From: Micromonospora sp. MW-13
GTDB taxonomy: Bacteria > Actinomycetota > Actinomycetes > Mycobacteriales > Micromonosporaceae
DNA: 64,000 nt
Assembly: GCF_003434305.1 (NCBI RefSeq)
Contig: NZ_QKKX01000011.1
Location: forward strand, 310,001-374,000
Direction: 5' to 3'
Shown here: one piece after another, positions 1-64,000 of the stretch
Position numbering within the stretch: the stretch's first letter is position 1
Layout of the letters: every line of letters starts with the position of its first letter
The notes under the pieces: generated by a model
What the model was told of the DNA's origin: nothing
The model's input: only the letters and a program-made list of their open reading frames with translations
Database searches by the model: none
Position numbers and translations under genes: made by a program

Positions 1-758
1 CACTCCAGCTCGGTCTCGGTGCCGGCCAGCACCGCGCCGCCGGCGTCGACCGAGGCGACCGTGACCCCGGTGAGCTGCTCGGCGCCGTGCGCGGCCAGCA
101 CCACGGTCCGGCGCCGGTAGGGCACCCGGTGCCGCAGCATCCGCCAGCCGTACCGCCCCGCCTCGGCGAGCTTGCTCGCCGCGCCGGCGACCGGACGGAG
201 CTGGCGGGCGTACCCGAGCGGGTCGTTCGCCTCGCAGACGCCGACCACGACGCTGCCGGCGGCGGCCAGGCCCGTCGCGACGGGCAGCAGGAACGGGCCG
301 GTGCCGGCCACCACGACCCGCCGCGCGAAGCCCACTCCCTGCCCCTTGAGCAGGGCCTGGGCGCCGCCGGCCGTGACCACCCCGGGCAGGTCCCAGCCCG
401 GGAAGGGCACCACCCGGTCGTAAGCGCCGGTGGCGACGACCAGCCGCCGCCCGTGCACCGTCCCGGCGCGGGTGTGCACGGTGAAGCCCGGCGCCCCGGC
501 GGTGGTGCCGGCCTCGACGAACCAGACGGCGGCGTCGGCCCGGTAGGCGGCCCGGCCGAGCTGGTCGCGCAGCCGGGTGAACGCCTCCCAGTCGTGGTGC
601 TCGCGGCCGTCGGCCCCGGACCGGTGCCGCCAGAACTGCCCGCCGGGCCGGGCCGCGGCGTCCAGCACCACCACCCGGCAGCCGGCCCGCGCCGCGCCGG
701 CCGCCGCGGCCAGCCCGGCCGGGCCGGCGCCGACCACCACCACGTCGTACCCGGTCAT
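1..758 (-). CDS. FAD-dependent oxidoreductase, HcnB/LhpE-like subunit (3' end outside window)
   Basis: The N-terminus reads MTGYDVVVVGAGPAGLAAA, a Rossmann FAD-binding motif (GxGxxG), followed by PGGQFWRH, as in the larger FAD subunit of HcnABC/opine-oxidase-type dehydrogenases. The start ATG overlaps the stop of the upstream 2Fe-2S gene (ATGA), so translation is coupled. Together with the next two genes it should form a heteromeric D-hydroxyproline dehydrogenase like Pseudomonas LhpBEF, oxidising cis-4-hydroxy-D-proline to 1-pyrroline-4-hydroxy-2-carboxylate. The C-terminal part runs off the left edge of the window. The family call is firm. The substrate is inferred from the neighbours. Confidence 0.8.
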   Translation of the reverse strand, partial: MTGYDVVVVGAGPAGLAAAAGAARAGCRVVVLDAAARPGGQFWRHRSGADGREHHDWEAFTRLRDQLGRAAYRADAAVWFVEAGTTAGAPGFTVHTRAGTVHGRRLVVATGAYDRVVPFPGWDLPGVVTAGGAQALLKGQGVGFARRVVVAGTGPFLLPVATGLAAAGSVVVGVCEANDPLGYARQLRPVAGAASKLAEAGRYGWRMLRHRVPYRRRTVVLAAHGAEQLTGVTVASVDAGGAVLAGTETELE

Positions 759-1009
759 TCCCGCTCCTCGCCCTCGTCCTGGCTGTCGACCACGTCGCCC
801 GGGCGGGCCACCACCAGGCAGGCCCGCTGCGCCGGCACCCCGTTGACCCGCACCAGGCAGTCGAAGCAGACCCCGATGCCGCAGAAGATGCCCCGGGGGC
901 GGCCGTCGACCCGGCTGCGCCGCCAGGAGCGGACGCCCGCGGCCAGCAGCGCGGCGGCGATGCTCCGCTCCCCGTCGGTGGGCACCGGCCGGCCGTCAAA
1001 TGTGAACAT
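755..1009 (-). CDS. (2Fe-2S)-binding small subunit of hydroxyproline dehydrogenase (LhpF/HcnA-like)
   Basis: This is an 84-residue protein with Cys43, Cys48, Cys51 and Cys64 (C-x4-C-x2-C-x12-C), the plant-type ferredoxin pattern of HcnA-like subunits. It would pass electrons between the two flavin subunits encoded on each side. The ATG at 1009 lies inside the end of the upstream FAD gene, overlapping it by 14 bases, and its own stop overlaps the next start (ATGA). An in-frame upstream ATG exists at 1054, but the family begins near MFTFDG, so 1009 was chosen. The length is normal for the family. Confidence 0.85.
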   Translation of the reverse strand: MFTFDGRPVPTDGERSIAAALLAAGVRSWRRSRVDGRPRGIFCGIGVCFDCLVRVNGVPAQRACLVVARPGDVVDSQDEGEERE

Positions 1010-2144
1010 CGTGGCGCTCCGGGGCGAACGGTCGGAGGTCGACCTGCGGGGCACGCCCGGTCAGCAGGGCCGCGACGGCGTGCCCCGTCGCCGGGGCGAG
1101 ACCGATCCCGGCGCCCTCGTGGCCACAGGCGTGGAACAGGCCCGGCACCCGGGGGTCGGCCCCGATCATCGGCAGGTGGTCGGGGCTGTACGGCCGGAAC
1201 CCCCGGTACGCGCGGATCACCGACACCGAGGCGAGGACCGGGAACAGACGCACCGCCCCGGCCGCGAGCTGGCGCAGGGCCGACAGCGGGACGGTCCGGT
1301 CGAAGCCCACCCGCTCCCGGGTGGAGCCGATCAGGAGGGTGCCCGCCCGGGTTCCCTCCACCACCGGGGACACCTCCAGTCCCTCGGAGCTGCGCCCGAC
1401 GCCGGCGACGTAGCCGGCCGCGTACACCTTGTGCCGGATCAGCGGCGGCAGCGCCTCGGTGACCAGGACGAACCCGCGCCGGGGCAGGACCGGCAGCCCC
1501 ACCCCGGCCAGGCCGGCGATCCCGGCCGCCCACACCCCGGCGGCGTTGACCACCGCCGGGGTGGGCAGCGCTCCCCGGTCGGTGACCACGCCCCGGATCG
1601 CGCCGGCCGCGTCGCGCCGCAGGCCGGTCACCGTGGTCCCGGTCAGCACCGGCACCCCGGCCGCGCGCAGCAGGTGGGCGGCGGCCAGCATCGGCTGGAC
1701 CTGCATGTCCTGCGGGTAGTACGCGCCGCCGGCGAGGTCCCGGGCCAGGTGCGGTTCGTGCTCGGGCAGCGCCTCGGCGGGCACCGGCACCACCTCCACC
1801 CCGGCGGCGCGCTGGCCGGCGGCGAACGCCCGCAGCGCGGCGTGTTCCGCCGCCGAGGCGGCCACCACCAGCCCGCCCTTGCGTTCCAGCTCGATCCGCT
1901 CGCCGCCCAGGGCGTCGCCCAGCTCGTGCCAGAGCCGCCCGGAGTGCCGGGCCAGCGCCAGCTCCGGCCCGGGCGGCTTGTCCGAGAGCAGGATGTTGCC
2001 CTCACCCGCGCCGGTGGTGCCGCCGGCCACCCCGGCCCGGTCGACCACGGTCACCGCCAGCCCGGCCCTTGCCGCGTAGTAGGCGCAGGCCGCGCCGACC
2101 ATTCCCGCCCCGATGACGACGACGTCCGCGCCGGTGGCGCTCAT
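996..2144 (-). CDS. FAD-dependent D-amino-acid/D-hydroxyproline oxidoreductase (DadA/LhpB-like)
   Basis: The 382-residue protein opens with the FAD-binding motif VVVIGAGMVGAACAYYAA and carries a DAO-fold body, with the late motif GFRPYSPDHLPMIG and the C-terminal glycine-rich segment HACGHEGAGIGLAPATG. It is probably the catalytic subunit that oxidises D-hydroxyproline, with electrons leaving through the 2Fe-2S subunit downstream. The ATG overlaps the stop of the Xaa-Pro peptidase gene (ATGA). D-proline or sarcosine are alternative substrates. The nearby epimerase favours cis-4-hydroxy-D-proline. Confidence 0.85.
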   Translation of the reverse strand: MSATGADVVVIGAGMVGAACAYYAARAGLAVTVVDRAGVAGGTTGAGEGNILLSDKPPGPELALARHSGRLWHELGDALGGERIELERKGGLVVAASAAEHAALRAFAAGQRAAGVEVVPVPAEALPEHEPHLARDLAGGAYYPQDMQVQPMLAAAHLLRAAGVPVLTGTTVTGLRRDAAGAIRGVVTDRGALPTPAVVNAAGVWAAGIAGLAGVGLPVLPRRGFVLVTEALPPLIRHKVYAAGYVAGVGRSSEGLEVSPVVEGTRAGTLLIGSTRERVGFDRTVPLSALRQLAAGAVRLFPVLASVSVIRAYRGFRPYSPDHLPMIGADPRVPGLFHACGHEGAGIGLAPATGHAVAALLTGRAPQVDLRPFAPERHDVHI

Positions 2145-3553
2145 GACCCGATCCGGTGCATCCACGCCTCGATGTCGTCGGCCCGACGGGGGAGGCCGTC
2201 GGAGAGCACCCGGTAGCCGTCGTCGGTGACCAGGATGTCCTCCTCGATGCGGAAGCCCAGTCCGCGCAGTTCGCCCGGGATCAGCTCGTCGTCCGGCTGG
2301 AAGTACAGCCCCGGTTCCACGGTGAGCACCTGCCCGGCCGCGAGCCGACCGTCCAGGTAGGCGTCGGCCCGGGCGGCGGCGCAGTCGTGCACGTCCAGAC
2401 CGAGCATGTGGCCCGACCCGCACAGGGTCCACCGCCGGTACAGGCCGGACTCCTCCGCCAGCGCCTGCTCCGGCGGGCAGGGCAGCACCCCGAGGTCCGC
2501 CAGCCCGTGCGCCAGCACCGTCATCGCCGCCCGGTGGAACGCCCGGAACTCCGCACCCGGCCGCAGGCAGTCCAGCGCGGCGTCGTTCGCCCGCCGGCAC
2601 AGCTCGTACAGGTCCCGTTGCAGGGGGCTGAACCGGCCGGAGACCGGCAGCACCCGGGTGATGTCGGCGGTGTAGAGCGACCGCGTCTCCACCCCGGCGT
2701 CGAGCAGCAGCAGGTCCCCGTCGCGGACCGGCCCGTCGTTGTCGGTCCAGTGCAGGGTCGCCGCGTGCGCGCCCGCCGCCACGATCGAGTGGTAGCCGAC
2801 GTCGTTGCCCTCCAGCCGGGCCCGCTGCCAGAACACCCCCTCCAGGTGGCGCTCGGAGGTGCGCATCGCCGTCGGCAGCGCCCGGACCACGTCCTCGAAG
2901 CCCCGGGTCGTGATCGCCACCGCCTCCTCCAACTGGGCGATCTCCCAGTCGTCCTTGACCAGGCGGAGTTCGGCCAGCACGGAGGCGAACTCCGCGTCGA
3001 CGCCCCCGGCGCGGCCTGGCAGCAGGGTGTCGACGTGCCCGTCGACGCCGCGCAGCACCCGGGTCGGCGCGGCCACGGCCAGCGCCCCGGCCAGCTCGGC
3101 GACGTGCCGGGTCGGCAGCCCCAGCCGCCGGCTGCTCTCCCCCAGCGTCGGGCGCCGACCGGCCCACAGCTCGCCGTAGACCCGGTCCCGGAAGAACTCG
3201 CCGTCGGTGCGGCCGGAGCGGGGACGCAGGAAGAGCGTCACCTCCCCGTCCGGATCGATTACCAGCACCCCGTCGGAGGACTGGTCACCGGTCAGCCAGG
3301 CGTAGGCCGAGTGCGGCCGGAACCGGTGGTTCTGGTCGTTGGCGCGCCGCTGGTAGCCACCGGCCGGCACCAGCAGCCGCTCACCGGGGAACATCCGGTG
3401 CAGCCGGGCGCGGCGCGCGGCGGCCCAGTCGGCCACCTCGTCGACCGGCAGGTCACGGTGCTCGGTGTCCGCCCAGCCGGTCAGCATGAACTCCTCGAGC
3501 GCGGAGCTGACCGGCAGGTCGTGGCTGCCGGTACGCAGGTCGGTACGGGTCAC
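2141..3553 (-). CDS. Xaa-Pro aminopeptidase, M24B family (aminopeptidase P)
   Basis: The 470-residue protein has an N-terminal creatinase-like domain (about 1-200) and a pita-bread metallopeptidase domain. The dinuclear metal ligands are visible: Asp in LLLLDAGVE, Asp in YTADITRV, His in SGHMLGLDVHD, Glu in TVEPGLYF and Glu in FRIEEDIL. It releases the N-terminal residue when proline or hydroxyproline is second. GTG at 3553 follows GAAGGAG on the minus strand. Lying between the aldehyde dehydrogenase and the dehydrogenase subunits, it probably frees hydroxyproline from collagen-type or plant-wall peptides for the rest of the operon. That link is inferred. Confidence 0.9.
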   Translation of the reverse strand: MTRTDLRTGSHDLPVSSALEEFMLTGWADTEHRDLPVDEVADWAAARRARLHRMFPGERLLVPAGGYQRRANDQNHRFRPHSAYAWLTGDQSSDGVLVIDPDGEVTLFLRPRSGRTDGEFFRDRVYGELWAGRRPTLGESSRRLGLPTRHVAELAGALAVAAPTRVLRGVDGHVDTLLPGRAGGVDAEFASVLAELRLVKDDWEIAQLEEAVAITTRGFEDVVRALPTAMRTSERHLEGVFWQRARLEGNDVGYHSIVAAGAHAATLHWTDNDGPVRDGDLLLLDAGVETRSLYTADITRVLPVSGRFSPLQRDLYELCRRANDAALDCLRPGAEFRAFHRAAMTVLAHGLADLGVLPCPPEQALAEESGLYRRWTLCGSGHMLGLDVHDCAAARADAYLDGRLAAGQVLTVEPGLYFQPDDELIPGELRGLGFRIEEDILVTDDGYRVLSDGLPRRADDIEAWMHRIGS

Positions 3554-3606
3554 AGCGGCTCCTTCACGGGACGGGGTGGGGCGGTCGGCCGGGGCCGGTG
3601 GCCCGG

Positions 3607-5001
3607 TCAGGGCTGCGGCGGTGCGGCGAAGGTGACGGTGCGGGTGGCGGTGTAGAAGTCCAGGGCGGCGGTGCCCTGCTCGCGCGGGCCGTAGCTGGAC
3701 GCCTTCTCGCCGCCGAACGGCGCGTGGAAGTCCACCCCGGTGGTCGGCGCGTTGACCCGGACCAGGCCGGTGTCGAGGCCACGTACGGCGTGCAGCAGCG
3801 CCCCGACGTCCCGGCCGTGCACCGAGGTGACCAGGCCGTAGCGCACGCCGTTGGCCAGCTCGACGGCGCGGGCCAGGTCCGGCGCGGACAGCACGGTCGC
3901 CAGCGGGCCGAAGGTCTCCTCCTGGGCCACCGGGTGGGTCGGGTCGACGCGGTCCAGCAGCACCGGTGTGACGAAGAAGCCGTCCCCGGTCCCGGGTCCG
4001 CCCCCGGTGAGCACCCGCGCCCCGGCCTCCCGCGCCGCCGTGACGGCGTCGCGCATCCGGGTCCGGGCGGCGGCGCTGATCACCGGACCGGCGGCGACCG
4101 CCGGGTCGGCGGGATCACCGACCCGGACTGCCTCGACCGCCGCCACCAGCGCCTCGGTGAACTCCGCGGGATCACCCACCACCACGATCCGCCGGGTCGC
4201 GGTGCACTTCTGCCCGGCGTACCCCATGGCGGCGCCGGCCAGCAGCGCGGCGGTCGGGCCGGGGTCGGCGTCGGGCAGCACCACGGCGGCGTTCTGGCCG
4301 CCCATCTCCGCCTGCACCGGCCGGCCGGCACGGGCGGCGGCGACCGCGACCTGCGCGCCGACCGAGGCGGAGCCGGTGAACGAGACGACGTCGCTCGCCT
4401 CGACGACCGCGCGCCCGGTCGCCGGCCCACCCGGCACGACCTCCAGCAGCCCGTCCGGCAGCAGCCCGTCGAACAGCCGCTGCACGGCCTCGCCGCAGGC
4501 CACCGCGTCCGGGGAGGGCTTGAGCAGCACCGCGTTGCCGGTGGCGAGGGCCGGGGCGGCCTTCCACAGCGGGATGGCCAGGGGGAAGTTCCACGGGGTG
4601 AGCAGCCCGGCGACGCCACGCGGCCGGCGTTCGGTGTAGAGCAGGCCGGGCTGGTCCGCCGGCATGGACGGTGGCAGCAGCTCGCCGGTGGCGGCGAGGC
4701 ACGCCTGCGCGTAGTAGTCCAGGATCGCCGCGCCCCGGGCCACCTCGGCGCGGGCCTCGCCGATCGGCTTGCCCACCTCGCGGACGATCAGGTCGGCGAG
4801 CACGTCGGCCCGCTCCCGCAGCCGGTCGGCGGCGGCGCGCAGGGCGGCGACGCGGCCGGCCGCCGGCTCCCGGCACCAGCCGGCCTGCGCGGTCCGGGCC
4901 CGCGCGGCCAGCGCCCGGACCTGGTCCGGGGCGACCGCCGCCCGCTCGGCGACCAGCTCGGTGGGGCGCTGCGGGGAGCAGCTACGGATCAGTTCGCTCA
5001 C
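3607..5001 (-). CDS. aldehyde dehydrogenase, probably 2,5-dioxopentanoate (alpha-ketoglutarate semialdehyde) dehydrogenase
   Basis: The 464-residue ALDH-superfamily protein has the catalytic Cys in YAGQKCTATRR, the general-base Glu in QAEMGGQN, and the NAD-site motif VSFTGSASVG. In this pathway it would oxidise alpha-ketoglutarate semialdehyde to 2-oxoglutarate, the last step of hydroxyproline degradation. The GTG start overlaps the epimerase stop (GTGA), giving translational coupling. The long in-frame extension upstream of 5001 is only the antisense-free reading through the neighbours and is not part of the gene. Substrate is assigned from context, as many ALDHs look alike. Confidence 0.88.
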   Translation of the reverse strand: MSELIRSCSPQRPTELVAERAAVAPDQVRALAARARTAQAGWCREPAAGRVAALRAAADRLRERADVLADLIVREVGKPIGEARAEVARGAAILDYYAQACLAATGELLPPSMPADQPGLLYTERRPRGVAGLLTPWNFPLAIPLWKAAPALATGNAVLLKPSPDAVACGEAVQRLFDGLLPDGLLEVVPGGPATGRAVVEASDVVSFTGSASVGAQVAVAAARAGRPVQAEMGGQNAAVVLPDADPGPTAALLAGAAMGYAGQKCTATRRIVVVGDPAEFTEALVAAVEAVRVGDPADPAVAAGPVISAAARTRMRDAVTAAREAGARVLTGGGPGTGDGFFVTPVLLDRVDPTHPVAQEETFGPLATVLSAPDLARAVELANGVRYGLVTSVHGRDVGALLHAVRGLDTGLVRVNAPTTGVDFHAPFGGEKASSYGPREQGTAALDFYTATRTVTFAAPPQP

Positions 5002-5999
5002 AGCTGGAATCCTGCCGGGAAGGGATCGTCGGGGTCGAGGAAGAACTGTGCCGTGCCGGTCAGCCAGGCCCGGCCGGTCACCGTCGGCACCACCGCCGCA
5101 GCGCCCGCGACCGTGGTGGTGTCGACCAGCCGGCCGACGAACCGGGTGCCGAGCAGCGACTCGTTGGTGAAGTCCCGCTCCAGCGGGAGTTGCCCCCGGG
5201 CGTGCAACTGCGCCATCCGGGCCGAGGTGCCGGTGCCGCAGGGCGACCGGTCGAACCAGCCCGGATGGATCACCATGGCGTGCCGGGAGTGCTGCGCGTC
5301 GGATCCCTCCCCGGCCAGGTACACGTGGTGGCAGCCGGAGATCTCCGGCTGCTCGGGGTGCACCGGCCGGTCGGCGGCGTTGATCGCCGCCATGATGGCC
5401 AGGCCCGCGTCGAGCAGCCGCTGCCGGTCGCCCCGGTCCAGCCGCAGTCCCACCTCGGCGAGGTCCACGATGGCGTAGAAGTTGCCACCGTAGGCCAGGT
5501 CGTAGCGGACCCGACCCAGGCCGGGCACCTGCACCGAGGCGTCCAGCGCCATCACGAAGGACGGCACGTTGCGGATGGTCACCGCGGTGGCGCGACCGCC
5601 GGTCACGGCCACCGACGCCACCACCAGCCCGGACGGGGTGTCCAGCCGTACCGTGGTGACCGGCTCGGTGACCTCGACCATTCCGGTCTCGACCAGCACG
5701 GTCGCCACCCCGATGGTGCCGTGGCCGCACATCGGCAGGCAGCCGGACACCTCGATGTAGACCACGCCGACGTCGGCGTCCGGCCGGGTCGGGGGTTGCA
5801 GGATCGCGCCCGACATCGCCGAGTGGCCCCGGGGTTCGTACATCAGGAAGGTCCGCAGGTGGTCGAGGTGCGCGATCACGTGTTCCCGGCGCTGGGCCAT
5901 GGTGGAGCCGGGGATCACCGGGACGCCGCCGGTCACCACCCGGGTGGGCATCCCCTCCGTGTGCGAGTCGACCACGTGGATCACCCGGCTGCTGCGCAT
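4998..5999 (-). CDS. 4-hydroxyproline 2-epimerase (proline racemase family)
   Basis: The 333-residue protein has both catalytic cysteines of the epimerase branch: Cys91 in PMCGHGTIG and Cys254 in SPCGTGTSA. Trans-3-hydroxyproline dehydratases replace the first Cys, so that activity is unlikely. It converts trans-4-hydroxy-L-proline to cis-4-hydroxy-D-proline in the cytoplasm, the entry step of the pathway. The N-terminal HVVDSHTEGMPTRVV is typical of 4HypE enzymes. ATG at 5999 overlaps the stop of the deaminase gene (ATGA). Confidence 0.92.
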   Translation of the reverse strand: MRSSRVIHVVDSHTEGMPTRVVTGGVPVIPGSTMAQRREHVIAHLDHLRTFLMYEPRGHSAMSGAILQPPTRPDADVGVVYIEVSGCLPMCGHGTIGVATVLVETGMVEVTEPVTTVRLDTPSGLVVASVAVTGGRATAVTIRNVPSFVMALDASVQVPGLGRVRYDLAYGGNFYAIVDLAEVGLRLDRGDRQRLLDAGLAIMAAINAADRPVHPEQPEISGCHHVYLAGEGSDAQHSRHAMVIHPGWFDRSPCGTGTSARMAQLHARGQLPLERDFTNESLLGTRFVGRLVDTTTVAGAAAVVPTVTGRAWLTGTAQFFLDPDDPFPAGFQL

Positions 6000-6892
6000 C
6001 AGCGGTGACCCGCCGCGAGCAGCCGTTCGGTGGTCTCCCGGACGACCGTCGCGACCGTCGGCGACAGCGGCTGGCGGGGCTGACGGACGGGCCCTCCCGG
6101 GCGGCCGGCCACGTCCATGGCGAGCTTGATCGCCTGGACGAAGTCGGGCCGGGAGTCCCAGCGCAGCAACGGGTGCAGCGTGCGGTACAGCGGCAGTGCG
6201 GTCGCCAGGTCACCGGCGACGGCGGCCCGGTAGAGGCGGACACAACTGGCCGGGACGACGTTCTGGTAGCCGCCGATCCAGCCGACCGCCCCGCCGAGCA
6301 GGAGTTCGAGGGACACGTCGTCGGCGCCGGCCAGCAGGTCGAGGCCGGGGGCGAGCTCGGCCAGCTCGTACGCCCGCCGCACGTCGCCGCTGAACTCCTT
6401 GACCGCGACGATCAGGCCCTCGTCGTACAGCCGGCGCAGCAGGACGGGGCCGAGGTCGACCCGGGTGTCCAGCGGGTTGTTGTAGGCCACCACCGGCAGG
6501 CCCGCCTTGGCCACCTCGCGGTAGTGCGCCACCACGGCGGCGTCGTCCGCCCGGTAGGCGGTGGGGGGCAGCAGCATGACGGCCGGGCAGCCCGCCTCGG
6601 CGGCCTGGTCGGCCCAGCGCCGTGCCTCGTCCGCGCCGTAGGCCGACACGCCGGGAACCACCGAGAAGCCGGGCGGGGCCGCCGCGACCGCGGTGCGTAC
6701 CACCTCCGCGCGTTCGGCTGCGGTGAGCGCCTGATACTCGCCGAGCGAGCCGTTCGGCACGACGCCCTGGCAGCCGTTGTCGGCGAGCCACCGCACGTGC
6801 GCGGCGTAGGCCTCGTGGTCGACGCCCAGGTCGGAGAGCCGGAACGGCAGTGCGGTCGCCACCAGGACGCCCCGCCACGGAATCTGTTCCAC
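5999..6892 (-). CDS. DapA-family lyase, probably 1-pyrroline-4-hydroxy-2-carboxylate deaminase
   Basis: The 297-residue TIM-barrel protein of the dihydrodipicolinate synthase family has the Schiff-base Lys165 (AVKEFSGD), the catalytic Tyr137 (VAYNNP) and the GSLGEY loop. Placed directly before the epimerase, it most likely deaminates the product of D-hydroxyproline oxidation to alpha-ketoglutarate semialdehyde. It is the first gene of the operon. The GTG start at 6892 is preceded by GGAGG on the minus strand with a short 4-base spacer. DHDPS itself or another keto-acid aldolase is less likely given the context. Confidence 0.85.
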   Translation of the reverse strand: MEQIPWRGVLVATALPFRLSDLGVDHEAYAAHVRWLADNGCQGVVPNGSLGEYQALTAAERAEVVRTAVAAAPPGFSVVPGVSAYGADEARRWADQAAEAGCPAVMLLPPTAYRADDAAVVAHYREVAKAGLPVVAYNNPLDTRVDLGPVLLRRLYDEGLIVAVKEFSGDVRRAYELAELAPGLDLLAGADDVSLELLLGGAVGWIGGYQNVVPASCVRLYRAAVAGDLATALPLYRTLHPLLRWDSRPDFVQAIKLAMDVAGRPGGPVRQPRQPLSPTVATVVRETTERLLAAGHR

Positions 6893-6904
6893 CGAACCTC
6901 CAGT

Positions 6905-6937
6905 AGTATGTTACATGGCACCGTATCACGGTCGACC
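6905..6937 (-). promoter_or_regulatory. promoter/operator region of the hydroxyproline operon
   Basis: Two inverted repeats sit just before the first gene: ATGT-T-ACAT at 6908-6916 and ACCGT-ATC-ACGGT at 6920-6932, the latter overlapping the palindrome GGTCGACC (6930-6937). On the minus strand TTGGTC is followed after 17 bases by TACGGT, a possible -35/-10 pair covered by the second repeat. FCD-type GntR proteins bind short palindromes of this size, and one is encoded next door, so these are candidate operators. No binding has been shown. Confidence 0.45.
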
Positions 6938-7049
6938 AGACCGACCAATAGCCATGAATGTCTCCCGCCAGGCGCAGGCACCCGCGCCCCGGTTCGCGGG
7001 GTGGGTGGCGGCGGTCGGGACGAGGGCGGCGCGGAGGGCCGCCGCGCCG

Positions 7050-7757
7050 CTACTGCTCGGGCCGGGCGGCCCAGATCCCCCGTACGTGTTGCAGGTGCCG
7101 GCGCATCAGCTCGACGACCGCCGGCCGGTCCTTCGCCTCCAGCAGATCCACGAGCTGGACGTGCTCGTCCGCCGAGCCGACCAACTGGCCGTTCTTGACC
7201 AGCCCGTCCAGCCCGTACAGCCGGGTGCGGTTACGCAGGTCGGCCACGGTCTCCACCAGCCGCAGGTTGCCACCGGCGCGCAGCAGGGTCAGGTGGAACG
7301 CGCTGTCCGCCTCGATGTATGCGACGATGTCGCTCCGGCTCGCGGCGGTCACCACGGCCTCCGCCAGGGTCCGCAGTTCCCGGAGTTGCTCCTCGCCGAG
7401 CCGGCCCACCTGGTCGGCCACCACCGGGATCTCCAGCAGCTCGCGGATCTCGGTGATCTCGTCGAGCTCCCGGTCGGAGAGGGACTTGATCCGGAAGCCC
7501 TTGTTCTTGACGATCGTGATCAGGCCCTCCTTGGCCAGATCGAGGATCGCCTCCCGCACCGGCGTCGGGGAGACGCCGAACTGGGTCGCCAGGGTCGGCG
7601 CCGAGTAGATGATGCCCGGCCGGATCTGGCCGGCCACGATCGCGGCGCGGAGCGCCTGGGCCACCTCCTCGCGCAGGCTCAGCCGGCCCTGCAGGGCCAC
7701 CAGCGCCAGCCCCGACCCGCCGGCACCGGCACCGGCTGCCTGCCAGTCCACTGTCAC
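7050..7757 (-). CDS. GntR-family transcriptional regulator, FCD (FadR) subfamily
   Basis: The 235-residue protein has an N-terminal winged HTH (about residues 35-95, with FGVSPTPVREAILDLAKEGL) and an all-helical FCD ligand domain. The metal/ligand motif residues are Asp and His in EADSAFHLTLL, His in SADEHVQL and His in MRRHLQHVR. GTG at 7757 was chosen because GGGAG lies five bases upstream on the minus strand. An in-frame start further up (7871) would add 38 low-complexity residues. It lies upstream of the hydroxyproline genes on the same strand and probably represses them until a pathway metabolite binds. Confidence 0.88.
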   Translation of the reverse strand: MTVDWQAAGAGAGGSGLALVALQGRLSLREEVAQALRAAIVAGQIRPGIIYSAPTLATQFGVSPTPVREAILDLAKEGLITIVKNKGFRIKSLSDRELDEITEIRELLEIPVVADQVGRLGEEQLRELRTLAEAVVTAASRSDIVAYIEADSAFHLTLLRAGGNLRLVETVADLRNRTRLYGLDGLVKNGQLVGSADEHVQLVDLLEAKDRPAVVELMRRHLQHVRGIWAARPEQ

Positions 7758-8005
7758 GACCACTCCCACCCCGGCTCGTCCGCCCGCGTCACGACCCACC
7801 GCGCCCGGCGTCACCGCCGGGTCTCCCGGGACCGACCGGACCGGCCGGGCGACGACCGGCGACCGGCCCACCGGCGCGTGCCCACCCGCCGACAGTACGC
7901 GCGCTGAAGGATGAAGCCTACCGGCCGGCCCCCACCGGGCCAGGCCCGCGGCCCACCGCCCCGAGACCGGCAGGGAGCACGGTCAGGGGCTCGGGCCCCA
8001 CCGGC

Positions 8006-8647
8006 TCAGCGGCGGATGAGGCCGAGATCGGTCGCCGCGGCGACGGCCGCGGTACGGGAGTCGACGCCGAGTTTGGCGTAGACATGGGCGAGGTGGGACT
8101 TGACGGTGCCCTCGGTGAGGTGCAGCCGCCGGCCGACGGCCTGGTTGGACAGTCCCTCGGCGACCAGGGCGAGAACCTCGGTCTCGCGCCTGGTCAGGGC
8201 AGCCCTGGGGGCGCGCAGCCGGTTCATGAGCCGGTCGGCGACGGTGGGCGCCAGGGTGCTGCGGCCGGCGGCGGCGGTGCGCACGGCGGCGGCCAGGTCC
8301 TCGGGCGGGGCGTCCTTGAGGAGATAGCCGGTGGCGCCGGCCTCGATGGCGGGCACGACGTCGGCGTCCGTGCCGTAGGTGGTGACGATCAGGACCCGGG
8401 GGGCCCCGGGCCGGGCGGTGATCACGGCGGTGGCCTCGGCCCCGTTCATCCCCTTGCCGAACTGCAGGTCCATCAGGACGACGTCGATGTCGCCCTCGGC
8501 GGCGCGGGTGACGGCGGCCTCGGCAGTGGCCGCCTCGGCCACGATGGTCAAGCCGGGCTCGGTCTCCAGCACGGCCCGCAGCCCGGCCCGCACCACCGGG
8601 TGGTCGTCGGCCAGGAGCAGCCGGATGAGCGCCTCGGTCTCAGTCAC
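8006..8647 (-). CDS. response regulator, NarL/FixJ family
   Basis: The 213-residue protein has a receiver domain with acidic pocket ADD (residues 13-15), phospho-acceptor Asp60 (VVLMD) and Lys in LLKDAPPED, then a LuxR-type HTH (TRRETEVLALVAEGLSNQAVG) near the C-terminus. GTG at 8647 overlaps the kinase stop by eight bases. It pairs with the upstream kinase and probably controls the divergent exporter genes at 10020-11788. Target genes are inferred only from position. Confidence 0.93.
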   Translation of the reverse strand: MTETEALIRLLLADDHPVVRAGLRAVLETEPGLTIVAEAATAEAAVTRAAEGDIDVVLMDLQFGKGMNGAEATAVITARPGAPRVLIVTTYGTDADVVPAIEAGATGYLLKDAPPEDLAAAVRTAAAGRSTLAPTVADRLMNRLRAPRAALTRRETEVLALVAEGLSNQAVGRRLHLTEGTVKSHLAHVYAKLGVDSRTAAVAAATDLGLIRR

Positions 8648-9848
8648 CGGCGGTCCCGGCGGCGGTGAGCGGGAGCTGGGCGGCCAGGGCGGTGCCGTGG
8701 CCGGCCGCGGACTCGATGGTGAGGGAGCCACCCAGGGCGCGCACGCGGGCGCGCATGGCGGCCAGACCGAACCCGCCGTGGGGCGGGCCGGCGGCGGGTG
8801 GCCGGTCGTGGGCGAAGCCCACTCCGTCGTCGACGACGTCGACGGCGACGCGGTCGCCGAGATAGCTGAGGGTGACCTCGGCGTGGGCAGCGTGGGCGTG
8901 CCGGACGGTGTTGGACAGGGCGGACTGGGCGATGCGCAGCAGGGCGACCTCGTGCGCGGTGGGCAGGGGCACGGGATCGCCGGTGAGGTGGAAGCGGGCG
9001 GTGAGCTGGTGGCGGGTGGAGGTGGTGGCGCACAGGCGTTCCAGGGCGCCGGCCAGGGTGGCGCCCTCCAGGGTCGGCGGGGTGAGCGCCGCGACGAAAC
9101 GGCGGGCCTCGGCGAGGTTGTCCACGGCTGCCTGACGGGCCTGGTCCACGTGGCGGGCGGCGGTGTCGGGTCGGCCGGGCAGGGCGCGTTCGGCGGCGCG
9201 CAGCAGTAGCTGGATGCTGGACAGCCCCTGGGCGAGGGTGTCGTGGATCTCGCGGGCCAGCCGTTCACGTTCGGCCAGCACGCCGGCGGTGTGCTGGGCC
9301 TCGGCCAGATCGGCGCGGGTGGTGGTCAGCTCCTCGATCAGCTTGCGGCGCTGCTCGCTCTCCCGGTACAGGGCCTGGTACCCCCAGACCACCGCCACGG
9401 CCACGGCCGCCCCCAGCGCCGGGCCGACCGCCGTGGCCAGGGTGAACGCGCCGGTGTGGGCGGCAAAGGCCGCGACGGCCGCCGCGGTGGTGGCGATGAC
9501 CGCGACCAGGCCGGCGCGGCGCGGCAGCAGGTGGAGCTGGAGGAAGTACAGCGGGAAGGCGACCCAGACCCCGTCGGGAGACAGGGCCAGCAGTACCAGC
9601 CACACCGCGCCGACGGCGGCCAGCCACACCGCTGCGGCGCGGCGGTCGGCGCGCACGCGCGGCAGCAGCCGGCCGGCCGCGTACACCACCGTCGTCGCGG
9701 CGGCCGTCGCGACGACGGCTGTGGACCGCGGCGCCCCGTCGGCCACGGACCGGGCCGCGGCCAGGACGAGCAGGCCGACGATCAGCAGGTGCAGACACCA
9801 CTCGAGCGTGCGGGTGGTGGGGGTCGGCGCGGGAGCGGTCGTGTTCAC
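8640..9848 (-). CDS. sensor histidine kinase, HisKA_3 (NarX/DesK-like)
   Basis: The 402-residue membrane kinase has about five hydrophobic segments in residues 17-165, a HisKA_3 dimerisation segment with phospho-acceptor His202 (LAREIHDTLAQG), and a C-terminal HATPase with DVVDDGVGF and GGFGLAAMRARV. There is no obvious periplasmic sensor domain, so it probably senses membrane state or a membrane-active compound. GTG start at 9848 has GGAGGG upstream. It is divergently arranged with an FtsX/ATPase pair, a layout common for antimicrobial-peptide detoxification modules. Confidence 0.92.
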   Translation of the reverse strand: MNTTAPAPTPTTRTLEWCLHLLIVGLLVLAAARSVADGAPRSTAVVATAAATTVVYAAGRLLPRVRADRRAAAVWLAAVGAVWLVLLALSPDGVWVAFPLYFLQLHLLPRRAGLVAVIATTAAAVAAFAAHTGAFTLATAVGPALGAAVAVAVVWGYQALYRESEQRRKLIEELTTTRADLAEAQHTAGVLAERERLAREIHDTLAQGLSSIQLLLRAAERALPGRPDTAARHVDQARQAAVDNLAEARRFVAALTPPTLEGATLAGALERLCATTSTRHQLTARFHLTGDPVPLPTAHEVALLRIAQSALSNTVRHAHAAHAEVTLSYLGDRVAVDVVDDGVGFAHDRPPAAGPPHGGFGLAAMRARVRALGGSLTIESAAGHGTALAAQLPLTAAGTAGD

Positions 9849-10019
9849 GGTCCCTCCAGCCTAGGAGACGCCGACCCGCCCGCGCGTCGATCAAAAGTTA
9901 GAGCCCGGCCACCACCTTCCGATCCGGGAACTGGCCCCCTGCGCCAGATGTCCCGACCGGGGGCCGGCTGCGACGGTGGACCAGTACCGCTTCCACCGCA
10001 TGAAAGCGCAGGTAATGAC
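9849..10019. promoter_or_regulatory. divergent intergenic region between kinase and exporter genes
   Basis: This 171-base gap holds the start signals for two divergent operons. On the minus strand TAGGCT lies nine bases before the kinase GTG with GGAGGG between them. On the plus strand no strong -35/-10 pair is evident before the permease ATG. An AT-richer patch (TCAAAAGTTAGAG) near 9890-9903 may be regulatory. The response regulator would be expected to act here. Confidence 0.35.
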
Positions 10020-11108
10020 ATGTTTGTCGGCTGGAGGGACCTCAGGTTCGCCAAGGGGCGGTTCGCCCTCGTCGGGGCCGTCATCGTGCTGATCACCCTG
10101 CTGGTCGGGCTGCTGTCCGGGCTGACCGCCGGGCTGGGCCGGCAGAACGTCTCCGCGATCACCGGCCTGCCCGTGGACAGGATCGCCTTCGGGGCGCCGA
10201 ACGGCGGGCAGGACCTGTCCTACGCCAACTCCACGGTCACCGAGGAGCAGTGGCAGCAGTGGGCCAGAGCCCCCGGCGTCACGAGCGCCGAGCCGCTCGG
10301 GATCACCACGACCAAGGCCACCGCCGGGGACAGCAGCATCGGCGTGTCCGCCTTCGGCGTCCGCCCCGGGGCCCCGCTGGCCCCGGACAGCGACCGGATC
10401 GACGGCGACTCGGCGGTGCTGTCCCGCGACGCCGCCGACGAACTCGGGCTCGGGCCCGGCGACGTCCTCACCGTCGCCGGCCACCCGCTGACCGTCGCGG
10501 CCGTGAGCGGTGACGCCTCCTTCAGCCACACCCCGGTGATCTGGATCAGCCTCGACGCCTGGCAGGAGATCACGCCCACCACCGGCGCCGGCCACGGCCC
10601 CAGCGCCACCGTCATCGCCCTGGCCACCACCTCCGGCGTCGACGTCCCGGCCACCGACGAGGCCACGGGCACCAGGACGGTCGCCACGGACGACTCGCTG
10701 TCCGCGATCGGCTCCTACACCTCCGAGAACGGCTCCCTGCAACTGATGCGGGGCTTCCTGTTCGCCATCTCCGCCCTGGTCATCGGAGCCTTCTTCACCG
10801 TGTGGACGATCCAGCGCAGCGCCGACGTCGCCGTCCTCAAGGCCCTGGGCGCCTCCACCGCCAACCTGCTACGCGACGCGCTCGGCCAGGCCGTCGTCCT
10901 GCTCGTCGGCGGCACGCTCGTCGGCACGGTCGTCGCCGTCGCGCTGGGTGCCCTCCTCGCCGGCACCGCCGTACCGTTCCTGCTCACCCCCGCCACCGTC
11001 CTCGTCCCCGCCGCCGTGATGATCCTCCTCGGCGCGCTCGGGGCCGCCCTGTCCATCCGCCGGATCACCTCCGTCGACCCGCTGACCGCCCTGGGGAGTG
11101 CCCGATGA
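10020..11108 (+). CDS. ABC transporter permease, FtsX/MacB family
   Basis: The 362-residue protein has one N-terminal TM (VIVLITLLVGLLSGLTAG), a long extracytoplasmic MacB-like domain (about residues 40-235) and three C-terminal TMs. This is the usual FtsX-type half-permease layout. The stop overlaps the ATPase start (ATGA), so the two are co-translated. Such pairs export or detoxify lipophilic compounds or antimicrobial peptides, or act in envelope signalling. Substrate is unknown. The ribosome site before ATG 10020 is weak (AGG). Confidence 0.87.
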   Translation: MFVGWRDLRFAKGRFALVGAVIVLITLLVGLLSGLTAGLGRQNVSAITGLPVDRIAFGAPNGGQDLSYANSTVTEEQWQQWARAPGVTSAEPLGITTTKATAGDSSIGVSAFGVRPGAPLAPDSDRIDGDSAVLSRDAADELGLGPGDVLTVAGHPLTVAAVSGDASFSHTPVIWISLDAWQEITPTTGAGHGPSATVIALATTSGVDVPATDEATGTRTVATDDSLSAIGSYTSENGSLQLMRGFLFAISALVIGAFFTVWTIQRSADVAVLKALGASTANLLRDALGQAVVLLVGGTLVGTVVAVALGALLAGTAVPFLLTPATVLVPAAVMILLGALGAALSIRRITSVDPLTALGSAR

Positions 11109-11788
11109 GCCTCGCTCTGACCGACATCACGCTCACCTACCCGGACGGGGACGGCCGCCTGACGGCCCTCGACCACGTCAGCCTGGACGTCCCCAAGGGC
11201 ACGCTGACCGCCGTCATCGGCCCCTCCGGCTCCGGGAAGTCCAGCCTGCTCGCCGTCGCCGCCACCCTGATCACCCCCGACTCCGGCACCGTCACCGTCG
11301 ACGGCACCACCACCACCGGCATGACCCGCGGCGAACTCACCGACCTGCGCCGCCACAAGATCGGCATCGTCTTCCAGCAGCCCAACCTGCTGCCCTCCCT
11401 CACCGCCGCCGAGCAACTCCAGGTCATCGCCCACCTCGCCGGCCGTTCCCCCGGCAGGGCGCGCGGTCGCGCCATGGCACTGCTCGACGCCGTCGGCCTG
11501 GCCGCCCAGGCCGACCGGCGCCCCCACCAGCTCTCCGGCGGTCAGCGCCAGCGCGTCAACATCGCCCGCGCCCTGATGAACGACCCCACCGTCCTGCTGG
11601 TCGACGAACCCACCAGCGCGCTCGACCACGAACGCGGCGCGGCCGTCATCGAGCTGATCACCCGCCTCACCCACCAGCAGGCCACCGCCACCGTCCTGGT
11701 CACCCACGACCGCACCCACCTCGCCGCCGTGGAACAGGTCGCCCAGGTGGACGACGGCCGCCTGCGGCTACCCGTCCCGGCCCGCTGA
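11105..11788 (+). CDS. ABC transporter ATP-binding protein (LolD/MacB type)
   Basis: The 227-residue ATPase has Walker A GPSGSGKSS, a Q-loop in IVFQQPNLLPS, signature [10 protein letters not shown], Walker B VLLVDEP and the switch His in VTHDRTHL. It powers the FtsX-type permease encoded immediately upstream, with start and stop overlapping by four bases. The pair is probably under the divergent two-component system. Confidence 0.92.
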   Translation: MSLALTDITLTYPDGDGRLTALDHVSLDVPKGTLTAVIGPSGSGKSSLLAVAATLITPDSGTVTVDGTTTTGMTRGELTDLRRHKIGIVFQQPNLLPSLTAAEQLQVIAHLAGRSPGRARGRAMALLDAVGLAAQADRRPHQLSGGQRQRVNIARALMNDPTVLLVDEPTSALDHERGAAVIELITRLTHQQATATVLVTHDRTHLAAVEQVAQVDDGRLRLPVPAR

Positions 11789-11808
11789 GCACCCCGGCGG
11801 GATGCGGT

Positions 11809-12294
11809 CTAGGGCGACCGGCACGGGCGCCTGCTGATCCGGATGGCGTACCAGACGGCGCTGACCAGGAACAGGGCGGCGGTGATGGCGAGCCAACGGC
11901 TGAGATAAGGCTGCCGATGCTGGCCGGTGGCGGCGAGGTACGTGGATCCGCCCTGCCCGAGAATGCCGGGCAGATACACCAGGAACAACAGCCCCCCGGC
12001 GAGGGCGGGAAGTCGGATGTGGTTCAGCGCCGACACCCGCGCCCCCGATCCGGGGTGCGCGTCGACGCCCAGCAGCCGGCGCAGGGCCGCGTCGGCCGTG
12101 GCGTAGACCGGGAAGAGGAGCAGGTCGTGGACGACGGCCGCGCCGACGAACCAGAGCAGCATCCGCTCGGCTCGGGGTTCCCCGACGAGCCGCAGCACGA
12201 TCCATCCGGTCACCGCGAAGCAGGCCACCATGAGGACCAGATGCCGCAGCCCGGTGCCGTACCAGGCCCGGAACCCGCCGGTCGACTCACGCAT
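11809..12294 (-). CDS. small integral membrane protein downstream of the Mo-enzyme
   Basis: The 161-residue protein has about four hydrophobic helices (around residues 18-37, 44-64, 92-112 and 133-152) and no recognised enzymatic motif. Its ATG overlaps the stop of the molybdopterin oxidoreductase gene by eight bases, so the two are translationally coupled and probably work together, perhaps as an assembly or electron-transfer partner. Function is unknown. Confidence 0.75.
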   Translation of the reverse strand: MRESTGGFRAWYGTGLRHLVLMVACFAVTGWIVLRLVGEPRAERMLLWFVGAAVVHDLLLFPVYATADAALRRLLGVDAHPGSGARVSALNHIRLPALAGGLLFLVYLPGILGQGGSTYLAATGQHRQPYLSRWLAITAALFLVSAVWYAIRISRRPCRSP

Positions 12295-13708
12295 TCCGGG
12301 CCCGGAACTCGATGGAGTTCACCCACTTGGTGCAGTGCACGCCGGGCAGGGCGGGCACGATGACCCGGGCCGGGTAGCCGTGGTCGAGGGAGAGGTCCGC
12401 GCCGTTCACCCGCAGGGCCAGCAGCGCGTCGGGATCCAGGATCTGGTGGGACGCCAGCACGGCCTGGTTGAACAGGCCGGCCCGCTCCAGGGAACGGACC
12501 GTCGCCGAGACGGGGGCGGGCACGCCCGCGAGGGCGGCGAGGTCGCGCAGCCGCACGCCGGTCCAGGTCTGCCGGGTCGACCAGCCCTCGACGCAGGCGA
12601 TGGGCAGCTCCGCGGTGTGCTGCGGAAGGCTGAGCAGTTGGTCCCGGTCCAGGGTGGCGGTGCGTTGGCCGCCGCGTAACGCCAGCCGCCACTGCCGGCC
12701 GGTGTCGGCTTCGCCGACGCCCGCTGCCGCCGCAGCCCGGTTCACGGGAAAGCCGTTCGGTCCGCCGCCCGGCGCTCGGCCGCGGGGCAGCAGCAGCGCG
12801 GTGCGGCGCAGCGGATCCAGGCTCTGGCCCACCGTCAACGCGCCCAGCAGCAGGGACAACCCGCCGACCAGGGCCAGCGCACCCCGCCGGGTCTCCGTAG
12901 CGGGCCCGGGGCGGGCGGCGACCAGGCCGTCGGGGTCGGCCGGCTCGGCCCGGGTCGCGGCGCGGGCGGCCCGCAGCTCGCCCCGGGGGGACCGGGAACG
13001 CAGCGCGGACACCAGCCGGGGCAGCTTCAGCACGACGTGGACGACGAACGCGGCGGTGAACACCCACGCCCCGAAGTAGTGCGCGGTGTAGAAGTCGAAG
13101 CCGAACAGGTACGCGTACTGGATGTTGAGCAGCCCGGTGGCGATCTGGAACAGGATTCCGCCGACCAGCAGCAGCAGGGACAGCCGTTCGAGCACCTGAG
13201 CCAGGGAGCGCGCCGGCGGCCAGTCGAACAGTTTCGGGGTCACCGACCACAGCTTGGCCAGCACGACCGGCACCAGGACGATGCCGAGCGTCACGTGCAG
13301 CCCCTGGGTGAGTCGGAACAACCAGGCGGGCCGGGTCGGCCAGTCGAAGGGCGGCAGCCGGAGCCAGCCGACGTCGCTGGGCAGGGCCTGACCGAACTGG
13401 GGGCCGTAGGCGGCGTAGTCGAGCAGGCCGGTGACGATCACCAGGGGCAGGCTGACCAGCAGCGCCAGCCCGTACACCGACGTCAGCCAGGGGCCGCGCA
13501 GCGGGCTGCGCCACCGACGGTCGAGCCCGGCGATCCCGGGTGGCGGGTGCCGGTCCAGGACGCGCCACAGCCGACGCGGGAACGCCGACGGAGTGCCGCC
13601 CGTCCCGGGCGACGTACCCGGCGGGTCGCTGCCGGGCGGCCCGCCCGCGCCATCGTCCGGGAGCGAGGCCGGATTGCTGCCAGCTATGGCCGTTCCTCCG
13701 TTCCGCAC
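12287..13708 (-). CDS. membrane cytochrome b / molybdopterin-dependent oxidoreductase fusion
   Basis: The protein is about 473 residues. Four TMs (about 75-95, 134-152, 177-195, 211-229) carry candidate haem histidines (QGLHVTLG, TAHYFGAW, FVVHVVLK). A twin-arginine segment TRRGALALVGG (Arg274-Arg275) leads into a fifth TM. The C-terminal SUOX/YedY-fold domain has the Mo-ligand candidate Cys372 (IACVEGWS) and ends in GVHCTKWVNSIEF. The layout places the Mo domain outside the membrane, fed electrons by the b-type part. GTG 13708 was used, but no good ribosome site is visible, and an in-frame GTG about 33 codons upstream is possible. Substrate is unknown. Confidence 0.82.
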   Translation of the reverse strand: MRNGGTAIAGSNPASLPDDGAGGPPGSDPPGTSPGTGGTPSAFPRRLWRVLDRHPPPGIAGLDRRWRSPLRGPWLTSVYGLALLVSLPLVIVTGLLDYAAYGPQFGQALPSDVGWLRLPPFDWPTRPAWLFRLTQGLHVTLGIVLVPVVLAKLWSVTPKLFDWPPARSLAQVLERLSLLLLVGGILFQIATGLLNIQYAYLFGFDFYTAHYFGAWVFTAAFVVHVVLKLPRLVSALRSRSPRGELRAARAATRAEPADPDGLVAARPGPATETRRGALALVGGLSLLLGALTVGQSLDPLRRTALLLPRGRAPGGGPNGFPVNRAAAAAGVGEADTGRQWRLALRGGQRTATLDRDQLLSLPQHTAELPIACVEGWSTRQTWTGVRLRDLAALAGVPAPVSATVRSLERAGLFNQAVLASHQILDPDALLALRVNGADLSLDHGYPARVIVPALPGVHCTKWVNSIEFRARNA

Positions 13709-13953
13709 TGCTGCGGCCGGCACCGTCGGCAGCCCGCTACCGGGCCGGCCGGCGGTCCGCCCGCCCCGGATCCGGACGGGGGCAGTGTCGGACACCTGTC
13801 GGCGAGCGTTGCCGCACGGAGGGCTTAACGGACGAGGCGCGCGGTGGACGCGGTGGCAGTCGCGCCGGCCAACTCGATCTCCGTGGCGACCCCGCGGTGC
13901 CGCACGGCCGTCCGGGCGGGGCCCGCCGCGCGCGTGGTGGACGGTGGTGTGTC

Positions 13954-13973
13954 GGGAACCCGTCGCGGTTCCC
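13954..13973 (+). promoter_or_regulatory. perfect inverted repeat, candidate operator
   Basis: GGGAACC-N6-GGTTCCC is a perfect 7-base-arm inverted repeat ending 27 bases before the ATG at 14001. It covers the region where a -35 element would lie for the TATAGA hexamer at 13992-13997. This is the spacing expected for a repressor site on the orphan gene downstream. The cognate regulator is not evident. Confidence 0.5.
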
Positions 13974-13991
13974 ATTGCCCGGATCGACCAG

Positions 13992-13997
13992 TATAGA
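13992..13997 (+). promoter_or_regulatory. candidate -10 element TATAGA
   Basis: TATAGA lies only three bases before ATG 14001 and six bases before an in-frame GTG at 14004. If it is the -10, transcription would begin at or after the start codon, which suits a leaderless mRNA starting at ATG or GTG. No Shine-Dalgarno sequence is present. Confidence 0.45.
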
Positions 13998-14000
13998 AGC

Positions 14001-14549
14001 ATGGTGTGGCTGGAACGCGACGACCGCGTAGGGGACGACACGGCGGGCGTCAGGGTTCGGGACGTGGTTCGCGACGTCGTCACGGAGGTCGCCCCGTCCG
14101 AGTTGCCGGTCGTGGCGGGGTTGGCGACCTTCGACGACGCCGTGGTGGTGCGGCGGCTGGGCCGGCGGTCCCGGCGGCGTGAGCCGCTGGGGTTCGGTCT
14201 GGGCGAGATCGTGCCGCTGGTGACCGCGGTGGTGTGGCTGGTGCTGGACCAGGTCGCACAGCAGGCGGCGGGCTCCGTGGCGGACCGGGCGGGCACCGGC
14301 GTGCGTGCCCTCTGGCGCAGGCTGTTCCGCCGCCGGTCCCCGGCCGCGGTCGTCCCCGCGCTGACCCAGGCGCAGCTCGCCAGTGTGCACCAACAGGTGA
14401 TCGAGGTGGGCGTGCGGCAGGGCCTGGAGCGGGAGCGGGCAGAGGCAGTCGCCGACGCGGTGCTGGCCAGGCTGGTGCTGGCGGCCCCGGAGCACGGGGA
14501 ACAGGGGCAGCTCGGTCCCGGCGACGCAGCCGGCGGCGACCAGGGGTGA
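14001..14549 (+). CDS. hypothetical protein with a membrane-like helix
   Basis: The 182-residue protein is not recognised. The N-terminal third is charged (VWLERDDRVGDD, then RRLGRRSRRREPLG). A hydrophobic stretch IVPLVTAVVWLVLDQVAQQAAG (about residues 70-91) may be a membrane anchor. The C-terminal region LASVHQQVIEVGVRQGLERERAEAVADAV looks helical. It has its own inverted repeat and -10-like sequence and stands alone between oppositely oriented genes, followed by a hairpin terminator. GTG at 14004 is an alternative start. Confidence 0.6.
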   Translation: MVWLERDDRVGDDTAGVRVRDVVRDVVTEVAPSELPVVAGLATFDDAVVVRRLGRRSRRREPLGFGLGEIVPLVTAVVWLVLDQVAQQAAGSVADRAGTGVRALWRRLFRRRSPAAVVPALTQAQLASVHQQVIEVGVRQGLERERAEAVADAVLARLVLAAPEHGEQGQLGPGDAAGGDQG

Positions 14550-14604
14550 CGACAGTGCCCGGCGTCCGCCACCTCATTTGACGGCGGCGGGGGCCCGAGC
14601 GCAG

Positions 14605-14640
14605 GGCGCCCGCCCCGGGAAGTAGGCCGGGACGGGCGCC
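14605..14640 (+). terminator. hairpin terminator after the orphan gene
   Basis: A 14-base stem with a single mismatch (GGCGCCCG...CGGGCGCC) and an 8-base loop GAAGTAGG follows the stop at 14549 by about 55 bases. There is no T-run, which is common for actinobacterial terminators. It separates the orphan gene from the LacI gene. Confidence 0.6.
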
Positions 14641-14779
14641 GGCGACAGCGGGGACATCCGATCGGAAGGGGCGGGCGGACATCGACCGAACGCTTCTTTA
14701 ATCACTTGAAATTAGCCATGTTTCGTTACCTGGCCGTTATTGACGTGGCCCGCGTCACTCCGGTTGACTTCGACCGGAA

Positions 14780-14803
14780 CCGCTTCCGCAACCGGTTCCG
14801 CAA
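14780..14803 (+). promoter_or_regulatory. tandem 12-base repeat, candidate LacI operator
   Basis: CCGCTTCCGCAA and CCGGTTCCGCAA lie head to tail, differing at one base, 35 bases before the LacI-family start codon. The second copy includes the palindrome AACCGGTT and the block is preceded by GGAACCG. A CG-centred palindrome of this sort is typical of LacI-family sites, so the regulator may control its own gene and, from the same site, the transporter genes downstream. TTGACT at 14764-14769 may be a -35. Confidence 0.5.
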
Positions 14804-14837
14804 CACTCCCTCAATCCCTGCGACCCGGGAGCGTCAC

Positions 14838-15839
14838 GTGCCGATCACCATCGCCGACGTCGCGACCCGGGCGGGGGTGAGCAAGACGACCGTCTCCCGG
14901 GTCCTCAACGGCAAGGGCGAACTCGGCCAGGCCACGGCGGCCCGGGTCCGCGCCGTGATCAAGGAGATGGGCTACGTGCCCAGCGCCCGCGCCGTCGGCC
15001 TGGCCCGGGGCCGGGCCCGGGTGGTCGGCATGCTGGTCCCCTCGCTCACCTGGCCGTGGATGGGCGAGGTGCTCCAGGGTGCCGTCGACGTGGTGGAGAG
15101 CGAGGGCTACGGCCTGCTGCTGTTCACCTGCAACCGGGGGGACGAGTCGATGCGGCGGTTCGCCTCCCAGGTCTCCGCGAAGTCCTTCGACGGCCTGCTG
15201 GTGGTCGAGCCGGAGGGCACCCTGGACTACATCACCGCGCTGCACGACCGAGGGCTGCCGGTGATCCTGATCGACGACCGGGGGCACCAGCCGCAGTTCC
15301 CCTCCGTCCGGACCACGAACCGGGCCGGCGCCCGGGCCGCGGCCGAGCACCTGCTCGCCCTCGGCCGGCACCGCCCCCTGGTCGTCACCGGCCTGCACCG
15401 GTTCGGCTGCACCAGCGAGCGACTGGCCGGCTTCGCCGAGGGCTACGCCCAGGCCGGCCTGCCGCTGGACCCGCGACTGGTGGTCGAGGGCGACTTCACC
15501 CTCGACTGCGGGCGGGCGGCGGCGCAGCGGCTGCTGGCGGCCGGGACGCCCTTCGACGCCGTCTTCGCCCACAACGACCTGTCCGCCGCCGGGGCACTCC
15601 AGGCGCTGCGCGCCGCCGGCCGCCACGTTCCCGAGGACGTGGCGGTCGTCGGCTTCGACGACCTGCCCCTGGCGGCGCACACCCACCCGCCACTGACCTC
15701 CGTGCACCAGCCGTTGCGCCAGATGGGCGAGGCCGCCGCCCACGCCCTCATCGCCCACTTCGACGGCACCCCGCTGCCCGACGCACCGACCGTCATACCC
15801 ACGACGTTCACCGTCCGCGGCTCGACCACCGGGACCTGA
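14838..15839 (+). CDS. LacI-family transcriptional regulator
   Basis: The 333-residue protein has an N-terminal HTH ([22 protein letters not shown]) with the hinge at about residues 45-60, and a periplasmic-binding-protein-like effector domain ending in the usual [10 protein letters not shown] ... TSVHQP segment. GTG 14838 was chosen because GGGAG lies six bases upstream and the HTH starts at once; an earlier in-frame start would add an unlikely 44-residue tail. It lies directly before the sugar-type ABC operon and probably represses it in the absence of an oligosaccharide inducer. Confidence 0.92.
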
Positions 15840-15979
15840 GCCGGCCGCACCACCCGCAACCCCAGAGAAAACACCCTCCACGCCACCTGTCGGGGCTTCG
15901 AACCGACCGGGCGCGACAGCGCACACCCGTCCCCACCACCGACCCCGCTTCCCCGCCGGGAGCACCGAGGGAGACCATC

Positions 15980-17662
<1,683 letters not shown>

Positions 17663-17670
17663 GCCGGGCG

Positions 17671-17709
17671 CCGGTGGTCCGGGCGGTCCACCCCCGCCCG
17701 GACCACCGG
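17671..17709 (+). terminator. strong hairpin between binding-protein and transporter genes
   Basis: A perfect 16-base stem (CCGGTGGTCCGGGCGG pairing with its complement) with a 7-base loop lies just after the binding-protein stop. It may act as a leaky terminator or as a 3' stabiliser, so that the binding protein is made in excess over the membrane subunits, a common arrangement in ABC importer operons. Confidence 0.65.
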
Positions 17710-17750
17710 CGGCCACGCCGCGACCACCCCTGAGCAGACAGGAACCCGGC

Positions 17751-18845
17751 ATGACGACGCCCACCCCGTCGGCCCCGGCCGCCGGCGCGGAGGTGCTGGA
17801 GGCGATCGGCCTGACCAAGCACTTCCCCGTCCGCAGGCGGCTGCGCGGCCTGTTCTCCCGTACCCGAACGGCCGTGCACGCGGTCGACGACGTGCGGCTG
17901 ACCCTGCACCGTGGCCGGGTCACCGCCCTGGTCGGCGAGTCGGGCTCCGGCAAGTCGACCGTCGCCCGGCTGCTCGCGCAGCTCTATCCGCGTACGGCGG
18001 GCACCATCGCGCTGCACGGCGAGCCGGTCACCGTGCGCGGCGGGCGGCCGTTCCGGGCGTACGCCCGGCGGGTCCAGCTGATCTTCCAGGACCCGTTCGC
18101 GTCGCTGAACCCGGTGCACACCGTGCGCTACCACCTGACCCGGGCACTGCGCGTGCACGGCAACGCCGGCCGCACCGACGCCGACCTCGACGCGGCGCTG
18201 CGGCGGCTGCTCGAACGGGTCCGGCTCACCCCGGCCGAGCGCTACCTGGACGCCTTCCCGCACGAGTTGTCCGGCGGGCAGCGGCAGCGGATAGCCATCG
18301 CCCGCGCGCTCGGCGCCGACCCGGAGGTGCTGCTCGCCGACGAGCCGGTGTCCATGCTCGACGTGTCGATCCGGCTCGGCGTGCTCAACCTGCTGCGCGA
18401 GCTCAAGGAGCGGTTCGACCTGGCGATCCTCTACATCACCCACGACATCGCCTCGGCCCGCTACTTCGCCGACGAGACGCTGGTGATGTACGCCGGCCGC
18501 CTGGTCGAGGGCGGGGACAGCGAGACGGTCACCCAGCGCCCGGCGCACCCGTACACCCGGCTGCTGATCGGCTCGGCGCCCGACCCGGACCGGATCACCG
18601 GCGACGGCGGAACGGACGTGGCCGAGCGCGGCGACGGCGAGCCGCCCAGCCTGATCCGGCCGCCCGCCGGCTGCCGGTTCCACCCGCGCTGCCCGGTGGC
18701 CATGCCGCGCTGCGCCGAGGAACTGCCCCCGAGGCTGACCGTCGGCGACCACGACGGGCACTGGACGGCCTGCTGGCTCTACCACCCCGACGTCACCGGG
18801 GCCGGCGCGGCGGCTGCCCCGGTGGGCGGGGAGGCCGGCCGGTGA
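17751..18845 (+). CDS. oligopeptide/oligosaccharide ABC transporter ATPase (OppF type)
   Basis: The 364-residue ATPase has Walker [10 protein letters not shown], signature [15 protein letters not shown], Walker B VLLADEP and H-loop ITHD. Its C-terminal extension with the cysteine cluster [17 protein letters not shown] is typical of OppD/OppF proteins. Its stop overlaps the first permease start (GTGA). It works with the ATPase at 20860 as a heterodimer driving uptake through the two permeases. Confidence 0.93.
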
Positions 18846-19822
18846 CCTTCCTGCTGCGGCGTCTCGCCTTCTACGTGTTCACCGCCTGGGCGGCGCTGAC
18901 CATCAACTTCTTCATCCCCCGGATGATCCCCGGCGATCCGGTGAAGTCGCTGATCTCCCGCTTCCAGGGGCAGCTCAGCACCGACGCCCTCCACTCGCTG
19001 TACGTGCTGTTCGGCCTCGACTCCGACGACAGCCTGTGGGACCAGTACGTCGACTACTGGCGGCAACTCGCGCACGGCGACCTGGGGCTGTCGTTCACGG
19101 CGTTCCCGTCGCCGGTGTCGGAGGTCATCGGCGACGCGCTGCCCTGGACCCTCGCCCTGGTCGGCGTCACCACCGCGGTCAGCTTCCTCCTCGGCACCGG
19201 CCTCGGGGTGCTGGCCGGCTGGCGGCGCGGCTCCTGGGTGGACGGGCTGCTGCCGGTCACCACGTTCCTGTCCTCGGTGCCGTACTTCTGGTTGGGCCTG
19301 GTGGCCATCGCGGTGCTGGCCGGCCCGGGCAGCTTCTTCCCGTCCTCCGGCGGCTACGAGCCGGGCCTGGTCCCCGCCCTGGACACCATCTTCCTGGGCA
19401 GCGCGGTGCAGCACAGCCTGCTGCCCGCCGCCACCATCCTGATCTCCTCGATGAGCGGCTGGATCCTCAGCATGCGCAACATGATGGTCACCGTCGCCGC
19501 CGAGGACTACATCACGGTGGCGCACGCCAAGGGCCTGCCCGAGCGGCGGGTCGCGGTGAGCTACGCGGCACGCAACGCGCTGCTGCCCAACGTCGCCGGA
19601 TTCGCCCTGTCGCTCGGGCTGATCGTCGGCGGCACCCTGCTCGTGGAGATCGTCTTCTCCTACCCCGGGCTCGGGTTCCTGCTCTTCCGGGCCGTCAGCG
19701 CCAAGGACTACCCGCTGATGCAGGGCATCTTCCTGGTCATCACGCTCTCCGTGCTGGTGGCCAACCTGCTCGCCGACGTGGCGTACCTGTTCCTCGACCC
19801 GCGTACCCGCAAGGAGGGCTGA
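18842..19822 (+). CDS. ABC transporter permease, DppB/OppB type
   Basis: The 326-residue protein has six predicted TMs, the N-terminal signature of this family ([12 protein letters not shown]), and the EAA loop region ([29 protein letters not shown]) that contacts the ATPases. It forms the channel with the DppC-type permease encoded next. GTG start overlaps the upstream ATPase stop. Confidence 0.93.
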
Positions 19823-19825
19823 GCC

Positions 19826-20859
19826 GTGAGCATTCCCACCTCCAGCGTGGAGCAGGTCATCCCGGAGCAGGGCGCGATGGCCCAGCCCAGCGTCCGGCCG
19901 AGCCGCCGCCGTCGGTTGCGGTTCGTCAGCGGCGGCAAGGCCGCCACCGGGCTGGCCGTGGTCGCCGGGTACGTGCTGCTCGCGGTGATCGGCCCGTGGA
20001 TCGCACCGTACGACCCGGACGCCCGCAGCGCCGACCTGCTCCAGCCGCCGTCGGCGGCGCACTGGTTCGGCACCACCCATCTCGGCCAGGACGTGTTCAG
20101 CCAGATCCTGGTCGGCACCCGCGGGGTGATGCTGGTCGGCCTGACCGCGGGCGTGGTGGCCACCGCGCTGTCCGTCCTGGTCGGGGTGACCGCCGGCTAC
20201 CTCGGCGGGCTCGCCGACGACGGCCTGTCCGCGCTGTCCAACGTGTTCCTGGTGATCCCGGCGCTGCCGCTGATCATCATCGTCACGTCCACGGTCGCGG
20301 GGGCCGGCGACCTGGTCGTCGCCCTGGTCATCGGGCTGACGTCGTGGGCCTGGGGGGCCCGGGTGCTACGCGCCCAGACGCTGTCGCTGCGCCGGCGCGA
20401 CTACGTGGAGGCCGCGCGGGCCACCGGCGAGCGCACCTGGCGGATCATCGGCTTCGAGATCCTGCCGAACCTCACCGCGATCATCGCCTCCGGCTTCGTC
20501 GGCACGGTGATCTTCGCGGTCATGTCGGAGATCACCCTGGCCTTCATCGGCATCTCGTCGGTCTCGTCGTGGAACTGGGGCACCATCCTGTTCTGGGCGC
20601 AGAGCCAGCAGGCCCTCGCGCAGGGCGCCTGGTGGTGGTTCGTGCCGGCCGGGCTGGCCATCGCGCTGCTCGGCACCGCCCTGGCACTGATCAACTTCGG
20701 CATCGACGAGTTCGTCAGCCCCCGCCTGCGCAGCGCCGGGCGGTCCCGGGCCCGCACCGCCGACGGGCGCACCGTGCGGATGCGGGTGGGCTTCACCCCG
20801 GTGCTGGCACCCCGGCCGGCGTCGCCGGCCGGGTCCGGACAGCGAGAGGAGGCCGGGCG

Positions 20860-20863
<4 letters not shown>
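19826..20863 (+). CDS. ABC transporter permease, DppC/OppC type
   Basis: The 345-residue protein has an N-terminal cytoplasmic tail, a first TM ([24 protein letters not shown]), the [15 protein letters not shown] motif of DppC proteins, and the EAA loop ([23 protein letters not shown]). GTG at 19826 follows the previous stop by three bases. Its stop overlaps the next ATPase start (ATGA). Confidence 0.92.
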
Positions 20864-21864
<1,001 letters not shown>

Positions 21865-21870
21865 CCACCC

Positions 21871-21945
21871 GCCGGCCCGCACCGCCGGCCCGCACCGCCG
21901 GCCCGCACCGCCGGCCCGCACCGCCGGCCCGCACCGCCCCGCACC
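21871..21945 (+). repeat. 13-base tandem repeat, five copies plus a degenerate sixth
   Basis: The unit GCCGGCCCGCACC is repeated five times without a mismatch from 21871 to 21935, then once as the shortened GCCCCGCACC. It starts six bases after the ATPase stop and ends 45 bases before the GH1 start. The unit contains the palindrome GCCGGC. Perfect copies suggest recent slippage expansion; as RNA it could fold and affect read-through into the glucosidase gene. Confidence 0.9.
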
Positions 21946-21989
21946 GCGGCGGCATCCGCCACGTCGACCCCGCCCACCCGAGGAGCAGC

Positions 21990-23393
21990 ATGGAGCCCAC
22001 CGCCCGCCCATCGACGACGGCCGACCCGATCGACACCCTCCCGCCGGTGTTCCGCTGGGGGGTGGCCACCTCGTCGTACCAGATCGAGGGCGCGGTCGCC
22101 GAGGACGGCCGCACCCCGTCCATCTGGGACACCTTCTGCCGGGTGCCCGGCGCGGTGGCCGGCGGCGACAACGGCGACGTGGCCTGCGACCACTACCACC
22201 GGATGCCGCAGGACGTGGCCCTGATCGCGGACCTCGGCGTGGACACGTACCGGTTCTCGGTGGCCTGGCCCCGGGTGCAGCCGGGCGGGCGCGGCCCGGC
22301 CAACCCGGCGGGCCTGGCCTTCTACGACCGGCTGGTCGACGAACTGCTCGGCCGGGGCGTCGACCCGTGGGTCACGCTCTACCACTGGGACCTGCCGCAG
22401 GAACTGGAGGACGCCGGCGGCTGGCCGGAGCGGGACACCGCCTACCGGTTCGCCGACTACGCGATGCTGGTCTTCGACGCCCTCAACGACCGGGTGCGGA
22501 CGTGGACCACGCTCAACGAGCCGTGGTGCTCGGCGATGCTCGGCTACGCGTACGGCGAGCACGCCCCGGGCCGCCGCGACCTCGGCGACGCCATCGCGGC
22601 GGCGCACCACCTGCTGCTCGGCCACGGGCTGGCGACCCGGCGGATCCGGGCGGCGGCCACTGGGCCGGTCGAGGTGGGCATCACGCTGAACCTGGGCACC
22701 GCCGACCCGGCGACCGACAGCGCCGCCGACCACGACGCCGCCCGGGCCGCCGACGGGCTGGGCGCGCGGCTCTACCTGGACCCGCTCGTGCACGGCCGGT
22801 ACCCGGCCGACGTGCTGGCCGACCTGGCGGCCGACGGGGTGACGGTTCCGGTGCGCGACGACGACCTGACGGTGATTGCCGCCCCGCTCGACGTGCTCGG
22901 GGTCAACTACTACTTCGGGCAGCTCTTCTCCGGGGTGGACGCCGCCGGCCGGGACCGGGACGCCGCCGGCCGGCCGGTGCGCCGGGCGGTCCCCCGGGGC
23001 CGGCCGCGCACGGCGATGGACTGGGAGATCGTCCCGGAGTGCTTCACCGACCTGCTGCTGCGGATCAGCCGCGACTACCCCGGGCTGCCGATGGTCATCA
23101 CCGAGAACGGCGCGGCGTTCGACGACCGCCCGGACGCGCGCGGCTTCGTCGCCGACGACGACCGGGTGGACTACCTCGCCGAGCACCTGCGCGCGGTGGC
23201 CCGGGCCCGGCAGGCCGGCGCGGACGTGCGCGGCTACTTCGCCTGGTCGCTGCTCGACAACTTCGAGTGGGCGTACGGCTACGACAAGCGGTTCGGCATC
23301 GTCCGGGTCGACTACGACACCCAGGAACGCGTCCCGAAGCGCAGCGCGCTGTGGTTCCGCGACACCGTCCGGCGGGTGCGCGGGCGGGGCTGA
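21990..23393 (+). CDS. GH1 beta-glucosidase
   Basis: The 467-residue TIM-barrel enzyme has acid/base Glu177 (TTLNEPWC) and nucleophile Glu372 (VITENGAAF), with the usual N-terminal [16 protein letters not shown] signature. No signal peptide is present, so it hydrolyses imported beta-glucosides in the cytoplasm. AGGAG precedes the ATG. It follows the transporter genes, separated by the tandem repeat, and probably processes the transported oligosaccharide. A close paralogue lies at 38623-39972. Confidence 0.95.
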   Translation: MEPTARPSTTADPIDTLPPVFRWGVATSSYQIEGAVAEDGRTPSIWDTFCRVPGAVAGGDNGDVACDHYHRMPQDVALIADLGVDTYRFSVAWPRVQPGGRGPANPAGLAFYDRLVDELLGRGVDPWVTLYHWDLPQELEDAGGWPERDTAYRFADYAMLVFDALNDRVRTWTTLNEPWCSAMLGYAYGEHAPGRRDLGDAIAAAHHLLLGHGLATRRIRAAATGPVEVGITLNLGTADPATDSAADHDAARAADGLGARLYLDPLVHGRYPADVLADLAADGVTVPVRDDDLTVIAAPLDVLGVNYYFGQLFSGVDAAGRDRDAAGRPVRRAVPRGRPRTAMDWEIVPECFTDLLLRISRDYPGLPMVITENGAAFDDRPDARGFVADDDRVDYLAEHLRAVARARQAGADVRGYFAWSLLDNFEWAYGYDKRFGIVRVDYDTQERVPKRSALWFRDTVRRVRGRG

Positions 23394-23448
23394 GCGCCCG
23401 GGCGGCCGGCCCGAGGGGCCGCCTGCGCCGGCCGGTAGCCTGCCCGCC

Positions 23449-24429
23449 ATGACGCACGAGCGCGAGATCACCTCCCCCGTCGATCTCTGCCTGCCCGACG
23501 GTCGGCTCAACCCGGCGGCCGTCGGCTGGACCCGCCGGCCCCTGCACCGGGCGAACCTGCGGGGCTGGGGCCGGACCAAGCGCTGGGAGTACTGGGGTGT
23601 CGTCACCCCCGCCCACATCGTCGGGATCGTCGTGTCGTCGCTGGACTACGCCGGGGTGCACAGCCTCTACGTGCTCGACCGCGCCAGCGGCGTCGAACAC
23701 GACACGGAGGCGGTGGTGCCGCTGGCCCGCGGCGCCGTGCTGCCCGAGCGCAGCGGCGCGGGCCGGGTCGCCGCCCGGGGCGGAGGGCTGACCGTCGCGA
23801 TCGACCAGGGCCCCGACGGCACCACGCTGCGGGCCGCCGCCGGGGACGTCGAGGTCGACCTGACCGTGCCGTTGCCCGCCGGCCACGAGTCCCTCGGCGT
23901 GGTCGTGCCGTGGGGCACCCGCCGCTTCCAGTACACCGTCAAGGACGTCGGCCGGCCGGTGCACGGCCGGCTCCGGGTCGGCGACGCGTGGCACGACGTG
24001 CGGGCCGGGGACTCGTTCGCCGTGCTCGACCACGGGCGCGGCCGGTGGCCGTACTCGATCACCTGGAACTGGGCGGCGGGCAGCGGCCCCGGCCGGTCGA
24101 TCCAGCTCGGCGGGAAGTGGACCGACGGCACCGGTAGCACCGAGAACGGCCTGTTCGTCGACGGTCGGCTGCACAAGATCGGCGACGAGCTGCGCTGGGA
24201 CTACGACCGGTCCGACTGGCTGCGGCCGTGGCAGATCACCGGCGAACGGGTCGACGTGGCGTTCCACCCGTTCCACGAGCGGGTCGCCCGGACCAACCTC
24301 GCGGTGCTGGCCAACGAGACGCACCAGTGTTTCGGGCACTTCACCGGCTGGGCGGCCACCGCCGACGGCGAGCGGGTCGACCTCGACGGCCTGGTCGGCT
24401 GGGCCGAGGAGGCCCGCAACCGCTGGTAG
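23449..24429 (+). CDS. DUF2804 family protein
   Basis: The 326-residue protein matches the DUF2804 pattern as I recall it: LCLPDGRLNPAAVGWTRRP near the N-terminus, WEYWGVVTP, and a late WPYSITWNWA ... GRSIQLGGKWTDGTG core. The predicted fold is beta-rich and there is no signal peptide. Function is unknown; the family resembles hydroxyneurosporene-synthase-like beta proteins. TAGCCT seven bases before the ATG, with no ribosome site, suggests a leaderless transcript separate from the GH1 gene. Confidence 0.8.
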   Translation: MTHEREITSPVDLCLPDGRLNPAAVGWTRRPLHRANLRGWGRTKRWEYWGVVTPAHIVGIVVSSLDYAGVHSLYVLDRASGVEHDTEAVVPLARGAVLPERSGAGRVAARGGGLTVAIDQGPDGTTLRAAAGDVEVDLTVPLPAGHESLGVVVPWGTRRFQYTVKDVGRPVHGRLRVGDAWHDVRAGDSFAVLDHGRGRWPYSITWNWAAGSGPGRSIQLGGKWTDGTGSTENGLFVDGRLHKIGDELRWDYDRSDWLRPWQITGERVDVAFHPFHERVARTNLAVLANETHQCFGHFTGWAATADGERVDLDGLVGWAEEARNRW

Positions 24430-24735
24430 CCGCCGACGGGCCGGCATCGGGCCGCCGGCGCACCGGGATGCCGGCGTGCGCTCCGGCCCCGGCTCGCCCC
24501 CGCACGGCCACGATCCGCCCCAGGTCTTTTTTCATTGCTTGACTTAAGTGTTGCGACAGTGTTTGCTCAGTCACAACCGTCGATTCCTTGCCGGGCAGGG
24601 CCGGGCGACGGCAACCCCGGCAACGGTCGCGGCCCGCTGGCCGCGCGCCGCTTGCCCCGTCCCCGGTGCCGGCGGACCGTCCACGCCCCCCTCGGGTGCA
24701 CCGCCGGGCACCACGCCCGCCGAAGGGAGCACTTC
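24430..24735 (+). promoter_or_regulatory. upstream region of the secreted GH30 gene
   Basis: This 306-base gap contains no gene. An AT-rich patch holds TTGACT (24539-24544), a -35-like element overlapping the perfect palindrome ACTTAAGT (24542-24549), which could be an operator. No convincing -10 is placed 17 bases downstream (TTTGCT is the best). GAAGGGAG lies close to the GTG start. Confidence 0.4.
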
Positions 24736-26643
24736 GTGTCCCCCACCCCACCCACCCCCCGCCGCTCACCGGCCCGCGCGGCGCGGGCCGGCGCCCTCGC
24801 GCTCTGCCTGACCGCCAGCGTCCTGACCCTCGCACCCCCGGCCGCCCAGGCCGCCGGGGAGAGCGTGAACGTCTGGCTCACCACCACCTCCGACGGCGGC
24901 GGTCGCACCGTCACCCGCGGGCTGCAACAGCAAGCCGCGGTGAGCTTCGCGGCATCCAGCGGCGGGGCCACGCACACCATCACCGTCGACGAGAACAGCC
25001 GCTACCAGCCGTTCGAGGGCGCCGGCGCGTCCATCACGGACACCACCGCGTACCTGCTGCGCGGCGGCCCGGTCAGCGCGGCCACCCGCGACGAGGTGAT
25101 GCGCAAGCTGTTCAGCCCCACCGACGGCATCGGGCTGTCTTTCGTCCGCAACCCGATCGGGGCCTCCGACCTGTCCCGCCCGGGCCACGTCTCCCTCGAC
25201 GACACCTGCTGCGACCTGGGCGACTTCGGCAGCAACGGCTACGACACCAACGTCGAGCTGCTGACCGCCCAGGCCCGGCAGCTCAACCCCGCCCTGCGGG
25301 TCAAGGTCGTGCCGTGGAGCGCGCCCGGCTGGATGAAGGACAACGGCCGGATGGACCAGATGGGCTGGCTGAAGTCCCAGTACTACGGCACCTACGCCCA
25401 GTACTTCGTCAAGACCATCCAGGCGTACGCGGCGCGCGGCGTGAAGGTGGACTACCTCTCGGTGCAGAACGAGCCGAACTGCTGCCAGTCGGGCAACCCG
25501 ACGGCGATGGACTACCCCGGGATGAGCTGGAACTCCTCCGGCCTGGCCGAGCTGACCAAGAACTTCGTCTACCCGGCGTTCCGGGCCGCCGGCATCACCA
25601 CCAAGGTGCTGGTGCACGACTGGAACTACGGCGACTACGCCACCATGGGCTCCGGGGTGCTCGGCGACGCCGCGGTGCGCAACGACCCGCTCTTCGGCGG
25701 GATCGCCTGGCACGGCTACTTCGGCGACCCGGCGGTCGGCAGCCAGGTGCAGGGCCAGTACCCGTCGGTGCCGCAGTTCAGCACCGAGCACTCCGGCGGC
25801 ACCTGGATCTCCAACCAGCACAACGAGGACATGGCCGACATCGTCAACTACGCCCGGAACTGGAGCCGGAGCATCGTCAAGTGGAGCCTGGCGCTCAACC
25901 AGAACATGGGCCCGCACAACGGCGGCTGCGGCACCTGCACCGGCCTGATCACCGTGCAGGAGGGCGGCTCCCGCGCCGGCCAGGTCGACTACACGATCGA
26001 GTACTACACCACCGGGCACCTGACCAAGTTCGTCCGCCCCGGGGCGCAGCGGATCGCCTCCACCGCCAACGGCACGGTGCAGAACGTCGCGTACCGCAAC
26101 TCCGACGGCACCAAGGCGCTGCTGGCCCACAACGGCGGCACGTCCGCCCAGTCGGTGAAGGTGGTCTGGGGCGGGCAGTCGTTCACCTACACCCTGCCGG
26201 CCCGGACCACCGCCACCTTCACCTGGTCGGGCACCCAGTCCGGCGGTGGCGGCGGGACGCCCACCGGGCCGATCACCGGCCTCGGCGGCAAGTGCCTGGA
26301 CGTCACCGACAACAGCAGCACCGACGGCGCCGCGGCGCAGGTCTGGAGCTGCTTCGGCGCCGCGAACCAGACCTGGACCCGCGCCTCCGACGGCACGCTG
26401 CGGGCGCTCGGCAAGTGCCTCGACGTCTCCGGCGGCGGCACCGCCGACGGCACGAGGGTGCAGTTGTGGACCTGCAACGGCAGCGCCGCCCAGCAGTGGA
26501 CGTGGACCTCGGGGCGGGACCTGGTGAACCCGCAGGCGAACAAGTGCCTCGACGTCATCGGCAACGCCTCCGCCGACGGCACGAAGACGCAGATCTGGTC
26601 GTGCACCGGCGGCGCCAACCAGAAGTGGACCCTGCCGGCCTGA
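24736..26643 (+). CDS. secreted GH30 glycosidase with C-terminal ricin-type (CBM13-like) domain
   Basis: The 635-residue protein has a Sec signal peptide (ARAARAGALALCLTASVL ..., cleavage likely after AQA near residue 39). The GH30 domain has acid/base Glu246 (SVQNEPN), nucleophile Glu351 (FSTEHSGG) and the WSAPGWMKDN motif. A glycine-rich linker (SGGGGGTPTGP) leads to a beta-trefoil with three QxW-type repeats (AANQTWTRA, AAQQWTW, ANQKWTLPA). GH30 members include glucosylceramidases and beta-1,6-glucanases. The neighbours suggest a beta-glucan whose products enter through the ABC system. GTG 24736 was chosen from the ribosome site and signal peptide. Confidence 0.92.
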   Translation: MSPTPPTPRRSPARAARAGALALCLTASVLTLAPPAAQAAGESVNVWLTTTSDGGGRTVTRGLQQQAAVSFAASSGGATHTITVDENSRYQPFEGAGASITDTTAYLLRGGPVSAATRDEVMRKLFSPTDGIGLSFVRNPIGASDLSRPGHVSLDDTCCDLGDFGSNGYDTNVELLTAQARQLNPALRVKVVPWSAPGWMKDNGRMDQMGWLKSQYYGTYAQYFVKTIQAYAARGVKVDYLSVQNEPNCCQSGNPTAMDYPGMSWNSSGLAELTKNFVYPAFRAAGITTKVLVHDWNYGDYATMGSGVLGDAAVRNDPLFGGIAWHGYFGDPAVGSQVQGQYPSVPQFSTEHSGGTWISNQHNEDMADIVNYARNWSRSIVKWSLALNQNMGPHNGGCGTCTGLITVQEGGSRAGQVDYTIEYYTTGHLTKFVRPGAQRIASTANGTVQNVAYRNSDGTKALLAHNGGTSAQSVKVVWGGQSFTYTLPARTTATFTWSGTQSGGGGGTPTGPITGLGGKCLDVTDNSSTDGAAAQVWSCFGAANQTWTRASDGTLRALGKCLDVSGGGTADGTRVQLWTCNGSAAQQWTWTSGRDLVNPQANKCLDVIGNASADGTKTQIWSCTGGANQKWTLPA

Positions 26644-26651
26644 CGGCCGAG

Positions 26652-26685
26652 GGCCGGCGGCACCCGGGGCAGGATGCCGCCGGCC
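26652..26685 (+). terminator. hairpin terminator after the GH30 gene
   Basis: A perfect 11-base stem (GGCCGGCGGCA with its complement) and 12-base loop begins eight bases after the GH30 stop. No T-run follows. Confidence 0.65.
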
Positions 26686-26806
26686 GCACCGGGCAGCGCG
26701 GGACGGGAAGCCCTGGCACGACCCACTCCGGGTGTCGGCCAGCGGACTCTTAGAGCCCACGCAGATTGGTCTTGGGCGAATACCCCGAGGCTGATCCACT
26801 CGTCAC

Positions 26807-26945
26807 GTGGCTCTTACAATCAACGGCCGCCTGAAGCACCTGTGCGGCTCCGCCCTCGGCTTCCGCAACCTCACCAACTACATTGCCCGATCCTACTCGA
26901 GACAGGCGGATTCAGACCCGACTACACCCTGCATTGGTGAAGATC
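26807..26945 (+). pseudogene. remnant of a transposase C-terminus (ISL3-like)
   Basis: The frame from 26807 encodes NGRLKHLCGSALGFRN then LTNYIARS, and after a one-base loss the next frame continues LLETGGFRP; a further shift gives LHPALVKI. Together this rebuilds the C-terminal end of a DDE transposase of the ISL3 kind. No catalytic core or terminal repeats remain. The stretch from here to 27141 has no other recognisable content. The family assignment is tentative. Confidence 0.5.
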
Positions 26946-27141
26946 CGCTCTTCCTGGGGGTCGGTCAAGATACGACGGAAACCGGCAACCAGTGATCTTG
27001 AGTTGAACTTGCCGCAGGTGAGGTGCCGGGGCGGATCGACGTCGGCTGCCCGACCAGGGACAGCGATGCGCAAACGCAGCCGGAGGCCCGATCTTGTGGC
27101 ACCGTTCGCAGGGGACTTCTTCGCGTACCCGCTCAGATCGG
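26946..27141. other. non-coding stretch in the accessory region
   Basis: No gene was recognised between the transposase remnant and the end of the reductase gene. Base composition is lower in GC than the core regions, as in the flanking accessory DNA. Confidence 0.4.
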
Positions 27142-27723
27142 TCAACGGCGCACCCGATAGCGCAGGTGAAGCACCCGGTTGCCGTGAATCACCACGTCAG
27201 GATCCTCCAGCAGGTGCTGCGCGTGGACCGACCCGAAGTAGCGCTTGCCGGACCCGAACACCACGGGTACGACGTCCATGCGCACCTCGTCGACCAGACC
27301 CGCGGCAAGCACCTGGCCACCGACGTCGCCAGCGGCGACCTCGACCATGCGGTCACCCGCAAGCTCCTGCGCCTTGGCCACGGCTGCCTCGACGCCGTCG
27401 ACGAAGTGAAACGGCGCCTCGGGGTCCCAGCCCTCGGGCTCCGGCCGGTGCGTCACGACGACCACGTGGTCGATCCCGCCCGGCGGCTTCCCGTCCCAGC
27501 CGTCCGTCAGGTCGAAGACGTGGCGGCCGACGACTGTCACCCCGATCTGGTCCCAGTACGGCCGGGTGTAATCGTAGGACGTCTGCGACACCTTCACCTC
27601 GCCGCTCTCGTCCAACGGGACGTCACCGTTGGACAACCAGTCGAACAGAGGTCCGGGCTGGTCATTCTCGTCCGCGACGAAGCCATCCACCGACACCGAG
27701 CTGTACATGACCACCTTGCCCAC
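27142..27723 (-). CDS. dihydrofolate reductase-like protein (RibD C-terminal domain family)
   Basis: The 193-residue protein shows the fold signature of the RibD/DHFR-like group: VVMYSSVSVDGFVADEND at the N-terminus, TVVGRHVFDLTDGW, and the late block VDEVRMDVVPVVFGSGKRYFG. It should bind NADPH and reduce a small substrate; these stand-alone proteins rarely have known substrates. GTG at 27723 has AGGAG six bases upstream on the minus strand. It lies 66 bases after the AraC gene on the same strand and may be under its control. Confidence 0.88.
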   Translation of the reverse strand: MGKVVMYSSVSVDGFVADENDQPGPLFDWLSNGDVPLDESGEVKVSQTSYDYTRPYWDQIGVTVVGRHVFDLTDGWDGKPPGGIDHVVVVTHRPEPEGWDPEAPFHFVDGVEAAVAKAQELAGDRMVEVAAGDVGGQVLAAGLVDEVRMDVVPVVFGSGKRYFGSVHAQHLLEDPDVVIHGNRVLHLRYRVRR

Positions 27724-27789
27724 GGGGCTCTCCTCTGCCTTGGGATGCCCCCAAATTAGCGTGTCGTGAGCTGTCGCTCTTGTAAGAAA

Positions 27790-28677
27790 TCAATCGGCCG
27801 GCAGCGGCCAACTGTCCAGCACGTGGCCGGGATGTTCGCGCAGGAACCGCCGCCGGACTTCGACGTACCGGGTCGGCGTGAGCCCGGTGAACGCCCGGAA
27901 CTCGTGGCCGAAGTGGGCCTGGTCGAAGTAGCCTGCGCCACCGGCGAGGTCGCCCCAGTCGATCGGCCCGGCGGGGTTGATCGCGAACACGGTGGCGGCG
28001 AAGCGGTAGGTGCGGGCGAGCCGCTTCGGCGTGACGCCGATGTGCTCCTTGAACCGCTGTGCCAGATGAGTGCTGCTGACACCGGCTGCCACGCTCAGGT
28101 CGCCAATCGCCACCGCCCCGCTGGTCGCCGCGATGACGCTGCTCGTATGGCGGACCAGCCCCAGGCCGGCGGTCTCGCACAGCCGTCGCATCAGCTCCTC
28201 CTCGAGCAGCGTCAGCATCTCGTGCGGTCCGTCCGCCGTGGCCAGCCGGTCTCGCAGCTCAGCAATGGCGGGCCGGCCCCAAACCTGCTCTACCGTCACC
28301 GGCCGGTCACACAGCTCGGCCGCAGGCATCGGCAGGAACGGCGCCAGCCCCCACGGCTTGAAGTGCACGCCGACGGACCGGGTCCGGCGTGGGTAGCCGA
28401 ACTCCAACGCGCGGGTGGGCATGGTGACCACGCAGCCGTCGGCGTACTCGGTCGTCTCGATGTCGGTGCCGGCGCGGATGCGGAACGGCGCCCCGAGGTT
28501 GACGATGAGCAACGCCGACGGCATCGGCGGCAGCGTCAGCCGGGCGTACGGCGGCGCACCCTCCAGGTAGTAAAGGTCGTCGATCAGCCCGTCCAGCGGC
28601 GGTCGCGGCGCTCTGGACACGTACTCCACGCCCACAGCATCGCAGACGCCATCAGCGTCACCGAAGACACTTTGCAT
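27790..28677 (-). CDS. AraC-family transcriptional regulator
   Basis: The 295-residue protein has an N-terminal cupin-like sensing region (about 10-150) and a C-terminal double HTH: VAIGDLSVAAGVSSTHLAQRFKE and GYFDQAHFGHEFRAFTGLTPTRY. ATG 28677 has no clear ribosome site; a GTG about 14 codons downstream (VGVEYVS) is possible. The reductase gene follows at 66 bases. It sits within DNA rich in gene fragments, so the pair may be imported. Confidence 0.88.
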   Translation of the reverse strand: MQSVFGDADGVCDAVGVEYVSRAPRPPLDGLIDDLYYLEGAPPYARLTLPPMPSALLIVNLGAPFRIRAGTDIETTEYADGCVVTMPTRALEFGYPRRTRSVGVHFKPWGLAPFLPMPAAELCDRPVTVEQVWGRPAIAELRDRLATADGPHEMLTLLEEELMRRLCETAGLGLVRHTSSVIAATSGAVAIGDLSVAAGVSSTHLAQRFKEHIGVTPKRLARTYRFAATVFAINPAGPIDWGDLAGGAGYFDQAHFGHEFRAFTGLTPTRYVEVRRRFLREHPGHVLDSWPLPAD

Positions 28678-28803
28678 TGTGAAGAGCCCAAAGGTCGATG
28701 AACTCGTCGATGTCGTCGGCGTCGCGGATACCCGCCTTCGTGGTGCGCCCCTCGTAGAAGATCTTGACCGTCGCACCATCCTGGGCGGGATGGTGCTCGA
28801 CCC
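28658..28803 (-). pseudogene. probable relic of a type I restriction HsdR gene
   Basis: Read on the minus strand, this 48-codon stretch encodes QDGATVKIFYEGRTTKAGI followed by RDADDIDEF and ends in TGA at 28658. It resembles the segment VEDGATVPIYYE... within the helicase part of type I restriction R subunits. It has no start or flanking HsdR sequence, and its last codons overlap the first codons of the AraC gene in another frame. The identification is tentative. Confidence 0.35.
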
Positions 28804-28883
28804 GCAGCGGTGGAGTTGCGCCGGTTCCGTGCGCTTCGCGAGGCTGGGGCGACGGTGTCGGATGGATGCCCGCCGAGACCGAG

Positions 28884-29298
28884 ACCGAGACCGTTCAATT
28901 GGCCACCGAGTCCATCGACGATATGATACGGACCTATGGCAATTCGCGGGTGGTGCACACCGTTCGAGGCACGTCCATGACCAGCAAATCCGTCGCCCAA
29001 CTACTCATCGACCTGGACGTGGTCCGCAGCCGTTCCCGGCCCCACGTGAGCAACGACAACCCCTACAGCGAGGTGGCGTTCAAGATCCCGCCTTCCCCGC
29101 CCACACCCGCGCGTTCTGCAAGCAGTTCGTCGACTACTACCACCACGAGCGCTACCACTCCGGGCTCGGTCTGCACACCCCGCATCCAGCCACTTCGCAA
29201 CCACCGAGAAGATCCCCGCAGGCCGCGCGGAGGTCCTCGCCGCCGCCTTCGCCCGCAAAAATCTTGACAGATTCCGCGAGGATCTACGCGACCTTTAA
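28884..29298 (+). pseudogene. frameshifted IS3-family transposase (OrfB integrase core)
   Basis: Three frames join into one integrase C-terminus: first VVHTVRGTSMTSKSVAQLL then SRPHVSNDNPYSEVAFK, next ARAFCKQFVDYYHHERYHSG, last TTEKIPAGRAEVLAAAFA to TAA at 29298. The motif RGTSMTSK corresponds to the DRGTSMTSK block of intact copies, with the catalytic Asp changed (VHTVRG in place of VHADRG). At least two frameshifts and the lost Asp make it inactive. No intact terminal repeats were seen. From 29299 to 29425 there is no gene, only the leader of the next operon. Confidence 0.8.
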
Positions 29299-29425
29299 GA
29301 TTTTCTGAAAGGTCGCCTGCAGAACTCCTCGATGGACGCGCTCTCTCGCCCGCCAACAGACTGCCTTCCTGAGATCCAAGCTGCGGACCGGACCGATCGG
29401 GACCGCCTCATAGGAAGCGCGATCT

Positions 29426-31126
29426 ATGGCGAATCGATCCCGGAGAGTGGTGCCCGCAGGGCTCGCGCTCGTCCTAGCCCTCGTGATGGCGGGCTGCAAC
29501 GCGAACTCGCAGTCCACCGAGCCGACGAAGGACAAGAACACGGCGCTCGAGTCCGTGCCCCAGGGCGGGACCCTGCACTACCTCTCGCGGCGCAGGACTG
29601 AGTCCTTTGAGACCGCCAACGCGCAGATGGTGCCGACCAGTCGGCTGCGGTGGGTGCACCGCGGGCTGACGTCGTGGCAGACGTTCCCGGACAAGGACAC
29701 GATCCTCGTGCCGGACCTCGCCACCAACACCGGTTCGACGGACGACGGCGGCAAGACGTGGACCTTCACGCTGCAGGAGGGCCTGAAGTTCTCCGACGGC
29801 AGCCCGATCACCGCGCAGGACGTGAAGTACGGCATCGAGCGGTCGTTCGCGCCGATGTTCCAGGGTGGCCTCGGCTACCACAAGACGCTGTTGGTCGGCG
29901 GCACCGACTACGACGGCCCCTACGACGGCAAGGAGCTCGACTCCATCGAGGTCGTCAACGACCACAAGATCGTCTTCCACCTGACGAGGCCATTCGGCAA
30001 CTGGCCGTGGATCGTCAGCATGCCGGCCTTCGCGCCGGTGCCGGCCGCAGCCGACACCGAGCCGGAGACGTACGGCGAGCACCCGGTCGCCAGCGGCCCG
30101 TACAAGGTGACGAGCTTCCGCAAGGGCTCGCAGGCGGTGCTGGAACGCAACCCGAACTGGAAGGCCGACACTGACCAGGCACGGTTCGCCGGCCCGGACA
30201 AGATCGTCCTCGACATGGGCCTGAACAACGACACGATCGTGCAGCGCCTCATCGATGACAAGGGCGAGGATCAGACCGCGATCAGCAACGCGCTCATCTC
30301 GCCGTCGCAGTTCCAGCGGATCGAGTCCGACCCGTCGATCTCCCGCCGCATGGCCAACAGCCCGTCAGGCTACTTCCGTTACCTCGCCATGAACGTCAAG
30401 CGCCCGGGCCTCTCCGATGTCCGCGTGCGGCAGGCGATCAACTACGCGATCAACAAGGCCGAGCTGCAGAGCGTGTACGGCGGCCCGAAGTTCGGCGGCC
30501 AGATCACCTCGACCATCATGACGCCTGGCATCCCCGGCTACACCGAGTACAACCTGTACGACGGTGGTGACACCGGCAACGTCGACAAGGCGAAGGAACT
30601 GCTCGCCGGCGCCGACGTCTCCAACCTGACGCTCACGCTGACCTACCCGACCGACGTGAGCGCGATCGAGGAGAAGGAAGCCCAGAGCATCAAGAACTCG
30701 CTGGCGCGGGTCGGCATCAAGGTCGAGCTCAAGGGCCTCGATGGCGACACCTGGCACGAGCTCGTCTCGTCCGCCGACGGCAACTACGACATGACGACGA
30801 ACGGCTGGGGAGCGGACTTCCCGAGCGGCACGAGCACCATCCAGCCGCTGTTCGCGTCCAGCGAGATCGGCAACGGTGGCGGCAACGCCTCGCAATACTC
30901 CAACCCCAAGGTGGACGCCGCGATCGACGCCGCGATCTCGGAGCCGGACCTCGACAAGGCCGCGAAGATGTGGGCCGCGATCGACAAGCAGATCATGGAG
31001 GACGCCCCCGTGGTGCCGATCCTCGTGCAGCACACGCAGGCCCTGGCCGGTTCGAAAATCCTGAACTACTTCATCCCCGCCTACCCGCCGTTCGCGAACG
31101 AGCTGGTCGTCGGTGTCGATCATTGA
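29426..31126 (+). CDS. peptide-type ABC transporter substrate-binding lipoprotein, SBP_bac_5 family
   Basis: The 566-residue protein has a lipoprotein signal peptide with a strong lipobox (LALVMAGC) and the family 5 fold (LKFSDGSPITAQDVKYGIERSF; LAMNVKRPGLSDVRVRQAIN). GGAAG precedes ATG 29426. It starts a five-gene operon and overlaps the permease start by 14 bases. The ligand is unknown. The cluster differs from the sugar-linked system at 15980 in carrying no glycosidase and in lying next to IS fragments. Confidence 0.92.
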   Translation: MANRSRRVVPAGLALVLALVMAGCNANSQSTEPTKDKNTALESVPQGGTLHYLSRRRTESFETANAQMVPTSRLRWVHRGLTSWQTFPDKDTILVPDLATNTGSTDDGGKTWTFTLQEGLKFSDGSPITAQDVKYGIERSFAPMFQGGLGYHKTLLVGGTDYDGPYDGKELDSIEVVNDHKIVFHLTRPFGNWPWIVSMPAFAPVPAAADTEPETYGEHPVASGPYKVTSFRKGSQAVLERNPNWKADTDQARFAGPDKIVLDMGLNNDTIVQRLIDDKGEDQTAISNALISPSQFQRIESDPSISRRMANSPSGYFRYLAMNVKRPGLSDVRVRQAINYAINKAELQSVYGGPKFGGQITSTIMTPGIPGYTEYNLYDGGDTGNVDKAKELLAGADVSNLTLTLTYPTDVSAIEEKEAQSIKNSLARVGIKVELKGLDGDTWHELVSSADGNYDMTTNGWGADFPSGTSTIQPLFASSEIGNGGGNASQYSNPKVDAAIDAAISEPDLDKAAKMWAAIDKQIMEDAPVVPILVQHTQALAGSKILNYFIPAYPPFANELVVGVDH

Positions 31127-32042
31127 GATCCAGCAGGCGGAGGGCCGGCGTACGCCGCTCCTCCGCCGCTTCCTTCGGAAGCCGTCCGGCGTCGCCGGCC
31201 TGGTCATGCTGGTCGTGCCGCTCGTCGCAGGGCTCTGCGCCCCGCTGCTCGCGCGTCTCGAGGGACAGGACCCGAGCACCTTGCACACGAACCTGCTCGA
31301 CCCGGACGGCGGCCGTCCGCTGGGCGCCATCGGTGGCGTCAGCGCCGACCACTGGCTCGGCGTCGTCCCGGTGACGGGCGTCGACCTGTTCGCCCAGATC
31401 GTCTACGGCATCCGCTCGTCCCTGTTCATCGCGTTCGGGGCGAGCATCCTGTCGATCGCCTTCGCCGCCGTCCTCGGTACGGCGATTGGGTACTTCGGCG
31501 GCTGGCTCAACGCCGTTGCGGGGCGGGTGATCGACTTCATGTTCGGCTTCCCGGGCCTGATGTTCGTCATCGCGATCATGGCGATCGTGCCGCCGGAGAT
31601 GCCGCGGGGCCTGGTCCTCGTGCTGGTGCTGGCCTTCTTCGGCTGGACCGTCCCGGCCCGGATCATCGGCGCCCAGGCCGGCGCCATCAACGCCCGCGCC
31701 TTCGTCGAGGCGGCGCGCGCGACCGGGGCTCCGCCCTGGCAGATCATCCGCCGCGAGATGCTGCCGCACCTCTTCGGCCTGGTCGTCGTCCTGTTCGCGA
31801 TGTCGCTGCCCGCCAACGTCAGCGTCGTCGCAGGACTCTCGTTCCTCGGCGTCGGCCTGCGTGGCGACGTCCCCGACCTCGGCAAGCTGCTCTCGGACTC
31901 GCTGCCGTGGATCTACAGCGGTGCGGACGTCTGGTACATGCTCTTCCCGGGCGCCGTGGTGTTCCTGATCGTATTCGGCGCCACGCTCGCCGGAGACGCG
32001 CTCCGCGACGTCCTCGACGTGCGCACGGAGGATGCCGCATGA
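31113..32042 (+). CDS. ABC transporter permease, DppC type
   Basis: The 309-residue protein has six TMs, the family motif DHWLGVVPVTGVDLFAQ, and the EAA loop [26 protein letters not shown] at 31113 overlaps the binding-protein gene by 14 bases and its stop overlaps the next permease start (ATGA). In this operon the DppC-type permease precedes the DppB type, the reverse of the first system. Confidence 0.92.
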   Translation: MSIIEIQQAEGRRTPLLRRFLRKPSGVAGLVMLVVPLVAGLCAPLLARLEGQDPSTLHTNLLDPDGGRPLGAIGGVSADHWLGVVPVTGVDLFAQIVYGIRSSLFIAFGASILSIAFAAVLGTAIGYFGGWLNAVAGRVIDFMFGFPGLMFVIAIMAIVPPEMPRGLVLVLVLAFFGWTVPARIIGAQAGAINARAFVEAARATGAPPWQIIRREMLPHLFGLVVVLFAMSLPANVSVVAGLSFLGVGLRGDVPDLGKLLSDSLPWIYSGADVWYMLFPGAVVFLIVFGATLAGDALRDVLDVRTEDAA

Positions 32043-33025
32043 TCGCCTACATCGCCCGCCGCATGGTCACCGCAGTGTTCATGCTCCTCGCGATCGCCTT
32101 TGTGACGATCACCCTCTTCTTCGGGGCCTCGAAGGACCCGGCCCGTGCCATGTGCGGCAAGCCGTGCCCGCCCGAGACCCGGGCCAAGGTCAGCGCCTAC
32201 ATGCAGACCGACCAGAGCGTGGTGTGGCAGTACACCGAGTTCGTGAAGGGCCTCTTCGTCGGCCGTACCTACGGCGAGGGCGCCCGGCAGGTGCACTGCC
32301 ACGCACCGTGCTTCGGCTACTCCTTCCCGAACCGCAGCGACGTCACGACGCTCATCGCCGAGCGGCTGCCCGTCACGTTGTCGCTCGCGTTCGGTGCGGC
32401 CGTCCTGTGCCTCGTCGTGGGCATCGGCCTCGGGGCGTTGTCGGCGATACGCAAGGGCGGGATCGTCGACCGGTTCTCGACCGGCTTCGCGATGTTCGGG
32501 CTGTCGGTGCCGACCTTCCTCGTCGGTCTACTCGTCGTGCAGGTCTTCGGCTTCATGCTCAACGCGCTGCCGTACTCCGGCTTCGTGTCGTTCTCGGAGT
32601 CACCGACGGACTGGGCCTGGCACCTGATCGGCCCGTGGATGGTACTGTCGTTCATCCTCGCCGCCAGCTACATCCGGGTCGCCCGCACCCAACTCCTCAA
32701 CGAGCTCTCGGCCGACCACCTTGTCGCGATGACCGCGCGCGGCGCGTCGACCCGGCAGGTGAACCGGCACGCCGTCCGCGGTGTGATGGTGCCGGTCGTG
32801 GCGATGTTCGCGCTCGACGTCACCGCTCTCCTGGGCGGGTCGGTGATCGCGGAGAGGGTGTTCAGCCTGCACGGGCTCGGCGACCTGCTGCTGTCCGGCG
32901 TGAACGAGTCCGACCTGAGCATCGTCGTCGGGGTGACGCTCTTCTCCGCCTTCCTCATCATCGTCGGCAACCTGATCGTCGACCTGCTGATGCCGCTTCT
33001 CGATCCGAGGATCCGCCGTGCGTGA
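32039..33025 (+). CDS. ABC transporter permease, DppB type
   Basis: The 328-residue protein has six TMs and the EAA loop (LVAMTARGASTRQVNRHAVRGVM). The first extracytoplasmic loop is long and carries two Cys pairs (MCGKPC and HCHAPC), probably disulfides or a metal site; similar pairs occur in some actinobacterial DppB-like proteins. ATG 32039 overlaps the previous stop. Confidence 0.92.
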   Translation: MIAYIARRMVTAVFMLLAIAFVTITLFFGASKDPARAMCGKPCPPETRAKVSAYMQTDQSVVWQYTEFVKGLFVGRTYGEGARQVHCHAPCFGYSFPNRSDVTTLIAERLPVTLSLAFGAAVLCLVVGIGLGALSAIRKGGIVDRFSTGFAMFGLSVPTFLVGLLVVQVFGFMLNALPYSGFVSFSESPTDWAWHLIGPWMVLSFILAASYIRVARTQLLNELSADHLVAMTARGASTRQVNRHAVRGVMVPVVAMFALDVTALLGGSVIAERVFSLHGLGDLLLSGVNESDLSIVVGVTLFSAFLIIVGNLIVDLLMPLLDPRIRRA

Positions 33026-34052
33026 CCCCGTGCTCCAGGTCGAGGACCTGTCTGTCTCGTTCACCAGCGGCGGCGTCACCACCGATGTCGTCCGGGACCT
33101 GTCCATGAGGCTGGACGGCGGCCGCACGCTCGCCGTGGTCGGCGAGTCGGGGTCGGGTAAGACGATCACCGGCCGGGCGATCATGCGGCTGCTGCCGCGC
33201 GGGGCGAGCGCCCGGGGCCGGATCGTCGCCGCTGGCAGGGAGATGCTCTCCGCCGACGAGCGCGAGCTGCGCCGGGCCCGCGGCTCCGACGTGGCCATGG
33301 TGTTCCAGGACTCGATGTCCGCGCTCAGCCCGTACCTCGACATCGGCGCGCACATCGCCCAGGCGGTCCGCCTGCACGACCCATCGGTCACCCGACGCGC
33401 TGCGCGGGCCCGTGCGGTCGAGATGCTCGACCGGGTCGGCATCCCCGAGCCCGCGGACGCCGTACGCCGCTTCCCGCACGAGTTCTCTGGCGGCATGCGG
33501 CAACGCGCGGTGATCGCGATGGCCCTGGTGAACCGGCCGGCGCTCCTCATCGCCGACGAGCCGACCACCGCGCTCGACGTGACGGTGCAGGCGCAGATCC
33601 TGGCCCTGCTCCGCGAGCTCCAGCAGGAGTACGGCATGGCGATGCTGCTGATCAGTCACGACTTCGGGGTGGTGGCGAGCGCGGCGGACGACGTCCTCGT
33701 GCTGTACGCCGGGCGCCAGGCCGAGTACGGCAGCCTCCGCGACATCTTCGAGCAGCCCGCCCACCCGTACACCACCGGTCTTCGTGCTGCCACGCCGCGG
33801 CTGGACGCTCGGCTCGACTCTGGAGGGAAGCGGACCCGGCTCCGCGCCATCCCCGGCGCGCCCACGTCGCTGCGCGACGCCGGACCGGGTTGCGCCTTCG
33901 CGCCGCGCTGCGGCCTCGCGGACCAGGTCGGCGAGCGTTGTGTCGTCGAGGTACCGCTGCCCACCGTCCGGCCGACCAACGAGGACGGCGGCCTGCATCT
34001 TGCGGCCTGCCACCTCGATCGTCTACCCGCACTTCAGGAGGTCGCCCGGTGA
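33018..34052 (+). CDS. ABC transporter ATPase, DppD/OppD type
   Basis: The 344-residue ATPase has Walker A GESGSGKTI, signature FSGGMRQRAV, Walker B LLIADEPTTALD and a C-terminal Cys motif (CAFAPRCGLA). GTG at 33018 overlaps the permease end by eight bases. It partners with the following OppF-type ATPase. Confidence 0.93.
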   Translation: MRDPVLQVEDLSVSFTSGGVTTDVVRDLSMRLDGGRTLAVVGESGSGKTITGRAIMRLLPRGASARGRIVAAGREMLSADERELRRARGSDVAMVFQDSMSALSPYLDIGAHIAQAVRLHDPSVTRRAARARAVEMLDRVGIPEPADAVRRFPHEFSGGMRQRAVIAMALVNRPALLIADEPTTALDVTVQAQILALLRELQQEYGMAMLLISHDFGVVASAADDVLVLYAGRQAEYGSLRDIFEQPAHPYTTGLRAATPRLDARLDSGGKRTRLRAIPGAPTSLRDAGPGCAFAPRCGLADQVGERCVVEVPLPTVRPTNEDGGLHLAACHLDRLPALQEVAR

Positions 34053-34837
34053 GTGAGCCGATCCTGGAGATGACCAACGTCAGCAAGCGCTACCGCACCG
34101 CCGGTGGCTTCGGCCGCAGGCGCAAGGGCTTCCTCGCCGTCGACGGCGTCTCGCTGCGCATCGGGCGGGGCGAAGCGCTCGGCCTGGTCGGCGAGTCCGG
34201 CTCGGGCAAGTCCACGCTGGCGCGGATGGCCAACGGCCTGGTGGTGCCGACGTCCGGCACCGTCCGTACGGACGGGCAGGACGTCGCCTGCCTCAGTCGG
34301 CGTGGACTGCGGCGGCTGCGGCGCAACGTCGCCATGGTCTTCCAGGACCCGCTGGCGTCGCTGAACCCGCGGCAGACCGTGCGGCAGACGCTGGCGAACG
34401 TCTTCCATGCGCACGGCGAGGCGACGTCAACCGCCGAGCTGGTCGCGCTGCTGGAGTCGGTCGGCCTCGACGCCGACTACCTGGGGCGCTACCCGCACGA
34501 GGCATCCGGCGGGCAGCTCCAGCGCGTCGCCGTGGCGCGCGCACTCGCCCTCAAGCCGGACCTGATCATCGCGGACGAGCCGACTTCGGCGCTCGACGTG
34601 TCGGTGCGTGCCCAGATCCTCAACCTGCTGGCCGACCTGCAGCGCGACCAGGGGATCTCGTTCCTCCACGTCAGCCACGACCTGGCGGTGATCCGGCTCT
34701 ACAGCGACCGCGTCGCCGTCATGCAGCGCGGCCGCATCGTCGAGACCGGCCCGTCCGACGAGATCTTCCGCTCCCCGCAGCACTCCTGCACGCGCGCGCT
34801 GGTCGAGGCGACACCGGAGGCGGAGCTGCCGGCCTGA
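34049..34837 (+). CDS. ABC transporter ATPase, DppF/OppF type
   Basis: The 262-residue ATPase has Walker [10 protein letters not shown], the Q-loop VFQDPLASLNP, signature ASGGQLQRVAV and Walker B LIIADEPTSALD. The signature begins ASGG in place of the usual LSGG. It lacks the long C-terminal Cys tail of OppF, so it is short for the family. CAGGAGG precedes GTG 34049, which overlaps the upstream stop (GTGA). Confidence 0.92.
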   Translation: MSEPILEMTNVSKRYRTAGGFGRRRKGFLAVDGVSLRIGRGEALGLVGESGSGKSTLARMANGLVVPTSGTVRTDGQDVACLSRRGLRRLRRNVAMVFQDPLASLNPRQTVRQTLANVFHAHGEATSTAELVALLESVGLDADYLGRYPHEASGGQLQRVAVARALALKPDLIIADEPTSALDVSVRAQILNLLADLQRDQGISFLHVSHDLAVIRLYSDRVAVMQRGRIVETGPSDEIFRSPQHSCTRALVEATPEAELPA

Positions 34838-34958
34838 CCTGCGGGAGCGCTGCGCGATGCCGACCAGGCCTGCCACGATCATGACCATGACTAACCGAAC
34901 GACCATCCCGGCGTGAGTCGGCCGGAGGCCGACGCGACAGAGTACTGAAAGAGGACAC

Positions 34959-35834
34959 GTGGGAACCGACCTGTTCGTCCGAAAGTACGGGCGGGACGCA
35001 GCAGATGCGCCCGCCATCCTCATCCTGCATGGCGCTGTGGAGTCCGGCGCGTGCTACGGCGACGCCGTCGACCGCTGGTGCGGCGACTACCACATCGTGG
35101 CGCCGGACGCCCGGGGCCATGGGGAGTCGCCCAGCCGCCGGCCCGAGCACGAGGGCGTGCCGTCCACCGACGTGATGGTGCAGGACGCGATCGACATCCT
35201 CAAGGACATGCTCGACGAGACCGGGCGCAAGACGCTCGTCGTCGGGCATTCCATGGGCGCGCGGATCGCCGCCTTCGTCGCCGCCGACGCCCCGCACCTC
35301 GTGGCCGGCGTCGTGCTCGAGGACCCGCCGTGGTGGGTGCCGGAGGCCGGTCCCAACCCGTGGCTCAGCGTCGAGCAGACCACCATCGATCCCTTCGACT
35401 ACGCCGACACGGCGTCGGTCGAGGAGCTCATGGACATGCAGCGTGAACTCAAGCCCCACTGGGCGGAGCAGGAGCTGCGCCCGCTCGCCGAGGCGATGAA
35501 GGCCGTCGACATCGACTACATGAAGCAGCGGGTCCACGAGAAGCGCCGGATCTGGACGCCGACCGCGCGGCAGATTACGGTCGGCCCGACCGCCGTACCG
35601 GCGCTGCTCGTCACCGGCACCGGCGACGTCATCGTCGACAAGCACTCCCGTGAGCGCCTCACGGCCGTCGCGCCCGGCTTCGACGTCGTCGTGATTGAGG
35701 GCGGCCACCACTGCGTGCGCCGTGACAAGCCGGACGAGTACCACCGGCACGTCGACGCCTTCCTCCGCGAGAACGCCGTTGGCCGGAGCCGTCACTCGAC
35801 GCTGAAGGTGTCGGACCGCGCGAGCGGGCCGTAG
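34959..35834 (+). CDS. alpha/beta hydrolase
   Basis: The 291-residue protein has the nucleophile elbow GHSMG, the oxyanion-region motif ILHGAVESG and a late His in EGGHHCVRR. Asp in TGTGDVIVD is a candidate acid. There is no signal peptide, so it is cytoplasmic. AGAGGA precedes GTG 34959. Placed 121 bases after the transporter genes, it may hydrolyse the imported compound (ester or amide). Its 3' end overlaps the end of the convergent LysR gene by 43 bases. Confidence 0.88.
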   Translation: MGTDLFVRKYGRDAADAPAILILHGAVESGACYGDAVDRWCGDYHIVAPDARGHGESPSRRPEHEGVPSTDVMVQDAIDILKDMLDETGRKTLVVGHSMGARIAAFVAADAPHLVAGVVLEDPPWWVPEAGPNPWLSVEQTTIDPFDYADTASVEELMDMQRELKPHWAEQELRPLAEAMKAVDIDYMKQRVHEKRRIWTPTARQITVGPTAVPALLVTGTGDVIVDKHSRERLTAVAPGFDVVVIEGGHHCVRRDKPDEYHRHVDAFLRENAVGRSRHSTLKVSDRASGP

Positions 35835-36754
35835 ATCTCCGAGCCCGGATCGGCGACTGCGGCCCGCATCGCCTTCAGCCCCGCGCGTACGACGGGGTGG
35901 CCCTGGTTGTCGCGCCGCGTCGTCATGATCACCTTGCGCAGCGGTGCGACGCCGCGCGTCGGCAGGATCGTAACCCAGTCGGCGTCACGCGCGGAGAGCG
36001 CGGACTCCGGCACCAGGCAGATCCCGGCCTCGGCGGCGACCAGCGCCAGCGCGGCGCGGTAGTCGTCCGAGACGTGTGTGATCGGCGGGTGGAAGCCGAG
36101 CTCGGCGCACGCCTGTAGCACCATCATGCGGCACGGGTTACCGGGCGAGGGCATGATCCAGCCTTCCTCGGTGAGCTGGGCGAGCCCGATGCCCTCCTCG
36201 CCGGCCAGCGGGTGGCCGTGGGGGAGGGCGGCCTTGAACCGCTCGATGTAGAGCGGGAACTTCACGATGTCGGGGGAGTCGCGTTCGGGGTCGGACTCGT
36301 ACTCCAGGCTGACGGTCACGTCGATGTCGCCGCGCATCAGCATCCGGTGGCTCATGTGCGCCTCCGCGTCGACGACCGTGACGTCGACGCCCGGCGCCTG
36401 ACGGCGCAGCTCGACGATGGCGGGCGCCACCAACCAGCTGATCGCCGTGGGAAAGGCGCCGATCCGGAGCTGCCCGAGGACACCGCCCGCGTGCGCGGCC
36501 AGGTCGGCCTCGGCGATCTTCAGCCGGGAGCTGATCTCCTCGGCGTGCCCGGCGAGGATGCGCCCGGCCGGCGTGAGCGCCAGCTTGCGCCCCGTGCGTA
36601 CGACGAGCGCGTGGCCGACCTCGCGCTCAAGCGCCGCGAGCTGCTGCGACACCGCGGACGGCGTCAGGTGCAGCGCCGCCGCAGTCGCGGTGACCGAGTC
36701 GGACAGCACGAAAGCACGCAGAACGAGGAGACGTCTGGGGTCGATCGTTGGCAC
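35792..36754 (-). CDS. LysR-family transcriptional regulator
   Basis: The 320-residue protein has an N-terminal winged HTH (LLVLRAFVLSDSVTATAAAL then TPSAVSQQLAALEREVG) and a periplasmic-binding-like effector domain. GTG 36754 follows GGGGAG on the minus strand. It is convergent with the hydrolase gene and overlaps it by 43 bases, which ties the two together and suggests it regulates the hydrolase and transporter genes. Confidence 0.9.
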   Translation of the reverse strand: MPTIDPRRLLVLRAFVLSDSVTATAAALHLTPSAVSQQLAALEREVGHALVVRTGRKLALTPAGRILAGHAEEISSRLKIAEADLAAHAGGVLGQLRIGAFPTAISWLVAPAIVELRRQAPGVDVTVVDAEAHMSHRMLMRGDIDVTVSLEYESDPERDSPDIVKFPLYIERFKAALPHGHPLAGEEGIGLAQLTEEGWIMPSPGNPCRMMVLQACAELGFHPPITHVSDDYRAALALVAAEAGICLVPESALSARDADWVTILPTRGVAPLRKVIMTTRRDNQGHPVVRAGLKAMRAAVADPGSEIYGPLARSDTFSVE

Positions 36755-37130
36755 GCGGGCTCCCCTCGCAAGTCGGCCGAGCGTCCGTCGCGGTGGGGAT
36801 TTCGCGAGGCGGGCCGGGGGACCCGATGCTAGCGGGCGCTTCCGGACGCGGCCGAGTCGGGGACCGAAGCGCTGCTCAGGGCCGCCTTCGGCGCCTACAC
36901 GCTTGGGGAGCAGAGCCTCGCGGTCGGTCTCCTGCCGGCGTTCGGCCCGGCGATCGTTGGACCTGGCCTGCGCATACCCGATGCGGTGGGACGCGGAGGA
37001 GGCTGCCGTGAGCAGCAAGCACCACGCCGGTGATCGAGCGACCGACCACCGAGCAGGCTCGGGCCGAGCTGGGCAAGTTCTTCGCCATCGCCGCAGTGGC
37101 TGACCAGGCACCGGGTAAGGGTGTGCCGAA
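36755..37130. other. gap between LysR and ROK genes, no gene recognised
   Basis: This 376-base stretch holds the LysR promoter region on one side and the downstream end of the ROK gene on the other. Short open frames are present, but none has a recognisable family motif, a ribosome site and full length. It marks the right edge of the accessory region and may contain gene debris. Confidence 0.4.
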
Positions 37131-38387
37131 TCAGCGGGTGCGCGGGCGGCGGCCCGGGCGCGGCGTCGCCTCGATGCGGGCGGCGCCGGCCGAGCGGGAC
37201 ACCCCGCCGTCGCGCAGCAGCCGGACCATCGGCAGCGTGGCCGCGCCCATCGCGACCGCGTCGGGCCCGAGCTGGCACAGCTCGATCGAGGCCTGGGCGT
37301 ACGGCTGGCGCAGTGCGTGCCGGGCGGTGGCCTCCCGGATCCGGGGCAGGAACCGCTCGCCGAGGGCCAGCCCGGCCCACCCGCCGAGCACCACCCGCTC
37401 GGGGTTGAACAGGTTGATCAGGGTCGCCACCCCGGCCCCGAGGTAGCCGACCGTGTCGTCCAGCACCGTGGCGGCCGTCCCCGTGGAGGAGCGCAGCAGC
37501 TCGCCCAGCGCGCTCTCCTCGTCGCCGCCGGCCGCCGGCCGGCCCCGGTTGGCCAGCCGGTACCGGTCGAGGATGCCCTCCGCACCGACGTACGCCTCCA
37601 GGCAGCCCAGGTTGCCGCAGCGGCACTGGCGACCGCCGTACGCGATGGTGGTGTGCCCCCACTCGCCGGCGCTGCTGTGCGCGCCCCGGTAGCTGACCCC
37701 GTCGGTGATCACGGCGGCGCCCACTCCGGAGCCGACCAGCGCGACGACGGCGTGCCGGGCGCCCCGGCCGGCCCCGAACCACATCTCGGCCTGGCCGAGC
37801 GTCTTCGCCCCGTTGTCGACGTGCACCGGGATGTCGGTGCCGGCGCGGAGCATGGCGCCCAGCGGCACCCCCTCCCAGCCGAGGGTCTGGGCGTGCACGA
37901 CAGCGTCGGCGGTGCGCTCCACCGTCCCGGAGACCGCCACCCCGAGCCCGAGCACCGCGTCGGGGTCGACGCCGGCCTGCTCGGTCACGGCGGTCAGCCC
38001 GTGCAGCAGGTGGGCCACCACCGCGCCGGGGTCGGGCTCGGCGGCGGCGATCGGGTACTCCGCCTTGGCCAGGGCGGTCATCGTCAGGTCGAACAGCTCG
38101 ACCTGGATCCGGGTCTCCCCGACGTCGGCGCCGACCAGGTAGCCGTAGCCGGGGGCCACCCGCAGCAGCACCCTCGGTCGGCCGCCGTCGGACTCGACCG
38201 AGCCGGCCTCCTCGACCAACCCCTCGTCGATCATCTCGCCGACCAGGTTGCTCACGCTGGCCAGGCTCAGCGCGGTGGCCTGCCCCAGCTCGTGCCGGCT
38301 CAACGGCCCGTCCAGCCAGATCCGGGTGAGCAGCACCGCGCGGTTGGCGCGACGCATGTCCCGCACGGTGGTGCGTCTGGCGTCCAT
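37131..38387 (-). CDS. ROK-family transcriptional repressor
   Basis: The 418-residue protein has an N-terminal winged HTH (SRHELGQATALSLASVSNLVG) and a ROK sugar-kinase-like domain with the phosphate-binding GVAVSGTVE and the zinc motif (GHTTIAYGG then CRCGNLGCLEAY). ATG 38387 was chosen because GGAGGACG lies upstream. It is divergent from the second GH1 gene and probably represses it in the absence of a sugar. Confidence 0.92.
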   Translation of the reverse strand: MDARRTTVRDMRRANRAVLLTRIWLDGPLSRHELGQATALSLASVSNLVGEMIDEGLVEEAGSVESDGGRPRVLLRVAPGYGYLVGADVGETRIQVELFDLTMTALAKAEYPIAAAEPDPGAVVAHLLHGLTAVTEQAGVDPDAVLGLGVAVSGTVERTADAVVHAQTLGWEGVPLGAMLRAGTDIPVHVDNGAKTLGQAEMWFGAGRGARHAVVALVGSGVGAAVITDGVSYRGAHSSAGEWGHTTIAYGGRQCRCGNLGCLEAYVGAEGILDRYRLANRGRPAAGGDEESALGELLRSSTGTAATVLDDTVGYLGAGVATLINLFNPERVVLGGWAGLALGERFLPRIREATARHALRQPYAQASIELCQLGPDAVAMGAATLPMVRLLRDGGVSRSAGAARIEATPRPGRRPRTR

Positions 38388-38434
38388 CGGTCCGCGTCCT
38401 CCCCCGGGGCGCCGCCGACCGGGCACCCCCACCA

Positions 38435-38486
38435 GCATGCATCAACACCACAATTAATGCTATGAACTAAGCTTTGAAGTATGCTG
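38435..38486. promoter_or_regulatory. AT-rich divergent promoter/operator of ROK and GH1 genes
   Basis: Within a high-GC gap of 235 bases, about 50 bases are AT-rich (ACAATTAATGCTATGAACT and AAGCTTTGAAGTATGCT), centred on the palindrome AAGCTT (38469-38474) with TGAACT and TGAAGT as direct repeats on either side. A divergent regulator and enzyme usually share such a region. The ROK protein is the likely binder. Confidence 0.5.
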
Positions 38487-38622
38487 CGGACCGGCCGGGG
38501 CGCCGGCCCTGCCCGGCCGGCGCCCCGGCGCGGCAGCCCGGCCGGCGCGCGCCGCCGTGACCCCTGTCCCACCCACCTCCTGCCGTCCCGCGCCACCCCA
38601 CCGGAACCCAAGGAGTACGCCC

Positions 38623-39972
38623 GTGGCCGACCTGACCGCCCTACCCGCCCACTTCCGCTGGGGCGTGGCGACCTCCGCGTACCAGATCGAGGGCGCCGTC
38701 GACGCCGACGGCCGCGCACCCTCCATCTGGGACACCTTCTGCCGGGTGCCCGGCGCGATCGCCAACGGCGACACCGGCGACGTCGCCTGCGACCACTACC
38801 GGCGCTGGCCCGAGGACCTCGCCCTCATGCGCGGGCTCGGCGTCGACACGTACCGGTTCTCGGTGGCCTGGCCCCGGGTGCTGCCCGAGGGCACCGGCCG
38901 GGTCAACCCCGCCGGGCTGGCCTTCTACGACCGGCTGGTCGACGCCCTGCTGGAGGCCGGCATCCGGCCGTTCGTCACGCTCTACCACTGGGACCTGCCG
39001 CAGGCCCTACAGGACCGGGGCGGCTGGCCGGCCCGGGACACCGCGTACGCCCTGGCCGACTACGCGGCCGTGGTCGCCGGCGCGCTCGGCGACCGGGTCC
39101 GCGACTGGACGACGGTCAACGAGCCGCTCTGCTCGGCCTGGATCGGCCACCTGGAGGGCCGGATGGCGCCCGGGGACACCGACCTGGCGCTGGCCGTCCC
39201 CGCCGCCCACCACCTGCTGCTCGGCCACGGACTGGCCACCGCCGCGATCCGCGCCCACGCCACCGCGCCCGCCGCCGTCGGCGTGGTGTGCAACCTCAGC
39301 CCGATCGAGCCGGCCACCGACCGCCCCGAGGACGTCGCCGCCGCCGCCCGCGCCGACGGGCACGTCAACCGGTGGTGGCTGGACCCGATCTTCGGCCGCG
39401 GATACCCCGCCGACATGCTGGAGGTCTACCGCACCGCACCGCCGGTCCGCCCCGGCGACCTGGAGACGATCGCCACCCCGCTGGACCTCTTCGGGCTCAA
39501 CTACTACTTCCGGCAGCGGGTCGTCGCCGACCCGGACGGTCCCCCGCCGTACGCCCGCCAGGTGCCGGTGCCCGGGGCCGTCGAGACGGCGATGGGCTGG
39601 GAGACCCACGCGGCGGGCCTGGAACAGTTGCTGGTGCGCGTCGCCGAGGAGTACGGGGCCGGCCCGGTGCACGTCACGGAGAACGGCTCCGCCTGGTCGG
39701 ACCGGGTGGCCCCGGACGGCACGGTCGACGACCCGGAGCGCACCCGGTACCTGGAGGAGCACCTCGCGGCGTGTGCCGCGGCGGCCCGGCGGGGCGTGGA
39801 CGTGGCCGGCTACTTCGCCTGGTCGCTGCTGGACAACTTCGAGTGGGCGTACGGCTACGACAAGCGGTTCGGCCTGGTCCACGTCGACTACGCCACCCAG
39901 CGGCGGACCGTCAAGACCAGCGGGCGCCGGTACGCCGAGCTGATCCGCGCCCACCGCAGCGTGCTGGCCTGA
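38623..39972 (+). CDS. GH1 beta-glucosidase (second copy)
   Basis: The 449-residue enzyme has acid/base Glu167 (TTVNEPLC) and nucleophile Glu353 (HVTENGSAW). It shares long identical blocks with the GH1 at 21990, but is controlled by ROK and not by the LacI locus. No signal peptide. AAGGAG lies seven bases before GTG 38623; an in-frame ATG 22 codons upstream is less likely. The two paralogues flank the accessory region. Confidence 0.94.
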
Positions 39973-40015
39973 CCGGGCCCGGGGTCATCCGTCCGGCTCC
40001 GGGCGGGACGGAAGC

Positions 40016-40044
40016 GGCCCGCGGAGCAGATCGCTCCGCGGGCC
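40016..40044. terminator. bidirectional hairpin between GH1 and malate dehydrogenase
   Basis: A perfect 12-base stem (GGCCCGCGGAGC with its complement) and a 5-base loop lies between two convergent genes. It can end both transcripts. Confidence 0.7.
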
Positions 40045-40069
40045 ACCGTCACGGTCGGTGCCGCCCGGG

Positions 40070-41095
<1,026 letters not shown>

Positions 41096-41242
41096 TCAGG
41101 GGGCGCAGTCACCATATCGCGAGTCCCGAACGCAGGCTCAGCAGCGCATGGTGGCCCCGGTCACCTCCCCCGCCGACCGGTTCCGAACAGGACGCGCCGG
41201 GCGGGCGTCCGCGCCGGGGCCCGGCGCGGGCGCCCTCGACGG

Positions 41243-42142
41243 TCAGCGGTCGGCCGCCCCCGTCGGGCCGCTCTCGCGCGGCAGCAGCGCCACGGCGGTG
41301 AGCAGCACGGCCGAGCCGACGACCAGGTTCACCGTGAGCCGCTCACCGAGCAGCGCGACCGCCAGGACGGCGGCGGTCAGCGGCTCCAGCAGCACGACCA
41401 CCGCGGCGGTCCCGGCCGGGACGGTGGCCAGGCCGGCGAAGTACCACCGGTACGCCAGCAGGGTGGGCACCACGCCGAGGAACACCAGCCAGCCGAGCAC
41501 CGGCAGCGCCGCGCCGGTACGCGGCCAGACGCCCTCGGCCAGGGCCAGCGGCAGCAGGACCAGCAGACCGGCGGCGAACGAGACGGCGTCGGCCTGCCCA
41601 CCGCCGACGGCCCGGGTGTACAGGGTGACCCCGCTGTAGCCGAGCGCGGACAGCAGCGCCGCGCCGATGCCCCACGCCTGCCCCGGCCCGGCCGACACCG
41701 GTCCACCGACAAGCAGGGCCAGCCCCGCGAGGGCGACGACGAGCACGAGCACGCCGCGCCGGCCGGTCCGCTCGCCGAACAGCACCCGGGCACCGACGGT
41801 GACGAACACCGGCCCGGCCCCGAGCGTGACCAGAGTGCCGAGCGCCAGCCCGGCGTGGTCCACGGCGGCGAAGTAGGCGCCCTGGTAGCCGGCCAGGCCG
41901 ATCCCGAGCAGCACCGCCGTGCGGCGGGGTGTGGTGGACCGGGGTGTGCCCGGGCGGCAGGCGCAGGCCAGCGCGAGCACGAGCGCGGCGACGGTGACCC
42001 GCCAGAAGGACACGGCCAGCGGGCCCAGCCCGGTGGTCCGGAACAGCACCGCCGCCGCGGCGCCGCCCGCGCCCCAGGCGACGGCGGCGGACGAGATGAG
42101 GACGAGGTCGCGCCGGTACGGCACGACGGAACGTGTGGTCAA
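41243..42142 (-). CDS. EamA/DMT-family transporter
   Basis: The 299-residue protein has ten predicted TMs and two EamA repeats (GTLVTLGAGPVFVTVGARVLFGE and GTAAVVVLLEPLTAAVLAVALLGE). It should export a small metabolite, as RhaT/YdcZ-like proteins do. The start appears to be TTG at 42142, with GGAG five bases upstream on the minus strand; no better start is available. It is followed by a gap to mdh with no gene. Confidence 0.88.
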   Translation of the reverse strand: MTTRSVVPYRRDLVLISSAAVAWGAGGAAAAVLFRTTGLGPLAVSFWRVTVAALVLALACACRPGTPRSTTPRRTAVLLGIGLAGYQGAYFAAVDHAGLALGTLVTLGAGPVFVTVGARVLFGERTGRRGVLVLVVALAGLALLVGGPVSAGPGQAWGIGAALLSALGYSGVTLYTRAVGGGQADAVSFAAGLLVLLPLALAEGVWPRTGAALPVLGWLVFLGVVPTLLAYRWYFAGLATVPAGTAAVVVLLEPLTAAVLAVALLGERLTVNLVVGSAVLLTAVALLPRESGPTGAADR

Positions 42143-42322
42143 GACAACTCCGTAATGGAAGCCGGGAAGAGAAGGTCCGCGGGTACGCGGGCGGCGTCCA
42201 TCGACCGGGCGGGCGGGCCGTCCGGTGTGGAGTGCGTCAGGTGGTGCCGCCCGCTAGCGGACGGGCGGCGGCAGGATCGTCATCGGCCTCATGGCATCGC
42301 ACCCTAACCGGACCGACCGACG

Positions 42323-42360
42323 CGACGACGGGCCGCCCCGGGTGGGGCGACCCGTCGTCG
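42323..42360 (-). terminator. hairpin terminator after tatC
   Basis: A perfect 10-base stem CGACGACGGG/CCCGTCGTCG encloses a second small hairpin (CCGCCCC...GGGGCG). It lies 25 bases past the tatC stop on the minus strand and separates it from the transporter gene. Confidence 0.7.
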
Positions 42361-42384
42361 TGGGTCCGGGCGGGCGTACGCCCG

Positions 42385-43338
42385 TCAGGTCATGTCGTCG
42401 TAGCGGCGTTCGATCGGCGTCGGGGCGGCGACCGGTTCCGGCGCGCCGATCGGGTCGGCGGCCTCGACCCGCTGGCCGGGGGCCACCGGTTCGTCGTCGA
42501 GCTCCAGCGGCGACACCTCGTCGTCGTCGATCCCGGCGTAGACCTCCTTGCCCCGCCCGCGCCGCCGGTCGTTGAGGAACGCGACCCCGACCGCGCCGAA
42601 GTACAGCGCGGACAGGCAGATGGCCAGAGCCGTCATGCCGAACGGGTCCGGCGTGGGGGTGACCACGGCGGAGAAGGCGAAGAACACGAAGACCGCGACC
42701 CGCCACCAGCTGAGCAGCCGCTTCGCGCTGGCCAGCCCGACGAAGTTGAGCATCAGCACGATGAGCGGGAACTCGAACGCCACCCCGAAGAGCAGGATCA
42801 GGTTGGTGACGAACGAGATGTACCGGGTGACCTCAAGGGTCGTCGCGATGTCGTCGCCGGAGATGTTGAGCAGGAACTCCAGCCCCTTCGTGGTGACGAA
42901 GAAGGCCAGCACCGCGCCGGCGGCGAACAGCGGCGCCGCCAGCGCCGTGAAGACATACGCGTAGCGCCGCTCGTGCCGGTGCAGGCCCGGGGCGATGAAC
43001 GCCCACAGCTGGTAGAGCCAGACCGGGGCGGCGATGATCAACCCGACCCAGAGACCGATCTTCAGGTTGAGCAGGAAGACGTCGGCGACGCCGAGCTGCA
43101 CGAAGAGGCACTTGCCCGTGTCCGGGTCGATCGACGCCGGCAGGTCGCAGTACGGCTTCGACAGCAGTTTCCGCACCGGCTCCGCCAGCCAGATGCCGAA
43201 GCCGAAGCCGACCAGGATCGCCAGGGACGCCCGGAACAGCCGGTTGCGCAGCTCGCGGATGTGCTCCATGAGCGTCATCGAGCCGTCGGAGGCCCGTTCG
43301 AAGTTGGTCGGACCGCGCTTGAGCAGAGCGAAGGCCAC
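42385..43338 (-). CDS. tatC: Sec-independent protein translocase TatC
   Basis: The 317-residue protein has six TMs, the N-terminal MTLMEHIRELRNRLFRA motif that recognises the twin-arginine signal, and the family's conserved Pro/Phe pattern (FIAPGLHRHERRYAYVF). The C-terminal tail (about 60 residues) is acidic and variable. It forms the receptor with TatA. GTG 43338 is 16 bases beyond the tatA stop. Confidence 0.96.
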   Translation of the reverse strand: MAFALLKRGPTNFERASDGSMTLMEHIRELRNRLFRASLAILVGFGFGIWLAEPVRKLLSKPYCDLPASIDPDTGKCLFVQLGVADVFLLNLKIGLWVGLIIAAPVWLYQLWAFIAPGLHRHERRYAYVFTALAAPLFAAGAVLAFFVTTKGLEFLLNISGDDIATTLEVTRYISFVTNLILLFGVAFEFPLIVLMLNFVGLASAKRLLSWWRVAVFVFFAFSAVVTPTPDPFGMTALAICLSALYFGAVGVAFLNDRRRGRGKEVYAGIDDDEVSPLELDDEPVAPGQRVEAADPIGAPEPVAAPTPIERRYDDMT

Positions 43339-43354
43339 GGTGGGGGCCCTTCGG

Positions 43355-43687
43355 TCAGTTGTCGCGGACGCGCTGCACCGGGTCGATGACCGGCTGCTGC
43401 GGAGCCTGCGGCGGGGCGTACGGCTGCTGCTGGACGTAGGGCTGCTGCGCGTACGGCTGCTGGGACTGCTGCCCGGCGGCCTGCGGCGGCAGCGGCTGGT
43501 AGCCGGCCTGGGCGTCGGCCTTCTCCGCCAGATCGCGGTCGTCGTCGTGCAGGCTCTTCGTCTCGGCCTTGATGATCCGCAGCGAGCGGCCCAGCGAGCG
43601 GGCCGCGTCCGGGAGCCGCTTCGCGCCGAACAGCAGGATCAGCACGACCACGAGAACGGCGATGTGCCACGGCTTGAGGGCACCCAT
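43355..43687 (-). CDS. tatA: Sec-independent protein translocase TatA
   Basis: The 110-residue protein has the N-terminal TM followed by FGAKRLPDAARSLGRSLRI, the TatA/E hinge and amphipathic helix. The C-terminal half is rich in Gln, Pro and Tyr (QQPYAQQPYVQQQPYAP), which is usual in actinobacteria. GGAG precedes the ATG. It is co-transcribed with tatC. No gene was recognised in the 219 bases before it. Confidence 0.95.
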   Translation of the reverse strand: MGALKPWHIAVLVVVLILLFGAKRLPDAARSLGRSLRIIKAETKSLHDDDRDLAEKADAQAGYQPLPPQAAGQQSQQPYAQQPYVQQQPYAPPQAPQQPVIDPVQRVRDN

Positions 43688-43906
43688 GGGAAGCTCCAGT
43701 CGCTCTGTGTCGTCTTGAGGGGTGTACCGGAGCCCATCGTACGTGCGTGAGGGACCTTTGCCACCCGCCGGGCCGCTGGTGGTTACGGCCGGTCGGTGAA
43801 GTCTTGACCAACCCCGCGCGTCCCGTCAACCATCGGCGGCGGGCCGTTCCTGCGCGCTTTCGGGCCCGAGCGCGCAGCAACCGCGCACGGGACCGACCAT
43901 CATCGA

Positions 43907-44155
43907 TCAGTGGCCGCGCTTGGCCTTGATCACCTCAAGCCGCTGCTGGGTGACGGTCACGTGCCCCTGGAGGGCCTCCGCGCGCTCCTGGAGCGCCTCC
44001 GCGCTGACCCGCAGCGCCTCCGCCTCGGCCTGCCGATCCTGCAACGCCACCGCGGCCCGCCGCAGCCGGGGCAGCCGTGCCACCACCGGCCGCACGGCCA
44101 ACGCCAGCACCACGAGCGCGAACAGCACCACCGCCACCACGATCCACTTCACCAC
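43907..44155 (-). CDS. small membrane protein with coiled coil
   Basis: The 82-residue protein has one N-terminal TM (IVVAVVLFALVVLALAV) and a charged helical tail (ALQDRQAEAEALRVSAEAL and onward) that is likely a coiled coil. It has no recognised domain. GTG 44155 has no ribosome site, but TAGGCT lies seven bases upstream, with the TAG being the stop of pafC. It lies between pafC and tatA. Confidence 0.65.
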   Translation of the reverse strand: MVKWIVVAVVLFALVVLALAVRPVVARLPRLRRAAVALQDRQAEAEALRVSAEALQERAEALQGHVTVTQQRLEVIKAKRGH

Positions 44156-44165
44156 GGCCGCCAGC

Positions 44166-45215
44166 CTACCGGGGCCGCACGGACCCCGCCGGGGTGGCCG
44201 ACGGCGCGGCGTCGGGGGTGGCGTACGCCTCCAGGGCGGCGACCGCCTGGGCGCGGACCTGCTCGGCCAGCTCCCCCGGGGCCACCACCGCGACGTCCGG
44301 GCCCAACCCCAGCACGAACCGCCGGGCCCAGCCGAGGTCGGTCACCCGCAGCGACACCAGCCACTGGTCGCCGTCGCCGGCCTCGACCCGCTCGCACGGG
44401 TAGTACTCGGTGATCCACCGCTCGCCCCGGCCGATCCGCAGGGTGATCAGCGGCAGGTCCGGCGAGGGCCGGAACGCCCCCTCGGAGAGGTCGTACGGGC
44501 GGGCCTGCGGCGGCGCCGCCGCGGGCTCGTCCAGCTCGGTCACCGCGTCGATCCGGTCGACCCGGAACAGCCGCACCGCCTCCGCGCGGCGGCACCACGC
44601 CTCCGCGTACGCCCGGCCGCCCACCATCAGCATGCGCAGCGGGTCGATCACCCGCTCGGTGGTCTCGTCCCGGGCCGCCGCGTAGTAGGTGATCCGCAGC
44701 GCCCGGCCCCGTTCCACCGCGGCGCGCAGTTCCTCGACCCGCCGGCTGTCGACGGGGATGCGCACCTCGACCGGGGCGGCGACCAGGTCACCGGCGGCGT
44801 CCTCGATCTTGGCGAGGGCCCGCTCCACGGCCTCCCGGTTGGTCACCCCCGGGGTCTCCGCCAGCATCCGCAGCGCCACCACCAGCGCGAGGGCCTCGTC
44901 CGGGGTCAGCCGCAGCGGCCGGTCGATCCCGGCGTCGTAGGTGATGGTCACCCGGTCGCCGTCGAAGGCCATGTCGATCAGGTCGCCCGGGCCGTACCCG
45001 GGCAGCCCGCACACCCACAGCAGCTCCAGGTCCTCCCGCAACTGCCGCTCCGTGACCCCCAGGTCCCCGGCCGCCTCGGCGATCTCGATCCCCGGGCGGG
45101 CCAGCAGGTACGGCACCAGGTTCAGCAGCCGGGCCAGCCGGTCCGCCGAGGCCCGGTTGCCGGCCGGGCGCGCAGCGGACGAGCGGGCGGCGGGACGGGT
45201 CGCCGGGCGGGTCAT
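44166..45215 (-). CDS. pafC: WYL-domain transcriptional regulator PafC
   Basis: The 349-residue protein has an N-terminal HTH-like region (ASADRLARLLNLVPYLLARPG and LGVTERQLREDLELL), a WYL domain (RITYYAAARDETTERVIDPL) and a C-terminal WCX-like extension. ATG 45215 overlaps the pafB stop (ATGA). In mycobacteria PafB and PafC together activate DNA-damage genes independently of LexA. Confidence 0.92.
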   Translation of the reverse strand: MTRPATRPAARSSAARPAGNRASADRLARLLNLVPYLLARPGIEIAEAAGDLGVTERQLREDLELLWVCGLPGYGPGDLIDMAFDGDRVTITYDAGIDRPLRLTPDEALALVVALRMLAETPGVTNREAVERALAKIEDAAGDLVAAPVEVRIPVDSRRVEELRAAVERGRALRITYYAAARDETTERVIDPLRMLMVGGRAYAEAWCRRAEAVRLFRVDRIDAVTELDEPAAAPPQARPYDLSEGAFRPSPDLPLITLRIGRGERWITEYYPCERVEAGDGDQWLVSLRVTDLGWARRFVLGLGPDVAVVAPGELAEQVRAQAVAALEAYATPDAAPSATPAGSVRPR

Positions 45216-46210
45216 CGGGCACCTCCGGTGGCGGTCAGCTCCTCGTGTCGGGTGGCGATCTCCTTGAGCCGCTGGATGACCGCCTCGCGCACCTCCGGCG
45301 GGTCCACCACCCGCACGTCCGGGCCGTATCCCACCAGCTGGCCGGCCAGGGACTCCGGGTCGGCGTACGGCAGGACCAGCCGATCGCCGGTCGGCCCGGA
45401 CGCGGCCTCCACCGCCCAGCGGCGCAGCCCGGCCGCGCGCCCCGGGGCGACCAGCACGGTCGCCCGTCCGGTGCGCTCCACCGGCCCCGACCAGCGGGCC
45501 ACGTGGCTGATCAGGTCCACCCCCGTCGGCGGCTGGTAGCCGCCCGGCGCGCCGGTCACCCGGACGGCGCCGACGACCCGGGAGAGCCGGAAGCAGCGGG
45601 TCGCCGCCCGGTCCAGGTCGTGACCCACCACGTACCACCGGCCGCGCCAGCAGACCACCCCCCACGGCTGCACCCGGCGGCGGGTAGGGGCGTCCCGGTC
45701 GGGCACCCGGTAGTCGAAGCTCACCTCGCGGCGGTCCCGGGCGGCGGCGGTCAGCGGCGCGAACCCCGGGTCGACCGTGACCATCGGCTCCAGGCCCAGG
45801 GTGGCCTGCGGGTCCACGTCCACCCCGGCGGCGCGCAGCTTCGCCAGCCCGGACGACGCCGCGGCGGCCAGCCCGGCGTGCTGCCACAGCCGCGCGGCGA
45901 TGCCCACCGCGGCGGCCTCGTCGGGCTCCAGGGGAATGTCCGGCAGCGCGTACTCCCGGTGGGCGATCCGGTAGCCGGGCTCGGCGTCGAAGACGCTCGC
46001 CGTGCCGGTCTCCAGCGGCACCCCGAGTTCCCGCAGCTCGGCCTTGTCCCGCTCGAACTTGCGCTGGAACGCTTCGTGATCCTTCACGTCGTCCGGATCG
46101 TGCTCGTAGCCGGGCACGGTCGCGGCGATCTGCGCGGCGGTCAGGAACCGTCGCGTCGACAACAGGCAGATCACCAGGTTGACCAGGCGTTCGGTGCGGG
46201 TCCGCGACAC
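45212..46210 (-). CDS. pafB: WYL-domain transcriptional regulator PafB
   Basis: The 332-residue protein has an HTH (RLVNLVICLLSTRRFLTAAQI), a WYL domain (VSFDYRVPDRDAPTRRRVQPWGV) and a C-terminal WCX region. It is the partner of PafC. GTG 46210 is preceded by TAGCGT at six bases and no ribosome site, so it is probably leaderless. Confidence 0.92.
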   Translation of the reverse strand: MSRTRTERLVNLVICLLSTRRFLTAAQIAATVPGYEHDPDDVKDHEAFQRKFERDKAELRELGVPLETGTASVFDAEPGYRIAHREYALPDIPLEPDEAAAVGIAARLWQHAGLAAAASSGLAKLRAAGVDVDPQATLGLEPMVTVDPGFAPLTAAARDRREVSFDYRVPDRDAPTRRRVQPWGVVCWRGRWYVVGHDLDRAATRCFRLSRVVGAVRVTGAPGGYQPPTGVDLISHVARWSGPVERTGRATVLVAPGRAAGLRRWAVEAASGPTGDRLVLPYADPESLAGQLVGYGPDVRVVDPPEVREAVIQRLKEIATRHEELTATGGAR

Positions 46211-46400
46211 GTGTGAACGCTAGCAGCCCGCGCAGCGGGCCCGCGCACCCACGCGGGCGCGTCGCACCAACACCTCAGACGGTGACTCTCCGTCGCCAGG
46301 CGATGACGGCGACCCGGCCCGCCGGCCCCGGACGACCGCCGCGGCGCGGGTCACCGCCGCTCGCCGGGCGGCCCCCGGCGGACGGTCATATGGTGACCCC

Positions 46401-47378
46401 ATGTCGGAAGCTGACGTCAAGGCCGAGAGCGTCGGCACCGTGCTGGTGGCGGGCGCGGCGAACCTCGCCATCGCCGTGGCGAAGCTGGTGGCCGGCCTGA
46501 TCTCCGGCTCCGCGGCCATGCTCTCCGAGGCCGCCCACTCGGTGGCCGACACCACCACCGAGGCGCTGCTGTACCTGGCGCTGCGCCGGGGGGCGCGCCC
46601 CGCCGACGTCCGGCACCCCTTCGGGTACGGCAAGGAGAGCTACGTCTGGGCCTTCCTCGCCGCGCTGTTCACCTTCGTCGCCGGCGCCGGCTTCGCCATC
46701 ACCCACGGCGTCACCACCATCCTGGTGCACGAGCACACCGGCGACTTCCTCGTCTCGTACGTCGTGCTGGCGGTCTCGTTCGCCGTCGAGTCGGTCTCCC
46801 TGGCCCGGGCGGCGCGGCAGATCCGCGGCGAGTCGCGGCGCTGGCGCACCACCCCCCGGCGATTCCTGCGGCTCACCGCCGACACCACCGTCAAGGCCGT
46901 CTTCCTGGAGGACAGCGCGGCCCTCGTGGGCCTGCTGCTGGCCGCGGCCGGCGTGACCCTGTCGCACTGGACCGGCGACGAGCTCTACGACGGCCTCGCC
47001 TCCATCGCCATCGGCGTGCTCCTGCTGGTCGTGGCCATCACCCTCGCCAAGGCCAACACCTCCCTGCTGGTCGGCCGGGCCATCCCCGAGCGGCTGCGCC
47101 TGGAGATCGAGCAGGAACTCAACGGGCTGCCCTCCGTCGAGCGCATCGACACCCTGCTCACCATGCAGCTCGGCCCGGACGACATGCTGGTCGCCGCCAA
47201 GGTCGACTTCCGGGACGAGGCCACCGGCGCCGACATCGAGGCCGCCGCCGAGGAGGCCGAGCGGCGCCTCATCGACCGCTACCCGGAGATCGGCTACGTC
47301 TTCCTCGACCCCACCCCCTCCCGCCCCGAGGCCCGCAACCGCCGCGCCCGGCACACCCAGGAGGACCCGCCCCGCTGA
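46401..47378 (+). CDS. cation efflux (CDF) family transporter
   Basis: The 325-residue protein has five or six TMs and the CDF signature SGSAAMLSEAAHSVADTTTE, in which His and Asp form the TM2 metal site. The C-terminal cytoplasmic domain (GLPSVERIDTLLTMQLGPDD) is the dimer domain. It probably exports zinc, iron or manganese in exchange for protons. TATGGT lies six bases before ATG 46401, without a ribosome site. Confidence 0.93.
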   Translation: MSEADVKAESVGTVLVAGAANLAIAVAKLVAGLISGSAAMLSEAAHSVADTTTEALLYLALRRGARPADVRHPFGYGKESYVWAFLAALFTFVAGAGFAITHGVTTILVHEHTGDFLVSYVVLAVSFAVESVSLARAARQIRGESRRWRTTPRRFLRLTADTTVKAVFLEDSAALVGLLLAAAGVTLSHWTGDELYDGLASIAIGVLLLVVAITLAKANTSLLVGRAIPERLRLEIEQELNGLPSVERIDTLLTMQLGPDDMLVAAKVDFRDEATGADIEAAAEEAERRLIDRYPEIGYVFLDPTPSRPEARNRRARHTQEDPPR

Positions 47379-47423
47379 CCCCGCCGTGGCGGCGCGCACC
47401 CGGGGGTCGCTAGCGTGCCGGGC

Positions 47424-48530
47424 ATGGTGCGATGGCGGGCGGGGACCGTGACGGCGCTGCGGCGGGAGTGGACCGGCGCGGTGGAACTGGACGTCGAGCT
47501 GACCGACGGCGCCACCATGCGGGCCCTGGCCTACCCGGAGCTGGTCGGTCGGCCCGTACCCGGCGACCGGGTGCTGCTCAACGCCGGCGCGCTGCTGATG
47601 GGCCTCGGCACCGGCGGGTACGCGCTGGTCGTGGCGCTGCCCGACCGGCTGCCGGCGGACCCGCCAGAGGCGGGCCACACCCGCGATGCCGGGCACCTGG
47701 TCAAGGCGCGCTACACCCCGCTGCAACCGATCCTGCTCGGCGTCGACGAGGAGGCCAGCCCGCACCGGGCGGCGCTGGAGGCCGCCGAGGACGTCGCCGG
47801 GCTGCCGGTGGTCACCGCCGACCTGCACTCGGCCCTCCCGGCGATCCTCGCCGGGGTCCACGCCGACGCCCCCGACGCCCGGGTGGCGTATGTGCTCACC
47901 GACGGTGGGGCGCTGCCGGCATGGTTCTCCCGCACCCTCGACGGGCTGCGCGACCAGCTCGTCGGCACGGTCAGCGTGGGGCAGGCGTTCGGCGGCGACC
48001 TGGAGGCCAGCACCGTGCACAGCGGTCTGCTCGCCGCCCGGCACGTGCTCGCCGCCGACGTGGTGGTCCTCGCCCAGGGCCCCGGCAACCTCGGCACCGG
48101 CACCCGGTGGGGGTACTCGGGGGTGGCCGTCGGCGAGGCGGTCAACGCGATCGCCGCCCTCGGCGGGCGACCGGTCGGCTCGCTGCGGATCTCCGACGCC
48201 GATCCCCGGCCCCGGCACCGCGGGGTGTCCCACCACAGCCTCACCGCGTACGGCCGGGTGGCGCTCACCCCGGCGGACCTGGTGGTGCCCGACGGCCTCG
48301 GCCCGGGCCTGGCCCGGGACGTGGACGCCGCGCTGGCCCCGCTCGCCCGGCGGCACCGGATCGTCCGGGTGCCCACCGACGGGCTCGACGCCGCGCTGCG
48401 CGCCAGCGCCGTGCCGCTGTCCACCATGGGGCGCGGCCTGGACGCCGACCACGCCTACTTCCTGGCCGCCGCCGCCGCCGGCCGGCACGCCGCCACGCTC
48501 GCGGCGGTAGGGCGGTGCGGTAGGCGGTAG
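47424..48530 (+). CDS. DUF3866 family protein
   Basis: The 368-residue protein starts MVRWRAGTVTALRREWTGAV and includes PGDRVLLNAGALLMGLGTGG and the block VVVLAQGPGNLGTGTRWGYSG. It matches my recollection of the actinobacterial DUF3866 family. Function is unknown. ATG 47424 is preceded by TAGCGT at seven bases. The stop falls inside a 20-base tandem repeat, so the last residues (VGRCGRR) are repeat-encoded. Confidence 0.8.
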   Translation: MVRWRAGTVTALRREWTGAVELDVELTDGATMRALAYPELVGRPVPGDRVLLNAGALLMGLGTGGYALVVALPDRLPADPPEAGHTRDAGHLVKARYTPLQPILLGVDEEASPHRAALEAAEDVAGLPVVTADLHSALPAILAGVHADAPDARVAYVLTDGGALPAWFSRTLDGLRDQLVGTVSVGQAFGGDLEASTVHSGLLAARHVLAADVVVLAQGPGNLGTGTRWGYSGVAVGEAVNAIAALGGRPVGSLRISDADPRPRHRGVSHHSLTAYGRVALTPADLVVPDGLGPGLARDVDAALAPLARRHRIVRVPTDGLDAALRASAVPLSTMGRGLDADHAYFLAAAAAGRHAATLAAVGRCGRR

Positions 48531-48555
48531 GGCGGTGCGGTAGGCGGTAGGGCGG
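48503..48555 (+). repeat. 20-base tandem repeat across the end of the DUF3866 gene
   Basis: A unit GCGGTAGGGCGGTGCGGTAG is present in about 2.6 copies. The first part encodes the C-terminal residues of the DUF3866 protein and contains its TAG stop at 48528-48530. The rest fills the gap to the convergent small gene. Confidence 0.85.
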
Positions 48556-48562
48556 CGGCCCG

Positions 48563-48754
48563 TCAGGCCAGGAAGATCAACGCCAGCCAGCCGCCGACGA
48601 TCACCACCAGCGCGACCGCCAGCACCCAGGTCGGCACCGTGTACTCGCCGCGCCGGTTGCGCTCGACCTCGGCCCGGATCTTCTCGCGCCGGCGCTCGAC
48701 CCAGTTCAGCTTCTCGGCGCCGCGGTCGCGCTCGGGAGGTTCAGACGTCGTCAT
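48563..48754 (-). CDS. small membrane protein near pafA
   Basis: The 63-residue protein has a charged N-terminus (NWVERRREKIRAEVERNRRGEY) and one C-terminal TM (WVLAVALVVIVGGWLALIFLA). No function is known. ATG 48754 is preceded by TAGGCT at nine bases. It is downstream of pafA's 3' end in the same direction. Confidence 0.8.
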   Translation of the reverse strand: MTTSEPPERDRGAEKLNWVERRREKIRAEVERNRRGEYTVPTWVLAVALVVIVGGWLALIFLA

Positions 48755-48822
48755 GGCAGGGCCAGCCTACCCGGCGGGTCCCCGCCCGCCGCGACCAGCG
48801 CCGCGGACGGGGACCCGGCCGG

Positions 48823-50181
48823 TCACATGCTGGCGATCAGGCGTTCCACCCGCTCGTCGTACGCCCGGAACGGGTCCTTGCACAGCACGGTGCGCTGCGC
48901 CTGGTCGTTGAGCTTCAGGTGCACCCAGTCGACGGTGAAGTCCCGCCGCTTCTCCTGCGCGTGCCGGATGAACTCGCCCCGCAACCGGGCCCGGGTGGTC
49001 TGCGGGGGCGTCTCCTTGGCCTCGAAGATCTCCGGATCCGTGGCCACCCGGTCCACCTCCCCGCGCCGCTCCAGCAGCCCGTACAGGCCCCGCCCGCGCC
49101 GCAGGTCGTGGTACGCCAGGTCCATCTGCGCCACCCGGGGGTGCGACAGCGGCAGGTCGTGCTTGCGCTGGTACCGCTCGATCAGCCGCAGCTTCGACAC
49201 CCAGTCGATCTCCCGGGACACCGGCTCCAGGTCACCGGTCTCCACCGCCCGCAGCACCCGGCCCCACAGCTCCACCACCCGCTTGGCCGTCTGGTCCCCG
49301 CCGCGCCGCTCCACGAACTCGGTCGCCTTCGCCAGGTACTCCTGCTGGATCTCCAGGGCGCTGACCTCCTTGCCGGAGGCCAGCCGCACCTTGCGCCGGC
49401 CGGTGATGTCGTGCGACACCTCGCGGATCGCCCGGATCGGGTTCTCCAGCGTCAGGTCCCGCATCACCACCCCCGCCTCGATCATCCGCAGCACGATGTC
49501 CGCGGAACCGACCTTCAGCAGCGTGGTGACCTCGTTCATGTTCGAGTCGCCGACGATGACGTGCAGCCGCCGGTACCGTTCCGCGTCCGCGTGCGGCTCG
49601 TCGCGGGTGTTGATGATCGGCCGGCTCCGGGTGGTCGCCGACGACACGCCCTCCCAGATGTGCTCGGCGCGCTGGGACAGGCAGTACACCGCGCCGCGGG
49701 GCGTCTGCAGCACCTTGCCCGCGCCGCAGATCAACTGCCGGGTGACCAGGAACGGGATCAGCACGTCCGCCAGCCGGCCGAACTCGCCGTGCCGGGAGAC
49801 CAGGTAGTTCTCGTGGCAGCCGTAGGAGTTCCCGGCCGAGTCGGTGTTGTTCTTGAACAGGTAGATCTCGCCGGCGATTCCCTCGTCGTGCAGCCGCTTC
49901 TCCGCGTCGATGAGCAGCCCCTCCAGGATCCGCTCCCCCGCCCGGTCGTGGGCCACCAGGTCCACCACCGAGTCGCACTCCGGGGTCGCGTACTCCGGGT
50001 GGGAACCGACGTCCAGGTAGAGCCGGGCGCCGTTGCGCAGGAACACGTTGCTCGATCTGCCCCACGACACCACCCGACGGAACAGGTATCGCGCGACCTC
50101 GTCAGGGGACAGCCGCCGCTGCCCACGGTAGGTACAGGTGACGCCGTACTCGGTCTCGAGGCCGAAGATTCGCCGCTCCAT
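48823..50181 (-). CDS. pafA: Pup--protein ligase PafA
   Basis: The 452-residue carboxylate-amine ligase has the ATP-site start [14 protein letters not shown], the Dop/PafA signature [11 protein letters not shown] and [17 protein letters not shown]. It joins the C-terminal Glu of Pup to lysines of target proteins with ATP. ATG 50181 is preceded by TAATGT at six bases with no ribosome site, so it has its own leaderless promoter. Confidence 0.97.
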
Positions 50182-50270
50182 GATGTGACATTAGCCCCCT
50201 CCGGCCCCGAATGGGCAGGGCTGACCGCCCCGATGCCACGACCGGCCGGCGCGCTCCCGCCGGGCGGCCC

Positions 50271-50290
50271 GCCCACCGGGCCCGGTGGGC
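50271..50290. promoter_or_regulatory. perfect 20-base palindrome between prcA and pafA
   Basis: GCCCACCGGG followed directly by CCCGGTGGGC is a perfect inverted repeat with no spacer, about 90 bases upstream of the pafA ATG. Being spacerless it is more like a protein-binding site than a terminator, though a cruciform or hairpin role is possible. Confidence 0.45.
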
Positions 50291-50341
50291 CGGCCGGGTC
50301 TTCGCCGACGGGTCCGGGCCGCTGGGTGGCGTCCGGACACA

Positions 50342-50379
50342 CGCGACCGGCCGCCCCCTCGTGGTGGCGGCCGGTCGCG
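50342..50379 (-). terminator. hairpin terminator after prcA
   Basis: A perfect 14-base stem (CGCGACCGGCCGCC) with a 10-base loop begins about 30 bases after the prcA stop on the minus strand. It separates the proteasome core genes from pafA, which has its own promoter. Confidence 0.7.
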
Positions 50380-50408
50380 CGACGGTCACGTCGGCCGGGA
50401 CGGCCGCG

Positions 50409-51251
50409 TTATGCCTCGGGCGTGTCGTCCGCCCGCTGCCCCTCCAGGTCCGCGGAGCCGGCCGAGGTGGTCGGCTTCTTCGCCTCCTCGGTCGGCGTGG
50501 TCGGGGGCTCCGGGCGCTCCTCGGTCGGCGCCGAGCCGTTCGCGGCGTCCGCGTCGGCGTCCAGCAGGGCGGTCAGGGCCGCCCCGGTGATCCGCCGGAA
50601 CGTCCGGCCCACCCGGCGCCGGTCCAGGACCGCCACCTCGAGCTGGTTGGCCGCGATCGTGCGGGCCGCGCCGCCCTCGCCGCCGACGCTGCTCAGCGCA
50701 GACAGGGCCAGCCGGACCGCCTCGCCGAGCGACATGTCCGGACGGTGCTGCGACTTGAGCGAGCCGGAGATCGCGTCGGACTGCCCGCCCATCGCCATCC
50801 GGCCCGGCTCGTCGTTGACCGAACCGTCGTAGGTCAGCCGGTAGAGCGCGTCGTCCTGCGGCGTCGCGCCCACCTCGGCCACGCAGATCTCCACCTCGAA
50901 CGGCTTGGACTGCTCGGTGAAGATGGCGCCGAGCGTCTGCGCGTACGCGTTGGCCAGCGCCAGGCCGGTGACGTCCCGCCGGTCGTAGCTCAGGCCGTTG
51001 AGGTCGGCCATCCGGACCCCGGCGCGGCGCAGGTTCTCGAACTCGTTGTACCGGCCGACGGCGGCGAAGCCGATCCGGTCGTAGATCTCGCTGACCTTGT
51101 GCAGGGTGCTGGAGAGGTTCTCCGCGACGAAGAGCACCCCGCCCTCGTAGCTCAGCACGACCGCGCTGCGGCCCCGGGCGATGCCCTTTCGGGCCAGCTC
51201 GGAGCGGTCGCGCATGATCTGCTCGGGCGAGGCGTAGAACTGCATGGCCAC
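50409..51251 (-). CDS. prcA: proteasome alpha subunit PrcA
   Basis: The 280-residue protein has the 20S alpha fold ([25 protein letters not shown]-like [14 protein letters not shown]) and no Thr nucleophile. The C-terminal tail (about 50 residues, acidic and Pro-rich) extends beyond the fold. It forms the outer gating rings that bind ARC. The GTG at 51251 follows AGGAG at 10 bases; the ATG two codons on is an alternative. Confidence 0.97.
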
Positions 51252-51307
51252 GGCGGCGGTTCTCCTTCTGGGCGCTGTGCTGACGACTGCTGACTAGGCG
51301 GGCTGGC

Positions 51308-52147
51308 TCAGCCGCCCGGGTTCTCCATCCGGCCGGCGACCACGGCCTCGGCGACGGCGGCCGTCTCGGCGTCGGTGAGCCGGTGGGTGCCCTCCGCCGT
51401 CGCGGTCATCACCACCGGGTAGATCCGACGGGTCAGGTCCGGCCCGCCGGTCGCCGTGTCGTCGTCGGCCGCGTCGTAGAGCGCCTCGACCGCGAGCCGC
51501 ACCGCGTCGTCGATCGACAGGCCGGCGCGGAAGCGCTTCTTCAGCGCGGACCGGGCGAAGATCGAGCCGGAGCCGATCGCGTCGTAGCCGGTCTCCTCGT
51601 AGGGGCCGCCGGTGACGTCGAAGCTGAAGATCCGGCCGGCCCGCGCCGGGTCGCTGGCGGCCAGGTCGAAGCCGGCGAACAGCGGGATGACCGCGAGGCC
51701 CTGCATGGCCGCGCCCAGGTTGCCGCGGATCATCGAGGCGAGCCGGTTGGCCTTGCCGTCGAGCGAGAGCATCGCGCCCTCGATCTTCTCGTAGTGCTCC
51801 AGCTCCACCTGGAACAGTCGCATCAGCTCGATGCCGATGCCCGCGGTGCCCGCGATGCCGACCAGCGAGTAGGCGTCGGCCGGGTGCACCTTCTCGATGT
51901 CGCGCTGGGCGATCAGGTTGCCCATGGTGGCCCGGCGGTCGCCGGCCAGCACCACGCCACCGGCGGCCGAGATGGCCACGATGGTGGTCGCGTGCGGCGC
52001 CAGGTCGGCGGCCATGCCCGGGGGCAGCGGCCGGCGGCCGGGCAGCATCTCGGGAGCGACCCTGCTCAGGAATGTGGTGAAGGAGGACGTCCCCGCGTTG
52101 GTGAACACATCTGGTAGACGCCCGGATGGATCAAAGCCCGCTGCCAC
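51308..52147 (-). CDS. prcB: proteasome beta subunit PrcB
   Basis: The 279-residue precursor has a 53-residue propeptide; the mature chain should begin at Thr54 (TTIVAIS), the catalytic N-terminal nucleophile. The residue before the cut is Ala (PHA|TT), where the better known subunits have Gly. The Lys of the triad lies in [13 protein letters not shown] and the following block. GTG 52147 has GAGAGGA upstream; its first 82 bases overlap the end of the endonuclease-like gene. Confidence 0.97.
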
Positions 52148-52308
52148 GTGGTTCCTCTCAGGTACGTGATCGCCCTGGCCAGCCTCGTGGGACTGTCACG
52201 GAACTGGCCAAGACCACCGTTGCAGTTGAAGCAGAGTATCCCGCGCGATGATCCCGCGCGATGATCGTGGTCCAGATGTTCCGTATCGGGATCGCCACGC
52301 AGGGGCAC
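52066..52308 (-). CDS. endonuclease VII-like (HNH) protein, possibly N-terminally shortened
   Basis: The 80-residue protein has the core [19 protein letters not shown] then GGLGQFRD of recombination endonuclease VII-type HNH proteins, which commonly lie beside actinobacterial proteasome genes. The usual upstream Zn-binding CxxC is missing and an in-frame TGA lies four codons before the chosen GTG, so the gene may be a shortened or decayed form. Its end (ALIHPGVYQ...) matches family members and overlaps prcB by 82 bases. A 13-base tandem duplication lies in the coding part. Confidence 0.65.
52239..52264. repeat. 13-base tandem duplication in the endonuclease-like gene
   Basis: TCCCGCGCGATGA occurs twice in a row. 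Its translation lies in the [10 protein letters not shown] segment; because the HNH spacing (DHDHxxGxxRG) is still correct, the duplication may be ancestral or have been offset by another change. Confidence 0.7.
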
Positions 52309-52453
52309 GGCCGCCGCCGGTCATCGACCGCTCGCGTGGGTACCCGCGCGCGGCGCTGCCGACCGCGGCCGGGACGCCCGGCGCGCGGTCAACTGTCGGC
52401 GCCCACGGCCGTCACGCGAGGTGAGCCACCCTCAGGCAGAGCGGACATTACGC

Positions 52454-52669
52454 CTATTCTCCGCCCTTCTGGACGTAACCCCTCACGAACTCCTCGGCGT
52501 TCTCCTCCAGGACGGAGTCGATCTCGTCGAGCAGGTCGTCGACGTCCTCGGTGATCTCGGCGTGCCGCTCGGCGACCTCCGGGTTGGCCTCGGTGGTGAC
52601 GTCCTCGATCTCCTCGCCCTGCCGGGCCTTGCCCGACTGCGACTGCCCGCCGCTGTCATGAGTGGCCAT
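52454..52669 (-). CDS. pup: prokaryotic ubiquitin-like protein Pup
   Basis: The 71-residue protein is rich in Asp/Glu and Gln, with the helical ARC-binding part (DVDDLLDEIDSVLEENAEEF) and the tail VRGYVQKGGE. The C-terminus is Gly-Gly-Glu, encoded directly by GAA before TAG, so Dop's deamidation step is not needed before PafA uses it. ATG 52669 has GGAGGAGG upstream and TAAGTT as a candidate -10. Confidence 0.96.
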   Translation of the reverse strand: MATHDSGGQSQSGKARQGEEIEDVTTEANPEVAERHAEITEDVDDLLDEIDSVLEENAEEFVRGYVQKGGE

Positions 52670-52698
52670 TGCCGCCTCCTCCACGATCGTCTCCGATG

Positions 52699-52704
52699 AA
52701 CTTA
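52699..52704 (-). promoter_or_regulatory. candidate -10 of pup (TAAGTT)
   Basis: TAAGTT on the minus strand lies 30 bases before the pup ATG, with GGAGGAGG between them. The matching -35 position falls within the arm of the dop terminator. Confidence 0.4.
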
Positions 52705-52721
52705 CCTCGCGGAGATGACGA

Positions 52722-52764
52722 AAAGCCCGTCGCGCGCCGGCTTCTCCGGAGCGCGACGGGCTTT
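52722..52764 (-). terminator. strong terminator between dop and pup
   Basis: A perfect 14-base stem (AAAGCCCGTCGCGC with its complement) with a 15-base loop; on the minus strand the stem ends in GGGCTTTT. It sits 12 bases past the dop stop and 53 bases before pup, so pup must be transcribed largely from its own promoter. Confidence 0.85.
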
Positions 52765-52776
52765 CGTCCCCGGCGG

Positions 52777-54294
52777 TCAGCCGCCGGTCAGCGTCTCCAG
52801 CAGGTCCTTGGCGCTGACGCACCGGTCGAACAGCGCCCCCACGTGCTTGCGGGTGCCCCGCTCCGGCTCCATCATCGGCACCCGCACCAGCGACTCCCGG
52901 CCCACGTCGAAGATGACCGAGTCCCAGCTCGCGGCCACCACCTCCGAGGCGTACTGGGCCAGGCAGCGGCCCCGGAAGTAGGCCCGGGTGTCCTCCGGCG
53001 GCTCGGTCATCGCGGTGCGGGTCTGCTCGTCGGTCAGCAGCGTCTTCATCGAGCCGCGCTGCACCAGCCGGTGGTAGAGCCCCTTCTCCGGCCGAACGTC
53101 GGAGTACTGCAGGTCGACCAACTGGAGCTTGTGCGAGCCCCAGCCGAGCTTCTCCCGCTCCCGGTAGCCCTCCAGCAGCCGCAGCTTCGCCACCCAGTCC
53201 AGCTCGTCGGCGCACAGGAACGCGTCACGGCCGAGCCGGTCCAGCACGCTCTCCCAGCGGTCCAGCACGTCGTTGGTCTGCGCGTCGGCGTCCGTGCCGT
53301 ACCGGTCGTCCACGAAGGACCGCACCCGCTCGAAGTACGCCCACTGCAGGTCCAGGGCGGTCAGCCGACGCCCGTCACGCAGCCGCATCAGGTGCTTCAG
53401 CGACGGGTCGTGGCTGACCGCGCGCAGCTCCGAGACCGGATCGGCGATGCCCAGGTCGGAGCCGAGCGCCTTCTCCTCGATCATGGTGAGGATCAGCGCC
53501 GTGGTGCCGACCTTCAGGTACGTGGAGATCTCCGACAGGTTCGCGTCGCCGATGATGACGTGCAGCCGGCGGTACTTGTCGGCGTCGGCGTGCGGCTCGT
53601 CCCGGGTGTTGATGATCGGCCGCTTCAGGGTGGTCTCCAGCCCGACCTCGACCTCGAAGAAGTCGGCACGCTGGGAGATCTGGAAGCCGCTCTGGCCGCC
53701 GTCCTGGCCGATGCCGACCCGGCCCGCGCCGCAGACGATCTGCCGGGTCACGAAGAACGGCGTCAGGTACGCCACGATGTCGGCGAACGGCGTCTGCCGG
53801 CGCATCAGGTAGTTCTCGTGGGCACCGTAGCTGGCGCCCTTGTTGTCGGTGTTGTTCTTGTACAGGTGGATGGGCTGGGTGCCCGGGATGGTGGCCGCCC
53901 GGCGGGACGCCTCGGCCATCACCCGTTCGCCGGCCTTGTCCCACCGCACCACGTCCAGGGGGTTGGTCACCTCCGGGGTGGAGTACTCCGGGTGGGCGTG
54001 GTCGACGTAGAGCCGGGCGCCGTTGGTGAGTATGACGTTGGCCAGTCCCAGATCCTCGTCGGCGAGGGCCTCGGCGGGGTCGTACGCGGCGCCGGAGTAG
54101 GTGAAGCCCCGGGCGTCGCGCAGCGGCGACTCCTCCTCGTAGTCCCAGCGGGCCCGGCCGCCCCGGTTGAGTTCGGGGCGCGCCCCGTAGGCGTTGACCA
54201 CCTGGGACGAGGTGACCATCGGGTTGGCGCCCGCCTGGCCGGGCACGGAGATGCCGTACTCGACCTCGGTGCCCATGATCCGTCTTACGCTCAT
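52777..54294 (-). CDS. dop: depupylase/Pup deamidase Dop
   Basis: The 505-residue PafA homologue has [13 protein letters not shown] at the start, the [11 protein letters not shown] and [17 protein letters not shown] signatures, and the Dop-specific extra loop (about residues 37-80). It removes Pup from targets; with a Pup ending in Glu the deamidase activity is not needed. ATG 54294 was used; an ATG six codons later (54276) is an alternative. Confidence 0.96.
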
Positions 54295-54426
54295 CGACCT
54301 ACCCGCTCCACTCGCCGACCCGGTCCCCCGTCACGTCGAGCGTAGTCCGCGCCGCGCCGTGCGGGGGCGCGGCGGGCGGGCCGCGCCGGGTGTCGCCCGA
54401 GGACGGTCCCGGGTGCCGGGACGCGA

Positions 54427-54458
54427 CGGGGCCCGCGACAGTGCTGTCGCGGGCCCCG
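54427..54458 (-). terminator. hairpin terminator after the ARC/mpa gene
   Basis: A perfect 15-base stem (CGGGGCCCGCGACAG and its complement) lies about 16 bases past the ATPase stop on the minus strand and separates it from dop. Confidence 0.75.
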
Positions 54459-54473
54459 CAGCGCGCTGTCGGT

Positions 54474-56255
54474 CTACAGGTACTGACCGGTGTTGCTGGC
54501 GGTCTCGATCGACCGGCCGGCCTCCGTGCCCTTGCCGCCGGAGACGAGCGTACGGATGTAGACGATCCGCTCGCCCTTCTTGCCGGAGATCCGGGCCCAG
54601 TCGTCCGGGTTGGTCGTGTTGGGCAGGTCCTCGTTCTCCCGGAACTCGTCGACGCAGGCGTCGAGGAGATGCTGCAGGCGCAGACCCTTGCGACCGGAGG
54701 TGAGGAACTCCTTGATGGCCATCTTCTTGCCCCGGTCGACGATGTTCTGGATCATCGCGCCGGAGTTGAAGTCCTTGAAGTAGAGGACTTCCTTGTCACC
54801 GTTGGCGTAGGTCACCTCGAGGAAGCGGTTCTCCTCGGTCTCGGAGTACATCCGCAGCACGACCGCGTCGATCATCGCCGCGACGGTGGCCTGGGGATCG
54901 CCGCCGTGCTCGGTCAGGTCGTCGCCGTGCAGCGGCAGGCCCGTGAGGATGTACTTCGAGAAGATGTCCTTGGCGGCCTCGGCGTCCGGCCGCTCGATCT
55001 TGATCTTCACGTCGAGCCGGCCGGGTCGCAGGATGGCCGGGTCGATCATGTCCTCCCGGTTGGAGGCGCCGATGACGATGACGTTCTCCAGGCCCTCCAC
55101 GCCGTCGATCTCGCTGAGCAGCTGGGGGACGATGGTGTTCTCCACGTCCGAGGAGACGCCGGAGCCACGGGTCCGGAAGATCGAGTCCATCTCGTCGAAG
55201 AACACGATGACCGGGGTGCCCTCGCCCGCCTTCTCCCGGGCCCGCTGGAAGATCAGCCGGATGTGCCGCTCGGTCTCGCCGACGTACTTGTTGAGCAGCT
55301 CCGGGCCCTTGATGTTGAGGAAGAAGCTGGTGTGCCTCTCCTTGCCCAGCCGCTCGGCGATCTTCTTGGCCAGGGAGTTCGCCACCGCCTTGGCGATGAG
55401 CGTCTTGCCGCAGCCGGGCGGCCCGTAGAGCAGGATTCCCTTGGGCGGGCGGAGCTGGTGCTCGCGGAACAGGTCGGCGTGCAGGAAGGGCAGCTCCACC
55501 GCGTCGCGGATCTGCTCGATCTGCGACTGGAGGCCGCCGATGTCGGTGTAGTCGACGTCGGGCACCTCCTCCAGGACCAGCTCCTCGACCTCGCTCTTCG
55601 GGATCCGCTCGTACGCGTACGCCGAGCGGGGCTCGATCATGAGCGAGTCACCGGCCCGGATCGGCGAACCGATCAGGGTCTCGGCGAGGTGCACGATCCG
55701 CTCCTCGTCGGAGTGGGACACGACCAGCGCCCGGTCGCCCGGTGCGCCGTCGGGGCCCGCGAGGATCTCCTTGAGCATCACCACCTCGCCGACCCGCTCG
55801 AAGCCGAACGCGTCGACGATGTTGAGCGCGTCGTTGAGCAGGACCTCCTGGCCGCGCCGCAGTTCCGCGACGTCCAGCGAGGGTGAGACGGCGACCCGGA
55901 GCTTGCGCCCCCCGGTGAACACGTCCACCGTGCCGTCCTCGTGCGCCGCCAGGAAGACACCGTAGCCACTCGGCGGTTGCGCGAGGCGGTCGATCTCCTC
56001 CTTGAGCGTCACGATCTGCGCCCGGGCCTCCTTGAGAGTGCCGACGAGCCGTTCGTTGTTCTCGGTCAGCCGCGCCAACTGTGCCTGGGTGGCCGCCAGC
56101 CGCTCTTCGAGCTGCCGGACGTGTCGGGGGCTTTCGGTCAACTTGCGCCGCACCAGAGCGAGTTCCTCTTGAAGGAACGCGACCTGCGTGGAGAGATCGT
56201 GGGCCTCCTTCTCCCACCGTGCGGCGCGCGAGTCCGCGTCGTCGCTGCGTGCCAC
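54474..56255 (-). CDS. arc: proteasomal AAA ATPase ARC/Mpa
   Basis: The 593-residue protein has an N-terminal coiled coil (about 10-80) that binds Pup, an OB double domain, then an AAA module with Walker A GPPGCGKT, Walker [11 protein letters not shown] and the second region of homology. The C-terminus NTGQYL is the GQYL motif that opens the PrcA gate. GTG 56255 follows GGGGAGG; Mycobacterium Mpa is of similar length (about 609 residues). Confidence 0.97.
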
Positions 56256-56403
56256 GTCCCACCTCCCCGGGGGGCTTGAACGTTCTGCCCTAACACTAGC
56301 CGCTATGAGGCCGATTCGGTCCCACGCAACGCCCTCGTCACCGAACCTTGATCGCCAAGGGTGGCCGCAGGGGCGGGTCCGGGCGTTCGGGTACCGTCGT
56401 GGC

Positions 56404-56730
56404 GTGGGACGGGAGAACATGGGGGGTGCGCCGATGGCCGAGGTCGCGACCGACACGTTGCAGGTCTGGGTGGATCAGGACCTCTGCACGGGCGACGGCC
56501 TGTGCGTGCAGTACGCGCCGGAGGTCTTCGAGTTCGACGTCGACGGCCTGGCGTACGTCAAGGGCCCCGACGGCGAGCTCCGGCTCGCCCCGGGCAGCCG
56601 GGTGGACGTGCCCGCCCACCTGCGCCTGGAGGTGATCGACTCGGCCAAGGAGTGCCCGGGCGAGTGCATCCACGTGGTGCGCGGCAGCGACGGCGTCGAG
56701 GTCGCCGGCCCGGAGGCCGAGGACGACTGA
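56404..56730 (+). CDS. ferredoxin (3Fe-4S/4Fe-4S type)
   Basis: The 108-residue protein has cysteines in [19 protein letters not shown] and [11 protein letters not shown] (C-x5-C and C-x3-C), a pattern of single-cluster ferredoxins that donate electrons to P450s and similar enzymes. GTG 56404 is preceded by TACCGT at six bases, a leaderless arrangement; ATG at 56419 is another candidate. No P450 gene is nearby. Confidence 0.85.
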
Positions 56731-56738
56731 CCGCCCCC

Positions 56739-56760
56739 GGCCGCCCCTGACGGGGCGGCC
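56739..56760. terminator. hairpin between convergent genes
   Basis: GGCCGCCCC-TGAC-GGGGCGGCC is a perfect 9-base stem between the ferredoxin and the convergent hypothetical gene; it can end both. Confidence 0.7.
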
Positions 56761-56768
56761 AGGGTGTC

Positions 56769-57341
56769 TCACAGCACCGGACGGCCGACCACCGAGGCGA
56801 CCAACCGGGCGAACTCCTCCAACCGGCCGATCTGCCCCGCCCCGCCGTCGTCGAGGGTCTTGCCGAAGCGCAGCGCGTCGTGCCGGGGCGCCCCGCCGGC
56901 CTCGTCGCCCGGCGGCGCCTCGTCCAGCGAGGTGAGCAGCAGGTACACGTCGATGCTGTCGACCCGGATCCCGCCGTCGTCGCCCCGGGTGAGCCGCCGC
57001 CGGCAGCCCACCTCGGTGACGCTGGACACCGGCACCACCCGCAGCGACGAGGTCATCGACCCGGGCGGCCCCTCCCCCGGCGGCACGTCCTCGCCGTGCC
57101 ACAGCACGAGGCGGCTGCCGTCGCAGACCACCACCTCCTGCCACACCCCGTTGACCTCGTTGACGAAGCGTTCCAGGGTGAAGCCGAGCACGGACGCGCC
57201 GCGCAGCACCCCGCCGAGGGCCTCCAGGGCGACGTCCGGGTCCCGCAGGTAGGCCCGGGCCGCCGATTCCAGGTCGGTGTAGGGCGACCAGTCGGGGAAG
57301 ACCGCCGGAACGTCCTGACCGCCGAAGCCGGGCTGACTCAC
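56769..57341 (-). CDS. conserved hypothetical protein beside the proteasome locus
   Basis: The 190-residue protein (GGQDVPAVFPDWSPYTDLE near the start, DVYLLLTSLDEAPPGDEAGG later) is not assigned to a family. No TM or signal peptide is seen. GTG 57341 was chosen for its position behind GGGGGGCGG; a GTG five codons upstream is also possible. Confidence 0.75.
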   Translation of the reverse strand: MSQPGFGGQDVPAVFPDWSPYTDLESAARAYLRDPDVALEALGGVLRGASVLGFTLERFVNEVNGVWQEVVVCDGSRLVLWHGEDVPPGEGPPGSMTSSLRVVPVSSVTEVGCRRRLTRGDDGGIRVDSIDVYLLLTSLDEAPPGDEAGGAPRHDALRFGKTLDDGGAGQIGRLEEFARLVASVVGRPVL

Positions 57342-57491
57342 GATGCCGCCCCCCACCCGCCGCCGTCACCGGTCCGGGCTGCGCCGGTCCGGGCCGTCCG
57401 CTCGCCCACGCCACCTCCCGCCGGCCCGCCGGGCCGCGTCCCGCCCGACCCGGTCGCCCGACCGCTCACGCCCGACCGTCCCGCTGGCTGG

Positions 57492-59726
<2,235 letters not shown>

Positions 59727-59804
59727 CTACGTACCCGCCGCCGGCACCCACCGCTCGGAGCGGCGGGGCCGGGGTTGTCGGACCGGTGGCCTAACCTTCC
59801 GGGC

Positions 59805-60719
59805 ATGACGGCGGAACCGGTGATCGACCAGCAGCAGGCGCGGGCCACGGCGGAGGTGCCGGCCACGGTCCGGGCGTCGCTGTCGCCGTCGCGGGCGGCC
59901 GACTTCAAGACCTGCCCGCTGCTCTACCGGTTCCGCAGCATCGACCGGCTGCCCGAGCGGCCCAGCGTGGAGCAGGCCCGGGGCACGCTGGTGCACGCGG
60001 TGTTGGAGCGGCTGTTCGACCTGCCGGCGGCCGGGCGCACCCCGGAGGCGGCCGGCGACCTGGTGGGCCCGCAGTGGGACCGGCTGGTCACCGAGCAGCC
60101 GGAGCTGGCCGGCCTGTTCGACGCCGGCGACCCGGTCGGCACGGCCGAGTTCCTGCGCGCGGCGGCCGGGCTGCTGGAGGGCTACTTCGCGGTGGAGGAC
60201 CCGCGCCGGCTGGAGCCGGCCGAGCGGGAGACGCTGATCTCCGCCGTGGTCGACGACGAGCTGCTGATCCGGGGCTACCTCGACCGGCTGGACGTGGCCC
60301 CGGACGGGGCGCTGCGGGTGGTCGACTACAAGACCGGCGGTGCGCCCCGGGAGGCGTTCGAGGCCCGGGCGCTGTTCCAGCTTAAGTTCTACGCGCTGGT
60401 GCTGTGGCGCACCCGTGGCGTGGTGCCCCGGGTTTTGCGGCTGCTCTACCTCAAGGACGCCGAGGTCTGCGACTACGCCCCCGACGCCGACGAGCTGCTG
60501 CGCTTCGAGCGGACGGTGGTGGCGCTGTGGCAGGCGATCGAGACGGCCACCGCCCGGCAGGACTTCCGGCCCCGCCCGAGCCGGCTCTGCGACTGGTGCA
60601 ACCACCAGGCGCTGTGCCCGAGCTTCGGCGGCACCCCGCCGCCGTTCCCGGCCGCCGGCGCCGCGGACCCGCTGGTCGACGCCCGGTCCCGGCCCGCGCC
60701 GCCCGGCGCGGACGAGTAG
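59805..60719 (+). CDS. RecB-family exonuclease (PD-(D/E)XK nuclease)
   Basis: The 304-residue protein has the nuclease motifs GYLDRLD and VVDYKTG, and four Cys: Cys37 (FKTCPLL) and the C-terminal CDWCNHQALCP, a probable Fe-S cluster as in AddB. TAACCT lies seven bases before ATG 59805. It is divergent from the protease gene. It probably acts in DNA repair. Confidence 0.9.
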   Translation: MTAEPVIDQQQARATAEVPATVRASLSPSRAADFKTCPLLYRFRSIDRLPERPSVEQARGTLVHAVLERLFDLPAAGRTPEAAGDLVGPQWDRLVTEQPELAGLFDAGDPVGTAEFLRAAAGLLEGYFAVEDPRRLEPAERETLISAVVDDELLIRGYLDRLDVAPDGALRVVDYKTGGAPREAFEARALFQLKFYALVLWRTRGVVPRVLRLLYLKDAEVCDYAPDADELLRFERTVVALWQAIETATARQDFRPRPSRLCDWCNHQALCPSFGGTPPPFPAAGAADPLVDARSRPAPPGADE

Positions 60720-60795
60720 GCATCCTCCCTGAGGAGGAGACCGGGTTCACCGCTGGCGACGATCGATCGCGCGTGGCGGCGGCTAGCGTTCCGGT

Positions 60796-61992
60796 ATGAC
60801 CGCAGGGCCGAGGGCGTTGCTGCGCCGCCACCCGCTCGCCGCCGACGCGCTGTCCGCCGTCGCCCTGGTGCTGCTGGACACCGTGCTCGTCCTGCTCACC
60901 CCGCAGGAGTTCCAGCCCGGCCCGGTGCCCGGCGCGGTCGGCTGGAGCGTGCTGTGCGCCGCCCCGGTGGCGCTGCGCCGGGTCGCCCCGTGGCCGGCGG
61001 TGGCCGCCGCCGTGGCCACCCTCGCCCTGCCGGCGCTGCTCGGGCCCGCCCCCACCACGCAGAGCCTCACCTTCGTGGTGCTCACCTACACGATGGCGGC
61101 GCACCGGCCGGTGCGGACCGCCGCGGCGGCCACGGTCGTGCTGTGGCTGCCGGTGGCGGCGGTCAACGTCCTCGCCCCCGTCGACGATGCGGTGCTCGAG
61201 GTCGGCCCGGCGTACCTGGTGCTCAACAACCTGCTCACCGCCGTGGTGGCGTACGCGGTGGGGCGGGCGGTGCACGCCCGGCGCGCCTCCACGGAGGCGC
61301 TGCGGGAGCGGGCCCGCTCCGCCGAGCAGAACCAGCGGTCCCTGGCCGAGCAGGCCGTCGCCGACGAGCGGCGCCGCATCGCCCGGGAGCTACACGACGT
61401 GGTGGCCCACCACGTGAGCGTGATGGGGGTCCTCGCCACCGGCGCCCGGCGGGTGCTGCGCCGGGACCCGGACGCCGCCGACGAGGCGATCGCCACGATC
61501 GAGGACACCAGCCGGGCCACCCTGCGGGAGATGCGCCGGCTGCTCGACGTGCTGCGCACCGACGCCGAACCGGCCGCCGACCTGGCCCCGCAGCCCGGCC
61601 TGGCCGGCATCGAGATCCTGGTGGAGCAGGTGCGCGAGGCCGGCCTGCCGGTCACGCTGCGCACCGAGGGCACGCCCGGGCCGCTGGAGGAGGGGGTCGC
61701 GCTGACCGTCTACCGGATCGTGCAGGAGGCGCTGACCAACGCGCTCAAGCACGCCGGGGACGCCACCGCCGTGGTCCGGCTGACCTTCGGCGCGGCGTTC
61801 CTGGCCGTCGAGGTGACCGACACCGGCCGGGGTCCGGGGCCGGTTCCGGACCGGATCGGACACGGCCTGGTGGGCATGCGGGAGCGGGTCGGCCTCTACG
61901 GCGGAACGCTGCGCACCGGGGCCCGCCCGGGCGGCGGCTACCGGGTGTACGCGAGGATTCCGGTGGAGCAGTTCGGGGCGGTGCCGGCGTGA
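60796..61992 (+). CDS. sensor histidine kinase, HisKA_3 family
   Basis: The 398-residue kinase has about five hydrophobic segments in residues 20-165, phospho-acceptor His200 (IARELHDVVAHH) and an HATPase with EVTDTGRGPGPVP. TAGCGT is six bases before the ATG. It pairs with the regulator at 62054 and probably controls the exporter at 63087. Confidence 0.93.
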   Translation: MTAGPRALLRRHPLAADALSAVALVLLDTVLVLLTPQEFQPGPVPGAVGWSVLCAAPVALRRVAPWPAVAAAVATLALPALLGPAPTTQSLTFVVLTYTMAAHRPVRTAAAATVVLWLPVAAVNVLAPVDDAVLEVGPAYLVLNNLLTAVVAYAVGRAVHARRASTEALRERARSAEQNQRSLAEQAVADERRRIARELHDVVAHHVSVMGVLATGARRVLRRDPDAADEAIATIEDTSRATLREMRRLLDVLRTDAEPAADLAPQPGLAGIEILVEQVREAGLPVTLRTEGTPGPLEEGVALTVYRIVQEALTNALKHAGDATAVVRLTFGAAFLAVEVTDTGRGPGPVPDRIGHGLVGMRERVGLYGGTLRTGARPGGGYRVYARIPVEQFGAVPA

Positions 61993-62053
61993 CCGGGGAC
62001 CGCGCCACGACCAGGGGGCCCGCGGCGGGCCCGACACGACGGGGGGACAGGCG

Positions 62054-62740
62054 ATGAGCGACGGCGCGACGACGGCGCGGCCGGTGCGGATCCTGCTCGC
62101 CGACGACCAGCCACTGCTGCGCACCGGCTTCCGGATGGTGCTGGGCTCAGAGGAGGACCTGGACATCGTGGCCGAGGCCGGCGACGGCCTGGAGGCGGTG
62201 GAGCTGTCCCGCCGGCTGCTGCCCGACGTGGTGCTGATGGACATCCGGATGCCCCGGATGGACGGGGTCGCCGCGACCCGGGCCATCGTCGACGCCCGGC
62301 TGCCGGTGCGGGTGCTGATCCTGACCACGTTCGACCTCGACGAGTACGTGGTGGGGGCGCTGCGCGCCGGGGCCAGCGGCTTCCTGGCCAAGGACGTGCC
62401 GGCGGAGGACCTGGTCACGGCGATCCGCACGGTCGCCGCCGGGGAGGCGGTGGTGGCCCCGCGGATCCTCAAGCGGCTGCTGGACCGCTTCGCCGACGTG
62501 CTGCCCGACCCGGCTGCCGCCCCGCCGAAGGCGCTCAACACGCTCACCGACCGCGAGCGGGAGGTGCTCGTGCAGGTGGCCCGGGGGCTGTCCAACGCGG
62601 AGATCGCCCGGGCACTGTCGGTCAGCGAGACCACCATCAAGACCCACGTCGGGCACGTGCTGACCAAGCTGGGGCTGCGCGACCGGGTGCAGGCCGTGGT
62701 GCTGGCGTACGAGTCGGGCCTGGTGCGTCCCCGGGCGTAG
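62054..62740 (+). CDS. response regulator, NarL/FixJ family
   Basis: The 228-residue protein has acidic pocket ADD (16-18), phospho-acceptor Asp63 (VVLMD), and a LuxR-type HTH (DREREVLVQVARGLSNAEIA). GGGGGA precedes the ATG. It follows the kinase by 61 bases and acts with it. Confidence 0.94.
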   Translation: MSDGATTARPVRILLADDQPLLRTGFRMVLGSEEDLDIVAEAGDGLEAVELSRRLLPDVVLMDIRMPRMDGVAATRAIVDARLPVRVLILTTFDLDEYVVGALRAGASGFLAKDVPAEDLVTAIRTVAAGEAVVAPRILKRLLDRFADVLPDPAAAPPKALNTLTDREREVLVQVARGLSNAEIARALSVSETTIKTHVGHVLTKLGLRDRVQAVVLAYESGLVRPRA

Positions 62741-63086
62741 CCGTGGCGGCCTCGGGCCCGCCGCCCCGCGTACCGGCGGGGTCACCACCCGGGCGACGAA
62801 AGTGTTGTGGTCGTCACCTACCGTGACCACAGGCGGGTGGTCGCGGTTTGACCCTGACGTGGCGCGAGGTCCTACCGTGCGCGATGGGCGACGTGGCGCG
62901 CCGTGGTCGGAATCGGTCAGGGGCAACCCTGAGCCGGCCTCCGGGCCGACCCGCACCGGGAAATCCGCCATCGCTCCCTCCGAAGACGGACGGATCGGTG
63001 CCGGCCGGCACCGAGGATGAGGACATGCCGCACCGACCAGCGGGGGCGGTGCGGCCAGAGCAGCCCAGACGGAAGAGGTAGATGAC
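62741..63086 (+). promoter_or_regulatory. regulatory gap before the terminal ABC operon
   Basis: The 346-base gap has a weak hairpin (CCCCGC/GCGGGG at 62764-62781) as a possible end of the regulator transcript. The inverted repeat TGTGGTC-N12-GACCACA (62806-62831) is a good operator candidate for the adjacent response regulator. TTGACC near 62850 and TACCGT 19 bases later could be a promoter. No gene was recognised. Confidence 0.45.
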
Positions 63087-63860
63087 GTGACCGCGACGAT
63101 AGGCCGCCACGCGCAGGCCGCGGCCCGCGCAAGCGACGTGTGGAAGGTGTACGGCAGCGGCGAGGCGCAGGTCGTCGCGCTGCGGGGGGTGAGCGCCGAG
63201 TTCGAGCGGGGCCAGTTCACCGCGATCATGGGCCCGTCCGGGTCGGGCAAGTCGACGCTGATGCACTGCCTGGCCGGCCTGGACTCGGTCACCCGGGGCA
63301 CGGTGTCGATCGGCGAGACCACGGTGACCGGGCTCGGTGACGCCGGGCTGACGAACCTGCGCCGGGACAAGGTGGGCTTCATCTTCCAGCAGTTCAACCT
63401 GCTGCCCACGCTGACGGCGAAGGAGAACATCCTGCTGCCGATGTCGATCGCCGGCCGCCGGCCGGACCCGGCCTGGTACGACACCGTGATCGACACGGTC
63501 GGGCTGCGCGACCGGCTCGACCACCGCCCGGCGCAGCTCTCCGGCGGTCAGCAGCAGCGGGTGGCGTGCGCCCGGGCGCTGGTCGCCCGCCCTGAGGTGA
63601 TCTTCGCCGACGAGCCGACCGGCAACCTCGACTCCCGCTCCGGCGCGGAGGTGCTGAACTTCCTGCGCAACTCGGTACGCGAGCACGGCCAGACCATCGT
63701 CATGGTGACCCACGACCCGACCGCCGCCGCGTACGCCGACCGGGTGGTGTTCCTCGCCGACGGGCAGATCGTCTCGGAACTGATCGAGCCGACCGCCGAC
63801 ACGGTGCTGGACACCATGAAGAAGCTCGACACCCCGGTCATCACCGAGGTGGGGAACTGA
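63087..63860 (+). CDS. ABC transporter ATP-binding protein (MacB/LolD type)
   Basis: The 257-residue ATPase has Walker A GPSGSGKST, Q-loop FIFQQFNLLPT, signature LSGGQQQRVA, Walker B VIFADEPTGNLD and the switch His in VTHDPTAAA. Its stop overlaps the permease start (TGATG). It pairs with the FtsX-type permease that follows. Confidence 0.93.
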   Translation: MTATIGRHAQAAARASDVWKVYGSGEAQVVALRGVSAEFERGQFTAIMGPSGSGKSTLMHCLAGLDSVTRGTVSIGETTVTGLGDAGLTNLRRDKVGFIFQQFNLLPTLTAKENILLPMSIAGRRPDPAWYDTVIDTVGLRDRLDHRPAQLSGGQQQRVACARALVARPEVIFADEPTGNLDSRSGAEVLNFLRNSVREHGQTIVMVTHDPTAAAYADRVVFLADGQIVSELIEPTADTVLDTMKKLDTPVITEVGN

Positions 63861-64000
63861 TGTTCCGGGCCACCCTCAAGAGCCTGCTGGCGCGCAAGGT
63901 GCGCCTGATCCTCTCCGGCCTGGCCGTGGTGCTCGGCGTCATGTTCGTCTCCGGCGCGTTCGTGCTCACCGACACCCTCGGCCGGTCCTTCGACGCGGTC
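63860..64000 (+). CDS. FtsX/MacB-type ABC permease (start only; cut by the window)
   Basis: Only the first 47 codons are present: a basic start (MFRATLKSLLARKVRL) and one TM (SGLAVVLGVMFVSGAFVL). This is the usual N-terminus of FtsX-like permeases. The ATPase stop overlaps its ATG. The rest lies beyond the right edge. Confidence 0.85.
   Translation, partial: MFRATLKSLLARKVRLILSGLAVVLGVMFVSGAFVLTDTLGRSFDAV

Follow-up and report, generated by a model that had tools for sequence, protein, structure and literature searches.

A family of dual-targeted proteins that combine haem and molybdenum was first found by bioinformatics (Tooke et al. 2017, PMC5449189), and its described member is Sco3746 of Streptomyces coelicolor. 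According to that paper, cysteine labelling of a Sco3746 reporter fusion showed five transmembrane domains (TMDs), and export of the reporter in Escherichia coli was abolished when the conserved RR pair was changed to KK. Export of an AmiA reporter was likewise abolished in a tat mutant, and both RR and the Tat system were required for export of the reporter and not for its insertion into the membrane. Homologues outside Actinomycetota are also named by Tooke et al. In the main text of the same paper we found no operon, no Sco3745 or Sco3747, no gene cluster and no mention of a downstream partner of Sco3746. The literature has presented the family as an export model since 2017, and an enzymatic assay of any of its members was not found in the literature searched.

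The window analysed here, a stretch of 64,000 nucleotides from Micromonospora sp. MW-13, carries a gene of this kind (P0001), a haem-b/Mo-domain fusion of 473 amino acids that occupies positions 12287-13708, stop codon included, on the minus strand. The initial annotation had given these coordinates correctly and had named no strand. A GGAGG motif lies immediately 3' of the GTG start at 13708, so the start codon of the fusion gene is not certain. An AlphaFold2 model of 430 residues, built from the window protein starting at residue 44 together with 81 sequences from named loci, reached a mean pLDDT of 82.8 and a pTM of 0.80. In it, four long helical regions are followed by a loop, then by a fifth helix that begins at the twin arginine, and finally by the Mo domain. 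These helices and a match to PF00174 confirmed that a four-TM cytochrome, a fifth TM and a domain of the YedY/SUOX fold are joined in one polypeptide, as annotated. All features of the protein lie on the minus strand: TM1 (residues 73-101; 13406-13492), TM2 (residues 128-161, with one break in the helix; 13226-13327), TM3 (residues 169-197; 13118-13204) and TM4 (residues 206-238; 12995-13093) precede the internal segment TRRGALALVGG (residues 273-283; 12860-12892). Its twin arginine (residues 274-275) stands directly ahead of TM5, a helix modelled over residues 274-293 (12830-12889) and predicted to be Tat-dependent by comparison with Sco3746. The C-terminal part is a Mo-cofactor domain of the sulfite-oxidase fold (PF00174, residues 338-471; 12296-12697), matched at an E value of 1.4e-24 with a score of 87 bits, the cut-off being 24. 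Its predicted Mo ligand, Cys372 (12593-12595), sits in the loop CVEGWS and was invariant in the 82 sequences of alignment A2, which comprises the window protein, 80 loci from Streptomyces or near-Streptomyces and one copy of a second clade (clade B).

The initial annotation had also assigned the first four helices to a b-type cytochrome. This assignment was upheld by three histidines, His138 in TM2 and His210 and His224 in TM4, which were invariant in 82/82 sequences of alignment A2, and by PF01292, which was matched at E values up to 0.01 by 17 of 24 aligned members of the fusion family; the window protein itself, however, scored 22.2 bits with PF01292, under the cut-off of 30.1. A second look at structural comparison paired the helices with FdnI (Z 9.7), hydrogenase cytochrome b (Z 9.2) and superoxide oxidase (Z 9.1), values of 9-10 that fall inside the range often reached by helical bundles. 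A single b561 protein, YodB, gave no alignment with the cytochrome part.

Phylogenetic inference (FastTree, midpoint-rooted) resolved the fusion into two clades, clade A (62 rows, support 0.984), which includes the window protein, and clade B (33 rows, support 1.0). At position 98 in TM1 (13415-13417), His was found in 33/33 clade-B rows, while clade A has mostly Tyr, as in the window protein, otherwise Trp or Phe and rarely His. Haem ligation may therefore differ between the clades. Two genomes carry a fusion of each clade, approximately 13 kb apart in one (L113, G298) and approximately 3 kb apart in the other (L112, G191). A possible split form occurs on a plasmid of Rahnella sikkimica (L330, 2417-3856), where an unfused cytochrome b/b6 gene precedes a gene for a molybdopterin oxidoreductase.

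Sco3746 was placed by its published residues and TM spacing rather than by its sequence, and on that basis it likely belongs to the clade of the window protein. The residues compared were G14, G84, A137, G171, A219, G234, S235, M239 and F240 (the last number being a misprint that we took as 240). The best match among the first loci fetched was 4/8; across 80 Streptomyces loci at most 5/9 were matched when counting from the start codon and 6/9 at any offset. S. parvulus and S. tendae have GSLLMF in TM5, one residue away from the published spacing, and for TM1-TM2 the spacing reported for Sco3746 agrees with the window clade. The fusion alone is a further member of an already published family, for which the idea of Sec first and Tat afterwards is in print.

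The gene directly downstream (P0002; 11809-12294, minus strand) encodes a predicted four-TM protein of 161 amino acids. Its ATG begins 8 bp ahead of the end of the fusion gene, and the two genes share the overlap ATGCGTGA (12287-12294). The second TM helix contains a conserved motif, His56-Asp57 (12124-12129). P0002 itself matched no Pfam or NCBIfam model above cut-off, and its own structural model was middling (pLDDT 72.7, pTM 0.45) and returned nothing below an E value of 5 in fold searches (best Z 5.6). No model fitted the wider family either. No Pfam model was found in more than 6 of 33 partner sequences at E values up to 0.1 (the best being PF01757, E 0.0011), or in more than 5 of 78 in a larger set at the same threshold, and no NCBIfam model, searched with the set of 33 only, in more than 2 of 33. 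One single member matched DUF4153 (E 8.4e-6). On plasmids of Arthrobacter sp. U41, Mycobacteroides abscessus 50594 and Rhodococcus sp. AQ5-07 the partner is annotated as a hypothetical protein, its homology having been checked in our study. A description of the partner family or of the gene cluster was not found in the open literature, the scope of a search that most subscription papers fell outside. The membrane protein that had been annotated downstream of the fusion is real and, within that scope, uncharacterized, and it carries more weight than the initial annotation had estimated.

The association of the two genes was close to obligate. In a tally compiled by hand, the partner lay within 192 bp and on the same strand in 59/59 clade-A fusion copies, which came from 55 of the 394 genomes of the class. 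A match to P0002 was present in all 55 genomes with a clade-A fusion, and conversely 55 of the 56 genomes with such a match have a clade-A fusion. A weak match without a clade-A fusion was seen in G279 (E 8.5e-4), and in G382 a further partner-like match (E 1.8e-22) lies approximately 0.4 Mb from the fusion of that genome. In 41 genomes (the window's own and its relatives), the partner was found in 17/17 with clade A. Among the 80 Streptomyces loci it was recovered in 80/80 by profile, one per locus and all with the His-Asp motif (HD), and in 77/80 by BLAST. Seventeen loci were also fetched from other classes of the phylum; 16 had the partner, and the 17th (L326) stops at a contig edge. No partner match was detected within 6.3 kb of the unfused Rahnella pair.

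A search with P0002 found the partner behind only one clade-B relative (G035), and the suggestion that clade B lacks a partner was rejected once the downstream ORFs were read. In the first set of clade-B loci a partner lay directly behind the fusion in 33/33, where it was chosen as the most hydrophobic downstream ORF, by position and hydrophobicity with no similarity required. On a simple scale, four or five hydrophobic segments were counted in 31 of these proteins and three in the other two, and 32/33 carry HD (VD in L022). The clade-A and clade-B partner profiles aligned with an hhalign probability of 98.5 (E 3.4e-15). When 65 new clade-B loci were searched with the profile of the 33, 64 matched at 1e-21 or better; HD is present in 61 of these, and the other three have DD, DD and ND. 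A profile from those 64 alone recovered 33/33 of the first set at 3.2e-15 or better. One locus (L258), perhaps rearranged or damaged in assembly, has a clade-B fusion with no recognizable partner downstream. As a control, 443,521 bases and 3,890 ORFs were searched, drawn from the window, 20 long loci and a second stretch of the window's own genome on contig C9. The only hits of the clade-B profile were the 21 ORFs behind 21 fusions, and the clade-A profile hit 19 of those 21 and no other ORF. Fusion and partner also diverged together (r 0.87 over 78 loci and 0.84 over 33 loci, with 0/999 shuffles reaching either value), although shared ancestry alone also yields values of this size. Since clade B keeps both the TM1 His and the partner, the idea that the partner supplies a haem ligand in place of the His missing from clade-A TM1 was unsupported. 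Taken together, we lean towards P0001 and P0002 forming one membrane complex, an outward-facing haem-b/molybdenum oxidoreductase with a dedicated four-TM subunit.

Five core genes recur near the pair in relatives, encoding an NAD-dependent epimerase, a polytopic protein, a family 2 glycosyltransferase (GT2), a DUF2064/TIGR04282 protein and a SAM methyltransferase, often with a two-component system. The polytopic protein has seven or eight hydrophobic segments and no Pfam match, and the GT2 is nearest to dolichyl-phosphate hexose transferases, though far under the cut-off of that model. These genes would form a putative lipid-linked sugar pathway and point to an envelope glycan or a lipid-linked sugar. 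All five were present in 52 of 68 Streptomyces loci with full flanks. In 20 loci of 18 kb, picked by hand, at least four of the five occurred in 7/7 same-genus clade-A, 6/9 other clade-A and 4/4 same-genus clade-B loci; among the nine clade-A loci of other genera, two have the methyltransferase alone and one has none of the five. In L113, the GT2 and methyltransferase genes are present in two copies each. Plasmids of Arthrobacter (L327, 1657-2343) and Rhodococcus (L329, 1750-2427) carry, directly upstream of the fusion, proteins of no known family that are 54 per cent identical, and the Rhodococcus protein begins like a secreted lipoprotein. We assume that Rv0539-Rv0541c of Mycobacterium tuberculosis correspond to the GT2, DUF2064 and polytopic genes. 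A review (PMC3229680) lists Rv0541c as an uncharacterized GT-C candidate in mannoside synthesis.

This neighbourhood could be inherited synteny with no functional link to the enzyme, a reading that we regard as a serious contender, if somewhat less probable than its opposite. None of the five genes was found in the window; in the same genome they lie together on contig C9 (L358, approximately 283,033-287,702) and the pair on C11, and the 19.5 kb around the C9 cluster contain neither fusion nor partner, whereas relatives in the same genus have the pair near the cluster. Six of the 68 full-flank Streptomyces loci likewise have none of the five. Against simple synteny, the same set surrounds both of the deeply split clades, with order and strands varying, which suggests that a fusion of either clade can occupy the same place. 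Moreover, most of the set recurs on the M. abscessus plasmid, where the GT2, DUF2064-type protein, methyltransferase, fusion, partner and polytopic protein are together and no epimerase was found within 6 kb.

As for the partner, it may be an assembly factor, acting in haem or Mo-cofactor insertion or in the hand-over from Sec to Tat, rather than a subunit. A dedicated chaperone would fit near-obligate adjacency equally well, and we hold this to be possible but doubtful. The TM-reporter constructs of Sco3746 carried no partner and were nevertheless inserted and exported in E. coli (PMC5449189), so the partner was not required for the Sec-Tat hand-over there. The strong co-divergence of fusion and partner also speaks for a subunit, though not decisively.

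The enzyme could instead be a one-piece MsrPQ, drawing electrons from menaquinol to repair methionine sulfoxide in proteins outside the cytoplasm, with the partner as an accessory. The same parallel was drawn by Tooke et al. (PMC5449189). An alignment of the Mo domain with E. coli MsrP spanned 155 columns (E 2.6e-8) and placed CVEGWS opposite CVEAWS, which leaves room for methionine sulfoxide reduction; structural comparison also returned MsrP, at Z 13.8. Elsewhere the resemblance to MsrPQ was not sustained. The cytochrome part compared with MsrQ at an hhalign probability of 0.6 per cent and leans to the cytochrome b561 and FdnI types, MsrQ did not align with the partner either, the NCBIfam MsrP model scored 27.4 bits against a cut-off of 207, and the usual neighbours in relatives are sugar-pathway genes. 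The initial annotation had hinted at an MsrP-type activity; of this hint the CVExWS loop shared with MsrP stood, whereas the cytochrome part is not MsrQ-like. On this evidence we judge methionine sulfoxide repair to be rather unlikely as the role of the enzyme.

A much less probable alternative holds that the twin arginine merely fixes topology and that TM5 is inserted by Sec. TM5 is moderately hydrophobic, and two homologues of one genus have RG (L148, G261) or RA (L098, G235) in place of RR, with Cys, His and the partner gene intact. However, RR was present in 93/95 rows of the two-clade alignment (62 clade-A and 33 clade-B rows, in which the G016 gene was entered twice and from which one partial sequence was dropped), in 65/65 further clade-B loci and in 82/82 rows of alignment A2, a degree of conservation that is not chance. 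Summed over these three partly overlapping sets, the pair is kept in 240/242 rows, and export of the Sco3746 fusion was lost when RR was changed to KK. The initial annotation had named homologues without the RR pair as evidence against its reading of Sec for the first helices and Tat for the last. This check was run, and with only 2/95 rows lacking RR, both from one genus, the reading was not refuted. Support for Sec insertion of TM1-4 and Tat export at TM5 comes from the Sco3746 experiments and from RR conservation, and the window protein agrees with the sequence features compared, except for the rank of TM5 in hydrophobicity. On the Kyte-Doolittle scale, which is not the published energy scale, the clade-A median of the best 19 residues was 1.83 for TM5 and 1.54 for TM4, and TM5 fell under TM1 and TM3, about level with TM2 and over TM4. 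As TM5 is not the least hydrophobic helix in clade A, low hydrophobicity does not set it apart. Within 15 residues behind TM5, at least one Arg or Lys was found in 95/95 rows, with a median of three in clade A and two in clade B. Dual targeting by Sec and Tat is established for the Sco3746 reporters and probably well founded for the window fusion.

A membrane-bound sulfite or sulfane dehydrogenase that passes electrons to the quinone pool is the reading we find hardest to sustain. In its favour, the solved structures that match the Mo domain best are sulfite oxidases and dehydrogenases (sulfite dehydrogenases at a best Z of 17.7). Against it, the NCBIfam SoxC, SorA and SorT scores (41, 33 and 27.4) lie far under their cut-offs (420, 600 and 570), two proteins on C9 and C33 of the same genome score far higher and are yet under the cut-offs, and the fusion stops right behind its Mo domain.

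Our preferred reading, a complex of the fusion with its partner as subunit, would operate as follows. By analogy with the Sco3746 reporter fusions, Sec would insert TM1-4 and leave TM5 behind, and Tat would then recognize RR and carry the C-terminal part across, with TM5 remaining as an anchor. Before this export, the Mo domain would acquire its cofactor and fold in the cytoplasm. The b haem or haems held by His138, His210 and His224 would relay electrons between the external Mo site and the quinone pool. The partner, whose second helix carries the His-Asp motif, may be a structural or quinone-site subunit, as its near-obligate adjacency and co-divergence suggest. From the neighbourhood in relatives, the enzyme might serve an envelope pathway with a glycosyltransferase of the polyprenyl-phosphate-sugar type, a DUF2064 protein, a methyltransferase and an epimerase. 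As a speculative extension, to which we would give a low probability, the pair may represent an outer-face Mo enzyme that oxidizes or reduces a sugar linked to a lipid or bound to the surface, built as a Sec/Tat fusion with a near-obligate His-Asp subunit of a new family, distributed over several actinobacterial classes and often accompanied by its own glycosyltransferase, methyltransferase and epimerase genes.

What is new in our study is not the fusion, but the unnamed partner that almost always accompanies it and the gene set that recurs around the pair. The partner offers a handle for purification and reconstitution of the enzyme, and the sugar-pathway neighbours suggest a testable substrate class other than methionine sulfoxide. 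Both may also help to explain a likely relative of the window fusion in M. tuberculosis, Rv0218, which was recognized by its published description rather than by sequence comparison. Rv0219 would presumably be the partner of Rv0218. Rv0218 has been reported to span the membrane several times and to end in a molybdopterin domain, and variation in Rv0218 has been tied to disease form (PMC5800017); it has also been described as a possible sulfite oxidase (PMC2936551).

In summary, the locus can be set against several known systems. MsrPQ (YedYZ) shares a Mo domain with the CVExWS loop, and its separate membrane b-type cytochrome does a comparable job; the window enzyme differs in being fused in one chain and in having an extra four-TM partner. 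FdnI, hydrogenase cytochrome b and superoxide oxidase are four-helix cytochromes that the helices of the fusion may resemble, at Z values common for helical bundles and with hints of PF01292 in the fusion family, but the window clade has only three invariant histidines. The actinobacterial Rieske protein QcrA is, as described in the literature consulted, also handled by Sec first and Tat last, yet it has two Sec helices and an FeS domain and is part of a bc1 complex. The Sco3746 family is like the window fusion in having five TMDs, RR right before TMD5, positive charges behind TMD5, an outside Mo domain and three conserved histidines.
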